Below, piece after piece: positions 1-47,048 of a stretch of DNA of 47,048 nucleotides (its first letter is position 1; each line of letters opens with the position of its first letter). The position numbers and the translations under genes were made by a program. The notes beneath the pieces are model-generated. The model saw only the letters and a list, made by a program, of their open reading frames with translations. It did not search any database and was not told the DNA's origin. The stretch is from Clostridia bacterium (GTDB taxonomy: Bacteria; Bacillota; DSM-521; Neomoorellales; JACIYF01). The stretch covers positions 1 through 47,048 of the forward strand of contig JACIYF010000010.1 of NCBI GenBank assembly GCA_014360065.1. Direction: 5' to 3'.

Positions 1-207
1 CCCCGGCCCGGTTGGCGCTCAGCCAGAGTCGAACCAGACAAGGCAGGTCGCTCCACCTTAACTTCCATGTTGATCATCTCGACCTAATTCGACTCAGATT
101 GCTTACATGATTTTAACACAACCATTGAGCTTGAGAGCGACATCCAGCAGAAATTTCTTCGTAAAATGGCTGGCAGGCGGAAGGAATTTCAACCCAGCTG
201 GAGAATA

Positions 208-418
208 TCATATTACCAAACCAGGCAAAGGGATTGCCTGAGAGCGGCTGAAGCCGCTAGAGTCAGGATCATGGGGCTTGAGAAACCGATAGTCAGCGCA
301 CCCGGAACATAGCTGCAAGGGCCGGCGGTAGCGGCTAGCTAATGCGCCAGGGTCCGCACACCGGGAGCATAGCTCAAAAGGGAGTTTTGGCAGACAATTA
401 CATAGGTTAGTACTCGGC
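208..418 (+). promoter_or_regulatory. Structured 5' leader upstream of ecfT (aptamer class not identified)
   Basis: This stretch holds no convincing gene but several RNA-like structures. Two hairpins follow each other directly: CAGGCA at 222-227 with TGCCTG at 235-240, and AGCGGCT at 243-249 with AGCCGCT at 252-258. A 19-bp imperfect direct repeat (296-314 and 356-374, 16 of 19 identical, ending CATAGCT) sits between these and the terminator-like hairpin at 419-469. A long folded leader before a cobalt transporter suggests a metal or corrinoid riboswitch. I could not match it by eye to the conserved boxes of the cobalamin or NiCo classes, so the ligand is open. Positions 1-207 show nothing I can assign. 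Confidence 0.4.
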
Positions 419-469
419 AACCATGGAGGTGCCATTTTCCCGAAGGGAACGGGGCCACCATGGTTTTTG
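419..469 (+). terminator. Terminator-like hairpin (attenuator) before ecfT
   Basis: AACCATGG (419-426) pairs with CCATGGTT (458-465), with an inner TTCCC/GGGAA stem and a T-rich tail. It lies only about 25 bp before the ecfT start, so it most likely acts as a conditional terminator in the leader. A near copy precedes cbiM at 2488-2543. Confidence 0.65.
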
Positions 470-493
470 TTTACTCATCTGGAGGAATAGGCA

Positions 494-1354
494 ATGGGTT
501 ATCCGACACTTGATCGCTATGCTGAATTGGATTCGCCCATCCACCGCCTTGACCCTAGGGTCAAGTGGGTAGCAGCATTGGCGCTGGTAGTAACCATCGT
601 CACCTTGCGCTCATGGTCATCCCTGCTGACAGCCATTGTTGGGGTCGTGCTGATAGCCTGGGTTTCGCGCCTACCGGTAACCTATATACTCCGGCGCTTG
701 CTTCTAATTCTCCCTTTTGCTGGAGTAGCTTGGCTGCTTTTGCCTTTCATTGAACCGGGAGCAATGGTCCTACGGGTATCTGTGCGGGGCCTCTTCAGTT
801 TGGCTATTACTTACCAAGGGCTAGAGCACGCGGCCATCCTTTCCCTGCGAGCGGCCGGGGCCGTCATGGTCTTGACTATACTTACTTCTACTACTAAGTT
901 CCAGGCGCTGGTCCGCGCCCTTCGGGACCTCAAGGTTCCCTCCTTAATGGTGTCCCTGCTGGAGTTTACGGTGCGCTACATTTTCGTGTTGGCAAGCGAG
1001 CTCCAGCGCATGCAGAGGGCGCGCAAGGCCCGCGGGTTTGTGCCCCAAAGCATCTTTCGTCCCCATACTTTCCGGACCCTGGGGCAAACCATCGGCCTGT
1101 TGCTATTGCGCTCGTTGGATCGAGCCGAAAGGGTGCACCAGGCCATGCTAGCTCGGAGTTTGGCCGGAAGCAAAGCTACGATGCCAAGATCTGAACTAGC
1201 TCCTCGCCCAGGCATGAGTGCTTCTTCGGTTCGGACCGCTGCACCGCTGGCAGCTTGGCAGCTGCTTAGCCGGCAGGACTTGCTCTGTATTCTGGTGGTT
1301 ACTGGCTTGATATTCTTGTTGGTAGGTTGGGATCGAGGGGGCTTGATGCTGTGA
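494..1354 (+). CDS. ecfT: Energy-coupling factor transmembrane protein EcfT/CbiQ (cobalt uptake)
   Basis: Integral membrane coupling subunit of an ECF/Cbi-type transporter, linking the ATPase CbiO to the substrate-capture proteins CbiM/CbiN. The 286-residue product has several hydrophobic segments (roughly residues 25-60, 65-90, 110-130 and 260-280) and a cytoplasmic region with the Ala-Arg-Gly motif typical of EcfT coupling helices (ARKARGF near residue 175), plus a second ARS-type motif near residue 217. A strong GGAGG ribosome site lies at 480-484, before the ATG. The gene overlaps cbiO, so the two are translationally coupled. cbiM and cbiN lie just downstream, which makes Co2+ the likely substrate; nickel is possible. 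Confidence 0.9.
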   Translation: MGYPTLDRYAELDSPIHRLDPRVKWVAALALVVTIVTLRSWSSLLTAIVGVVLIAWVSRLPVTYILRRLLLILPFAGVAWLLLPFIEPGAMVLRVSVRGLFSLAITYQGLEHAAILSLRAAGAVMVLTILTSTTKFQALVRALRDLKVPSLMVSLLEFTVRYIFVLASELQRMQRARKARGFVPQSIFRPHTFRTLGQTIGLLLLRSLDRAERVHQAMLARSLAGSKATMPRSELAPRPGMSASSVRTAAPLAAWQLLSRQDLLCILVVTGLIFLLVGWDRGGLML

Positions 1355-2265
1355 GCGCCGCCATGCCCTCAACCAACCATGCTAAAGCCGACCAAGGCCA
1401 GGAAATTGCTATTCAGGTAAGGGACCTACACTACCGTTACCGGGGCGGGCACGAGGCTTTGCGGGGCGTATCCCTGACCATTAAAAAGGGTACTCGGGCC
1501 GTCTTCTTAGGCCCCAACGGAGCCGGGAAATCGACTTTGCTCCTACATTTCAACGGCACCTACTTGCCCTCTCAAGGTCAAGTGGAAGTATTCGGCCAGG
1601 AGATCAATACCCGCACGGAAAGCTGGGTCAAGAGCCAGGTGGGCTTGGTTTTCCAGGATCCCGACGACCAAGTATTCTGTTCCACCGTAGAAGAGGATAT
1701 CGCTTTCGGACCCACCAACCTAGGCTGGACTCCTGAGGAGGTACAAAGGCGGGTACAAGAAGTGGTGGCGGCCTTGGGGCTAGAGAAGCTAGCCCCAAGG
1801 CCGCCCCACCAGCTGAGTTACGGCGAGAAAAAGCGGGTAGCCATTGCTGGCATCCTGGCCATGCAACCTCAAGTGATAGTCTTTGATGAGCCCACCGCTT
1901 TCCTGGATCCAAAGAGCCGGTTGGCTGTCTGGAAGATCATGGACAGCCTAAGCAACCAGGGAAAGACGGTGATCGTGGCTACCCACGACGTTGATTTGGC
2001 AGCCGAATGGGCCGAGCAGGTATTCGTGCTCAAGGAAGGGAGGTTGTTGGTAAGCGGAACCCCGGACATCCTTACCGATCGGGAGGTGGTCGAGGCAGCC
2101 GATTTATCTTTCCCCACCGTTACTGAGGTGTTCCGCCGGGCCGGGCAGCTAACTGCCAGCGCTCCCCAAGATCACGGGTTGAAAACCATGGGGGCAAAGA
2201 ACCTCCCCAAAACCATTGCCGAAGCTGCCCAGTTGATTGCCGGCCTCTTGGCCTCGCTGCCATAG
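1351..2265 (+). CDS. cbiO: Cobalt ECF transporter ATP-binding protein CbiO
   Basis: Cytoplasmic ABC ATPase that powers the cobalt importer. It shows Walker A (GPNGAGKS), the Q-loop (FQDPDDQVF, typical of EcfA/CbiO), the signature LSYGEKK, Walker B (VIVFDEP) and a switch histidine (ATHD). I chose the GTG at 1351 because it overlaps the ecfT TGA stop (GTGA) and has a GAGGGGG ribosome site about 10 bp upstream; the reading frame is open back to 1327. The protein has about 304 residues. The last 40 or so residues, after the ATPase core, are a less conserved tail. It sits between ecfT and the long cbiM leader. Confidence 0.92.
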   Translation: MSAAMPSTNHAKADQGQEIAIQVRDLHYRYRGGHEALRGVSLTIKKGTRAVFLGPNGAGKSTLLLHFNGTYLPSQGQVEVFGQEINTRTESWVKSQVGLVFQDPDDQVFCSTVEEDIAFGPTNLGWTPEEVQRRVQEVVAALGLEKLAPRPPHQLSYGEKKRVAIAGILAMQPQVIVFDEPTAFLDPKSRLAVWKIMDSLSNQGKTVIVATHDVDLAAEWAEQVFVLKEGRLLVSGTPDILTDREVVEAADLSFPTVTEVFRRAGQLTASAPQDHGLKTMGAKNLPKTIAEAAQLIAGLLASLP

Positions 2266-2487
2266 GTGCCAGCCAAGGGCTCGCCCGGGCTGAACTTGAC
2301 AACCTCGTGCTCGTCCCAAGCCGGGCAGAGTTGACGGTGCTCGCCGATGACCAGCGGAACCAAGCGAAGGCCAAGTATCGCCAACGTAAAGAGTAAGGAT
2401 ACCCCGGTGGGGCGGAATGCCAACCTAGGAAGGCTCGGTTAGCGCTACCGGGCCAGCAGCCTAAACCGAATATAATCCGGACTGGTA
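2266..2487 (+). promoter_or_regulatory. Long non-coding leader between cbiO and cbiM
   Basis: No supported gene in 2266-2798. The segment contains GC-rich potential stems (for example CCCGG at 2284-2288 with CCGGG near 2322) and ends in the terminator-like hairpin at 2488-2543. The arrangement mirrors the ecfT leader, but I see no extended primary-sequence match outside the hairpin. A riboswitch or metal-responsive attenuator is plausible but not shown. Confidence 0.3.
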
Positions 2488-2543
2488 ACCATGGAGGTAC
2501 CGCCCTTCCCGGGGAGGGAAGTCGCTTGCCCATGGTTTTTTTG
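2488..2543 (+). terminator. Terminator-like hairpin (attenuator) upstream of cbiM
   Basis: AACCATGG (2488-2495) pairs with CCATGGTT (2531-2538), enclosing an inner CTTCCC/GGGAAG stem and followed by seven T residues. The 5' strand AACCATGGAGGT matches the hairpin before ecfT. It could terminate the ecfT-cbiO transcript or act as an attenuator for cbiM, about 255 bp downstream. Confidence 0.7.
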
Positions 2544-2798
2544 TACACAGCCTGTGCGGCTACGATACCCCAGCCGCACAAGCGGAGAACGAAAAAGGCA
2601 CGTAGGGGGCTGGTCCGGAAGTGACATTAAGGCGACAGCCACGCCCGGGTAACAGCGAAAACGGAGACGGGGCAAACCAGCTACGGACATAAAGGTCCAA
2701 TTGGTCGGGAAGCTCGCCGGCAGTTGAGGCAGAGCGGAGGAACAGCGGACCGGCCAGCCGAGAGCAGACATATTCTTCTTAAGAGGAGGGCAAGAGAA

Positions 2799-3440
2799 AT
2801 GCATATTCCCGATGGTTTTATTGATCCCAAGACCTGGATCTCATCAGCAGCTGTCAGCGCCGGGGTGTTAGGGTATGGGCTGAGAAAAACTAGGGAAAAG
2901 CTGGGGGACCGGCAAATCCCTACCATGGGAGTAATGGCCGCCTTCATCTTTGCGGCCCAGATGGTCAACTTCCCCATCATCGGTGGCACTTCCGGCCACC
3001 TCATTGGCGCCGTCCTAGCCGCCATAGTCTTAGGGCCATGGGCTGCTTCCATAGTCATGACCACCATTTTAGTGATTCAGTGCCTGGTTTTTCTCGATGG
3101 CGGGCTCACCGCCCTGGGAGCCAACGTGCTCAACATGGCCATAATCGCGGTCTTTGGAGGTTATTATACTTACCGGTGGCTAACCCGGCTCATCAAATGG
3201 GAGAGATCTTGGTTGCCCGCTACCTTCATCGCTTCCTGGCTCTCGGTACTCTTGGCCGCTAGTGCTTGCGCCCTGGAACTGGCTTGGTCAGGAACTGTTC
3301 CCCTGAACGTAGCCCTGGGAGCCATGCTCCTTTGGCACCTTTTCATTGGTTTGGGTGAGGCTATCATTACTACCGCCATCGTCGCCTATTTGGTCAACGC
3401 CCGCAAAGAACTGGTTTTGGACCATAGCGCTAAAGTTTGA
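2799..3440 (+). CDS. cbiM: Cobalt transport substrate-capture protein CbiM
   Basis: Integral membrane protein that binds and passes the metal in CbiMNQO importers. The mature-like N terminus MHIPDGF is diagnostic: in the family, His2 and the amino terminus take part in metal binding. That is why I start at the ATG at 2799, with an AAGAGGAGG ribosome site 9 bp upstream, instead of at earlier in-frame codons. The product has 213 residues with about six hydrophobic helices. It is followed after 158 bp by cbiN. Confidence 0.93.
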   Translation: MHIPDGFIDPKTWISSAAVSAGVLGYGLRKTREKLGDRQIPTMGVMAAFIFAAQMVNFPIIGGTSGHLIGAVLAAIVLGPWAASIVMTTILVIQCLVFLDGGLTALGANVLNMAIIAVFGGYYTYRWLTRLIKWERSWLPATFIASWLSVLLAASACALELAWSGTVPLNVALGAMLLWHLFIGLGEAIITTAIVAYLVNARKELVLDHSAKV

Positions 3441-3598
3441 GCAGGAGCACCGTTTGGTCTTCTTACCAACGACGCCGGCCGAGCTTTCGGGTAACCTGGC
3501 CAAAGCCAAAGGTCGACACAGCACCAATCTAGCGCTGAGCGGAGAAGGCGGGTGCCAGGCAGCGCGTTCAATTAACTTCTTTGCGAGAGGTGGTTAAG

Positions 3599-3880
3599 TT
3601 GAAAAGATATATCTGGATTTGGTTGGTGGTGGCTTTAGCCGTGGGCGCACTGCTTTCTCCCTTTGCTTCGCCCAACCCGGACGGGCTGGAGAAAGTAGCT
3701 GAAACCCACGGGTTCATCGATAAAGGCGTAAGCTTGATTGCCGCTCCCATCGCCGATTACCTGCTACCAGGAGTAGCGAACGAAAAAATTGCCACGGGAT
3801 TGGCCGGCATAATCGGGGTACTGATAACCTTTGCAGCTGTATATGCCATCGGCAAGGTGGTGACCAAGCCTAAAGGTTGA
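3599..3880 (+). CDS. cbiN: Cobalt transport protein CbiN (PDGLE domain)
   Basis: Small membrane accessory of CbiM. The roughly 93-residue product has an N-terminal hydrophobic helix, the PDGLE signature (SPNPDGLEKVAE near residues 30-41) and a C-terminal helix (about residues 65-88), the usual two-helix layout. I chose the TTG at 3599, six bases after a GAGAGGTGG ribosome site, giving MKRYIWIW; the frame is open to 3581. It completes the CbiM-N-Q-O set in this window. Confidence 0.85.
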   Translation: MKRYIWIWLVVALAVGALLSPFASPNPDGLEKVAETHGFIDKGVSLIAAPIADYLLPGVANEKIATGLAGIIGVLITFAAVYAIGKVVTKPKG

Positions 3881-3890
3881 CGGAAAGGCC

Positions 3891-3922
3891 GCGGCCCTAC
3901 CCACGGGGTGGGGTAGGGCCGC
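3891..3922. terminator. Strong bidirectional hairpin between cbiN and the NifX-like gene
   Basis: Perfect 12-bp arms GCGGCCCTACCC (3891-3902) and GGGTAGGGCCGC (3911-3922) around an 8-nt loop. It lies between two convergent genes. There is no clean T-run on either side, so it is either a terminator without a U-tract or an mRNA 3'-end stabiliser. Confidence 0.6.
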
Positions 3923-3966
3923 AGTCGATTGCACCGCGTCATCTGGCCAGCTAGGGGTGATGAGGC

Positions 3967-4335
3967 TTAGCAACCGTGCTGGCAGTTGTGGTGGTGGCTG
4001 CTGCCACCGTGGTCACAGCTACTCTCCCCAGGCTCTAAGGTTCCTTGAAGATAGGCACGAATGACATCGTCCACCGGCCCGGCTACGCCTAGGACAGTAT
4101 CAATGTTGTGCTGGCTAAAAAGCTCCTGAGCACGCGGGCCCATACCCCCGGCAATAATGCAGGTGACCCCTAAATTGCTGAGGTACCCGGGCAGGAAACC
4201 TGGCTGATGCCCGGGGTTGGGGATTACCGTTTTGCTGATAATATTGCCGTTTTCCACTGTAAACAAGGTATACTCCGGGCAGTGGCCAAAATGCTGGGAA
4301 ACCAGATTACCCTCCGATGCAACTGCTACTTTCAT
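3967..4335 (-). CDS. NifX/NifB-type dinitrogenase cofactor-family protein with His/Cys-rich tail
   Basis: Member of the small NifX/NifB C-terminal-like family (COG1433), whose relatives bind Fe-S or metal cofactors. The 122-residue product starts MKVAVASEG, with a GGAGG site on the minus strand just upstream (4341-4346), and contains the family features GHCPEY and GGMGPRAQELF. After the domain it ends in a metal-ligand-rich tail (CDHGG, then SHHHNCQHGC). It follows the Mrp ATPase gene by about 60 bp, as is common in anaerobes, and probably works with it. The exact cargo (Fe-S cluster, Ni, Co or Mo) is not known. Confidence 0.8.
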   Translation of the reverse strand: MKVAVASEGNLVSQHFGHCPEYTLFTVENGNIISKTVIPNPGHQPGFLPGYLSNLGVTCIIAGGMGPRAQELFSQHNIDTVLGVAGPVDDVIRAYLQGTLEPGESSCDHGGSSHHHNCQHGC

Positions 4336-4397
4336 CCAACTAGCCTCCTCAGAGAAAACATTCATTTCTAGCCGGAGCCTGGCGTATGGGGTAACCC

Positions 4398-5279
4398 TCA
4401 GTGAACATTGTTTTCCAGCGCTTCCACGACCTCGGGCATTTGGCCCTGGTATTTCTCGATTTCCCCCTGGTCGCAGAGGGCAGCCAATTCAGGGTCCAAG
4501 GGGAGGCTACCTAGGAAAGGTACCCCGGCGGCCCGGGCCACTTCCTGGGCACGGGAAGGTCCAAATACGTGCAGTACCTCTCCACAGTGGGGGCAAGTAA
4601 TGTAGCTCATGTTCTCCACCAAGCCTAAAATGGAGACCCCCATGGCCTCTGCCATCTTCATGGCCTTCTTGACCACCATCACCGCCAGCTCCTGGGGTGA
4701 AGAGACAATGACCACGCTGTCCAACGGCAGAGACTGCATTACCGTCAAGGGAGCATCCCCCGTGCCCGGGGGTAAGTCCACCAGCAGGTAATCCAATGGA
4801 CCCCAAACCACATCGGTCCAAAATTGTTTTACGGCACTAGCAATCAGCGGTCCCCGCCAAATCACCGGGTCATCCTCGCGGGGCAGGAGCAGGTTTAAAG
4901 ACATGATCTCGATGCCGCTCTTGCTCTTTACCGGAAGCAGGCCAAATTCAAAGGATTCGGGCCGGTCCTTGATCCCGAATATCTTGGGAATGCTAGGGCC
5001 AGTTATGTCGGCATCCAGCACCCCTACCTTGTAACCCTTACGGGCTAGGCTCACGGCGACAAGGGAGGTGACCGAGGATTTGCCTACCCCACCCTTGCCG
5101 CTCATGATGGCCACCACGTGGTGAATATCATTCATCTGGTTCTGGGGTAGTTTGCCCGGAGCTGCTTCTTGACTAGCCTGGTTATGGTCGGCCGCTTTGA
5201 CCGAGCAGCCGCTTTCTCCACAAGTGTTGGAGTCGCAGCTGGTAGCGCTGCAAGCCGTGTTATTACCGTTGTCCGCCAT
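4398..5279 (-). CDS. mrp: Mrp/NBP35-type Fe-S cluster carrier ATPase
   Basis: Cytoplasmic P-loop ATPase of the Mrp/ApbC/NBP35 group that carries and transfers Fe-S clusters. It shows a deviant Walker A (SGKGGVGKSS near residue 60), a switch region (DADITGPSIP), the PPGTGD motif and the CPHC pair near residue 235 that holds the bridging cluster at the dimer interface. A Cys-rich N-terminal extension (six Cys in the first 26 residues) precedes the ATPase, as in NBP35-like forms. Length is 293 residues. Its own promoter is visible at 5349-5378, and it heads a two-gene unit with the NifX-like gene. Confidence 0.9.
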   Translation of the reverse strand: MADNGNNTACSATSCDSNTCGESGCSVKAADHNQASQEAAPGKLPQNQMNDIHHVVAIMSGKGGVGKSSVTSLVAVSLARKGYKVGVLDADITGPSIPKIFGIKDRPESFEFGLLPVKSKSGIEIMSLNLLLPREDDPVIWRGPLIASAVKQFWTDVVWGPLDYLLVDLPPGTGDAPLTVMQSLPLDSVVIVSSPQELAVMVVKKAMKMAEAMGVSILGLVENMSYITCPHCGEVLHVFGPSRAQEVARAAGVPFLGSLPLDPELAALCDQGEIEKYQGQMPEVVEALENNVH

Positions 5280-5348
5280 TTCCTAGTCCCCTTTACGCCA
5301 TCTGGTATTGGCAGAGCAGTACTAGTCTGTCCGTACCGTGCCTCTACT

Positions 5349-5378
5349 ACTATAGCCAAGCTAATGAACATATGTCAA
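5349..5378 (-). promoter_or_regulatory. Sigma-A promoter of mrp
   Basis: On the minus strand TTGACA (5373-5378), an 18-bp spacer and TATAGT (5349-5354), about 70 bp before the mrp start. The -35 region reads TTGACATATGTT and shares the ACATATGTC(A) core with the promoter at 8374-8402. Confidence 0.7.
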
Positions 5379-5410
5379 GATACAATAAACGGGCAAGCAG
5401 ATGTCCCCGC

Positions 5411-6289
5411 TCAGGCCAAAAGCCGAGCTTGAACCTCCGCCCACATGGCCTTAATCTGGCGGGAAACCTCCCGATCTTGGTAGTCCTTATGAACTACCAC
5501 CGGCTGGCCGGCTACCATGGCTTTGACCACTGCCAGATCCACCGCAATCTTCCCGACTACTTCTATCCCTTGCTCGCGGCAGTATGCTTCGATCCGCGCC
5601 GTATTTTCCAGGCAGAGATCGTAGCGATTAATACATACTAAAGCCCGCACCCCAAAGTGCCGACAGACGGCTAACACCCGTTCCAGATCGTGTATTCCCG
5701 ACAGGGTCGGTTCGGTTACTATCAAAGCCATGGAAGCTCCTGAAAGCGATGAGATCACCGGGCAACCAATTCCTGGAGGACCATCGGTGATAATCAGGCT
5801 TTTTCCTTGGGCTTCTGCCAGCTCCCTGGCTTTCTGCCTTACTAAAGTAACCAGCTTGCCAGAGTTGGCCTCACCTATGCCCAGCCTTCCGTGCACTAAG
5901 GTGCCATAAGGAGTATCGGAGACCATGCACTGCCCGGATATGACTTCTTCCATGCTTATGGTTTCCGTTGGGCAGATGTGATAGCAAACCTGGCACCCTT
6001 CGCAAGCAGTAGGATCCACTTTAAAGTCTCTGATGGCTTCGAACCGGCAAAGGGAAACACACAGGCCGCATTGTAAGCAATCTTCTTCCTTGATAACTGC
6101 CACTCGCGAAGCCCGGAAAGGCTCCGCCTCCTTCAGCGTGGCCTCCAACAAAAGGTGTAAATTGGCCGCGTCCACGTCGCAGTCAGCCAGTACTGCTCCG
6201 GAGTTAAGCGCCGCCAGCGAGCCAACCATGGAAGTCTTTCCGGTTCCGCCTTTACCGCTTATGACTACCAGCTCTCTCACCTTTCCCAC
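5411..6289 (-). CDS. MinD-superfamily ATPase with inserted ferredoxin domain (second of pair)
   Basis: P-loop ATPase of the MinD/ParA/NifH superfamily with a two-[4Fe-4S] ferredoxin domain inserted after the Walker A region. Visible are SGKGGTGKTS (residues 10-19), DCDVDAAN, then CLQCGLCVSLC and CEGCQVCYHIC (about residues 72-106), and the second ATPase half with DGPPGIGCP. The 292-residue product starts at a GTG at 6289 or 6280. It overlaps the upstream paralogue by 38 bp, so the pair is translationally coupled and probably forms a heterodimer. The family occurs in anaerobes next to Mrp and NifX-like genes; its molecular job is not established. I infer Fe-S or metal-cofactor assembly. Confidence 0.85.
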   Translation of the reverse strand: MGKVRELVVISGKGGTGKTSMVGSLAALNSGAVLADCDVDAANLHLLLEATLKEAEPFRASRVAVIKEEDCLQCGLCVSLCRFEAIRDFKVDPTACEGCQVCYHICPTETISMEEVISGQCMVSDTPYGTLVHGRLGIGEANSGKLVTLVRQKARELAEAQGKSLIITDGPPGIGCPVISSLSGASMALIVTEPTLSGIHDLERVLAVCRHFGVRALVCINRYDLCLENTARIEAYCREQGIEVVGKIAVDLAVVKAMVAGQPVVVHKDYQDREVSRQIKAMWAEVQARLLA

Positions 6290-7169
6290 CCTGCTTTACC
6301 ACCTTCTCATACAAGGCCACGAATTGGGATTCCCAGGCCCGGTTATGGAGGACTATAGCCTCTCCCCGAGCATAAAAACGGGCCAGCTCCTGGTCCCAGG
6401 GTATGCGCATTAGGATCGGCAGATCTTGCTCGTGGCAATAATGTTCCACTCGCTCATCTCCCAGGTCAGCTCGGTTAATCACTACTCCACAGGGAACAGC
6501 GAGCCTGCGGAGCATCTCCACCGCCAGGACTAAATCATTGAAACCAAAGGGCGTGGGCTCGGTAACCAAAATGCAAAAGTCCGCTCCCCTGACGGTTTCG
6601 ATGACCGGGCAGGAAGTTCCCGGCGGAGCATCCAGAATAGATACCCCGTCCGGCTTCACCTGCTGCTTTACCGCCCGGATTGCCGGGACTGCCATGGCCT
6701 CCCCTGGGTTGAGCCGGCCCTGGATTAGTTCCAAAGGGTCCCCTCCCTTACTAGACCCAACCGGCGCTCCCTGGTCAACCAACCCCACCTCAAGGACTCC
6801 AATCGGCCGCTCAACCTCCTTTATGGCCCCCCGAGGGCAAAAGCGCGCGCAGCCGCCGCACCCGTGGCACAGCTGGTCAAATACCAACACTACCTCCTTG
6901 GCCACGGCTATGGCATTGAAAGCGCAAACTTGAGCGCAACGCCCGCAGTAATCGCATTTTTCCCGGTCGACCTCAGGCACCGGGATGGACACGGGCCAAG
7001 ATTGCCTTACCTTCGGCTTGAGAAAGATGGCGGCGTTGGGTTCTTCTACGTCACAGTCCAATAATTGAATAGGCAACAAAGGCCGGGAGCGCCATAAGGA
7101 CAGGGCTAGGTTGACAGCCACCGTCGTCTTGCCCGTGCCGCCCTTTCCGCTGGCAACCGCAATTCTCAT
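6252..7169 (-). CDS. MinD-superfamily ATPase with inserted ferredoxin domain (first of pair)
   Basis: Paralogue of the following gene with the same design: SGKGGTGKTT at the N terminus, DCDVEEPNA, inserted ferredoxin motifs CDYCGRCAQVC and CHGCGGCARFC (roughly residues 70-110) and DAPPGTSCP in the ATPase core. I start at the ATG at 7169 (MRIAVASGKGG), a normal N terminus for the family with a GGAG site ten bases upstream; the frame is open to a GTG at 7187. The product has 305 residues. It lies downstream of the DUF5320 gene and may share the promoter at 8374-8402. Cluster handling is inferred. Confidence 0.85.
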   Translation of the reverse strand: MRIAVASGKGGTGKTTVAVNLALSLWRSRPLLPIQLLDCDVEEPNAAIFLKPKVRQSWPVSIPVPEVDREKCDYCGRCAQVCAFNAIAVAKEVVLVFDQLCHGCGGCARFCPRGAIKEVERPIGVLEVGLVDQGAPVGSSKGGDPLELIQGRLNPGEAMAVPAIRAVKQQVKPDGVSILDAPPGTSCPVIETVRGADFCILVTEPTPFGFNDLVLAVEMLRRLAVPCGVVINRADLGDERVEHYCHEQDLPILMRIPWDQELARFYARGEAIVLHNRAWESQFVALYEKVVKQGGKGERAGSHKR

Positions 7170-7344
7170 GGGCTTTCCACTCCGCACCGCAAATAACCAT
7201 CTGCTCCATCCATGCGTCTTTTGTAGGTAGTTAGGAGCCCAGGGCTCTTTAGTCTGCTTTCTCGGCTCGATACTCAGGCCTTTAGCTGCTGGCCCTGGTC
7301 TACTGGACTTTGGTCCCTCGCCCCAGGCCCCTAGCTAACCAGCT

Positions 7345-7746
7345 CTACTCTCCTTCTTCCTGGCCCTTGGTTTCTTCGGACAGCTCCCCCAGGCGCTTCT
7401 CCAAAGCCTTCATCTGCCGGCTTAGTGCCTGCATCTGGTCTTTCAAGAAAGCCTTTTCCTGCTCGGTATCAGGAACGGCACCTGGACCCGCATAGGGACC
7501 AGCGTAGGGCGAGTAGGGTCCGTAGGCGGGATACGGTGGATATGCCCAAACCCAGCCTGGCCAGGCACAGCGCAGACCTAAACCACGACCACGGCCTCGA
7601 CCCATCCCTAGCCCTCGGCCGAACCCAAAACCCCAGCCAGCTACGGGGTTCGCGAAGCCTGGCACCGGATAACCGGAACAATATCCGGCTGCCCTGCCGG
7701 TTCTCGGTCCCATTCCCCAAGGACCAGTCCTATCTCCTCTAGGCAT
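7345..7746 (-). CDS. DUF5320-family small protein (Gly/Tyr/Pro-rich with C-terminal coiled coil)
   Basis: The 133-residue product begins MPRGDRTGPWGMGPRTGR, the hallmark N terminus of DUF5320 proteins, continues with Gly/Arg- and Pro/Tyr-rich low-complexity segments (about residues 35-95) and ends in a charged, heptad-like helix (about 98-130) likely to form a coiled coil. The ATG at 7746 has a GGAGGTGAT site at ideal spacing; the upstream in-frame extension is not needed. These proteins typically sit beside NifX-like and MinD-ferredoxin genes, as here. No biochemical function is established; a scaffold or metal-binding role is speculative. Confidence 0.8.
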   Translation of the reverse strand: MPRGDRTGPWGMGPRTGRAAGYCSGYPVPGFANPVAGWGFGFGRGLGMGRGRGRGLGLRCAWPGWVWAYPPYPAYGPYSPYAGPYAGPGAVPDTEQEKAFLKDQMQALSRQMKALEKRLGELSEETKGQEEGE

Positions 7747-7838
7747 ATTTATCACCTCCTCCAAAGCCACTTTCTCGTTGGCCACCATCCCGAGCGCTTG
7801 GCCCTGCCAGGCAGTTTGCCCAATTGGTCTCGCCTGGT

Positions 7839-8267
7839 TCAGCTTCGACCGAAGCCGGTCCTGCCCCGGCCCCTTTGTGCACCCCCGCCTCCAGAGCCCC
7901 GGCCACCCATGCCAAAATGGGTACCTACGGTAGATTCCGGAACTGGCCTCAGGCGACGCTCATTAAAGGCCACCGCCGTATCGCGGACTGAGCCATGACT
8001 GGCGTTATAAACTTGAATCCCCGCTGAATTCAGCACCGCCATGGCATTAGGACCAATGTTACCGGTGGCCACCGCATTGGCGCCCAGATCCACTACCAAC
8101 TGGGCAGTTTGGATGCCAGCTCCCCCGCTGGCATTGGCCCCAGGATTGACAATGGCCTCCCAGGACCCAGTATCGAGATCTAGGACGACCAAATAGGCGC
8201 ACCGGCCAAAGCGGGGATCAACCGGAGATTCAAGTTGACTGCCCTGAGACGTAACCGCTAGTCTCAC
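7839..8267 (-). CDS. NifX/NifB-type dinitrogenase cofactor-family protein
   Basis: Second COG1433-type protein of the window, 142 residues, starting at GTG 8267 with an AGGGAGG ribosome site. The family core is seen in SPVDPRFGRCAYLVV, GGAGIQTAQLVVD and TGNIGPNAMAVL. Unlike the other copy, it ends in a Gly/Arg-rich tail instead of a His/Cys tail. It is first in the minus-strand unit NifX-DUF5320-MinD-MinD and is served by the promoter at 8374-8402. It probably carries a metal or Fe-S cofactor delivered by the neighbouring ATPases (inferred). Confidence 0.82.
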   Translation of the reverse strand: MRLAVTSQGSQLESPVDPRFGRCAYLVVLDLDTGSWEAIVNPGANASGGAGIQTAQLVVDLGANAVATGNIGPNAMAVLNSAGIQVYNASHGSVRDTAVAFNERRLRPVPESTVGTHFGMGGRGSGGGGAQRGRGRTGFGRS

Positions 8268-8373
8268 CGTTTTTGTCCTCCCTTGCTTACCCGGCTGTTA
8301 GCCCAAACGGTTCCCAAGCCGGCCAAGATCAAGCCTAGCTTGCACTAGTTATTCTGTTCCTATGCCCAAAACC

Positions 8374-8402
8374 ATTTTATTATGGTAGTGGACATATGTC
8401 AA
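8374..8402 (-). promoter_or_regulatory. Sigma-A promoter of the NifX-DUF5320-MinD operon
   Basis: Minus strand: TTGACA (8397-8402), a 17-bp spacer and TAAAAT (8374-8379). A perfect palindrome GACATATGTC (8391-8400) overlaps the -35 box and is shared in part with the mrp promoter. A TTATAAGC/GCTTATAA inverted repeat lies upstream at 8437-8459. Both are candidate operators. Confidence 0.75.
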
Positions 8403-8436
8403 TAATGGAATTTAAAAATGTGGAAGGTGATAAAGG

Positions 8437-8459
8437 TTATAAGCCCATAAAGCTTATAA
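8437..8459. repeat. Inverted repeat, candidate operator
   Basis: Perfect 8-bp arms TTATAAGC (8437-8444) and GCTTATAA (8452-8459) around a 7-nt spacer, about 35 bp upstream of the -35 box of the NifX-operon promoter. It lacks a T-run and lies upstream of a promoter, so a protein-binding site is likelier than a terminator. Confidence 0.45.
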
Positions 8460-8497
8460 TTACTAGGATTAGCTATAGACAGCGGTTACTAGATGCG

Positions 8498-8595
8498 GGT
8501 TTTGGTAAGCGCTCACGGTTGCCAGCACGCGCGACCGGATGGAGATAGTCTAGAACGTGAACCTGGTTTTGGTGAGTGCTTACGGTTGCCAGCAC
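8498..8595. repeat. Pair of 31-bp direct repeats downstream of the methyltransferase gene
   Basis: Copies at 8498-8528 and 8565-8595 are identical at 28 of 31 positions, 67 bp apart. On the minus strand each can form a short GTGCT stem (with AGCGC in one copy, AGCAC in the other) closing a loop containing GGCAACCG. The C/T difference keeps the stem paired. The copies lie in the gap before the NifX-operon promoter, so they could be operators or a structured 3' RNA of the methyltransferase transcript. Confidence 0.55.
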
Positions 8596-8598
8596 ACC

Positions 8599-9522
8599 TC
8601 AGGTGCGGCGAAACTCTACGTTGCAGCTAACCTGGGCAAAGGTTTGCCGGCGCAGCCAGCTCACTTGGCCATTGCGGGCCAGTTCCTGCACCAGTTTGCG
8701 AATCTCCTGGTCGACTCTGGCATCGATTTCCATGAACGGCCACAAGAAATCTCTGAGTTCATTTTGGACCTCCTCTATGCTCTCCTCCCGATTCACATTC
8801 CACTCCTGGAATTCAATGGTCGGGTGATACCCCCAAGCATAAAGAAGATGGAAAACATAAAGGGCATCGCGGGAATAGGCAGGCATTTCCTTCCCTACTA
8901 CCCGGCGCCAAAGCTCCTGGTGGATAGGATCCCGGCGCTCGCTGAAGCTAGCATAATAGATGGCATGCCGGCAGGCCTCCAGCATCTTTCTCAAGGTAGG
9001 CACGTCATGGATGGCAGGAGTCAGGGGAGCCAAAACCACATCGAAGCGCTTCCGCCAGCCCAGCTCATCCAGGTCTACCTCTTCCCAAGCCAAGGCCACT
9101 GGTTCAATATTACTCACCTGTTCAGCCGCCATTCGCTCCTTAAGAAAATGAAGCATCCTTACCGAAGGGTCAAGGGCCACCACTTGCTTAGCCCGCCGCG
9201 CCAACAGCAAGCTGTAATTCCCCGTTCCGCAGCCAATGTCTAGAATCTCAAGCTCATGGGCCGGCCTCAGTCCCTCCTGGTGACCTAGCCAATGGATAAT
9301 ATGGGCAGCCCGCTTTTTACCCTCCTCGCTGGCGGTCCGGCGGGCAAAGTGATCGGCTCGATGATCCCAGTAGGCTACCCCCGAGCGCTCGGGACGCTCA
9401 AGGCTAAAAAGGGTACGCGAGCGCTCCGCTTGCCAGGCCCGTTCCCAAAAGCCGGCGTCCATTAAGACATCACCACCAGCCAGCGCTACTTTCCCCACAT
9501 GGTCTTTTTCTACTAACTGCAT
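8599..9522 (-). CDS. Class I SAM-dependent methyltransferase
   Basis: Cytoplasmic methyltransferase of unknown substrate. Motif I is plain (LDIGCGTGNYS near residue 94), followed by VALDPS (motif II) and DVVLAPLTPAIHD (motif IV region). The N-terminal 85 residues and C-terminal 110 residues are charged and helical. I prefer the ATG at 9522 with a GGAAGG site nine bases upstream over the GTG at 9531, giving 307 residues. It follows the cob(I)alamin adenosyltransferase gene by about 80 bp. A link to corrinoid metabolism is suggested only by position. Confidence 0.75.
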   Translation of the reverse strand: MQLVEKDHVGKVALAGGDVLMDAGFWERAWQAERSRTLFSLERPERSGVAYWDHRADHFARRTASEEGKKRAAHIIHWLGHQEGLRPAHELEILDIGCGTGNYSLLLARRAKQVVALDPSVRMLHFLKERMAAEQVSNIEPVALAWEEVDLDELGWRKRFDVVLAPLTPAIHDVPTLRKMLEACRHAIYYASFSERRDPIHQELWRRVVGKEMPAYSRDALYVFHLLYAWGYHPTIEFQEWNVNREESIEEVQNELRDFLWPFMEIDARVDQEIRKLVQELARNGQVSWLRRQTFAQVSCNVEFRRT

Positions 9523-9602
9523 CGGCCTCACCCTTCCTACTTGGTGCTAACCCATTGCCGCTTGGTGAAAAGGTCGTGGTCCCCATTTGATCTGATCCCA
9601 GC

Positions 9603-10145
9603 TCAGCGTTCGATGCCAGGTCGAGCTTCTACCCCCTGGTGATAGTAATGTTTAATTTCCAGCATCTCCGTCACCAAGTCGGCCTTAGCCACCACCTCGG
9701 GCGGAGCGTACCGGCCAGTAAAGATTATTTCTACCCCATCGGGTTTAGCCTGCATGATTTCTAGCATCTCTTCAGTTGTAAGCAGGTGGAAGTAATGGGC
9801 AGTGTTGATTTCATCAAATATCACGATATCATATTCCCCGGAAAGCATTGCTTCCCGGGCTCGCCGCAGGCCTTCCTTAGCCATACGGACATCTTCTTCG
9901 GCAGGGGGATTCTTGACATGAATGAAAGTATCTTTGCCGTACTGCTCAATAACTATGTAGGGAGAAACCATGGCCGCCGCCTTAAGCTCGCCGTATTGCT
10001 GTCCCTTCATAAACTGCCCAATGTAGGTTTTTAGGCCTCGGCCCATGGCGCGAAAGGCCAGCCCCAATGCAGCCGTAGTTTTCCCCTTGGCGTTACCGGT
10101 GTACACCTGGACATAGCCTTTTCCCAAAGGGTTGTCCTTGACCAT
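9603..10145 (-). CDS. cobO: Cob(I)alamin adenosyltransferase, CobA/CobO/BtuR family
   Basis: Transfers the 5'-deoxyadenosyl group of ATP to Co(I) corrinoids to make adenosylcobalamin. The P-loop GNAKGKTTAA near residue 18, the FMKGQQYGE segment and the DEINTAHYF motif identify the CobA/BtuR family; the usual tail (GVEARPGIE) is also present. ATG at 10145 with a GGGAGG site five bases upstream gives 180 residues, normal for the family. It fits the corrinoid theme of the cobalt importer upstream. Confidence 0.93.
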   Translation of the reverse strand: MVKDNPLGKGYVQVYTGNAKGKTTAALGLAFRAMGRGLKTYIGQFMKGQQYGELKAAAMVSPYIVIEQYGKDTFIHVKNPPAEEDVRMAKEGLRRAREAMLSGEYDIVIFDEINTAHYFHLLTTEEMLEIMQAKPDGVEIIFTGRYAPPEVVAKADLVTEMLEIKHYYHQGVEARPGIER

Positions 10146-10262
10146 TGCACCTCCCACCTCACTATCTTTAGTCTCTCCGACTAACCCTTCCCCAACTCCC
10201 TAGACCTTCCGTCCCGGCTGCCTGAATCAGTTGGATTCCGGCTTAGGTCCTTTCAATAACAG

Positions 10263-10313
10263 AAAAACCACGTTAGGTTGTGCCAGCTCCTTACTGGGTG
10301 CAAACCTCCGTGG
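10263..10313 (-). terminator. Rho-independent terminator downstream of fdhD
   Basis: On the minus strand CCACG/CGTGG (10309-10313 with 10268-10272) encloses AGGTT/AACCT and CCAG/CTGG stems and is followed by TTTTT (10263-10267). It ends the fdhD transcript about 250 bp after the stop codon, or serves as an attenuator in the cobO leader. The rest of 10158-10562 shows no gene I can support. Confidence 0.75.
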
Positions 10314-10562
10314 CCTGCTTCAGATACGCATATCATATTCGGCAGCCAATCTTAATCTCCTTCTTAAGTTAGATTTAAAATCGTAACCTTCGTAATTCGG
10401 TCCGCTCGTCTTCCTTGCCTTAACCTGCTGACCATATGGACGCTCTTGATCTGTAGTTCCGAAACCTCTCAGACGCTACGGTTTCCAATGTCGGCAGCCC
10501 CGCAAAGGTTCCAGCCACTATAATTACTACCACCCAAATGTAAGCTTGAATCAGTTCATCGT

Positions 10563-11753
10563 TTACCAATTGGGCCCGGGGAATAGGTTACTGGTCTCCG
10601 TAGCCAAGCGCCAGGGGTGGGTATGGATAATTAGGGATTGGCCCCGGAGATACCCACCAATAGTTAGGCGGCACGCTTGGGCGTATTCCACGGCCAAGGA
10701 AGTGGGCGACGAAAAGGATAAAAGGATGGGAATGCCCACCCGGGCCGCCTTGGTGACCATCTCATAGCTGGCCCGGCCGGTGGTGACAGCAATCAGCTGG
10801 TCCAACGGTAAACTCCAAATCAGGGCATGGCCGATGACCTTGTCCAGGGCATTGTGCCGGCCAATATCCTCGTGCAGTACCAACAGCTGGCCGCAGGCAT
10901 CAAACAGGGCGGCGGCGTGCACTCCACCGCTCCCCCGCTTGACAGTCTGGTGGGTAGCTATTTCCCGGCGTAGGCCGGATAGAACCGCGGGGCGTACCTT
11001 GAGGTTGCTTTCCACCCACAGTCGCCGGGATCCCGCCTTTTCCACGCCGCTATCAGCATAGGTAGGCCCCTCCCCGCTTCCGGCCCCATCACCAGCTAGG
11101 GAACCATTCCTTGCTCTGAAACCAGCCTCAGCTTCTGCCTCGGGCCCAACCTCAGCTTGGTCCCCGGCGAGCGCCCCAGCCTTAGCCCCAACCTTACCTG
11201 AGGCCTCGGTCTCAGCTCCAATCTCCAGCCCTGGCCCAGCAAGAAGTCCAGTGGACGGCCCGCTCTCCCGGGCCCCATCCCCCAGGCCGCCCGGTCCTGA
11301 CTTAAAGGTCTGGGTGCGCCCGCAGCCAGATCGCAAAAGCAGGGTCTGATAGTCTTCCACAACTTGCTGGCGGCCGGTGACCCGGCGTGCCAGCACCCGC
11401 ACCCGGTTAGCGTCCTCAGCCAAAGTATCCTCAGCCAGAACATTCGCCTGCTCAGCCCCGAGAGCCGACCCCTGAGTCTCTGCCAAAGTAGCATCGGGGC
11501 TGACTTCGGCTGGAGGTTCCCCGCAGTGGTGCACCAACAGAATATCCTGGAAGCCCCCTACTAAACCCTCGCTCACGCAAAACCCTACCGCCAGCTCCTT
11601 GTCAGCCCCGGGAAGCCGCATCAAAATCGCTCGGATTTCTCCGTTTAGTTCCAAAGTCAAGGGTTCCTCCACGGGAATGGAAACTGTGGCCTCTTGAGCT
11701 CGCCCCAGCTCGATCTTTACTGCTCGGCAATCCACCAAGGTCCGAACCAGCAT
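10563..11753 (-). CDS. fdhD: Formate dehydrogenase accessory sulfurtransferase FdhD with low-complexity insertions
   Basis: FdhD passes sulfur from a cysteine desulfurase to the molybdenum/tungsten cofactor of formate dehydrogenase. Family features are EEPLTLELNGE, LPGADKELAVGFCVSEGLV, GGVHAAALFD, HEDIGRHNALDKVIG and TTGRASYEMV. The product has 396 residues against roughly 260-280 in typical members. The excess lies in a short acidic insert (about residues 84-112) and a long Ala/Gly/Glu-rich insert (about 150-235) directly after the cysteine loop. That loop reads SGCGRT, with only one cysteine, whereas the well-studied E. coli protein has a CxxC. Flanking domains remain intact and in frame, so it is probably functional. 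A TATAAT-like -10 lies at 11781-11786. Confidence 0.88.
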   Translation of the reverse strand: MLVRTLVDCRAVKIELGRAQEATVSIPVEEPLTLELNGEIRAILMRLPGADKELAVGFCVSEGLVGGFQDILLVHHCGEPPAEVSPDATLAETQGSALGAEQANVLAEDTLAEDANRVRVLARRVTGRQQVVEDYQTLLLRSGCGRTQTFKSGPGGLGDGARESGPSTGLLAGPGLEIGAETEASGKVGAKAGALAGDQAEVGPEAEAEAGFRARNGSLAGDGAGSGEGPTYADSGVEKAGSRRLWVESNLKVRPAVLSGLRREIATHQTVKRGSGGVHAAALFDACGQLLVLHEDIGRHNALDKVIGHALIWSLPLDQLIAVTTGRASYEMVTKAARVGIPILLSFSSPTSLAVEYAQACRLTIGGYLRGQSLIIHTHPWRLATETSNLFPGPNW

Positions 11754-12009
11754 AAAACCACACCCATAATCTTTGTTTTCATTATACCGTTTTTGTTCCT
11801 TGAGGGCTTGCTGCGAGTGTCAGGAAACAGTTACAGATCCCCCGGCTAAGCTCCCGAGCTTCAGAATGGGCTCGCCTGCCATAGGCCTGGGCTCGCTTTT
11901 CCCAAGCCGTTCACCAGCCAAAAGTTTCGGGAAAAATCGCAATCCTCAACCTCAGCCACGGCTAGGTATTGCATGTCATAGGTTGGTTAACATAGCAACA
12001 AACAAAATA
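11754..12009. other. Intergenic stretch between fdhD and the por operon
   Basis: No gene supported on either strand. It contains the likely fdhD -10 box (TATAAT on the minus strand, 11781-11786) without a convincing -35, and otherwise unremarkable sequence up to the por terminator at 12010-12033. Confidence 0.5.
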
Positions 12010-12033
12010 GGGAGCAGATGTGTTGCTGCTCCC
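12010..12033 (-). terminator. Terminator of the por operon
   Basis: GGGAGCAG (12010-12017) pairs with CTGCTCCC (12026-12033). On the minus strand it is followed by a T-rich tail. It lies about 45 bp past the porB stop codon. Confidence 0.8.
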
Positions 12034-12075
12034 CATTTTCATCTGTTCAAGCGGCAGAAGGCATCGCCAACCTCC

Positions 12076-13011
12076 CTAGACTTCGCCGCACCTTTGCATG
12101 AGCCGCTCCCAGTCCCGGTCTACCTGGGCCTGGATTTCCTTGATCACGTGCTCGTTCTCAGGTGTGAACAAGTGACGGAAACGCCCCTGGGGCTTCAGCC
12201 ACTCCTCGATGGGCTTGGGCCGGGATACCTTTTGAGTGAGGCGCCACTCGCCCTTCTCCACCTCAAACAGCGGCCAGAACCGGGTCTGTACCGCCAGCCG
12301 CGCCATCTCAATGGTCTTCTCCATGGGAAAACGCCAACCGCGGTGGCAAGGAGCCAAGATGTTCAGGAATACCGGCCCTTCCTTGGAGTACTCCCAGGCC
12401 TTCTCCGCCTTGGCGATGGTATCGCTGTAGTGGGAGATGGACATCTGGGCGGCATAGACCACGTTGTGCTCAGCGGCGATGAAGGTCAGGTTCTTACGGG
12501 CCTGAGCCTTGCCGAAGCTGGCTTTCCCCACCGGGCTGGTAGTGGTCCAAGCGCCCATGGGAGTGGAACCGCTTCTCTGAATGCCGGTGTTCATATAGGC
12601 TTCGTTGTCGTAGCAAACGGCGATGAAGTGGTGGCCCCGCTCCAGAGCCCCGGAAAGGGATTGGAAGCCGATATCGTAGGTCCCACCGTCGCCACCAAAG
12701 GCAATGAAGCGGATATCCCGGTCGATCTCTCCCTTAGCCTTTTTCACCTGATACATGGTCTCTAAGCCGCTGGCGGTAGCCGCTGCGTTTTCAAAAGCAT
12801 TATGCAGGTAGCCGCACCGCCAGGAGCTATACGGATAAATAGTAGTGGAAACCTCCAAGCACCCGGTAGCGCAGGTAACCACCGCCTCGGCCTCAGGAGG
12901 TAAAGCCAGCATGATCTGACGCACCGCGGTAGGAGCGCCGCATCCGGCGCACAGGCGGTGGCCGGGAGCCAGAAGTTCCCTGCGGGTTGCCAATTCCTTG
13001 AGATTTGCCAT
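12076..13011 (-). CDS. porB: Pyruvate:ferredoxin oxidoreductase, beta subunit (TPP-binding)
   Basis: Thiamine-diphosphate-binding subunit of a four-subunit 2-oxoacid:ferredoxin oxidoreductase. In acetogens this enzyme links acetyl-CoA + CO2 with pyruvate using ferredoxin. The 311-residue protein has the N-terminal cysteines of the proximal cluster (HRLCAGCGAP near residue 20), the TPP motif starting GGDGGTYDIGF with a downstream NEAYMNTG, and conserved RSGSTPMGAWTT. It is last in the minus-strand order porC-porD-porA-porB, 11 bp after porA. Substrate preference for pyruvate is inferred from similarity and subunit layout. Confidence 0.92.
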   Translation of the reverse strand: MANLKELATRRELLAPGHRLCAGCGAPTAVRQIMLALPPEAEAVVTCATGCLEVSTTIYPYSSWRCGYLHNAFENAAATASGLETMYQVKKAKGEIDRDIRFIAFGGDGGTYDIGFQSLSGALERGHHFIAVCYDNEAYMNTGIQRSGSTPMGAWTTTSPVGKASFGKAQARKNLTFIAAEHNVVYAAQMSISHYSDTIAKAEKAWEYSKEGPVFLNILAPCHRGWRFPMEKTIEMARLAVQTRFWPLFEVEKGEWRLTQKVSRPKPIEEWLKPQGRFRHLFTPENEHVIKEIQAQVDRDWERLMQRCGEV

Positions 13012-13022
13012 TTTGCTCCCCC

Positions 13023-14204
13023 CTATTCCCTGAGCCCCAGGTATTTGATTGGCTGTTCCACCTGACGTTTCTCGGCCATGGCCCCTACTTCTGCCAGCGC
13101 CTGCTCCACCAAATGGACACTTAAGTCGCGGCCGCCTAGGCCATAGATGTAGTCCACTAACAGCGGCCGAGCTGGGCTGTCGTAAAGGGTAGCCCGAATC
13201 TCGTGGTAGAGGTGGCCGCCGTAGCCGCCGTTGAACATCATGGAGCGGTCAAAAACCGCGATTACCGGGAAGCGGGACAGAACCTGGGCTAGTTCTTTGC
13301 CCGGCCAAGGTCTAAACACCCGAGGCTTAAGGAGCCCAATCTTACGCCCTTGGGCCCGCAGGCGGTCAATCACCGATTTGATGGTGCCAGCAGCGGAGTT
13401 TAGGGCTACGACGCATTCCTCGGCATCTTCTAGCCGGTACTCTTCCCAGAGGCCATAGGTCCGGCCAGAGAGCTGGCTGAATTCCTGGCTAACCTCTTGG
13501 ATCACCCCTAGGGCGTCCTGCATAGCCTCTTCTTGAGCCCGTTTAGCTTCAAAGTAATAGCCGTAAAGACCATCGAACATCCCCATACCCATGGGCTGGG
13601 TTAAAAGCGGCTGGCCCGGCACATACTCGCCGATGAACTGTCGCACTTTGTCATCATCTTCGATCTGTACCCGGTCCACAGCATGGGAAATGATGAACCC
13701 ATCCAGGCAAACCATCACCGGCAGCCGCACAGCTGGGTTCTCAGCGATCCGCACCGCCTGAATGACGTTGTCATAGGCCTCCTGGGCGTTCTCGGAATAG
13801 AGCTGGATCCACCCCGAATCCCTGGCCCCCATGCTATCGGAATGATCGCAGTGGATGTTGATGGGCGCCGATAAAGCCCGATTGACATTGGTAAGAACTA
13901 TAGGCAGCCGTAGGCCGGAAGCCACGTAAAGCTCCTCCCACATCAGAGCCAACCCCTGTGAAGAGGTGCAGGTCATTACCCGACCGCCCCCGGCGGCAGC
14001 CCCTATGCAGGCGCTCATGGCGCTGTGCTCGCTCTCCACATTGATCAGGCCGGTGTCTACTTCGCCGTCAGCTACAAACTCGGAAAACTTCTCCACGATG
14101 GCGGTCTGGGGAGTGATCGGGTAAACCGCTACCACATCGGGATTGATTTGGCGCATGGCTTCGGCAACGGCATCGGTCCCTACTACAGCAACTGTTTTTG
14201 GCAT
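13023..14204 (-). CDS. porA: Pyruvate:ferredoxin oxidoreductase, alpha subunit
   Basis: The 393-residue alpha subunit supplies the pyrimidine-binding part of the TPP site and domain II. Visible are YPITPQTAIVEKFSEF at the N terminus, NVESEHSAMSACIGAAAGGGRV (substrate/TPP side, with conserved Glu), TSSQGLALMWEELY and, near the C terminus, FDRSMMFNGGYGGHLYHEIR. It starts at ATG 14204 with a GGAAGGAG site on the minus strand. It sits between porD (25 bp upstream) and porB. Confidence 0.93.
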   Translation of the reverse strand: MPKTVAVVGTDAVAEAMRQINPDVVAVYPITPQTAIVEKFSEFVADGEVDTGLINVESEHSAMSACIGAAAGGGRVMTCTSSQGLALMWEELYVASGLRLPIVLTNVNRALSAPINIHCDHSDSMGARDSGWIQLYSENAQEAYDNVIQAVRIAENPAVRLPVMVCLDGFIISHAVDRVQIEDDDKVRQFIGEYVPGQPLLTQPMGMGMFDGLYGYYFEAKRAQEEAMQDALGVIQEVSQEFSQLSGRTYGLWEEYRLEDAEECVVALNSAAGTIKSVIDRLRAQGRKIGLLKPRVFRPWPGKELAQVLSRFPVIAVFDRSMMFNGGYGGHLYHEIRATLYDSPARPLLVDYIYGLGGRDLSVHLVEQALAEVGAMAEKRQVEQPIKYLGLRE

Positions 14205-14229
14205 GGCTCTTCCTCCTTCCCCAGACTAA

Positions 14230-14586
14230 TTAGGCGCTACAAGCTTGGTTTGACTGGCGTCGGGCATTTTTCTCTTCAGCCTGAGCTTGGGCCTCCTCGA
14301 CTAGCTCCAGCGCCCCCACATTGCACTCCTCGGCGCAAATGCCGCAGCCTTTACAGTGGAAGTAATCGATCCCCACCATCTTGCCCTCCTGTACTTGAAT
14401 GCAGGCATCGGGGCAATAAATAAAGCACCGCAGACAATGGGTGCACTTATCGTGATTCCAGATGGGCCGACGAGATCTCCAGCTACCGGTGTTGACAGCT
14501 ACCGAGTTTCCAGGCTCGAGACTAGCCAATCCCATCGGGTGCCTATGCCAGGGCCACTTGTCTATATCACGCACATCCCATTTCAC
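14230..14586 (-). CDS. porD: Pyruvate:ferredoxin oxidoreductase, delta (ferredoxin) subunit
   Basis: The 118-residue subunit holds two [4Fe-4S] clusters that carry electrons from the TPP site to external ferredoxin. The motifs are CTHCLRCFIYCPDAC (about residues 42-56) and CKGCGICAEECNVG (about 77-90). The C-terminal helix is rich in Ala, Glu and Gln. The start overlaps the 3' end of porC by about 20 bp, so the two are translationally coupled. Confidence 0.92.
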   Translation of the reverse strand: MKWDVRDIDKWPWHRHPMGLASLEPGNSVAVNTGSWRSRRPIWNHDKCTHCLRCFIYCPDACIQVQEGKMVGIDYFHCKGCGICAEECNVGALELVEEAQAQAEEKNARRQSNQACSA

Positions 14587-15154
14587 TGCTCTTTACCTCC
14601 TTGTAGGCTCGCTCCAAAGCAGCTAAGTTGCCCTCAGTAACCTTGGCGCTGAATCGCTTACCAAAGGACTCCCGCACGTAAGCCAAGGCCTCATCCAAGG
14701 GCATGAGATCCAGGATCTTCACCAAAGCCCCCAACATGGGGATATTAGGCATGGCCCGTCCTAATGTAGTCATGGAGATGGCCGTGGCATCCACAGTGTA
14801 GACTCTGTCCGAGCTAAGGCCAAGCTGGGAAGCTACCTCCTGGGGAGCCGCAGGCGTATTTACCAGCACCACCCCATCCGGGGTTAAACCCTCGGTAACG
14901 TCAACTACCCCGATTAGAGTTGGATCTACTACCACCACCACATTGGGGTCGGAAACGCTGGTATAAATGGAAATGGGCCGCGCGCTCAGGCGGTTGAAGC
15001 ATTGAATGGGCGCGCCCATCCGTTCCGGCCCGTACTCGGGAAAAGCTTGAAAGTACATATTGCGGGTTAACGCCATTTCCGCCAGAAGCTTAGAAGCAGT
15101 AACTGCTCCTTGGCCGCCCCTGGCATGCCACCGAATCTCTTCCAGCTCTCTCAC
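14567..15154 (-). CDS. porC: Pyruvate:ferredoxin oxidoreductase, gamma subunit
   Basis: Gamma subunit, about 195 residues, first gene of the por operon. The family signature IRWHARGGQGAVTASKLLA opens the protein, followed by FPEYGPERMGAPI. I prefer the GTG at 15154, which has the AGGAGG site at 8-bp spacing; the GTG at 15163 overlaps that site. It carries no cofactor itself and helps form the CoA-binding region in the family. A sigma-A promoter about 300 bp upstream gives a long leader. Confidence 0.9.
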   Translation of the reverse strand: MRELEEIRWHARGGQGAVTASKLLAEMALTRNMYFQAFPEYGPERMGAPIQCFNRLSARPISIYTSVSDPNVVVVVDPTLIGVVDVTEGLTPDGVVLVNTPAAPQEVASQLGLSSDRVYTVDATAISMTTLGRAMPNIPMLGALVKILDLMPLDEALAYVRESFGKRFSAKVTEGNLAALERAYKEVKSSEMGCA

Positions 15155-15459
15155 CCTACGCACCTCCTAGACAATCAGCTTTAACCCTTACCCACCAACA
15201 ACAATACGGCCCCAAAATTATACAGCCGCCAACGGCGGCACGAACTACGCGCCGGCCTGTTCTTATCAGGCAAGAAAGCCCGGCACCTACCGGCCTATCA
15301 AGTGCCCTGGGCACAAAAAAACCTAACCCCTTTGTGCCGCTCCCTAGTCGCCTGGTCGCCAGGCCAATTGAAAAAGATTCATATGGCTTGGATCAGACAG
15401 GTAGCAGCTACTCGCCGGGCCCACGCTCACTTATGCCCTAGCGTCTCTAGCCACGCTTA
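15155..15459 (-). promoter_or_regulatory. Roughly 300-nt leader of the por operon
   Basis: Between the promoter at 15460-15488 and porC there is no gene I can support. The leader can form GGCACAAA with TTTTGTGCC and a GTGCCC/GGGCAC palindrome near 15302-15314. It lacks an obvious T-box or terminator run. The length suggests post-initiation control, not shown. Confidence 0.35.
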
Positions 15460-15488
15460 AGTATAGAATAGTGGATTATTAGCGTCAA
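15460..15488 (-). promoter_or_regulatory. Sigma-A promoter of the por operon
   Basis: Minus strand: TTGACG (15483-15488), exact 17-bp spacer, TATACT (15460-15465). It is the best promoter match upstream of porC. Confidence 0.75.
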
Positions 15489-15721
15489 GGACAAGCTCCC
15501 CCGACACTTCACTAGATTGGCCGTAGGAGCGATGACCCCGGAACAACTACCCAACAACTAGTGTGGCTGCTACGGCCGAGCCCAGCGCTTAACCGCTTGG
15601 CAACTACGGCCTGGCAAGGCGCCTAGCTGAAGCTCTTGGTTGAGGGCGAGATGGGTCGAGATGGGTAAGTTAGCAAGCTAAGGCCTAGGATTGGGACTAG
15701 GCGCTCTTGGGATTGCCCAGG
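15489..15721. other. Intergenic stretch upstream of the por promoter
   Basis: No open reading frame with codon character or similarity that I recognise on either strand. A short local duplication (GAGATGGG twice near 15648-15667) is the only notable feature. Confidence 0.4.
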
Positions 15722-15750
15722 CTAAAAAGAAAGGGGCAGCATCAGCTGCC
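15722..15750 (-). terminator. Terminator of the L,D-transpeptidase gene
   Basis: GGCAGC (15735-15740) pairs with GCTGCC (15745-15750). On the minus strand it is followed by CCTTTCTTTTTAG. It lies about 90 bp past the stop codon of the LysM protein. Confidence 0.75.
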
Positions 15751-15840
15751 ATACTCCCATGATACTTTACTCCTCTTCTGTTAAAGCCACACAATACCTG
15801 GTATTTGCGGTTTCACACCGGCGAGGTTAGGGCCGGCCCC

Positions 15841-17031
15841 CTAGGGGATTATCAACACCTGGCCGGGGTAGATGGTGGTGCTGGTCAGGCCGTTGGCGGC
15901 CATGATGGCTTCAGCGGTGGCGCCAAACCTTTGGGCAATCAAGTAAAGGGTATCTCCTGGCTGCACCGTATAACGGGTGGACCTGGGGCTCGGTGAAGCC
16001 GGCGCTCCCACCGGGATGTTTAGGGTCTGGCCCACGTAGATGGTGGTAGTGGTGAGCCGGTTGGCGGCCATGATCGCCTCCACGGTGGTACCGTAGCGCT
16101 GGGCCAGGGAAAATAGGGTCTCTCCAGCTTGTACTACGTGCCGAATCGTTCCTGGCACTGGCGGGGGCGGTGGAAGCGCCTCGGCAACCGCAGGTATGAT
16201 TAAGACTTGGCCGGGATAAATGGCGGTAGAGGTAAGGTTGTTAGCAGTAATGATGGCACCGACGGGAACTCCAAATCGCTGCCCGATCAACCACAAGGTG
16301 TCGCCAGGCTGGACCACGTAGGTGCGGCTCACCTGTCCAGGTACGTAACCATCCGCAGCAATCACTACCCGCATTCCCACCCATACCTGGTCAAACAAAG
16401 CTTCCACATCGGAATTGTACATGCGGATGCAGCCATTGGATACTTCCCCGCCAATGCTCCAAGGGGCATTGGTGCCATGAATGCCGATCCCGTTTTCGGT
16501 AACCCCGAGCCACCTGGTACCAAACGGCCCGCCCGGATCCATGGCCGCATTTAAAATGGAAAAGGTGCCCGTGGGGGTAGGGGTAGCCGGCTTACCGATA
16601 CCCACCGGCCAAGCTCCCAGCTGGGTGGTATTCTCCAGAAGTTGCAGCTGCCTCCGTCCTAAGCTCACTCTAATGTACCGCTCCACCTGGCGCATTTCTG
16701 GCAGGCTGCTGTCGCTTCCACCACTACTGGCGCCCGCGCCGGCATCGGCGCCGGCGCCGTTATCCGCCTCAGCTCCAGAAACCACATAAGGTACAGGCAA
16801 GGGAGGCAAAGGCCGCCCTCCAAACAGGCGGCGCCAGGTCCGGAACTCAATCTCTCCCGTCTGCGGTAGGCCAACAAAAGCTTGAAACCGTCTCACCGCC
16901 TCAGCGGTCCGATTGCCGTAAACGTTGTCAACGTACCCGGCATCATAGCCCAGCATGTTGAGCTGCTCCTGGACCAGCCCCACGTAGTAATTTCGCATAG
17001 TCGGGCGCAAGACTACAAAACCGTTGCTCAT
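15841..17031 (-). CDS. L,D-transpeptidase with peptidoglycan-binding domain and three LysM repeats
   Basis: Cell-wall enzyme, 396 residues. In order: a PG_binding_1 domain (about residues 15-65, with GYVDNVYGNRTAEAVRRFQ), a low-complexity Ala/Gly linker (about 85-110), an L,D-transpeptidase YkuD domain (about 115-235) with catalytic HGTNAPWSIG and SNGCIRMYNSD, then three LysM domains (about 242-285, 300-345 and 352-396), each with a PGDT- or AGET-type start and IYPGQ or IYVGQ end. YkuD enzymes make 3-3 peptidoglycan crosslinks. There is no classical signal peptide at the start I chose (ATG 17031 with a GAGGGTG site), which resembles spore-associated YkuD proteins. A spore or cortex role is inferred only. 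Confidence 0.9.
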   Translation of the reverse strand: MSNGFVVLRPTMRNYYVGLVQEQLNMLGYDAGYVDNVYGNRTAEAVRRFQAFVGLPQTGEIEFRTWRRLFGGRPLPPLPVPYVVSGAEADNGAGADAGAGASSGGSDSSLPEMRQVERYIRVSLGRRQLQLLENTTQLGAWPVGIGKPATPTPTGTFSILNAAMDPGGPFGTRWLGVTENGIGIHGTNAPWSIGGEVSNGCIRMYNSDVEALFDQVWVGMRVVIAADGYVPGQVSRTYVVQPGDTLWLIGQRFGVPVGAIITANNLTSTAIYPGQVLIIPAVAEALPPPPPVPGTIRHVVQAGETLFSLAQRYGTTVEAIMAANRLTTTTIYVGQTLNIPVGAPASPSPRSTRYTVQPGDTLYLIAQRFGATAEAIMAANGLTSTTIYPGQVLIIP

Positions 17032-17153
17032 ACTTTCACCCTCTTCGAGATGTCGGCAAAACACTTAGCCTGAGCAAGTTCGAGCATTATATGTTATGCC
17101 AACCGAAAGAGGGTTGTTAGCTGGCTCCTAGCTGGCAACTGAATCCGGATGCC

Positions 17154-17474
17154 TTACTCGGGGCTAGAGCCGCTGACTGGATAAGCGGCAACCGCAGTGG
17201 CCAGGGTGCCATTTCCGGCTACGTAGTAGGCAATGCGCAACGCTTCCCGGATTTCAGCTTCGGAAGCCCCCAAGATCCGGGCTCGACCAGCCAGCGCCTC
17301 CACTACTTCCCTGGCACCGTGGGCAGCATCCAGGGCCATGGCAATCAGCACCTTGGTCTTGGCATCCAAAGCTCCTGGTGCCATGGCCAGCTCGGCCAAC
17401 TGACTGGTCACCTTATAAAGCTCCGGGTCCTTTTCTTCCAACAGTTTTATGAAACCTGGAAGTGCATTGGCCAT
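17154..17474 (-). CDS. Carboxymuconolactone decarboxylase (AhpD-fold) family protein lacking the CxxC
   Basis: Small helical protein of about 106 residues. The AhpD-like fold is suggested by the DAKTKVLIAMALDAAHGAREVVE helix and ASEAEIREALRIAYYVAGNGTLATAVAAY. Peroxidase members carry CxxC in the position where this protein has AHGAREVV; there is no cysteine here, so disulfide reductase activity is unlikely. I prefer the ATG at 17474, seven bases after GGAGGA, over the ATG at 17480, which abuts that site. Function unknown. Confidence 0.75.
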   Translation of the reverse strand: MANALPGFIKLLEEKDPELYKVTSQLAELAMAPGALDAKTKVLIAMALDAAHGAREVVEALAGRARILGASEAEIREALRIAYYVAGNGTLATAVAAYPVSGSSPE

Positions 17475-17502
17475 ATTCATTCCTCCTTGGAACTAAAAGG
17501 AT

Positions 17503-18078
17503 GTGAACGTAAATCATGTTAGCACGGTTAAAGTCTTAAGTCTACATGTTCAGGCGCCAATGCATGAACCTAGGCTTCTGATCTTGGATGAACTCACCAG
17601 CGGCCTCGACCCGCTGGTGCAGAAGCGCCTGTATGAGCTCTTACTAGAGGAAAACCGCAAAGGCGTGACTGTCTTCTTCTCCTCCCATGTACTCTCCGAG
17701 GTTCAGAAGCTCTGCCACCGGGTCGCCCCTCTCAAAGAAGGCCGGGTGTTGCGTATAGAGGAAATTGAGGCGCTTCGAAGCCGGCAGTTTAAGAAAGTGC
17801 AAGTGACCTTCAAGAGCCCGGCCGGCTCGTTGCCGGAAAACCTGGAAGGTATAGTCAACCCCAAGGAGGAGAACGGCGCCATCAGGTTATTGTTTAATGG
17901 CGGCATCGATGCCCTCGTCGCCATCAGCGCCTTCGTGGCCTATATGATGTCGGTATACCAGTCTTCGTTTGCCGGGGCCGGCAGCGGTGTGGAGCAATTT
18001 ACGACCATGCTATTTATGCTACCCTTACAAGCTCCAGCCTCCTCTGCTATTGGTGAATTCGGCGAAAAAGGTTGCTAA
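17503..18078 (+). pseudogene. ABC exporter remnant: C-terminal half of an ATPase joined to a permease fragment
   Basis: The frame starts inside an ABC ATPase: Walker B region LLILDELTSGLDP, switch histidine SSHVLSE, and a typical C-terminal domain of an ABC-2 exporter ATPase up to about residue 135. Walker A, Q-loop and signature are missing. It then passes directly into a hydrophobic stretch like an ABC-2 permease (AFVAYMMSVYQSSFAGAGSG and on). This fits a large internal deletion between adjacent ATPase and permease genes plus loss of the 5' end. It diverges from the neighbouring AhpD-fold gene. Not expected to be functional. Confidence 0.8.
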
Positions 18079-18126
18079 AGGATAAGCCCCTGCTAGCCCA
18101 GCCAGGCTGTTCGCCTTCTCTATAAT

Positions 18127-19065
18127 TTAGGTTTGGGTCTGCAGCTTGGGGCGGGGGTAGAGCCCGGCCTCCTTGACGATGGTGGGGACGATGTCCTCCC
18201 ACATCACCGCCATGATGTGCACTCCGGCCACCCCAGGGATGGTCCGTAAGTGCTTAATCTGCTCGATGCAGATAGCTACTCCCTCAGCTTTAGGATCTTT
18301 GGCCGCCTGCATCCGCTGGACGATAGCGTCCGGCACTATCATTCCTGCCACCGACTGCTGCATGTACTTGGCCGCGCCAACCGATTTGATGGGCATCACT
18401 CCGGCCAGGATAGCTACCCGCTTATCCAACCCTCGCTCCCGCACCATGGCCATCCACTTTTCAAACCGCTCCATATCAAAGATAGCTTGGGTCTGGATGA
18501 AATCGGCCCCAGCATTAACCTTTTTTTCTAAACGCAGTACCCGAAACTCAAAGGGATCGGCAAAGGGATTGGCAGCAGCGCCAATGAAGAAACGGGGCTC
18601 GGGCCCTTTTATTTCCTCTCCGCATTGGAACTGCCGCTGGTCCCGCAGGTTCTTCACCATCTGTACTAGCTGGATGGAGTCTAGGTCATGGACATTTTTG
18701 CTCTGGGGATGGTTGCCAAAGGACTGGTGATCCCCGGATAAGCAAAGGACGTTGCGCAAGCCCAAGCTATAGGCGCCCAACAGGTCGCTCTGGAGGGCGA
18801 TGCGGTTGCGATCACGGGTGGTCATCTGGATAATGGGTTCGGCTCCACAACTTTTGACGTGTACCCCGGCAGCAATGCTGGAAAGCCGGACGATGGCGGT
18901 CTGATTGTCGGTAAGATTGATCCCGTCCACGTAGTCCTTGAGCAGGTTGGCATACTTAATAATGCCATCGGGGGAAGCATGCTTGGGCGGGCCTACCTCG
19001 GCCGTGACCACAAACTCTCCTTGGGCCAATAGCCTTTCTAGATTGCTTTCGGTCTTGAGCGTCAT
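18127..19065 (-). CDS. metF: Methylenetetrahydrofolate reductase, catalytic subunit
   Basis: Reduces 5,10-methylene-THF to 5-methyl-THF in the methyl branch of the Wood-Ljungdahl pathway; FAD/FMN-binding TIM barrel. The 312-residue protein shows the MetF pattern: EVGPPK near the N terminus (catalytic Glu region), INLTDNQTA, IQMTTRDRNRIALQSDLLGA, GADFIQTQAIFD and GVMPIKS. The ATG overlaps the metV stop (ATGA), so the two are coupled; MetV-MetF pairs form a complex in acetogens. It is last in the hdrCBA-mvhD-metV-metF cluster. Confidence 0.93.
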   Translation of the reverse strand: MTLKTESNLERLLAQGEFVVTAEVGPPKHASPDGIIKYANLLKDYVDGINLTDNQTAIVRLSSIAAGVHVKSCGAEPIIQMTTRDRNRIALQSDLLGAYSLGLRNVLCLSGDHQSFGNHPQSKNVHDLDSIQLVQMVKNLRDQRQFQCGEEIKGPEPRFFIGAAANPFADPFEFRVLRLEKKVNAGADFIQTQAIFDMERFEKWMAMVRERGLDKRVAILAGVMPIKSVGAAKYMQQSVAGMIVPDAIVQRMQAAKDPKAEGVAICIEQIKHLRTIPGVAGVHIMAVMWEDIVPTIVKEAGLYPRPKLQTQT

Positions 19066-19733
19066 CCCAGCACCACATCCTCCCGGACCACACGGCGCGG
19101 TCCCCCATCCCGAGACTGGGACCAGTCCTTAGGCGGTTGGATCTCTAAAAGCAGGTCTAACTTGCCTAAACTTTGCATGCGGTCATAGATTAGCTGCCAC
19201 GCACAAGGGACATCCTTTTTAACCTCGCACTTGCCGTTTTGGGACCCGCCACAGGGACCGTTGAGAATGCTCTTGGAGCAACGGATGATGGGGCAGATGC
19301 CGCCAGTCTTGTAAAGAATGCATTGTCCGCAAAGGCCGCAGCGCTCCTCCCACCGACCGTGTTCCACTGTACCCCCGGCAAACTTGGTATCCAGCGCTGG
19401 TACCACCCATTTGGGATAGCGCTCGGCCAAAAACTGTACTCCCACTCCGCACCCTAAAGAAAGGACAGCATCCACATCATCGGTGACGTAGGGTGCCAGC
19501 TCCTCCACATACTCGGGATCGCACTGGCGCGTGAGGGTAACTTCCACCGTTTCCAAGGAATCCCCGTCCTTTTTGCGCTCGATGCGCAGGGCGCTGGCCA
19601 AGATCCCCACTTCTTTTTCCCCGCCGGCCAAGCAAACGGTCACGCAGCCGCCGCAGCCTACCACCAGGATCTTGTGGCATCCAGCAATGAGGTCGACTAT
19701 TTCGGCTATGGGCTTCGGCTCAGCAACGATCAT
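19062..19733 (-). CDS. metV: MetV, zinc/Fe-S partner of methylene-THF reductase
   Basis: The 223-residue product belongs to the methylene-THF reductase C-terminal-domain family (MetV), which partners MetF in acetogens. The N-terminal half is Rossmann-like with VVGCGGCVTVC and SLGCGVGVQ. The C-terminal half is Cys-rich (CGLCGQCILYKTGGICP, CSKSILNGPCGG and CEVKKDVPC), suited to Zn or Fe-S binding. Start ATG 19733 has a GGTGGGGAG site. It links MetF physically to the Hdr electron-transfer module in the Moorella complex. Confidence 0.92.
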   Translation of the reverse strand: MIVAEPKPIAEIVDLIAGCHKILVVGCGGCVTVCLAGGEKEVGILASALRIERKKDGDSLETVEVTLTRQCDPEYVEELAPYVTDDVDAVLSLGCGVGVQFLAERYPKWVVPALDTKFAGGTVEHGRWEERCGLCGQCILYKTGGICPIIRCSKSILNGPCGGSQNGKCEVKKDVPCAWQLIYDRMQSLGKLDLLLEIQPPKDWSQSRDGGPRRVVREDVVLG

Positions 19734-19864
19734 TTTCTCCCCACCCATTTCTGTAGTAACATCGATTAATTTCCAAACTTAAGCGCTCAAGCTGGCTCCA
19801 TGGCTCCACTAGGACCAAGCCAGCTTGCATCAAGCCCGCCTGCACCGCCTAAAACCAGCTCCCA

Positions 19865-20287
19865 TTAAGCGCTCTTGACTCGGCCGTTTACCGGGCTGGG
19901 GCCGAGCTTCTTGATGCGCTCGGTAAACTCTCGGGCCACTTCGGCAAAGCGAGAACCCATGGAGGCAGAAAGGTTATACATCTCCAGCCTTTCGCCGCCG
20001 ACCCCAATGGCATCGAGCAGCTTCTTGGTATACTCCACCCGCTTCCTAGCCCGCAAGTTGCCTACTAGGAAATGGCAGTCCCCTTCCAAGCATCCCACCA
20101 CGTAGACGCCATCGGCCCCGTCCTCAAACGCCTCCAGAATTACCCGGACATCGGTTTTCCCCGAGCAGGGGATTTCGATCAGCCGGACGTTGGCCGGATA
20201 CTGCAGACGCATGGATCCGGCTAGGTCAGCTGCCGAATAGGCGCAATAATAACAGCAAAACGCTACGATCTTGGGCTCAAAAGCCAC
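19865..20287 (-). CDS. mvhD: MvhD-like hydrogenase/heterodisulfide reductase iron-sulfur subunit
   Basis: The 140-residue [2Fe-2S]-type electron-transfer subunit passes electrons to HdrA in Mvh-Hdr and related complexes. The family cysteines are all visible: FCCYYCAYSAAD at the N terminus, PCSGK near 43 and VGCLEGDCHF near 66. GTG start at 20287 has its AGGAGG site inside the last codons of hdrA, so it is translationally coupled to that gene. In this cluster it should connect HdrA with the MetFV part or another partner. Confidence 0.92.
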   Translation of the reverse strand: MAFEPKIVAFCCYYCAYSAADLAGSMRLQYPANVRLIEIPCSGKTDVRVILEAFEDGADGVYVVGCLEGDCHFLVGNLRARKRVEYTKKLLDAIGVGGERLEMYNLSASMGSRFAEVAREFTERIKKLGPSPVNGRVKSA

Positions 20288-20290
20288 CTT

Positions 20291-23200
20291 TTACACCTCC
20301 TCAAACAATCCCGCCGCCTTGGCCAAAAGCTGGTTATCCTTATAATGCTGAAGCTGAATGGCCTTGGCCGGGCATTCGCCGGCGCAAGTCCCGCAGCCTT
20401 GACACTGAACCGGATCAATCTCCGCCACGTGGTTGTCGTTGATGCGAGGCACGTGATAAGGGCAAATCCGAACGCAAGTAAGGCAAGCCGCGCACTTAGT
20501 AGGATCGACCACCGCTACTACCCCGCCCACCAGCAGCTGATCGCGGGAAAGGATGGTGCTAGCTCGCGATACCGCCCCTAAGGCCTGGGAGATGGCCTCC
20601 CCTAGGAACTTGGGAGAATGGGCCGATCCGGCCATAAAGATTCCCGCCGAGGGAAAATCAATGGGCGCCAGCTTAGCGTGGGTTTCCACATAAAAACCAT
20701 CTTCATTGACCGGAAGCTTGAGCAGCGAGGCTAGCTTAGCCGCCTCCGGCGGTGCCACCGCCCCGGTGGCCAGGACCACCAGGTCGGGCACAAGCTCCAG
20801 CACCCGACCCGAGGCGGGATCATAAACTTCCACCTCCAGAGCGCCCCACTCTTTCCGGCGCTGGGCGGCATGATTGCCTGCGTTAGCCCCTTCTGCCGCC
20901 AGATCAGTCGATTGGGCCAGCCTGACCTGGGGCTTATGCTCGGGATCATAATTAATGAAAATGATGCCCTCTTCCCTAGCCTTTCGGTAGTAATCCTCCA
21001 TGAAAGCGTAGGTGCGAATATCCCGGTAGAGGATGAATACCTGGGCGTCAGGGTTAGCCTCCTTGAGCTTCAAGGCGTTCTTAATGCTTTGGGCGCAGCA
21101 GGTGCGGCTGCAGTAGAGCCGGCCTGGCTCCCTAGAGCCTACGCACTGGATAAAAACAGCGCAATTAAGGCCATTGCCACCTTCATAGCCAGCCAGGAAT
21201 TCCTCCAGCTCCAAATTGGTAAGGATGCGAGGATCCTGCCCATAGCCATATTCTTCGGGCTGGTATTCTTGGGTACCTATAGCCACAATAATGGCTCCGT
21301 GCTCTAGTTTTACCGTGCGCCGCGCCGTTTCTTTGCCAGAGCGAGACCAGGCAATGGTGGTAACAAAATGCCCTTGGTGGCCGCTACAGTCCTCTATCTC
21401 GGCTCCCGTGTAAATCTCAATCCGGGGATCAGCCTGGGCTCGGGCAATGAGATGGTTCAAATAGCTTCGCACATCGGTGCCCTCAAGAGTGGTACGCAGC
21501 CGCCGGGCCATGCCTCCCAGCTCCGGCTCCTTCTCAATTATATAGGAGCCAAAGCCCTGTTCCGCAAGGGCCAAAGCCGCCACCAATCCGGCCGGTCCGC
21601 CGCCGATGATCAAAGCCCGGGGTACCACGCTGACGGCCTTTAGGTGCAAGGCCTCATGGGTCTTCACCTTGGCCACCGCCATGTGCACCAGATCCTTAGC
21701 CTTCTCGGTGGCACTTTGAGGCTCGGCCCGGTGCACCCAAGAGCACTGGTCCCGGATGTTAGCCATCTCAAAATAGAACTGATTAAGCCCAACTTCCTGC
21801 AGTGCTTCCCGGAAGAGGGGCTGGTGGGTGCGGATGGTACAAGAGGCTACCACCACCCGATTGAGGTGATAATCCTTAATAGCCTGCTGGATCTTTTTGA
21901 TGGTATCTTGAGAGCAGGTATAGAGGTTGTCTTCGGCATGGACCACGCCCGGCAGGCGGCGGGCATAGTCTACCACCTCGGGCACATCCACTACCCCGGC
22001 AATATTGATCCCGCAGTGGCAGATGAACACCCCCACCCGCGGCTCCTCCCGGGACACATCCCGTTCGGGAGGGTAACGCTTGGGTGTTACCAGGGAGTGG
22101 CGGGCGGGCGCCCCCCCCCCGCCCGGGCGGGGGGCCGCCGCGCAGGCGTTGATCACCGTCTCGGGTATATCCCGCGGGCCCTGGAAAGCACCGGCCACAT
22201 ATACCCCCTCCCGCGTAGTCTGAACCGGATTCAGGGGTGAGACCTGAGCAAACCCGTACTGATTGAGCTCGATCCCGCAGGCCTTGGCAATGGCTTGGGC
22301 TTCCGCCGGCGGGCGTACCCCCACTGCCAAAACCACCAGCTCAAATTCTTCCTCCACTACCTTGTCCCCATCAAAATACTTGATGAGCAGATTCTTGGTC
22401 TCAGGGTCCTCGGCTACCCTGGAGATCATGCTGCGGACATAGCGAACGCCGGCTTCTCGGGCCGACTCCACGTATTTATCGAAGTTCTTGCCGTAGGAGC
22501 GCATATCCAGGTAAAAGATGGTGGGCTGAATGTTGCCGTCGTGCTCCCGGGCAATGATCGCTTCTTTGGTGGAGTACATGCAACAGATGGAAGAACAGTA
22601 GGGGCTGCCATCCCGCTCACAGTCCCGCGAGCCCACGCATTGGATGAAGGCCACCCGCCGGGGCGGCTGACCGTCGGAAGGCCGGGTTACATGTCCGGCA
22701 GTAGGTCCAGTGGAGCTGAGCAAGCGCTCGAACTCCAGGCTGGTCATAACATTGGCATAATAGCCGTAGCCATACTCCCCGGCCAGGGAGGCATCGAAGA
22801 GCTCGAACCCGGGAGCCAGAATCACCGCTCCCACCTTCAGCTCTTGGATGCTTTCCTGCTGCCAATGCTCCACCGCCTTCTTCTGGCAGGCAGCTTCGCA
22901 CTGCAGGCATTCGGAGCAAACGCCGCAGTTTAGGCAGCGCTTGGCCTCCTCGATGGCTTCTTCGCGGCTGTAGCCCTGGTAAACTTCCCGAAAGTCCCTA
23001 ACCCGCTCCCCGGCCGCCGCCATGGCCTGGGCATGGCGAGGAGCCGCATAAGGTACTACGCCGGCAGGAGGGGTAAGCTTTTCTTGTTGGGCTCCAGGGC
23101 GCACCCGATCGGCAGCCAAGTCCTCGCCGCGCAGGTAGCGCAATACTGATTCCGCCGCCTCGTGTCCCGAAGCTACCGCCTCTACTACTGACTTAGGACC

Positions 23201-24955
23201 GCTGACGATGTCGCCGCAGGCAAAAACCCCTGGCACCGACGTAGCCAGGGTGAGGTCATCAGCCCATATTAAACCCCGCTCCACTCGCACGGCCGGCTGG
23301 GAATCGGCCAGAAAATCCAAGTCCGCCGCCTGGCCAATGGCTACGATCACCTGATCGGCAGCCAAAGTCTGGGTAGTCTGGGGATCGTATTCAGGATCAA
23401 AACGACCGGCCTCATCAAATACGCGTAGGCAGCGCATGAATTCTACCCCGGTAACCCGAGCAATACCTGGGCCAGCTGCATCGCCCAGGCTACCCTCCGC
23501 CCCCGGGCTCGCCGGGGAGTTGATAAAGCGCTTGGGACCCCAGCCTGGGTGGAGAATTACCCCTTCTTCCACTGCTTCCTCAATCTCCCAAGGGTGCGCG
23601 GGCATCTCTTCCCGTGACTCCAACGAGACCATATGCACTTCCTTGGCCCCTAGCCTTCTGGCGGTGCGGGCCGCATCTATGGCCACGTTGCCGCCGCCAA
23701 TCACCACTACCTTATCCCTGCTACCAACTGGTGGGCCTTGGGGCAGCTGGCCCAAGGCGGCCTGGCGCAAGAACTCCAAGGCGGGTACGATGCCCTGAGA
23801 TGCCGAACCTTCGATGGCCAGCATCCGGCTCTGCTGGAGGCCGGTGGCCAGGATCACCGCCGCGTACTGCCGGCGCAGCTCCTCTAAGGTTACATCTCGG
23901 CCTACTCGGGTATTGCCAATGAACTCGATTCCCAGGGAAAGGATGCGCCTCGTCTCCCGCTCGACTACCTCCTGGGGAAGGCGATAGCGAGGTATCCCTG
24001 CCCGCAACATCCCCCCGGGCTCAGGCAAGGCATCATAAACGGTAACATCTACACTTTCCAAGGCCAAGTCCTGGGCTGCCGTCAGCCCGGCCGGTCCGGC
24101 GCCGACGATGGCTACCCGGGGCCGGACCGGAGCCCCAGTTTGGGTCTCGGTCTGGGCACAGGCTTGGGTCTTGGCCTCGGGCTGGGTCTGGGTCCGGTCT
24201 TCAGCCTTCAGCCTAGCTTCCAGTTCCTGAAAACCTAAGTCATAGGCTGCCCGTTTCAGCCAAGCGATGGCCACCGGGGCATCGATCTCCCCCCGATTGC
24301 ATTGCTCCTCGCAAGGGTGGTGGCAAATCCGGCCGCAGATGCCGGCAAAGGGCAGCCTCCGGTAGATTACCTCCAAAGCCTCGGCAAACTTACCTTGGGA
24401 GATTAAAGCCACATAGCCCTGCACGTTGGTGCCGGCGGGGCAAGTCTGGCGGCAAGGAGGAATACCACGCTTTTCAATTAAGTACTTATTGGGAACCGCC
24501 TGGGGAAAGAGTTTATAGACCGCATGGCGCTGGTCCATGCCCTGGTTAAAACTGTTGGGCACCCGCACCGGGCAAACCTGCTCGCAATCGCCGCAAGCGG
24601 TGCACTCATCAATGTTGATATAGCGGGGCTTAACCCGTACCCGGGCGGTAAAGTTACCCTTTTGCCCTTCAAGCTTCTCTAAAGTGGAGCAGGTGTGGAT
24701 CCGAATGTTGGGGTGGTTTAGGGTATCGGTCATGCGCGGCCCTAGAAGGCACATGGCGCACTCATTGGTGGGAAAAGTCTTGTCCAAGAGGGCCATCTTC
24801 CCACCAATGGAAGGAGACTCGGTCACCAAGTGCACCAAATAGCCGGCATTGGCCAAATCCAGGGCCGACTGCATCCCGGCTATTCCCGCCCCCAGCACCA
24901 ATACCGAGCCCGCAACCTGCTTAGCCTCAGCATCATGAAGTCCCTCAGAACTCAC
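20291..24955 (-). CDS. hdrA: Giant HdrA-like flavoprotein: HdrA + GltD/NfnB-like module + second HdrA
   Basis: About 1554 residues, against about 650 for a single methanogen HdrA. Order seen: HdrA Rossmann start (GAGIAGMQSALDLA) with PTNECAMCLLGP; a ferredoxin motif CTACGDCEQVC (about 115-125); an inserted GltD/NfnB-like module with CRQTC, CGRICHHPCEEQCNRG (about 165-225), a Thr/Gln/Ala-rich linker (about 250-276), FAD and NAD(P) Rossmann motifs (GAGPAGLTAA, GGGNVAIDAAR) and GVFACGDI; CLNCGVCSECLQC; the rest of HdrA-1; then HdrA-2 (FICHCGINIAG, CTIRTHQ, GGGPAGLVAALALAE) and two C-terminal [4Fe-4S] motifs. GTG 24955 was chosen for its GGGAGG site. It is the flavin hub of a MetFV-HdrABC-MvhD complex. 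A C/G-homopolymer patch at 22100-22140 gives an odd Pro/Gly string. Confidence 0.9.
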   Translation of the reverse strand: MSSEGLHDAEAKQVAGSVLVLGAGIAGMQSALDLANAGYLVHLVTESPSIGGKMALLDKTFPTNECAMCLLGPRMTDTLNHPNIRIHTCSTLEKLEGQKGNFTARVRVKPRYINIDECTACGDCEQVCPVRVPNSFNQGMDQRHAVYKLFPQAVPNKYLIEKRGIPPCRQTCPAGTNVQGYVALISQGKFAEALEVIYRRLPFAGICGRICHHPCEEQCNRGEIDAPVAIAWLKRAAYDLGFQELEARLKAEDRTQTQPEAKTQACAQTETQTGAPVRPRVAIVGAGPAGLTAAQDLALESVDVTVYDALPEPGGMLRAGIPRYRLPQEVVERETRRILSLGIEFIGNTRVGRDVTLEELRRQYAAVILATGLQQSRMLAIEGSASQGIVPALEFLRQAALGQLPQGPPVGSRDKVVVIGGGNVAIDAARTARRLGAKEVHMVSLESREEMPAHPWEIEEAVEEGVILHPGWGPKRFINSPASPGAEGSLGDAAGPGIARVTGVEFMRCLRVFDEAGRFDPEYDPQTTQTLAADQVIVAIGQAADLDFLADSQPAVRVERGLIWADDLTLATSVPGVFACGDIVSGPKSVVEAVASGHEAAESVLRYLRGEDLAADRVRPGAQQEKLTPPAGVVPYAAPRHAQAMAAAGERVRDFREVYQGYSREEAIEEAKRCLNCGVCSECLQCEAACQKKAVEHWQQESIQELKVGAVILAPGFELFDASLAGEYGYGYYANVMTSLEFERLLSSTGPTAGHVTRPSDGQPPRRVAFIQCVGSRDCERDGSPYCSSICCMYSTKEAIIAREHDGNIQPTIFYLDMRSYGKNFDKYVESAREAGVRYVRSMISRVAEDPETKNLLIKYFDGDKVVEEEFELVVLAVGVRPPAEAQAIAKACGIELNQYGFAQVSPLNPVQTTREGVYVAGAFQGPRDIPETVINACAAAPRPGGGGAPARHSLVTPKRYPPERDVSREEPRVGVFICHCGINIAGVVDVPEVVDYARRLPGVVHAEDNLYTCSQDTIKKIQQAIKDYHLNRVVVASCTIRTHQPLFREALQEVGLNQFYFEMANIRDQCSWVHRAEPQSATEKAKDLVHMAVAKVKTHEALHLKAVSVVPRALIIGGGPAGLVAALALAEQGFGSYIIEKEPELGGMARRLRTTLEGTDVRSYLNHLIARAQADPRIEIYTGAEIEDCSGHQGHFVTTIAWSRSGKETARRTVKLEHGAIIVAIGTQEYQPEEYGYGQDPRILTNLELEEFLAGYEGGNGLNCAVFIQCVGSREPGRLYCSRTCCAQSIKNALKLKEANPDAQVFILYRDIRTYAFMEDYYRKAREEGIIFINYDPEHKPQVRLAQSTDLAAEGANAGNHAAQRRKEWGALEVEVYDPASGRVLELVPDLVVLATGAVAPPEAAKLASLLKLPVNEDGFYVETHAKLAPIDFPSAGIFMAGSAHSPKFLGEAISQALGAVSRASTILSRDQLLVGGVVAVVDPTKCAACLTCVRICPYHVPRINDNHVAEIDPVQCQGCGTCAGECPAKAIQLQHYKDNQLLAKAAGLFEEV

Positions 24956-25119
24956 CCCAGCGGTCCTCCCTTCTCCCAATCCTTGCGGAATCCCTTGCCT
25001 TGTCAAGTTGGCTTACGCCTTTTCATAATGCCGCCTGGGCTGGCGGCTTCTCCCTCTCTACCTTTGCACAGGGCACCTTGGCCGGCCCGAGCTCCGCCCT
25101 CCTTGCTAGGGCACTCGGG

Positions 25120-26064
25120 CTAGGTACCCGCAGCCGCGGCCACCAGCCTCTCCACGCTAACTAGGTGTCTCCTCCACCATCCGCCCCCGGGAAGGCCCAA
25201 GGCTAAGCCTACCAACTCGGTTAGATAGAATACCGGTAAGGCGGAGCTTAGGCCCGGAACCTGCTTTTGGCGCGAGTCCAAATTGCTTTGACACAAGGGA
25301 CAGGCGGTCACTATGGCTAACGCTCCGGCCCGGCGGGCGGCGGCAACGATGCGCCCCACCAGCTCTTCCACCAGCCCAGGATTGGATATGGCCAAGCTGG
25401 CTCCGCAACATTCAGTCTTATGGGTCCACGGCAAAGCTTTAGCCCCTAGAACTGCCAAGATTTCATCCATAAGCCGAGGTTGTTCGGGATTGGCTTCAAA
25501 GCTAACTACCCGCGGTGGTCGAGTCAAGAGACAACCATAATAAGCCACCACCGGTAAGCCATCCAGTGGCCGGAGAATCCGCCGCGAGAGGCGATCTTTG
25601 ATTTCTGGTTGAGCCAGGAGATCGACGATATGATATACCTTGACTTTTCCCTGGTAGGTTTCGCCCATGACCGCCTGCATTTCTTCCTGGAGGCGTTGAG
25701 CCAGGCCTGAGCTCGCGTCCCCAACTCCCAGCGCCGCCTGAGCCGACCGGAGAGCATGGTAGCAAGCAGCACAGGGAGCTAGTAGGTCCCGTCCCTCTCT
25801 TTGGGCCAGGATGAGGTTGCGCAAAGGCAAAGCATAGGCCAAAAATGGATCCAGGGCGTGGCCAGAACTGGCCCCGCAGCAATTCCAGTCTTCCAATTCT
25901 GTCAACTCTACTCCCAAAGCGGCGCTAATGGCCCGGGTGGACAGAGAGAATTCAGCTGCGGTGGAGTGCAGCGAACACCCTGGATAATAAGCTAACCCCC
26001 TCGAGAGCTCTCCTTGAGTCTCAGCTCTAGATGGCGTCCTAGCGCTAAGGCTGCTGGCAGTCAA
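25120..26064 (-). CDS. hdrB: Heterodisulfide reductase subunit B-like protein
   Basis: The 314-residue protein has two CCG domains that hold non-cubane [4Fe-4S] clusters in HdrB. Domain 1: YYPGCSLHSTAAEF and WNCCGASSG; domain 2: YYGCLLTRP, TECCGASLA and CPLCQSNLD. TTG start at 26064 has an AGGAGATG site. In acetogens HdrB replaces disulfide reduction by an unknown or internal electron acceptor; in this cluster it sits with hdrC, which supplies electrons. It lies between hdrC (75 bp) and hdrA (165 bp). Function is from family knowledge. Confidence 0.9.
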   Translation of the reverse strand: MTASSLSARTPSRAETQGELSRGLAYYPGCSLHSTAAEFSLSTRAISAALGVELTELEDWNCCGASSGHALDPFLAYALPLRNLILAQREGRDLLAPCAACYHALRSAQAALGVGDASSGLAQRLQEEMQAVMGETYQGKVKVYHIVDLLAQPEIKDRLSRRILRPLDGLPVVAYYGCLLTRPPRVVSFEANPEQPRLMDEILAVLGAKALPWTHKTECCGASLAISNPGLVEELVGRIVAAARRAGALAIVTACPLCQSNLDSRQKQVPGLSSALPVFYLTELVGLALGLPGGGWWRRHLVSVERLVAAAAGT

Positions 26065-26139
26065 AGCTTCTTCATCTCCTTGGCCTGGCAGTTGGATAAA
26101 CGGCCTGACCCCTTTTCATTGGCGGGCAAGGCGACCTGC

Positions 26140-26766
26140 TTATGGTAGAGCGGCCGGCCCGCCAGGTGGCTTTAGGCGGCTACGCTTAAACAATTCCTTG
26201 ATCTCCCCCCGCCCGCGTATCCGTTGGGGCCAAATCCGGAGCTTTCCCCGGCGCAACATGGCCAGCCCTAAAGACACATCCTGCCAAAGGTTGCGAGTTT
26301 TGAGCTTATAGGTAAGCAGCATGAAAAGCTCGTTTACCCTACCGCTGCCGCGAATAGAATCCAGGAAAGTCTGGTGGAAGGTGGCCACTGCCTGGGATTG
26401 GCCGTCCAAGGCGGGTTTTTGGGCCAAGGCCCTAACCTTTAGGGCATCGTTCAGGGCAGAGATATCAATCCCATTGGGGCACCTGGACTTGCAGGTCTGG
26501 CAACCGGTGCAATTCCAAATGCTTTGGCTGGACAAAAGCTCTGATCCCAACCCTAGCTGGAGGTAACGGATAATCTGGTGGGGCAAAATATCCATGGAGA
26601 AAGCCACCGGGCAGCCACCGCTGCACTTACGGCACTGGTAGCAGCGCCAAAACGGCTGGCCGGTCTGGGCTTCAACCCAACTGGCAAGAGACAACAGGGA
26701 TCCAGACCCTACTCCCGGCGTTATCTTTTCTGGCGTCGCCGGTGAGGAGGTAATTGCGGTCGCCAT
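26140..26766 (-). CDS. hdrC: Heterodisulfide reductase subunit C-like ferredoxin protein
   Basis: The 208-residue protein carries two [4Fe-4S] motifs, CYQCRKCSGGCP (about residues 42-53) and CTGCQTCKSRCP (about 87-98), the HdrC pattern that relays electrons between HdrA and HdrB. ATG 26766 with a GGAGGTGAGG site. First gene of the operon hdrC-hdrB-hdrA-mvhD-metV-metF, with a good sigma-A promoter 60-85 bp upstream. Cytoplasmic, no membrane segments. Confidence 0.92.
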   Translation of the reverse strand: MATAITSSPATPEKITPGVGSGSLLSLASWVEAQTGQPFWRCYQCRKCSGGCPVAFSMDILPHQIIRYLQLGLGSELLSSQSIWNCTGCQTCKSRCPNGIDISALNDALKVRALAQKPALDGQSQAVATFHQTFLDSIRGSGRVNELFMLLTYKLKTRNLWQDVSLGLAMLRRGKLRIWPQRIRGRGEIKELFKRSRLKPPGGPAALP

Positions 26767-26823
26767 CCCCTCACCTCCAGGTTCTCTAGGAACTCTACAT
26801 GGTCGATTTATTCTTTTATTGAG

Positions 26824-26850
26824 ATTATAATTTCGCTATCAATGCGTCAA
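26824..26850 (-). promoter_or_regulatory. Promoter of the hdrCBA-mvhD-metVF operon
   Basis: Minus strand: TTGACG (26845-26850), a 15-bp spacer and TATAAT (26824-26829). The perfect -10 box is about 60 bp before hdrC. The spacer is a little short for sigma-A. Confidence 0.7.
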
Positions 26851-26940
26851 TACCTTCTCGCTTGTAATTTTAAGATTCTGATTTTGCTGGCAAGCATTTC
26901 TTATTATACTATGCAGGCAGAAGGGTAAGTGCACAGCCAT

Positions 26941-27334
26941 TCATAGCCAGCCGTGGGCGGTAAGCCAGTCCAGCATATCTTGAAACACCTTGCCCTTACC
27001 TGGATCGTTAAATAGCTCGTGATAGTAGCCTGGGTATATCCGTAGGCTCTTATCGGGGTTCTTCACCCGATTGTACACCGCCACCGTCTGGTTCCGGGTC
27101 CACCAACAGGTCCGCATCGCCTTGCAAGAACAGGCTCGGCACCGCTAGATCGGCCGCCTTTTGACTGGCTTGTTGCATGGCCCGCTGGAACTGTACCAAC
27201 ACTATCGCCAGCACGGGTTTCTCTGGGACCCAACCTTGATAGTAGATCCGCAGCCCTCCCTGGCCAAGAAAGAAGCCAGAACTATGATGCAACTTTTCCA
27301 CCACCGTCTCCTCCCCCTTTCTGTCCCTACCCAT
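26941..27334 (-). pseudogene. Decayed alpha/beta-hydrolase (monoacylglycerol-lipase-like)
   Basis: The first frame (from 27334) reads like the start of a lysophospholipase (LRIYYQGWVPEKPVLAIVLV), then jumps to a late segment (QFQRAMQQASQ, LAVPSLFLQGDADLLVDPE). This implies an internal deletion that removed the nucleophile-elbow region. A one-base frameshift near 27105 follows, after which another frame continues with YNRVKNPDKSLRIYPGYYHELFND and ends HGWL at 26941. The His-containing YHELFND is the expected catalytic-His region. No intact GxSxG is left, so it is inactive. Confidence 0.8.
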
Positions 27335-27529
27335 ATTAACTACTTACCCCGCCTAGCTATAGCTATGCATTCCCCCGGCACCTGCGAAACCAGCCATCTA
27401 GCCCCCTACCGTTTATCCTACTGCCTGACCTGACAATTCCCGCTCTCATGGAGCGGCAAAGCTCCTTTCTCTAGTCCTCTCTATCATATGCCACCGCCCA
27501 TCCAAGATCAATCGGTACCAGCACTGGCG
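27335..27529. other. Intergenic stretch between the lipase remnant and the dispersed repeat
   Basis: No supported gene. It may contain the eroded upstream region of the lipase remnant. The dispersed repeat copy begins at 27530. Confidence 0.4.
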
Positions 27530-27625
27530 TATCACCACTTTTCAGCCTGCTTTGGCTTACGCTCGCTCGGGTTTAGTCGCTCGGCTTTCAAGCCAGAGCA
27601 GGCCTCCCCAGCGAAACTACGGATA
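27530..27625. repeat. Dispersed intergenic repeat, copy A
   Basis: A core of about 41 bp (27530-27571) matches 34761-34801 with four mismatches and one indel; both contain GCTTTGGCTTACGCT. Weaker similarity continues for about 50 bp more (CTCAAGC versus TTCAAGC). It lies in the gap before the ABC exporter. It does not code for a recognisable protein. Confidence 0.6.
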
Positions 27626-27743
27626 ACCCAGGTACAAGCACTGGCATATCCCCTCGGGCAAATGACTGCAAACTGGGAAAACTCGGAGACAACTATGTTA
27701 GAATACGGTGAGTAGCGCTTAAGGCTGGAGGCAGATAAAGGCT

Positions 27744-28520
27744 ATGTCCGAACCGGTAGCTCTGGAAGTCGACCATTTGTCTAAACGTTATGGGAAGAGT
27801 ATGGTTTTAAGGGCAATTACCTTTCGAGTTGCAGTGGGAGAAGCGGTAGCCATCCTCGGCCCCAACGGCTCTGGGAAGACCACTTTGCTTCGTTGCCTAG
27901 CTGGGTTGCTCCGCCCCAACCATGGGAGGATTAGGGTTTTCGGCTACGACCTCCACCAAGAAGAGCTTAAGGCCAAGCAGGCGTTAGCTTTCGTTCCCGA
28001 CACTCCCAGCCCTTTCCAAGAGTTGACGGTCTTTGAACACCTGAAGTTCGTAGCCCTGGCCTGCGGCCTAGACCAGGCTGACTTTAAGAGTAAGGCCCAG
28101 CGCCTGCTCGAGCTCTACGGACTCGACCAGCACCAGGCCTTGCCTTTTCAGTTATCCCGAGGTATGGCCCAGAAATTGGCAATCTGCTGCGCTTTGATCC
28201 GCCCCTGGAAGCTTATGCTCCTGGACGAACCAACCGCCAACCTGGACCGCCAGGCTTTTGACATATTAAAAGCCACTTTGGCCGAGGCCGCTGGCCAAGG
28301 CAAATCGGTTCTTCTTTCTACCCACCAGGCAGCTCTAGCCGAAGAAGTATGCACTCGCTTTTTGATCCTATCTGGGGGAGAAATCAAGTTTTCCGGAAGT
28401 GCCAGAGAGCTGCGGAGGGCTGCTGGCGTGGGCCCAGAGGTAGACCTGGGAGTAGCCTACAGGGCGCTCCTAACTGAGCCCCAGCAATATGAAGATGATA
28501 ACGATTCCGGGGAGGAATAG
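27744..28520 (+). CDS. ABC-2 type exporter, ATP-binding protein
   Basis: The 258-residue ABC ATPase has Walker A GPNGSGKTT (about residues 38-46), Walker B LMLLDEP, D-loop NLDRQ and switch His (STHQ). The signature is LSRGMAQ in place of the usual LSGGQ, as in CcmA/ABC-2 exporter ATPases that often read LSxGM. The C-terminal part is short and acidic. A GGAGG site precedes the ATG. It is followed after 5 bp by the permease gene, so the two form an exporter. The substrate is unknown. Confidence 0.88.
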   Translation: MSEPVALEVDHLSKRYGKSMVLRAITFRVAVGEAVAILGPNGSGKTTLLRCLAGLLRPNHGRIRVFGYDLHQEELKAKQALAFVPDTPSPFQELTVFEHLKFVALACGLDQADFKSKAQRLLELYGLDQHQALPFQLSRGMAQKLAICCALIRPWKLMLLDEPTANLDRQAFDILKATLAEAAGQGKSVLLSTHQAALAEEVCTRFLILSGGEIKFSGSARELRRAAGVGPEVDLGVAYRALLTEPQQYEDDNDSGEE

Positions 28521-28525
28521 TCCTT

Positions 28526-30175
28526 ATGGCTGATTCCACGATAAAAGCCTTAGCCTTCCGGGAAAAAATGCGCTGGCGGGAGCGCTGGCATTGGTTTGAA
28601 ACTTTAGTAGGGCAAGATCCTAGCGACCATAGCCTTCTATCTACCGTTTATCTCATTTATGTGGCTCTCATCCTTACCGGCGTGCTGATGGTGGCCCTGG
28701 TGCTCTTTTTTGGCACCTTGCGCCTCTATGCCGGCCAAGTGTCGCTACCACCGGCAAACTTGATGTCCATCCTCTGGCTGGGCGGCTGCGGAACCCTTTC
28801 CTGCCACCTTTACCGCTCAGCAACCAGCCCAGCTTTTACCTTGTCCAGCTCCGAGCTTTACTTGGCTGCACCCGGTCCTTTTTCCCTGTCCACCTACGCA
28901 GTAGCCAGGCTGATCCTGGATTGGTTGCGCTACGGCTGGGTTATCTGGCTAGCCGGCATCGGGTTAGCAACGGTTACCGGCACCATGGGAGGGTGGTTTA
29001 CTACCGCCCGGGCGGTTGGGGCTGGCACCACCCTTGGCCTAGCTCATTTAGTATTGTATACCTGGTCCCGGCTGCTAAACCTTCCCCGCCTCAAGCAAGG
29101 ATCTGCCCCGGTAGCTCCTAGGATCTTAGTTTGGCTACCCCTAGCGCTCAGCCTGGCTGGCTTCTACCCGCCCTGGACCAACTATATTTATTCGACCCTA
29201 AGAATCCTAGTCTGGCCCTTGGCAGCGGCTGTGGTCACCATGCTCTACCCACCCGCTGGTTGGGCCGCCATGGCCATGCGGCTGGGAGCGCTGTTGGCTT
29301 TGTTCCTGACCTCTTCTTGGCTTACCCACAGGCTGTACAGGCGCTTGCCCTTGGCTTGGGTAGCTGAAGAAAGCTGGATGGCCGCTGCCGTAGCTCAAAT
29401 CCGCCAGTGGCACAATCGGGCCGCAGCCACCGAACTTCTGAGCGCTTACCGCCTGTCCCGCAAAAACCTGGCCTGGTCGCACCGTTTTCTGGGCGGGCGG
29501 GGTGCCTGGGCCCTGCTGGCCAAAACTGTGCTGGTACGTTGGCGGCGAGGCTGGATCTCCGGGCTCATACAAGGGCTGTATTTCAGCGGGCTATTGATTT
29601 CCCTGGCAACCGTGGGAATGGTCCAACCCCAAAATTTGCCGCTAATTCTCTTAGCAACCTTGGTACTGGGCGGGCAAATGCTCACCGGGCCCTTTAAAGG
29701 TGATATTGGCCATGAGGAATACCTTTTTGGTCTGCCCATCCGGGCCAGATGGGCCATTCTGGCTGAGCTTGCTCTTCCCTACCTATCCGTGCTCATTTGG
29801 GCTTGGCCCTTGAGTTTGGTTCTAACCCGGGCCCAATTTGGGCTTGCCCATTCGGGAACATGGGCGGGGGCCATGCCGGCCTTAAGCTTGGCCTTGCCAG
29901 GTTTGCTGGCCATCTTGGCCCTGGCCTGGGCGCTGGATCTGCTTTTAAACCAAAACGGAGTGGAGTTCTGGCGGCTGGCCTTACCCTCAGGCGGAGCCGG
30001 CACCATCCTAACAGGTGGGTCCTGGTTTCTCATCTATACCGTTGCCACCACCCTAAGCCGGGCCGGCTACCCTGAACTTCTGACCGGCACCATATCCTTA
30101 GCCTTGGCGGGGGGAATAAGCGGGGTTCTTCTTAAATATTGCATCCAGCTTTACCGGTCGGGAAGTACTGAATAA
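28526..30175 (+). CDS. ABC-2 type exporter, large permease
   Basis: The 549-residue integral membrane protein has about 12 hydrophobic segments (first at about residues 45-68, last near 515-540), consistent with a permease or two fused ABC-2 halves. No sequence motif tells the substrate. It begins five bases after the ATPase stop with a GGGGAGGAAT site inside the ATPase end, so the pair is co-translated. It converges with bofA at its 3' end. Similar two-gene exporters are common in spore-forming Firmicutes. Confidence 0.8.
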   Translation: MADSTIKALAFREKMRWRERWHWFETLVGQDPSDHSLLSTVYLIYVALILTGVLMVALVLFFGTLRLYAGQVSLPPANLMSILWLGGCGTLSCHLYRSATSPAFTLSSSELYLAAPGPFSLSTYAVARLILDWLRYGWVIWLAGIGLATVTGTMGGWFTTARAVGAGTTLGLAHLVLYTWSRLLNLPRLKQGSAPVAPRILVWLPLALSLAGFYPPWTNYIYSTLRILVWPLAAAVVTMLYPPAGWAAMAMRLGALLALFLTSSWLTHRLYRRLPLAWVAEESWMAAAVAQIRQWHNRAAATELLSAYRLSRKNLAWSHRFLGGRGAWALLAKTVLVRWRRGWISGLIQGLYFSGLLISLATVGMVQPQNLPLILLATLVLGGQMLTGPFKGDIGHEEYLFGLPIRARWAILAELALPYLSVLIWAWPLSLVLTRAQFGLAHSGTWAGAMPALSLALPGLLAILALAWALDLLLNQNGVEFWRLALPSGGAGTILTGGSWFLIYTVATTLSRAGYPELLTGTISLALAGGISGVLLKYCIQLYRSGSTE

Positions 30176-30199
30176 TATGAAAACGCTGCTCCAGGACCT

Positions 30200-30466
30200 T
30201 TAAGCTACGAGGAGCCTAAGGGCTACCAAAAGACCAAGGCCAGGGAGGCCTCCTAGGCCGGCGATAGCGGTAGTGACCAGGTTCAGGGGCAAAAACAGAC
30301 TGAGTCCCAAAGCGGCCCCCAACAGGTCAAACCCTCCGACCAGTATGGCTCCATAGAGGAGAACTCTAAGGGCGCGAAATACCCAGCGCCGATAAATGTA
30401 GAGCAGTTGTCCCAAGATGTAGACCAAAATCAAGACCAGGGCCACACCAAATACTGCCTGCGCCAT
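30200..30466 (-). CDS. bofA: BofA, inhibitor of pro-sigma-K processing
   Basis: The 88-residue membrane protein has two to three hydrophobic helices and the BofA end (LPLNLVTTAIAGLGGLPGLGLL, residues about 60-82). In Bacillus, BofA holds the SpoIVFB protease inactive in the forespore outer membrane until engulfment. Its position after recR and yaaL is the standard Firmicute order. Its presence is the best sign that this organism sporulates. Confidence 0.88.
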   Translation of the reverse strand: MAQAVFGVALVLILVYILGQLLYIYRRWVFRALRVLLYGAILVGGFDLLGAALGLSLFLPLNLVTTAIAGLGGLPGLGLLVALRLLVA

Positions 30467-30550
30467 GCCCTATCACCCTTTAACCTTTCTCCCTTTGCCC
30501 TGTCCTGATACCAACTGCAAAGCTTATCCTTTGCCACCGGGGTCATGCAC

Positions 30551-30850
30551 CTAGGGCTGCCGCTTCAACCAATCCAGGCTGAACCATTTGCCCAAACCTG
30601 CTTTGGTGCCCTCAGAGCTAACTACTGGGCGCGACCACCCCGAAACCCCTTCCTCTCGCGCCCGGCGCAATAGGTGCATATAACGCCGCTCGGCTGCTTC
30701 CATTTGGTAAATGGCAAAATCAATTAATTCCGGCTCGGTAACTTCCCGGAACAGCATTTTGGCCGCCTCCCAATCCTGCTTGGCCCGGCTAATGGCCTCC
30801 ACCAGGGAAAACGGCTCTTCCTCGCCAAAAAATTCTTGAGCCATCATAAT
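30551..30850 (-). CDS. yaaL: DUF2508 family protein (YaaL-like)
   Basis: Small cytoplasmic protein of about 99 residues, mostly helical. The DUF2508 pattern is visible in SRAKQDWEAAKMLFREVTEPELIDFAIYQMEAAERRYMHLLRRAREEG. ATG 30850 has a GAGGTGGG site; the upstream extension of the frame is low-complexity and unlikely. The function of YaaL is unknown; it is conserved between recR and bofA in Firmicutes. Confidence 0.85.
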   Translation of the reverse strand: MMMAQEFFGEEEPFSLVEAISRAKQDWEAAKMLFREVTEPELIDFAIYQMEAAERRYMHLLRRAREEGVSGWSRPVVSSEGTKAGLGKWFSLDWLKRQP

Positions 30851-30951
30851 TCCCACCTCACCCGCCCCTAGGCCCAACCCCAAAAAGCTATTGGCCCTGC
30901 GGAGTAACCTTGGTAGATCTTATGATGGCCTCGTCCAAAAATTTCCTAATT

Positions 30952-31551
30952 CTATAGTTCCCGGCGACCGGCTAATGCCCTGGCAATGGTAACCGCATCG
31001 GTGTACTCCAAGTCGCCACCTATAGGCAGACCATGGGCTAAGCGGCTTACCTTGGGGCCTAAGGGTTTTAAGAGCTTGGCCAAGTACATGGCGGTGGCCT
31101 CCCCCTCCACCGTGGGGTTAGTGGCCAGCACTACCTCTTGGACCTGCCCCTGGGCGATGCGGTCCAACAATTCCTTGATTCTAAGCTCCTCGGGTCCAAT
31201 CCCGTCCATGGGAGAAATGGCCCCTTGCAAGACGTGGTAGACCCCCTTGAACTCCCGGCTCCGCTCCAAAGCAGCCAGATCCTGAGAATCCTCCACCACG
31301 CAGATGACGCCATGATCCCGGCGGGGATCAGCGCAGATGCGGCAGGGGTCAACGTCAGTCAGATCCCCACAAATGGAGCAGTACTTCACCTCTTCCCGAG
31401 CAGCAATAATTGCTCGCGCCAAGGACCGGGCCTCCTCAACTGGGATCTTGAGAAGATAGAAGGCCAGCCGCTGGGCGGTTTTTGGTCCTACCCCGGGAAG
31501 CTTATTGAGTTCGTTAATTAGCCTTTCAATTGGACCCGCAAAACTAGACAT
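30952..31551 (-). CDS. recR: Recombination mediator RecR
   Basis: RecR acts with RecF/RecO to load RecA at gaps. The 199-residue protein has the N-terminal HhH (LPGVGPKTAQRLAFYLL), a C4 zinc finger (CSICGDLTDVDPCRICAD, about residues 57-74), and the Toprim domain (VICVVEDSQDLAALE and ATNPTVEGEATAMYLA). I start at ATG 31551 (MSSFAGPIERLI), as in homologues. It lies between ybaB and yaaL in the conserved block. Confidence 0.95.
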   Translation of the reverse strand: MSSFAGPIERLINELNKLPGVGPKTAQRLAFYLLKIPVEEARSLARAIIAAREEVKYCSICGDLTDVDPCRICADPRRDHGVICVVEDSQDLAALERSREFKGVYHVLQGAISPMDGIGPEELRIKELLDRIAQGQVQEVVLATNPTVEGEATAMYLAKLLKPLGPKVSRLAHGLPIGGDLEYTDAVTIARALAGRREL

Positions 31552-31602
31552 GTTGTATCGAGCACTCCCAAACGCCGTCAAGGTGAAACCTTAAGCCAGG
31601 AT

Positions 31603-31920
31603 CTAAAAGCCGGGCAGGTTGAGGTTGAGCCCACCGGTAATCTTGGCCATCTCCTTAGTCACCATCTCTTGGGCCTGCCGCAAAGCTTCATTGACTGCTG
31701 CTACCACCAAATCCTGGAGCATCTCCACATCTTCGGGGTCCACCGCCTCCGGTTGAATGGTGATGGAAACCAATTCTTGCTTACCGTTGACCACCGCCTT
31801 TACCACCCCGCCCCCAGCAGTAGCTTCCACCTGCCTTTGGGCTAGCTCCTCCTGGAGCTTGGCAATCTGGGCCTGCATCTTCTGGACCTGCTTCATCATT
31901 TTGCCCATGTTCATACCCAT
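31603..31920 (-). CDS. ybaB: YbaB/EbfC nucleoid-associated protein
   Basis: The 105-residue DNA-binding protein has a Met-rich start (MGMNMGKMMKQVQKMQAQIAK), GGGVVKAVVNGKQELVSI and DLVVAAVNEA, the full YbaB profile. I chose ATG 31920, about ten bases after a GGGGAGG site. The frame stays open for another 48 codons upstream, but that part has no YbaB similarity. It lies between dnaX and recR as in most bacteria. Confidence 0.92.
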   Translation of the reverse strand: MGMNMGKMMKQVQKMQAQIAKLQEELAQRQVEATAGGGVVKAVVNGKQELVSITIQPEAVDPEDVEMLQDLVVAAVNEALRQAQEMVTKEMAKITGGLNLNLPGF

Positions 31921-32289
31921 GCCAACCATACCTCCCCTTATGAAATACGATGCTTCCGCAACATTTGCCATGCCAGGGCGCTGGCGCTGGCGAAAGACTG
32001 GCCTCGCCAGCGATCCGTATGGCTCCCCCTCGCCCTTCGGCGGGGTTCCCGGCCAATTCGACATCCTGTCTCAAGAGGCCGGCCTCGGACGTCCTGTCCT
32101 CGGCCCCGCCTCCGGTCTCGGTCTCGCCAACGGCTCGCAAGGCTCGCCCAAAGTCGCCTTACGCCAGCATCCCCGGCCATTTTCATACTTCTTTCGGATG
32201 CACCTGAAATACCATCTACTTCCATGTGCTGGCCCGCTAATCCTCCGCTCCGTAATCCTTCGCGTGGTACCGCCCACAGAGCACGGGTT

Positions 32290-34206
32290 TTATGGCTTTT
32301 CTGCAGGTTTCCACCCTTTGGGCGGCCATGAGACTATGGTACCGCCAAAAATCCTCTGGGCCTCTTCCAACCAAATATCCTCCAAGTTGCGCTGGGAAGC
32401 GCCGCTCCGAAGAGGTCTGGGGCTAGGAGCGGAAGCTTCGGCCAAGCGTTCAAATGCAAACTGCTTTGGAACCGTCTTCTCCCCCCACACCCGGGACCAG
32501 GCTTGCCGCCAAGCTAAATGAAAGTCTTTGTCCTCCAGCCATTTCTCGGCCAGGGCACCCCCGCCACGATAGCCAATCCGGCAGAGATCAGGACTATAAT
32601 CCAACGGCTCACTGCCCTCTAAAATCGCGATCAACCCCCGCCGCAGCTTGGCATCTTGTTCCAGGATGGCAATCAGCTCCGGCCACTTGGACCTTAGATC
32701 TTCAACTCCTTGCGGCAACTGGTAAGCCCCAGCTAGGGGGTAGGCTGCAGCCTCAGCGCCAGTTTGAGCCTCAGCTTCAGTCTCATCTTCGGCTGCAGCC
32801 AAAGGCCAAGCCGCTACTGCAGTTGCAGCGTCCCGGGGAGCGGCCGCGGTTGGCTCAGCGCTCACCCCCGAGCCCGAGGCAGCAGCCGCTGTTTCCTCAC
32901 GACCTATCATGGCTGGCGGTGGTGCCGGAACGGTGCCCGTCGCCGCCCGGACTTTTGGTTTAGCTTGGGTTTCGGCCCGCTCCCCAGGCGGACCACCGGC
33001 CTTGTCGCCACCGTCTTGACGCAGCCCCGAACGGGCCAACAGCCGCTCCAAAGCCTCCACCCGCTTCTCCAGATCCCGAATGCGGTTAAACAGCTCTAAG
33101 GATCCCCCCTGGGTCCCCATCTCCGGCGAGGGTCGACAACAGGCGGTCAGCGCCACTTCCAAAATCACCTGGGGCTGGGCGGACCAGCGCATCTCGCTTT
33201 CGGCGGCGCTAACCGAGCGCATAATGGCGATTATACGATCGGGGGTAAAGAGCCGGGCCTGCTCCCGAAAGGCACCGGGTGATCCGCCCCTCCTTTTGTC
33301 GGTCAAATTGAGCTGCAATAGAAAGCGAAAGTAGCTAACGATGTCCTTGGCCATTTGGCGGGGATCCTTGCCCGCTTCGGCAGCTTCGTCCAGGACCTCC
33401 AACACCCTGGCCCCATCCCCCTCGGCCAGGGCTTGGCCCAAAGCCAAAAGCCTCTCTTCATCTAGCATCCCCAAGACTTCGGTTACTTGCTTTTCGTCTA
33501 GAGCCTCCCCCGACCCACCGCCCACGTAGGCTAAGCACTGGTCCAGCATGCTCAACCCATCCCGTAGACTGCCCCCCGCCGCTCGCGCCAGGACCTTCAA
33601 AGCGCCATCAGTTACCTTGACGCCGCTGGCCAAGGCTACGTCCTTCAAGCGGGAACGGATAGCGCCGAACCCCAAGCGGCGAAAATCAAAGCGCTGGCAG
33701 CGCGAGAGAATGGTGGCGGGAACCTTATGGGGCTCAGTAGTGGCCAATACAAAGATCACGTGCTGGGGAGGTTCCTCCAGGGTCTTGAGAAAAGCGTTGA
33801 AAGCTTCGGTAGTCAGCATATGCACTTCGTCGATGATATAAACCTTGAACCGCTCTTGGGCCGGAGCCAAGCGCACTTTTTCTCTCAGGTCCCGCATCTC
33901 ATCGATGCCGCGGTTGGAAGCCGCGTCAATCTCAATTACATCCATGGAAGCGCCATCGTTAATGCGCCGGCAAGAAGGGCACTGGTTGCAAGGTTCTCCG
34001 CCCTTCGGTGCATGGCAGTTGACGCTCTTAGCTAGGATACGGGCAGTGCTAGTTTTCCCGGTTCCCCGGGGGCCGCAAAAGATGTACCCGTGGGCCACTT
34101 TCCCCTGGGCTAAGGCATTTTTTAAGGTACGGCTAATGTGTTCCTGGCCCACCAATTGGCTAAAAGTTTGGGGCCGCCAGCTACGGTAAAGGGCAGTATA
34201 GCTCAT
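32290..34206 (-). CDS. dnaX: DNA polymerase III subunit gamma/tau
   Basis: Clamp-loader ATPase, about 638 residues. Seen: ALYRSWRPQTFSQLVGQ, Walker A GPRGTGKTS, a zinc motif (CHAPKGGEPCNQCPSC), DEVHMLT, the sensor region and a C-terminal tau part. Between residues about 410 and 515 is a low-complexity stretch with Ala/Glu/Thr-rich peptides (AEDETEAEAQTGAEAAA), encoded by degenerate hexanucleotides. ATG 34206 has a GAGGTG site. I see no clear A-run frameshift signal for a separate gamma product. Confidence 0.95.
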   Translation of the reverse strand: MSYTALYRSWRPQTFSQLVGQEHISRTLKNALAQGKVAHGYIFCGPRGTGKTSTARILAKSVNCHAPKGGEPCNQCPSCRRINDGASMDVIEIDAASNRGIDEMRDLREKVRLAPAQERFKVYIIDEVHMLTTEAFNAFLKTLEEPPQHVIFVLATTEPHKVPATILSRCQRFDFRRLGFGAIRSRLKDVALASGVKVTDGALKVLARAAGGSLRDGLSMLDQCLAYVGGGSGEALDEKQVTEVLGMLDEERLLALGQALAEGDGARVLEVLDEAAEAGKDPRQMAKDIVSYFRFLLQLNLTDKRRGGSPGAFREQARLFTPDRIIAIMRSVSAAESEMRWSAQPQVILEVALTACCRPSPEMGTQGGSLELFNRIRDLEKRVEALERLLARSGLRQDGGDKAGGPPGERAETQAKPKVRAATGTVPAPPPAMIGREETAAAASGSGVSAEPTAAAPRDAATAVAAWPLAAAEDETEAEAQTGAEAAAYPLAGAYQLPQGVEDLRSKWPELIAILEQDAKLRRGLIAILEGSEPLDYSPDLCRIGYRGGGALAEKWLEDKDFHLAWRQAWSRVWGEKTVPKQFAFERLAEASAPSPRPLRSGASQRNLEDIWLEEAQRIFGGTIVSWPPKGWKPAEKP

Positions 34207-34267
34207 GTGCACACCTCGCAAGCCAGCCTCGCAGCCTTTTAGCGGCCGGCTGCTTGTACCTAAATTA

Positions 34268-34292
34268 TACATAAAGCGGGGAACTCCCCGCT
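34268..34292 (-). terminator. Terminator of the SRP RNA gene
   Basis: AGCGGGG (34275-34281) pairs with CCCCGCT (34286-34292). On the minus strand it is followed by TTATGTATAATTT. It lies right after the 3' end of ffs and before dnaX. Confidence 0.7.
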
Positions 34293-34317
34293 TGATAAAG
34301 ATTTCTCAAGTAAAACT

Positions 34318-34588
34318 TGACCGTGCACCCGTCTCCGAATATAGACTTCCAGGCGTTACCCGGGCAGTTGGCTCCGGCCAGGCGCTCCTACGGCGCCCGA
34401 AGCTTGCCACTTACCGCTGCTTCCTCCCGGACCTGACGGGGTTCATGGGGCTTCGCCGCGTAGGACCCAGCCATCTTCACTACTTACCCGAGGCAGACCC
34501 TACAAGCCATACCCTCGGACGGGAATTCGACCCCGCTATAGCGGGTTGCGGGTTACAGGGCACCGCTACCTCCCCGTCTAGCACGGCC
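34318..34588 (-). ncRNA. ffs: Signal recognition particle RNA, large bacterial (Bacillus-type) form
   Basis: The SRP core is read on the minus strand: the apical part with GTCAGGTCCGGGAGGAAGCA near 34406-34440 is the Ffh-binding helix 8. The 5' end GCCGTGC pairs with GCACGGT at the 3' end, and the 5' domain (GACGGGGAGGTAGCGGTGCC) marks the Firmicute form with an Alu domain. Length is about 270 nt; both ends are estimated from pairing. Its place between tRNA-Ser and dnaX is normal for Firmicutes. Confidence 0.9.
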
Positions 34589-34600
34589 AAAAATAAAAGG

Positions 34601-34692
34601 CGGAGAGAGTGGGATTCGAACCCACGAGGCAGGGTTTAACCCGCCTACTCGCTCTCCAGGCGAGCGCCTTCGACCAACTCAGCCATCTCTCC
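34601..34692 (-). tRNA. tRNA-Ser (anticodon GGA)
   Basis: Class II tRNA, 92 nt. Acceptor stem GGAGAGA/TCTCTCC, anticodon arm CTCGC-CTGGAGA-GCGAG giving anticodon GGA, a long variable arm GGCGGGTTAAACCCGCC and T-loop GGTTCGAATCC. CCA is not fully encoded. It sits just upstream of ffs. Confidence 0.95.
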
Positions 34693-34748
34693 GTCTGGTC
34701 TACCTACTTAACAATATACCAAAAACAATTACTTAACACAACCGGGTA

Positions 34749-34865
34749 TTGGCCTAGCGCATCCCCACTTTTCAGCCCGCTTTGGCTTACGCTGGCTCCG
34801 GAAACCCTCGCGGGCCAAACTAGCGCTCAGTTCTCAAGCTCCGGCGGACTTCCCGGCTTACCACC
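34749..34865. repeat. Dispersed intergenic repeat, copy B
   Basis: Lies between the two tRNA-Ser genes. Core 34761-34801 matches 27530-27571 with four mismatches and one indel. Flanks up to about 34860 keep weaker similarity. Confidence 0.6.
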
Positions 34866-34875
34866 CTGAGTCGGG

Positions 34876-34968
34876 CGGAGAGAGTGGGATTCGAACCCAC
34901 GAGGCAGGGTTTAACCCGCCTACTCGATTTCGAGTCGAGCGCTTTCAACCGGACTCAGCCATCTCTCC
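34876..34968 (-). tRNA. tRNA-Ser (anticodon CGA)
   Basis: Class II tRNA, 93 nt, with the same acceptor stem, variable arm and T-arm as the GGA gene. The anticodon arm CTCGA-CTCGAAA-TCGAG gives CGA. The identity of the 3' halves of the two tRNAs (about 50 bp) points to local duplication. Confidence 0.95.
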
Positions 34969-34999
34969 GCTCTTATTGTAGCATCCTTTTGGCCAGTTG

Positions 35000-35500
35000 T
35001 CACACGTTTTTAACCGATCGCGAGGGTTCTGACCGCAAGCCCCTGTCTCGCAAGTGGGCAAAGAACTGGTCCATCAGCCCCTGGCACTCCTCTTCGCATA
35101 TGCCGCCGATCACTTCCATGCGGTGGTTCAGGGCCGGGCTCTGTACCAGGTTAAGCACCGAGCCGGCCGCTCCAGCCTTGGGATCCATGGCCCCAAACAC
35201 CAGCACCGGCACCCGGGCTTGGACTAGGGCACCAGCGCACATGGGGCATGGCTCCAGGGTGACATACATGGTAGTATCGGAGAGGCGCCATCTGCCCAGG
35301 ATCATTGCCGCTCGCTTCAGAGCCAGGATCTCCGCATGGGCGGTAGGGTCCTTGATGGTCTCCCTCAGGTTATAAGCTCGGGCAAGAATGTCGTCTCCAG
35401 AGACTAATATGGCTCCGACTGGAACTTCCCCTAGCGCTAGCGCCCTTTCCGCTTCCAGCAGAGCCTGTTTCATAAAGTACTCATGATTCAATCGCTTCAC
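35000..35500 (-). CDS. tadA: tRNA-specific adenosine deaminase TadA
   Basis: Deaminates A34 to inosine in tRNA-Arg(ACG). The 166-residue protein has the zinc/catalytic motifs HAE (with TAHAEILAL) and PCPMCAGAL, and the family start NHEYFMKQALLEAERA and ALNHRMEVIGGICEEEC end. GTG start at 35500. It lies 31 bp upstream of tRNA-Ser(CGA), the usual Firmicute neighbourhood. Confidence 0.94.
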   Translation of the reverse strand: MKRLNHEYFMKQALLEAERALALGEVPVGAILVSGDDILARAYNLRETIKDPTAHAEILALKRAAMILGRWRLSDTTMYVTLEPCPMCAGALVQARVPVLVFGAMDPKAGAAGSVLNLVQSPALNHRMEVIGGICEEECQGLMDQFFAHLRDRGLRSEPSRSVKNV

Positions 35501-35538
35501 TCGCGGTCCCTGATCTACAAAGCATCTTACTTAAAAGG

Positions 35539-35564
35539 GGTGCGCCCGAGAGGACTCGAACCTA
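35539..35564 (-). tRNA. 3' fragment of a tRNA gene (Arg-like), probable attachment-site scar
   Basis: On the minus strand GGTTCGAGTCCTCTCGGG and then CGCACC reproduce a T-loop, T-stem 3' strand and acceptor 3' strand of a tRNA beginning GCGCCCG, as in tRNA-Arg. The 5' strand of the T-stem is already broken (TTAGG instead of AGAGG) and no D-arm or anticodon arm follows. It is not a functional tRNA. Such 3' ends are the classic target of tRNA-directed integrases. Confidence 0.7.
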
Positions 35565-35608
35565 ATCTGCTCCCAAAAGTGATCCCCATCAAAAAACCAG
35601 CTTCGCTG

Positions 35609-36017
35609 CTAAAAGCATGACCAAACCGGGAGCCCTGCCGGAGCAATAGTTATAATACCACGCCAGCGCGGGCAGCGCAAGAGAATTTGATGCCTGGGGC
35701 AGCCGGCGAATCCCAACCGGTGGGCCGCCTTCTTCCTGGGGGCAGCCCTGGCGCTCCCGGTCGTCGAGCCAAGCGAGCAGGCTCGCGCGCCAGAGTCTAA
35801 CTTGATGCTGGTCCCTTCGAGCAGCTTCTGGATGCGGTTAGCCTCCCGGGACTCTTCCTCAATGAGGCTCCGGCGGTAGCGCAAAAGTTCCCTTAATTTC
35901 CGCTGCGCACGCGATGGGACAAAGCTACCACGCAGCAACCCATGCCGCAAAAGGTCAGCGATCCACTCGTCCTTGACTTCGGTCTTGCGCCCCAGAACGG
36001 TATCGCCCTCTGGCAGT
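35609..36017 (-). pseudogene. IS110-family transposase remnant
   Basis: On the minus strand the frame shows LGRKTEVKDEWIADLLRHGLLRGSFVP, RELLRYRRSLIEEESREANRIQKLLE and IKLDS, which match the middle of IS110 transposases (GRKTDVKDxEWIADLLRHGLL). The N-terminal DEDD start, the C-terminal half with its Ser motif and the element ends are not visible, and the similarity stops near 35790. One codon of the VKDxEW motif is missing. Clearly dead. Confidence 0.8.
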
Positions 36018-36042
36018 TAGGTGAGTCCGCCGCAGGATCCGC

Positions 36043-36585
36043 CTAGAACCTCACGACCACGCGGCAGGCCTTGGCCCCGCGCAGCATGCAGGCCTCCTCG
36101 CGCCAGGACAGCGGCCTGCCGTCGTACCGCAGCCCTATGCCCTCGATCAGGCCCTTCAGCAGCGGGCAGAGCTTCCTCTCGCTGCGGTAGACGACCACCA
36201 GTTCGTTGCCCCGGTCTTCGTACTCGAACCGCGGGGGCGCGGCGCCCGGCAGGGTCTTGGTGGCCTGGACATGGACCGAGTCCATCTTCAGCAGGAAATC
36301 CCTAGCATCCCTGGCATTCTTATAATATGCCGCGTAGGTCTTTTGCACTAATGGTGATTCCGCCACGAAGTAGCGGCCGAAATCGGCCAGCACCTCCTCA
36401 GGCTTCTTGCCAGAAAGCTCGGCCAGCGCCCCCACGGCCGCCGCCACTTTCTGGTCGGGGTAGTCGGAAGTGGCGAGCGGCGCCGTCAGCCCGGTCGCCC
36501 TCCTGAAGGCTTCCCTTCCCCCGTCGCCGTGCCGGTTGCCGGCGTACTCCTTGAGCACGGAAAAGATAATGCCTTTCATCTTCAC
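36043..36585 (-). CDS. Stand-alone H-NOX (heme nitric-oxide/oxygen-binding) protein
   Basis: Heme sensor of about 180 residues, the length of single-domain H-NOX proteins. Features: start MKGIIFSVLKEY, FGRYFV near residue 88, a proximal His in DSVHVQ (about 120), PPRFEYE, the heme-propionate motif YRSER (Y-x-S-x-R, about 147-151) and GLIEGIGLRY. Such proteins bind NO (and O2 in some thermophilic anaerobes) and signal to partner kinases, cyclases or chemoreceptors; none is visible here. GTG 36585 has AGGAGG at 7-bp spacing; ATG 36579 would match the family start MKGI. GC content is visibly higher than in the flanks, which hints at transfer. A second copy begins at the window end. Confidence 0.85.
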   Translation of the reverse strand: MKMKGIIFSVLKEYAGNRHGDGGREAFRRATGLTAPLATSDYPDQKVAAAVGALAELSGKKPEEVLADFGRYFVAESPLVQKTYAAYYKNARDARDFLLKMDSVHVQATKTLPGAAPPRFEYEDRGNELVVVYRSERKLCPLLKGLIEGIGLRYDGRPLSWREEACMLRGAKACRVVVRF

Positions 36586-36916
36586 CCTTCCCCCTCCTGA
36601 AGTTTGTCAAAACTGTCCTTTGGCCCAGGTCCCGGCAGCCTTATGCCTGGCCCTCCAGGTTGTCCACGGACTTGCGCCCTTCCCTACAGCCGCCGCGATC
36701 TCCACGCGGCTGGAGCCCCAGACCAGCATGAAGACCGCCCGGCCCTCGATCCCCGTGAACCTTTTTGGGATTTTACCCAGTTTTACCCAGGGTCTACCTG
36801 GCTAACACCGCGTCCTCCAGGCCTGGGAACCCGCCGGAGAGGACATCGGCAATCCTCAGATCCCCGTTTTCCTGCTCCCGAACCGGAGCCTCGAGCAGGC
36901 ACTCCTTACTCCCTAA
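36586..36916. other. Gene debris between H-NOX and hycI
   Basis: No intact gene. On the minus strand a short frame (about 36806-36903) reads PVREQENGDLRIADVLSGGF, like the tail of a protein I cannot name, and another piece (about 36625-36755) reads GIEGRAVFMLVWGSSRVEIA with a broken continuation. A tandem 10-bp repeat TTTTACCCAG occurs at about 36773-36792. I read this as decayed coding DNA. Confidence 0.4.
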
Positions 36917-37369
36917 TCACCCGAGGTACGGAAAATCGAGCTTTCCCGTTTGCAACTTCTGATACACAGTCTCAACAGCTCGCCTTACTTCGGGAGACAC
37001 CGGCAAACCAAAGGCAACTACCGCAGGCTGGATACCGACAAAATAGACTTCCGGAACTAGTTGTTTCAAGGCTGAGATGAAGAATGACAAAGGTAACCGA
37101 TGGGTGGACAAAATAAACTCACAAGCAATATCACTTTCACAAAGGAGCCGTATGCTCCCGGCCTGCAAGTTCATTTCGCAAGCATCTACTACCACCACCG
37201 CTTCTGGTTTAAGATCGCGCACTTGGTGCAGGCAATTCTCCGGCACCGACCCGCCGTTAATTACCTCCCAGCCGGGGAGGCATTTTTGTTCTAGGAGTCG
37301 GGCCAGCAACGGGCCGGCTCCATCATCGCCCATCAGCTCGTTGCCCACAGTAATCACTAGCCCCTTCAC
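36917..37369 (-). CDS. hycI: Hydrogenase maturation protease, HycI/HyaD family
   Basis: Cleaves the C-terminal extension of a [NiFe]-hydrogenase large subunit after nickel insertion. The 150-residue protein has GNELMGDDGAGPLLA (metal ligand Asp/Glu region), NGGSVPEN, VVVDACEM and STHRLPLSFF, the HycI pattern, which is seen with group 4 (Hyc/Ech-type) hydrogenases. GTG start at 37369 with a GGTGAGG site. Its substrate hydrogenase is not in the window; hypA at 46.5 kb suggests nearby hydrogenase biology. Confidence 0.88.
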   Translation of the reverse strand: MKGLVITVGNELMGDDGAGPLLARLLEQKCLPGWEVINGGSVPENCLHQVRDLKPEAVVVVDACEMNLQAGSIRLLCESDIACEFILSTHRLPLSFFISALKQLVPEVYFVGIQPAVVAFGLPVSPEVRRAVETVYQKLQTGKLDFPYLG

Positions 37370-37412
37370 TTAGCCTCACCACCAGGTATATGGCCGGTTC
37401 TTTTCCTATGGC

Positions 37413-38293
37413 TTGGAGAAGCTGGAGCAGGCAGCCGTAGAAGTAGTGGAAGGTATGGAATTCGACCGGGGTTATGTTTCTCCTTACTTTGTGACCAACC
37501 CCGAAGCCATGGAATGTGAACTAGAGGAGCCTTACATCCTTATCCACGAGAAGAAGATCTCGGCCATCAATGACCTTCTCCCCTTGCTAGAGAAGGTAGT
37601 CCGCACCGGTAAGCCGCTCCTCATCATTGCGGAAGATGTGGAAGGCGAAGCCCTGGCCACGCTAGTCGTGAACAAGCTCCGGGGTACCTTAGCTTGCGCG
37701 GCTGTCAAAGCCCCTGGGTTCGGCGATCGCCGGAAGGCCATGATGGAGGATATCGCAATACTCACTGGCGGTACCTTCATCTCCGAGGACCTGGGTGTTA
37801 AGCTGGAGAACGTAGAGCTAAATATGCTCGGCCGGGCCAAGAAGGTCAAGATCGGCAAAGAGAAGACCACTATCGTGGAAGGTTATGGCAGCAAAGATGC
37901 GGTGGCTGGCCGCATAGCCCAGATCAAGAAACAGATCGAAGAGACAGATTCTGACTATGATCGGGAGAAGCTGCAGGAGCGCCTGGCCAAGCTCGCCGGT
38001 GGTGTGGCCGTAATTAAAGTAGGTGCAGCTACAGAAACCGAGCTCAAAGAGAAGAAACACCGTGTCGAGGATGCCCTGGCAGCTACCCGGGCTGCGGTAG
38101 AAGAGGGTATCGTCCTTGGCGGCGGTGCCACACTAGTGCACTGTATCCCGGTGTTGGACACCCTCAAGGCCGAGGGCGACGAGGCTGTGGGGATCAAGAT
38201 CGTTAAGAGGGCGCTGGAAGAACCCCTGCGGCAGATCTGCGCCAACGCAGGGCTTGAAGGTTCTGTTATCGTGGACCGGATGCCCCGACGGGT
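37413..38293 (+). pseudogene. groEL: groEL remnant (apical and intermediate regions only)
   Basis: Clear GroEL sequence from [16 protein letters not shown] to [13 protein letters not shown], about residues 178-475 of a normal 540. Included are [20 protein letters not shown] and [12 protein letters not shown]. The N-terminal equatorial part with the ATP-binding GDGTTT motif and the C-terminal equatorial part are missing. After 38283 the frame runs into unrelated codons. There is no start codon with a ribosome site. The reading frame is otherwise intact over about 290 codons, so the loss may be recent. Confidence 0.85.
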
Positions 38294-38362
38294 ATCCTCC
38301 TTTACTTTTTTCTTTTTTCACGGCGTAAGTTTATGGCGCCGGCTTAAGTATTAGGGTGCGCT

Positions 38363-38404
38363 GTGTTCTAAAGTTAGAACACTTAGTTTAAAAAGTTAGA
38401 ACAC
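38363..38404. repeat. Perfect 20-bp palindrome plus a third half-site
   Basis: GTGTTCTAA (38363-38371) and TTAGAACAC (38374-38382) form a perfect inverted repeat with a 2-nt centre; another TTAGAACAC lies at 38396-38404, 22 bp on. It overlaps the 3' end of the ferredoxin gene and follows the groEL remnant. It could be an operator left from a lost promoter or a transposon end. It lacks a T-run. Confidence 0.55.
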
Positions 38405-38903
38405 TTGGCTTTAAGGCTTGCTTAAGAAAACTTTTTCGCCGCCGGCTGCTAAATTCATCCACTTCAGTATAAAGTAAGGCGCCGGTGGGGCAGGCCTTTA
38501 CACAGGCAGGGATCCCTTCCTCGTCCAGGCATTCCCGGTCGCATTTCAAAGCTTTAAACCCTTCTTCATCGCTTTTTATTGCGCCGTAAGGGCAAACCAT
38601 GACGCACATCCAACACCCGATACATTCTTGTTCTCCGCCCATATTAGTCACTGTGCCGTCCTCTTTCCTGTACATGGCCCCGGCAATGCAGGCATCGATA
38701 CAAGGTGCGTCCTGGCAGTGGCGGCAGTTTAAGGGGAACTTTATCTTTCCTGCTTGGTGTACGAATACGCGACCTTGGGGTCTTTCACCTGCCAATACCG
38801 CCTTAAAGATATCGCCTTCCCGGGAATGGGCCACAGCACAAGCTAGCTTGCAGGATAGACAGCCCAGGCACCGGTCAAAGTTGGTCAGTACTTCTTTTGG
38901 CAT
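38388..38903 (-). CDS. 4Fe-4S dicluster protein, HycB/CooF-like electron-transfer subunit
   Basis: The 171-residue polyferredoxin carries four cluster motifs: CLGCLSCKLAC (about 12-22), CRHCQDAPCIDAC (about 60-72), CIGCWMCVMVCP (about 91-102) and CDRECLDEEGIPACVKACP (about 117-135). This is the HycB/CooF/DmsB-like set used to pass electrons between a dehydrogenase or hydrogenase and a partner. It lies just downstream (55 bp) of a flavin oxidoreductase on the same strand, so the two likely form one electron-transfer unit, for example NAD(P)H to an acceptor. Partner unknown. Confidence 0.87.
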   Translation of the reverse strand: MPKEVLTNFDRCLGCLSCKLACAVAHSREGDIFKAVLAGERPQGRVFVHQAGKIKFPLNCRHCQDAPCIDACIAGAMYRKEDGTVTNMGGEQECIGCWMCVMVCPYGAIKSDEEGFKALKCDRECLDEEGIPACVKACPTGALLYTEVDEFSSRRRKSFLKQALKPSVLTF

Positions 38904-38958
38904 TTTCTTTGCCCCCTATATCCCTATACTGTACTGTGAGTATTTTCTTTCTAGGAGT

Positions 38959-40224
38959 TTACAGCAACGCCGCGGCCCTTAAGCGCTCTACCGGCCTCCC
39001 ATTTAACACCAGGCCACCTACTTGGCCTTCCAATAGCTGGTGACGCAAACTCCAGGCCGGACGGCCTGATTTTATAAGAGCAGTGTAGATACCCGCGCCC
39101 TCAACTTTTCCGGCTAAGATAAAGCCCACCAGCCAGTCGCCCTCAAAGACTAGCCGACGGTAAGAGAGGTTTAAAGGGTCATACTTGGACAGCACCTCTG
39201 GCCCTTCTAGCTGTCCCACGGAGATGACACCTAAAGTCCCAAAACGGACGCTGTTAAGCCGGGTAAGGGGAAGGGGATAAGGGCGTAAGATCCCCAGCAT
39301 ATTGGCCGCAGCATACCGGCCTTGCTCAGAGGCCAGGGTCCAAAGGGCAGAATTTACTTTTTCCCTGGTTAACCGGTCGGTTACCTGGATACAGTCTCCT
39401 GCCGCGTAAACATTCTCGAGCGAGGTTTTCAGGTAGCTGTCTACCGCTATCCCTCGCTCCACTCTGCCACCGGCTTTCTCTACCAGTTCGGTATTGGGGC
39501 GCACCCCCTTACCTATTACAGCCAAATCAGCGGGTAGCTCACGGCCGTCCTTTAATACGACGCCCTTAAGGTGGCCGTAAGAGTCGGTGGCAAAGGAAGT
39601 TACTTGGCAATTATAAATAAACTCAATACCTAGCTGGGATAGTTCCGCTTCTACCAAGCTTGCTGCTTCGTTATCCAACTGGCGGCTTAAAAGGCGAGAA
39701 CTAGTTATTAACACTGTAACCTGCGGGACACCGGCCTTTTTCAAGGCGTAAGCAGCCTTAAGCCCCACTAACCCCCCGCCAGCTACTATGGCCCTTTTAA
39801 TACCGGGAGTAAGAGCCAGGATCTTTTGCGCATCATCCAAGTTGCGCAAAGTAAAAACGCCTTGGGCTTCTTCGTTGGGGACTCCCAGGCCCACCGGGCT
39901 AGCTCCGGTAGCTACTAAAAGGTAATCGTAGGCGAGTTCGCGGCCATCTTCCAGGACTATCCTTTTTTCCCGGGGCTTTAACTCAACTGCTGCTAAGCCG
40001 GAGAAAACCTCTACGCCCAGTTTATGGTAAATACCTGACGGGCGAATACGTAAAGAGTTTTCTGTCTTATGTCCTGCTATCAGGTCAGGTAAAAGGCAGC
40101 GGGAATAGGGTTCTCCCGGATCCCGGGTGACTAGGCTAATCTTCGCCTTTGGCCCGCCCAAGGAGCGCAAGGTTTCTAGAGCAGCTATTCCTGCTGCACT
40201 ACTGCCTATCACTACATAGCGCAA
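38959..40224 (-). CDS. FAD-dependent NAD(P)H oxidoreductase (pyridine nucleotide-disulfide class)
   Basis: Flavoprotein of about 421 residues: FAD-binding start VIGSSAAGIAALE, ATG motif (LLVATGAS), NAD(P) Rossmann GGGLVGLKAAYALK, C-terminal FAD GNVYAAGDC-like stretch (ENVYAAGDCIQV), plus a C-terminal domain as in NADH oxidase or nitrite-reductase NirB-type proteins. The residues SRCLLPDLIAG near 47 carry one Cys in the place where NADH oxidases have their redox Cys. I chose TTG 40224 with an AGGAGG site nine bases upstream. It is co-transcribed with the polyferredoxin. Substrate unknown. Confidence 0.82.
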   Translation of the reverse strand: MRYVVIGSSAAGIAALETLRSLGGPKAKISLVTRDPGEPYSRCLLPDLIAGHKTENSLRIRPSGIYHKLGVEVFSGLAAVELKPREKRIVLEDGRELAYDYLLVATGASPVGLGVPNEEAQGVFTLRNLDDAQKILALTPGIKRAIVAGGGLVGLKAAYALKKAGVPQVTVLITSSRLLSRQLDNEAASLVEAELSQLGIEFIYNCQVTSFATDSYGHLKGVVLKDGRELPADLAVIGKGVRPNTELVEKAGGRVERGIAVDSYLKTSLENVYAAGDCIQVTDRLTREKVNSALWTLASEQGRYAAANMLGILRPYPLPLTRLNSVRFGTLGVISVGQLEGPEVLSKYDPLNLSYRRLVFEGDWLVGFILAGKVEGAGIYTALIKSGRPAWSLRHQLLEGQVGGLVLNGRPVERLRAAALL

Positions 40225-40242
40225 GCTGTCCCACCTCCTCAA

Positions 40243-40522
40243 GGTTCTATCTCCCGAATTTTTTGATAGAATTTTAGCAAAAAGCGTGCCAAAGGGGGAA
40301 GGCCGCCAGAGCTAGGCGGCCTAAGGACTCTATATATCAATTTAGGTTTACACGTCACGTTAAAAAGAGTTGACATTATTTTTTAAGCAGCCCATGCGGG
40401 ACATTTTAGCCTAAAGGGCTTCTCCAAGTAAATTTTTCCAAATTAGGGCCCTAAATAGTGCTGCGGGTATAGGTTTAAACAGGTTAAAGAGTTAGTGGCC
40501 TGCGATTTTCATACGCGAAAAA
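40243..40522. other. Intergenic stretch between the oxidoreductase and the bio operon
   Basis: No gene supported. It contains TTCTATC/GATAGAA arms (40246-40252 and 40265-40271), a TTGACA (40370-40375) without a good -10, and isolated TAGGTTTA half-sites at 40343 and about 40468 that resemble the BirA half-site at 40543. Confidence 0.45.
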
Positions 40523-40552
40523 TGTTAACCTAAGAAGGAACATAGGTTTACA
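40523..40552. promoter_or_regulatory. BirA-type biotin operator of the bio operon
   Basis: TGTTAACCTA (40523-40532) and TAGGTTTACA (40543-40552) form an imperfect inverted repeat, 9 of 10 arm positions paired, spacer 10 bp. This matches the known TTGTTAACC-type BirA site of Firmicutes. It lies 50 bp before bioF, where a repressor would block the promoter when biotinyl-AMP is present. Confidence 0.75.
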
Positions 40553-40601
40553 ATAGAGAATAATATATCCCATAGAATAATACCCCAGGAGAGGAACAGA
40601 T

Positions 40602-41777
40602 TTGGTTTGTTTTCTAGAAAAAGAACTAGAGCTACTAAAGGAAAGCCATCTTTATCGCCAGTTACCCGGACCCCTGGAGGGGCCCGCTGGCTCCAGAACA
40701 GGCATAAACGGGCAGGAAGTGCTGCTCTTTTCCTCCAACAATTACCTGGGCCTGGCTCATCACCCCCGGGTTAAGGCTGCGGCCGTAGAGGCCGTGGAAA
40801 GGTGGGGGACGGGAAGCGGAGGTTCTCGCCTGACCGCCGGAAATTTTATTTTACACCGCCAGTTGGAGGAGCGCATTGCCCGGTTTAAGGGCACAGAAGA
40901 TGCCGTTGTGTTTAGTTCTGGTTACCTGGCCAACCTGGGAGCGATTTCGGCCCTGGTGGGTCGGGGAGACCTGGTGTTAAGCGACGAGCTAAACCATGCC
41001 AGCATAATCGACGGGTGCCGCTTAAGCCGGGCCACGGTTAAGGTTTTCCGCCATAGGGACGTAGCCCATGCAAGGGATATTCTCTTGGCGGAACGCAACT
41101 CATACCGCAGGTGCCTTATCGTTACCGACGGAGTTTTTAGTATGGACGGGGATATAGCTCCCTTGCCCCACCTGTTGCAGTTGGCCGAGGAGTTCCAGGC
41201 CCTTCTCATGGTGGACGATGCCCATGCTACCGGGGTTTTGGGCAAGAGGGGGGCAGGAACGGTGGAACATTTTGGTCTGGAAGGCCGGAGCATCATCCAA
41301 ATGGGCACTTTAAGCAAGGCCTTAGGCAGTGAGGGCGGGTACGTAACTGGCGATACCCTTTTAATTGATTACCTGCGCAACCGCGCCCGCAGCTTTATCT
41401 TTTCCACCGCTCCTTCCCCGCCGGTAGTTGCTGCGGCCCTGGCGGCCCTGGACGTCCTGGAAGAAGAACCGCACCTTATCGACCAGCTTCACGCCAACGT
41501 CGGCCAGCTTTACAGGGGCTTAAAAGAAATGGGCTTTGAGGTGTTGCCTACGGAAACAGCCATTATTCCCCTGATGGTAGGGGAAGCCCGCCGGGCTCTG
41601 GCCCTTTCGGCAGCCCTGGCGGAAAAGGGCGTGTTTGTGCCGGCCATTCGCCCGCCTACAGTGCCGGAAGGCACCAGCCGTTTAAGGATTACCGTCATGG
41701 CCACCCACAAACCGGAAGATATTCAAAGGGCCCTGGAGGCCTTCCTGGGGGCCGGAAAAAGGGTGGGCCTCATTTAA
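40602..41777 (+). CDS. bioF: 8-amino-7-oxononanoate synthase
   Basis: PLP enzyme joining pimeloyl-CoA and alanine to KAPA, the first ring-forming step of biotin synthesis. The 391-residue protein shows FSSNNYLGLAHHP, GSGGSRLTAGN, DELNHASIIDG, DDAHATGV and the PLP-lysine region GTLSKALGSEGGYV. TTG start at 40602 with an AGGAGAGGAA site. First gene of bioF-W-D-A-B. Confidence 0.94.
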   Translation: MVCFLEKELELLKESHLYRQLPGPLEGPAGSRTGINGQEVLLFSSNNYLGLAHHPRVKAAAVEAVERWGTGSGGSRLTAGNFILHRQLEERIARFKGTEDAVVFSSGYLANLGAISALVGRGDLVLSDELNHASIIDGCRLSRATVKVFRHRDVAHARDILLAERNSYRRCLIVTDGVFSMDGDIAPLPHLLQLAEEFQALLMVDDAHATGVLGKRGAGTVEHFGLEGRSIIQMGTLSKALGSEGGYVTGDTLLIDYLRNRARSFIFSTAPSPPVVAAALAALDVLEEEPHLIDQLHANVGQLYRGLKEMGFEVLPTETAIIPLMVGEARRALALSAALAEKGVFVPAIRPPTVPEGTSRLRITVMATHKPEDIQRALEAFLGAGKRVGLI

Positions 41778-41894
41778 AAATAATTGTTCTACTGGTTGCC
41801 GCCTGGCCCGGGATACTCTATACGGCTTTAACGGCCTGGCCTTTAACCAGACTTATGGCCAAGGCTAAGGAGCAAATTGAGGGAGGGACTTCTT

Positions 41895-42755
41895 TTGGAG
41901 GAAGCGGTATATAGCGTCCGCATGAGGGCTGCCCGGGGAGCTCCCCACGAAAAAGGAGGGCAACACATATCGGGGGCGGAAAGGATTGTTTCCTCGCAGC
42001 AGGTGGCCTCCACCGTCCAGCAAATGCTTTCTCGGGCCAAGAACCATGCCCTGGGAGAACCTGATTTTATAAATATCAGCATCGAGCGCTTGAAAGCTTC
42101 TAAGATAAAGCAGATTACCGCTCTGCCGCTGGTAACGGTAAAAGCCAGTGATCACGAGCAGGCGCTCTTCTGTGCCCGCCAGCTTCTTTTGGTCAACGGG
42201 GTGCAAGGGCAGGTTATAGAAGAGGCTATAAGGCTACTCGCCCGGGGGCCTGCGCCTGGCGGAGGGAACATGAGAGGGGCGGTGATTATGGAGGCCCAAA
42301 GAGGCCAGCGTCTGGAACCCGACCCTTGGCGGGGAGTGCGTGTCTCCCGCCTGGATTATACTCCCCAGGCGGCTAAGGAGTTATCGCGCCTGCTGGGGCC
42401 GCTGGGGTTAGATCATTTCCGGGTCAAGGAAGCCCTGGCCCTGGCCTCCAAGGTTATCTGGGCCGGGACCCTGGCCGAAATATGCTGTTCGGACGACCCC
42501 CATTATACCACCGGTTATGTTTCCTCCCGGCGCTTGGGCTATGTGCGCATTCCCTATTTGAAGCACCCTTCCTTTAAAGGAGGGCGGGTATTCTTTGTCC
42601 ATCTCCAGGAAGTAAATCTTACGGAATACATAGCCAGGCTCCAGGAGGAACCGGTTTTGATAGCTCAGATCAGCGCCGTGCAAGGAGCAACAGACCTTAT
42701 GACAATACTGGAGGAGAAATACCCATGGACTATGCCAGAAAGGGCTACTTCGTAA
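41895..42755 (+). CDS. bioW: 6-carboxyhexanoate--CoA ligase (pimeloyl-CoA synthetase)
   Basis: Makes pimeloyl-CoA from pimelate, ATP and CoA, the feed for BioF. The 286-residue product shows EAVYSVRMRAARG at the start, GGQHISGAERIV, RGPAPGGGNMRGAV, GVRVSRLDYT and a TTGYVSSRRLGYVRIP stretch typical of BioW. I chose TTG 41895, about seven bases after GGAGGGA; the frame is open to a TTG at 41877. Its presence means biotin is made from free pimelate, without the BioC-BioH route. It overlaps bioD by 31 bp. Confidence 0.92.
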   Translation: MEEAVYSVRMRAARGAPHEKGGQHISGAERIVSSQQVASTVQQMLSRAKNHALGEPDFINISIERLKASKIKQITALPLVTVKASDHEQALFCARQLLLVNGVQGQVIEEAIRLLARGPAPGGGNMRGAVIMEAQRGQRLEPDPWRGVRVSRLDYTPQAAKELSRLLGPLGLDHFRVKEALALASKVIWAGTLAEICCSDDPHYTTGYVSSRRLGYVRIPYLKHPSFKGGRVFFVHLQEVNLTEYIARLQEEPVLIAQISAVQGATDLMTILEEKYPWTMPERATS

Positions 42756-43462
42756 CCGGAACAGATACCGGAGTAGGAAAAACAGTAGTTACCGCTGGTC
42801 TAGTGGGCGTTCTCCGCCACCAGGGCATTGACGCCGTGGCCCTCAAACCGGTGCAGACCGGGGCGGCTGTTAGAAACGGGGAACTAGTACCCGAAGATGC
42901 GTTCTTTTACCGCCTGGCAGCTGGCCTTACCCAGCCCCTTGACCAATTAAACCTTTACCGCTTTGCCCCGGCGTTATCTCCTCACCTGGCGGCCAAACTT
43001 TGTGGGGAAAAGGTTGAGCCCCAAAAATTAATAGATTTTTGCCGGCGGGCCCTTCTGCGCCACCAGTTAACCGTCATCGAAGGGGCAGGGGGCTTGTGTG
43101 TGCCCCTCTCTGGCCCTGACTTTACTGTGGCCCATCTGGCCCGGGAACTTTCCTTGCCCTTAATTGTGGTGGCTAGAATCGGCTTGGGAACCATTAACCA
43201 TACGGTGCTCACGGTGGCTTACGCCCAAAGCCTTGGGCTAGAAGTGGCAGGGATAGTTTTTAATAACTTAAAGCAGCAGGAATTAGGTCCCGCTGAAAGG
43301 GACAACCCCGAAGTTATTGCCCGGATGACCGGCGTGCCGGTGCTGGGTATCCTGCCCCACCTTACGGGGGTGAGCGTGGAAGGCGGGGTCGCGGAAGGAC
43401 TTTTGGAAGCGGTGGAGGAATCCGTTTCCTGGCGTCAGTTGATTCCCTGGCTTAAACCTTAA
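42725..43462 (+). CDS. bioD: Dethiobiotin synthetase
   Basis: Closes the ureido ring of dethiobiotin from DAPA, CO2 and ATP. P-loop GTDTGVGKTVVTAGL (about residues 10-24), KPVQTGA with the catalytic Lys, EGAGGLCVPLSG and the 245-residue length match BioD. ATG 42725 lies inside the end of bioW, with a GGAGGAG site, so the two are coupled. Confidence 0.94.
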   Translation: MDYARKGYFVTGTDTGVGKTVVTAGLVGVLRHQGIDAVALKPVQTGAAVRNGELVPEDAFFYRLAAGLTQPLDQLNLYRFAPALSPHLAAKLCGEKVEPQKLIDFCRRALLRHQLTVIEGAGGLCVPLSGPDFTVAHLARELSLPLIVVARIGLGTINHTVLTVAYAQSLGLEVAGIVFNNLKQQELGPAERDNPEVIARMTGVPVLGILPHLTGVSVEGGVAEGLLEAVEESVSWRQLIPWLKP

Positions 43463-43488
43463 GCATAGACGATGGGGAGGTGCTTAAG

Positions 43489-44856
43489 TTGAATAGCTAC
43501 GATCCCTCGCTTCTAGAACAATGGGACAAGCAGTACGTTTGGCATCCCTTTACCCAAATGCAGCAATACCTTCGGGAAAAACCCGTGATCATCAAGCAGG
43601 GAGAAGGCAGCTACCTCATTGATGTGGAGGGGAACCGCTATTTGGACGGTGTATCCTCCCTCTGGGTTACCCTCCACGGCCACTGCCATCCGGAGTTAAA
43701 CCGGGCCATCAAGGAGCAGTTGGATCGTATTGCCCACTCCACCCTTTTAGGCCTGGCCAATGTACCCTCTATCTTGCTGGCCCAAAAATTGGTGGAAATT
43801 ACCCCACCAGGGTTAAATAAAGTCTTTTACTCCGATAACGGGGCCACAGCGGTGGAAATTGCCCTCAAAATAGCCTTTCAGTACTGGCAACAAAAGGATG
43901 GCGGTCGCTATCGTAGAAAAACCAAGTTCATCTCTTTTGTTAACGCCTACCACGGAGACACTATTGGCTCCGTAAGCGTCGGGGGCATACCTCTTTTCCA
44001 CGGCATTTTCAAGCCCCTACTTTTTGAGTGCTTGCACGCCCCGGCACCATTTTGTTACCGGTGCCCCTTGGGCCTGGAAAGAGAAAGCTGTGGGATGGCT
44101 TGCCTTAACCAGCTGGAAGGGTTGCTGGAAAAGCACCGGGAGGAGGTCGCTGCCCTCATCATCGAGCCTTTAGTCCAGGGGGCGGCGGGCATGATCACCG
44201 CTCCAGACGGTTTCCTTCGCCGGGTGCGGGAGTTGTGCTCAAAGTACAACGTCCTGCTCATTGCCGATGAGGTGGCGGTGGGTTTTGGCCGCACGGGCCG
44301 TCTCTTCGCCTGCGAGCACGAAGACGTAACTCCCGACTTAATGTGTCTGGCCAAGGGGATCACGGGAGGATACCTTCCCCTGGCTGCCACCCTGGCCACC
44401 GACGAGATCTACGAGGCCTTTTTGGGCGAGCCGGAGGAATGTAAGACCTTTTACCACGGACACACCTACACGGGCAACCCCCTAGCCTGCGCTGCCGCCC
44501 TGGCCAGCATTGAGCTCTTTGAAAAAACAGACCTGCTGGCTTCCTTACAACCTAAGATCGATCTTTTACGCCGGGGTCTGGAGAACTTTCGGGATTTACC
44601 CCACGTAGGAGATATCCGCCAGCGAGGTATGATGGTAGGTATTGAGCTGGTGGTGGATAAAGATACCAAGGAGCCTTATGCTATGAAGGAGCAGATAGGT
44701 CACCGGGTTATCCTGGAGGCCCGTGGGAGAGGGCTCATCCTTCGTCCCTTGGGCAATGTCATTGTCCTCATGCCCGTGCTGTCCATGTCTAACGAAGAGC
44801 TAAACCGGGTTCTAGAGATTACCTATGAATCTATAGCCGTAGTAACCGGTAAATGA
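43489..44856 (+). CDS. bioA: Adenosylmethionine--8-amino-7-oxononanoate aminotransferase
   Basis: PLP aminotransferase converting KAPA to DAPA with S-adenosylmethionine (or lysine in some BioK types) as amino donor. The 455-residue protein shows QYVWHPFTQM, GVSSLWVTLHGH, DNGATAVEIALKIAFQYW, YHGDTIGSVSVGG, LIADEVAVGFGRTG and the PLP-lysine segment CLAKGITGGYLPL. I chose TTG 43489, eight bases after GGGGAGG; the GTG at 43480 overlaps that site. Confidence 0.94.
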   Translation: MNSYDPSLLEQWDKQYVWHPFTQMQQYLREKPVIIKQGEGSYLIDVEGNRYLDGVSSLWVTLHGHCHPELNRAIKEQLDRIAHSTLLGLANVPSILLAQKLVEITPPGLNKVFYSDNGATAVEIALKIAFQYWQQKDGGRYRRKTKFISFVNAYHGDTIGSVSVGGIPLFHGIFKPLLFECLHAPAPFCYRCPLGLERESCGMACLNQLEGLLEKHREEVAALIIEPLVQGAAGMITAPDGFLRRVRELCSKYNVLLIADEVAVGFGRTGRLFACEHEDVTPDLMCLAKGITGGYLPLAATLATDEIYEAFLGEPEECKTFYHGHTYTGNPLACAAALASIELFEKTDLLASLQPKIDLLRRGLENFRDLPHVGDIRQRGMMVGIELVVDKDTKEPYAMKEQIGHRVILEARGRGLILRPLGNVIVLMPVLSMSNEELNRVLEITYESIAVVTGK

Positions 44857-44872
44857 GCGGAGGGGTAGGTAT

Positions 44873-45853
44873 ATGGGGAAGAATCTAATGTGGGAGAAGA
44901 TCAGAGAAAAGGTCCTTTTGGGAGAAGGCTTATCCCGGGAAGAAGCGTATTACCTGGCTGGATGGCCACAGGAAAAATGGGGGGACCTTCTTTATCTTTC
45001 TCGCCAAGTCCGGGAACGTTTCGGAGGCAGGGAGGTGGAGCTGTGCGCCATCATCAACGCCCGTTCGGGCTTGTGCAGCGAGGATTGCTGTTTTTGCGCC
45101 CAGTCTTCCCGTTATAAAACTGGCGTGGAGGTGTACCCCCTCATTGATGCGCCCAAAGCCCTGGAAAAGGCCCGGCGCATAGAAGCCCTTGGAGTGAAAC
45201 GTTTTGCCCTGGTTACCAGCGGTAAGGGCCTTGGGGAAAGGGACTTTAAGAAGGTGCTGGAAATATACCGGGTCCTGCGGGCCGAGACGCGCCTTGAGCT
45301 GTGCGCTTCCCTGGGTATCATTGACGAAGGGAAGGCCCGGCGTTTGAAGGAGGTAGGGGTCACCACCTACCACCATAACCTGGAAACCGGCCGGAGCTAC
45401 TTCCCCCAGATCTGTACCACCCATACCTTTGAAGAAAGGGTGGCTACTATCCGGGCGGCCCGGGCCGCGGGGTTAAATGTATGCTCCGGCGGGATCATCG
45501 GGCTGGGGGAAACTATGGCCCATAGGCTGGAAATGATCTTTGAGCTACGGGAACTGGGAGTACGGTCGGTGCCGGTCAATATCTTAAACCCCATTCCCGG
45601 CACACCCTTGGCCGATCAAGAGCGCCTCCCGGTGGAGGAGATCCTCAAAACCCTGGCTCTTTTCCGCCTCATCATTCCCCAGGCCGTTTTCCGCCTCTGC
45701 GGTGGGCGGGAGCCAGGGCTGGGAGAGAAGCAAAAGGAAGCCTTGGCGGTGGCTATAAACGGTTTGATGGTGGGCAACTATCTTACCACCCGGGGCAACG
45801 AGATCCGGGAAGATCTGGACATGATTGCCGCGGCGGGGTTGAGGGTGGGCTGA
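44873..45853 (+). CDS. bioB: Biotin synthase
   Basis: Radical-SAM enzyme inserting sulfur into dethiobiotin. The 326-residue protein shows the radical SAM cysteines in GLCSEDCCFCAQSS (C-x3-C-x2-C), YHHNLETG, ICSGGIIGLGE-like stretch (VCSGGIIGLGET) and NILNPIPGTPL. The Arg ligand of the [2Fe-2S] cluster region is likely in the C-terminal PQAVFRLCGGRE. ATG 44873 with a GGAGGGGTAGG site. Last gene of the bio operon. Confidence 0.95.
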   Translation: MGKNLMWEKIREKVLLGEGLSREEAYYLAGWPQEKWGDLLYLSRQVRERFGGREVELCAIINARSGLCSEDCCFCAQSSRYKTGVEVYPLIDAPKALEKARRIEALGVKRFALVTSGKGLGERDFKKVLEIYRVLRAETRLELCASLGIIDEGKARRLKEVGVTTYHHNLETGRSYFPQICTTHTFEERVATIRAARAAGLNVCSGGIIGLGETMAHRLEMIFELRELGVRSVPVNILNPIPGTPLADQERLPVEEILKTLALFRLIIPQAVFRLCGGREPGLGEKQKEALAVAINGLMVGNYLTTRGNEIREDLDMIAAAGLRVG

Positions 45854-45914
45854 GGCGGAGAACCTGTCAGGTTGACAGTTAGTCTTTGGGATAGAGGCTT
45901 TCGGTTTAGCTGAG

Positions 45915-46463
45915 CTATCTCTTCGGTTGGCCTGAAGAATTTGGGGAGCCAGTATTACTTTCCTCGATATTCCCTCCGCTCTTTTTTAAAACGTTCAAAC
46001 TATACCCCTTCTGCCACAAATAGAAAGAAGCCATTAAGATTAAAATTACGATAGCATTTACTCCCAATTCACCGAAATAAATAAACGGGTCCACTTTCTC
46101 CGTGGATTTTTGGGCTTCAACATAGAGCATCTGCCGGATACTTGATACCACGCCGAGATGGACAAAGGGGATGATACTGACATCCTGGGTTTTTAGAAAC
46201 CTGATGATGGTCCATAGTACCTCTCTTATAATCAGTATGAGGAGCGAGTTGCTGATAAGGGTAAGCATAGTAACCATGGAAAACTTTTTAATTTCGATAA
46301 GTGACTGAAAAGAGATCCCCACTGCCGCTATAATGAGCAGGAGCGCTGCTAAAATATGAATTATATGTTCTGCCACCATTAATAATCGAGTAATGACTGT
46401 GGCGGTATCCTTCCAGGGTGATCCCTTCAAGGGTAATCCCTCCCAGGGTTCATTCGCCCTCAT
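45915..46463 (-). CDS. psiE: PsiE-family membrane protein
   Basis: Four-helix membrane protein of about 182 residues (segments about 24-50, 60-85, 95-112 and 128-150). The pattern EVLWTIIRFLKTQDVSIIPFVHLGVVSSIRQML is typical of PsiE (phosphate-starvation-inducible E). The start at ATG 46463 overlaps the end of hypA by 14 bp. I see no strong ribosome site, so coupling to hypA translation is likely. Function unknown; the Pho link in E. coli need not apply here. Confidence 0.78.
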   Translation of the reverse strand: MRANEPWEGLPLKGSPWKDTATVITRLLMVAEHIIHILAALLLIIAAVGISFQSLIEIKKFSMVTMLTLISNSLLILIIREVLWTIIRFLKTQDVSIIPFVHLGVVSSIRQMLYVEAQKSTEKVDPFIYFGELGVNAIVILILMASFYLWQKGYSLNVLKKSGGNIEESNTGSPNSSGQPKR

Positions 46464-46791
46464 AGAAATCAATATAAAGCTCTCTTCCTTGATCTATAGA
46501 AACCCTCCTCGACCCGCAGGAAGGGCACATAATATACCAGTTATCCAGAACAACTTCCGCCAGGCAATCCTGGCAATGTCCCCGCCCGGGCCTTTCCTCT
46601 ATCTCCAATTGGGCTCCCTCAAACAACGGTCCTTCTTTAAGCGCGTAAAAAGAAAACTCCAGGGCAGACGGTAAAACCGAGGTCATGGCCCCTATCACCA
46701 GCTTAACTTTCCGTATGCGCTTTATATCTTTCTGTTGGGCATCGCGTTTCAATAGCTTTAATAACTCAGCCGTAAGGGACAGTTCATGCAT
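46450..46791 (-). CDS. hypA: Hydrogenase nickel-incorporation protein HypA
   Basis: Nickel chaperone that acts with HypB on [NiFe]-hydrogenase precursors. The 113-residue protein starts MHELSLTAELL (His2 is a nickel ligand) and has the zinc pair CQDC and CPSC (about residues 73-92). ATG 46791 with a GGAGAGGGATAGG site; the open frame upstream is not needed. hypB is not in the window. Together with hycI it signals a nearby or distant [NiFe] hydrogenase. Confidence 0.92.
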   Translation of the reverse strand: MHELSLTAELLKLLKRDAQQKDIKRIRKVKLVIGAMTSVLPSALEFSFYALKEGPLFEGAQLEIEERPGRGHCQDCLAEVVLDNWYIMCPSCGSRRVSIDQGRELYIDFYEGE

Positions 46792-46821
46792 CCTATCCCT
46801 CTCCTTAATCACCAGAGGCCA

Positions 46822-46845
46822 GATCAAGCTTTCCCGTTTGTAACT
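46822..46845 (-). other. Short sequence matching the 3' end of hycI
   Basis: The segment encodes KLQTGKLD on the minus strand, as do the last codons of hycI near 36938-36961; at DNA level about 22 of 24 bases agree. Codons further upstream do not match. It may be a micro-duplication or a recombination scar beside the second H-NOX copy. Confidence 0.4.
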
Positions 46846-46928
46846 TTAAAGAACCTGTAGCAGGTAGCCGCCTTTTTTACTCTCCAGATTTTCCCGCCCA
46901 GGCTCCACGATCCGCCATAGGATTCCGC

Positions 46929-47048
46929 CTAGAACCTCACGACCACGCGGCAGGCCTTGGCCCCGCGCAGCATGCAGGCCTCCTCGCGCCAGGACAGCGG
47001 CCTGCCGTCGTACCGCAGCCCTATGCCCTCGATCAGGCCCTTCAGCAG
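46929..47048 (-). CDS. H-NOX protein, second copy (3' end only; runs off the window)
   Basis: The last 40 codons are identical at DNA level to the H-NOX gene at 36043-36585: 46924-47048 equals 36038-36162 over 125 bp. The proximal His and YxSxR parts lie beyond the window. Downstream flanks differ. Whether the full gene exists here depends on sequence outside the window. Confidence 0.7.
   Translation of the reverse strand: MLKGLIEGIGLRYDGRPLSWREEACMLRGAKACRVVVRF

Follow-up and report, generated by a model that had tools for sequence, protein, structure and literature searches.

A fused HdrA-GltD-HdrA chain of the Moorella type as the likely NADH-oxidising subunit of a type IV methylene-THF reductase

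The hdrA gene and its neighborhood

The window considered here (the whole analyzed stretch of 47,048 nucleotides from contig JACIYF010000010.1 of a Clostridia bacterium) encodes on its minus strand an hdrCBA-mvhD-metVF run, in which hdrC (26140..26766; TIGR03290) and hdrB (25120..26064; two CCG domains, by Pfam and NCBIfam) are followed by hdrA (20291..24955) and then by mvhD (FlpD; 19865..20287), metV (DUF5981; 19062..19748) and metF (MTHFR; 18127..19065), the last three recognized by Pfam. An earlier note, made from the DNA alone, had placed the HdrA chain in a MetFV-HdrABC-MvhD system, and this neighborhood bears it out; its further suggestion that the chain might work without separate partner subunits is not supported, since hdrC, hdrB, mvhD, metV and metF are all encoded beside hdrA. 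Elsewhere in the window, a 191-aa ORF (17503-18078, plus strand), in which the C-terminal half of an ABC ATPase lacking Walker A runs into a membrane-like segment, is a probable remnant of an ABC transporter operon. A shortened chaperonin-like protein of 313 aa (37413-38354, plus strand) matches only positions 177-431 of the Cpn60/TCP1 profile, and a stand-alone haem-NO-binding (HNOB) sensor domain protein is encoded at 36043-36585 (minus strand).

The hdrA frame is open without interruption over 20291-25006 (minus strand), or 1571 codons counted from the first TTG. Because GGAGG, the likely ribosome-binding site (24965..24969, minus strand), sits 9 nt ahead of the GTG at 24955, this GTG is the better start, giving a product of 1554 aa, in agreement with the start and the size of about 1550 residues proposed earlier. 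Residue numbers below follow the 1571-codon frame; subtracting 17 converts them to numbering from the GTG. A frameshift or gene-fusion artefact was ruled out, as no stop interrupts the frame and dozens of genomes share the layout. Within the gene, a GC-rich stretch that includes ten consecutive G (22100-22145, minus strand) encodes PRPGGGG where relatives have, for example, ACAGSAL, the protein here differing from all of its relatives; gap-free alignment to these relatives ruled out paired frameshifts, and the stretch may represent local divergence or a base-call problem that would leave the frame unaffected.

Domain architecture of the fused chain

Along the chain, whose features all lie on the minus strand, an FAD site (35-46), Cys83/Cys86 and a CxxCxxCxxxC motif (135-145) are followed by Fer4_20 (183-257) and Pyr_redox_2 (297-614) regions, a second CxxCxxCxxxC motif (697-707), the remainder of an HdrA unit up to 960 and a second HdrA unit, itself composed of an N-terminal domain (about 990-1125), an FAD site (1131-1148) and a C-terminal dicluster ferredoxin (1505-1545). 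Pfam searches recovered the Fer4_20 domain at 183-257, Pyr_redox_2 in three stretches and Fer4 domains at the C-terminus. Among NCBIfam models, HdrA2 (945 of 1100 bits) and HdrA (693 of 1400 bits) both fell below their curated cut-offs, and the PRK12771 GltD family covered 171-725. Alignment to solved structures partitioned the chain in the same manner: residues 34-180 and 697-961 match Methanothermococcus HdrA (5odc_A) with a break within its ferredoxin domain, residues 183-705 match StnC, NfnABC and NfnB, and residues 981-1566 match a second HdrA. AlphaFold models of residues 18-985 (mean pLDDT 81) and 962-1571 (mean pLDDT 83) yielded a TM-score of 0.90 by target length against HdrA 8rvu_a with the insert bridged, 0.79 against NfnB 5jfc_L and, for unit 2, 0.73 against HdrA 5odc_A. 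Sequence, models and fold searches thus concur on the single-frame order read in the earlier note, namely an HdrA start, a GltD module, the rest of HdrA and a second unit with its own FAD site and ferredoxin motifs; the domain search placed no flavin module out of frame, and the predicted structures matched the HdrA and NfnB/StnC folds as expected.

With the exception of C224, which is kept in 37/42 homologues, the predicted cluster cysteines are invariant or nearly so among 40-42 distinct full-length homologues, and chance is therefore excluded as the origin of the layout. By our count these cysteines correspond to about nine [4Fe-4S] clusters (the split ferredoxin domain, GltD and the C-terminus with two each, and each TrxR domain and the N-terminal domain with one); Kremp et al. 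predict eight in Moorella HdrA (PMC9430772).

Two complementary HdrA units

Unit 1 begins with an FAD Rossmann part bearing Cys83/Cys86 (24617..24910; alignment to 5odc_A), continues into the first half of the inserted ferredoxin domain (CxxCxxCxxxC; 24548..24616) and resumes beyond the GltD module with the second ferredoxin half (C697-C707), E760, the C790/C804/C808/C809 cluster and K814 (22127..22936), the latter two segments being delineated by alignment and conservation. Its ferredoxin domain is thus interrupted by a complete GltD module and retains both halves of the cysteine motif. Unit 2 comprises an N-terminal [4Fe-4S] domain (21632..22039; alignment and conservation), an FAD domain with E1268, C1288/C1299/C1303/C1304 and K1309 (20522..21622; alignment, conservation and fold search) and the C-terminal dicluster ferredoxin domain (20351..20506; Pfam and conservation). 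The two-unit reading of the earlier note therefore stands in a modified form: unit 1 is devoid of the N-terminal HdrA domain and unit 2 of the inserted ferredoxin domain. The equivalent of Cys197 of Methanothermococcus HdrA occurs only in unit 1 (Cys86, present in 42/42 homologues) and the N-terminal domain only in unit 2. Such complementarity has been described for fused HdrA proteins, that of Moorella among them, by Chadwick et al. (PMC9012536), and suggests that the two units would form an internal pseudo-dimer, in which the N-terminal cluster domain comes from unit 2 and the Cys197-type ligand from unit 1.

The retention of both motif halves in unit 1, together with the reduction of ferredoxin by methanogen HdrA through its inserted ferredoxin domain, could be taken to mean that the chain couples NADH and MetF to ferredoxin, reduced via the inserted or the C-terminal ferredoxin domain. 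We regard this as improbable: the Moorella complex did not reduce ferredoxin (PMC8578096), the Sporomusa ovata enzyme showed no co-reduction of ferredoxin or NAD(P) (PMC9430772), and GltD interrupts the very domain concerned, a comparable archaeal insertion having been modelled as blocking access of ferredoxin (PMC12054007). With that domain absent from unit 2 and interrupted in unit 1, and with the result on the Moorella complex, the earlier proposal of ferredoxin as a partner is not supported.

The GltD module and its nucleotide pocket

The inserted module (22925..24469; Pfam, NCBIfam, structure alignment and fold search) is of the StnC/NfnABC-like type with [4Fe-4S], FAD and NAD(P)H sites. 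It contains a Fer4_20 part with C228, C232, C236 and, near the FAD, Lys251, equivalent to StnC K170 (24236..24460; Pfam and alignment), and an FAD/NAD(P) Rossmann pair (Pyr_redox_2; 23165..24118; Pfam), which supports the earlier reading of an NAD(P)H entry of its own within one chain. A complete GltD module in frame was correctly read in the earlier note; its affinity lies closer to StnC/NfnABC-type GltD than to the NfnB named there. At the FAD-proximal cluster it has Lys251 as in StnC, where NfnB has a Glu ligand, and in place of the Tyr-Arg-Arg of NfnB it has the pocket described below. As its RCLQC segment lies at the C-terminal end of the module as in StnC, and not at the N-terminus as in NfnB, StnC/NfnABC are its nearer structural kin.

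An equivalent of the N5-binding arginine (R342; GIPRYRLP) is present in the insert, as would be expected if the GltD module were itself a bifurcating flavin site like that of NfnB. The same arginine occurs in the non-bifurcating StnC and is thus non-discriminating, and we dropped it as a ground for a second bifurcation site. Lys251 by the FAD also sides with StnC and not with the NfnB Glu, which is not decisive; plain, non-bifurcating GltD too has Glu at this position. Altogether, we consider bifurcation at the GltD flavin very improbable.

The NADPH-using StnC and NfnB have Tyr-Arg-Arg in the nucleotide pocket, where the window protein has Ser-Leu-Glu and M. thermoacetica HdrA Cys-Leu-Glu. 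The replacement of Tyr-Arg-Arg-Thr by Ser-Leu-Glu-Ser (23615..23626; alignment) points to an NADH-type pocket. A published rule holds that the GxGxxA motif would mean NADP (PMC12054007); the window protein has such a motif (GGGNVA), but so do NfnB and StnC, which use NADPH, and Moorella HdrA, which oxidises NADH. As the motif does not separate the two nucleotides within this family, we set aside the GxGxxG/GxGxxA rule for NAD versus NADP.

In other Clostridia, modules broadly of this GltD type that carry the Leu-Glu pair are fused directly to a MetV-type C-terminal domain (L042:1242-3035 and L043:7983-9767). The fetched flanks of these fusions contained no MetF match; the fusions link such GltD modules to MetV independently, in line with the proposal made below.

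Electron entry and the branch point

The E356/K409 bifurcation signature occurs in both units of the window protein (E760/K814 and E1268/K1309). Among homologues, which are related sequences and not independent events, it is found in unit 1 in 42/42 and in unit 2 in 31/42 (E in 40/42, K in 32/42), the unit 2 lysine being S, N, R or Q in 10/42, including MetFV-linked Desulfosporosinus. This difference leads us to place the branch point in unit 1; in S. ovata HdrA the signature is kept in only one of two TrxR domains (PMC9430772). The bifurcating flavin could instead be that of unit 2, and the presence of E and K in both units would also accommodate two tandem bifurcations, one at each flavin, in the way suggested for the benzoyl-CoA reductase complex of Geobacter (cited in PMC9430772). 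The replacement of the unit 2 lysine in the above homologues, MetFV-linked ones included, argues against the tandem scheme, which we judge unlikely.

Based on these observations we propose that the chain likely serves a type IV methylene-THF reductase as its NADH-oxidising subunit, in which electrons would bifurcate or confurcate, with the GltD module as inlet and the unit 1 flavin as branch point; the electron route, the bifurcating flavin and the NADH preference are what we infer from the architecture and its conservation. The GltD module would oxidise NADH at its own FAD, and electrons would pass through its clusters to the surrounding ferredoxin domain and on to the HdrA core. There the unit 1 flavin, the most likely site of bifurcation or confurcation, would link NADH to MetFV (methylene-THF) and, via HdrBC or MvhD, to a third partner, for which a membrane carrier is more likely than free ferredoxin. 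Consistent with this proposal, NADH is oxidised at the HdrA subunit in Moorella (PMC8760232). The NADH:viologen activity of this HdrA is 190 U/mg and that of S. ovata HdrA, which lacks GltD, 0.5 U/mg (PMC9430772), a comparison between species that suggests that GltD is the NADH inlet. Recent work on the Moorella-type enzyme proposes menaquinol as the third partner. Against our proposal, reconstitution of methylene-THF reduction by NADH has never been achieved for the Moorella complex, and a review gives two FAD for Moorella HdrA (PMC5861303), so that of the three flavin sites put forward in the earlier note all three are predicted here and the review's count for the relative is lower. For the energy metabolism of acetogens, in which the third electron partner of this Moorella-type enzyme is under discussion, the present comparison narrows down which flavin is under the strictest conservation, that of unit 1, and which residues set the use of NADH or NADPH.

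A candidate exchange of the GltD module in Thermincola relatives

For the same 42 proteins, the tree of the HdrA core (1027 columns) conflicts with that of the GltD insert (474 columns) on one group, namely six Thermincola-type proteins (L011, L014, L015, L016, L019 and L021), five of which have MetFV beside them, with L021 cut off by the end of its contig. In the core tree these are sisters of the Desulfosporosinus group (support 99), and in the insert tree they fall among fused HdrAs not linked to MetF (support 100 for the group and 97 for a wider set). In AU tests each data set rejects the grouping obtained with the other (p 4.2e-4 for the core data and 5.6e-42 for the insert data). These p values are optimistic, as the tested clades were picked after the trees were seen, but the differences in log-likelihood are large (159 and 178). 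The GltD data do not reject a single clade of all 30 MetFV-type rows (p 0.30) and do reject the inner clades of the core tree. Within 262-641 the Thermincola-type proteins are nearer to non-MetF HdrA (44-69% identity) than to the Desulfosporosinus type (24-53%), and over most of the chain outside this segment the reverse holds, the switch falling near the ends of the GltD module.

All six Thermincola-type proteins have the arginine pair of the NADPH type. The MetFV-linked full-length proteins divide into 19 with Leu-Glu and 7 with Arg-Arg, and nucleotide use therefore probably differs within type IV enzymes. In two proteins (L009 and L027) the arginine pair sits inside an otherwise native GltD module. 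On balance, we lean toward the view that GltD is an exchangeable nucleotide-entry cassette, which in the Thermincola type was replaced as a whole by one from a non-MetF fused HdrA with a change from NADH to NADPH, the remainder of the chain and the operon being kept. We found no report of such a swap in the open-licence papers searched. If true, the GltD module, and not the HdrA core, sets the energetics of this bifurcating step, and the Thermincola swap would constitute a ready-made natural experiment on the residues for NADH versus NADPH.

A second fused HdrA in the same genome

The same genome encodes, on contig C12, a second fused HdrA with GltD, 50% identical and with Tyr-Arg-Arg in the pocket. 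It lies in a same-strand run (C12:7000-24500; L061:2815-15635, minus strand) of the order hdrA'(without GltD)-hdrA''-mvhD-metV-metF-hdrC-fused hdrA-mvhD-mvhG-like-mvhA-like, from which hdrB is absent. With an NADPH-type GltD in its fused hdrA, HdrA as a split pair without GltD, two copies of MvhD and subunits of a [NiFe]-hydrogenase, this run looks, by its gene content, like a candidate H2-linked second MTHFR system. Another genome (G294) has a similar split HdrA pair and fused HdrA with no MetFV match.

Relationship to known systems

A genome scan returned 60 loci, with full-length matches at 68-69% identity in Moorella thermoacetica, stamsii, mulderi and sulfitireducens; the M. thermoacetica protein (L013) aligns at 68% over residues 27-1571 of the window chain. 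Within the taxonomic order of the window genome, a complete chain is found in 18/21 other genomes, at about 70% identity, and a fragment at a contig end in one more; relatives also carry HdrA forms of 950-1080 aa without GltD. The gene order hdrCB-hdrA-mvhD-metVF is the same in Moorella and relatives. In operon, two-unit-plus-GltD layout, full-length homology and complementarity, the window chain agrees throughout with the Moorella form of the type IV (Hdr-type) MTHFR HdrA. The novelty once suspected of the architecture thus falls away: it is exactly that of Moorella HdrA, laid out by Kremp et al. in 2022 (PMC9430772), and the ordinary state in the order, so that the window hdrA is one more sequence of a known enzyme. 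It is ordinary for this lineage and not for all acetogens, as the HdrA of Sporomusa ovata is without GltD.

The M. thermoacetica MetFV-HdrABC-MvhD HdrA (Mock et al. 2014; PMC9430772) shares with the window protein the operon, the domain order, three predicted FAD sites, one NAD(P)H site and the E/K pair in both units; the window protein exceeds it by about 65 residues, most of them in loops and linkers, and has SLES in the nucleotide pocket where the former has CLES. The S. ovata HdrA (942 aa; PMC9430772) belongs to the same operon and combines a TrxR-like unit with an HdrA unit, but differs in having no GltD module and a much lower NADH activity than that of Moorella. StnC/NfnABC GltD (8oh5, 9bov, 9n5u) and NfnB (4ylf, 5jfc) share the GltD fold with its FAD and NAD(P) Rossmann pair, and StnC also the Lys at the FAD-proximal cluster; they have the Tyr-Arg-Arg NADPH motif, whereas the window protein has Ser-Leu-Glu. 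Archaeal type III HdrA and ANME-1 HdrA9-11 (PMC12054007, PMC9012536) likewise have a GltD/NfnB-like module within the HdrA ferredoxin domain; these are reported as nine sequences from methane-metabolising archaea that stem from two separate insertions and are not tied to MetFV, and the window chain is set apart from them by its second HdrA unit and its MetFV context.
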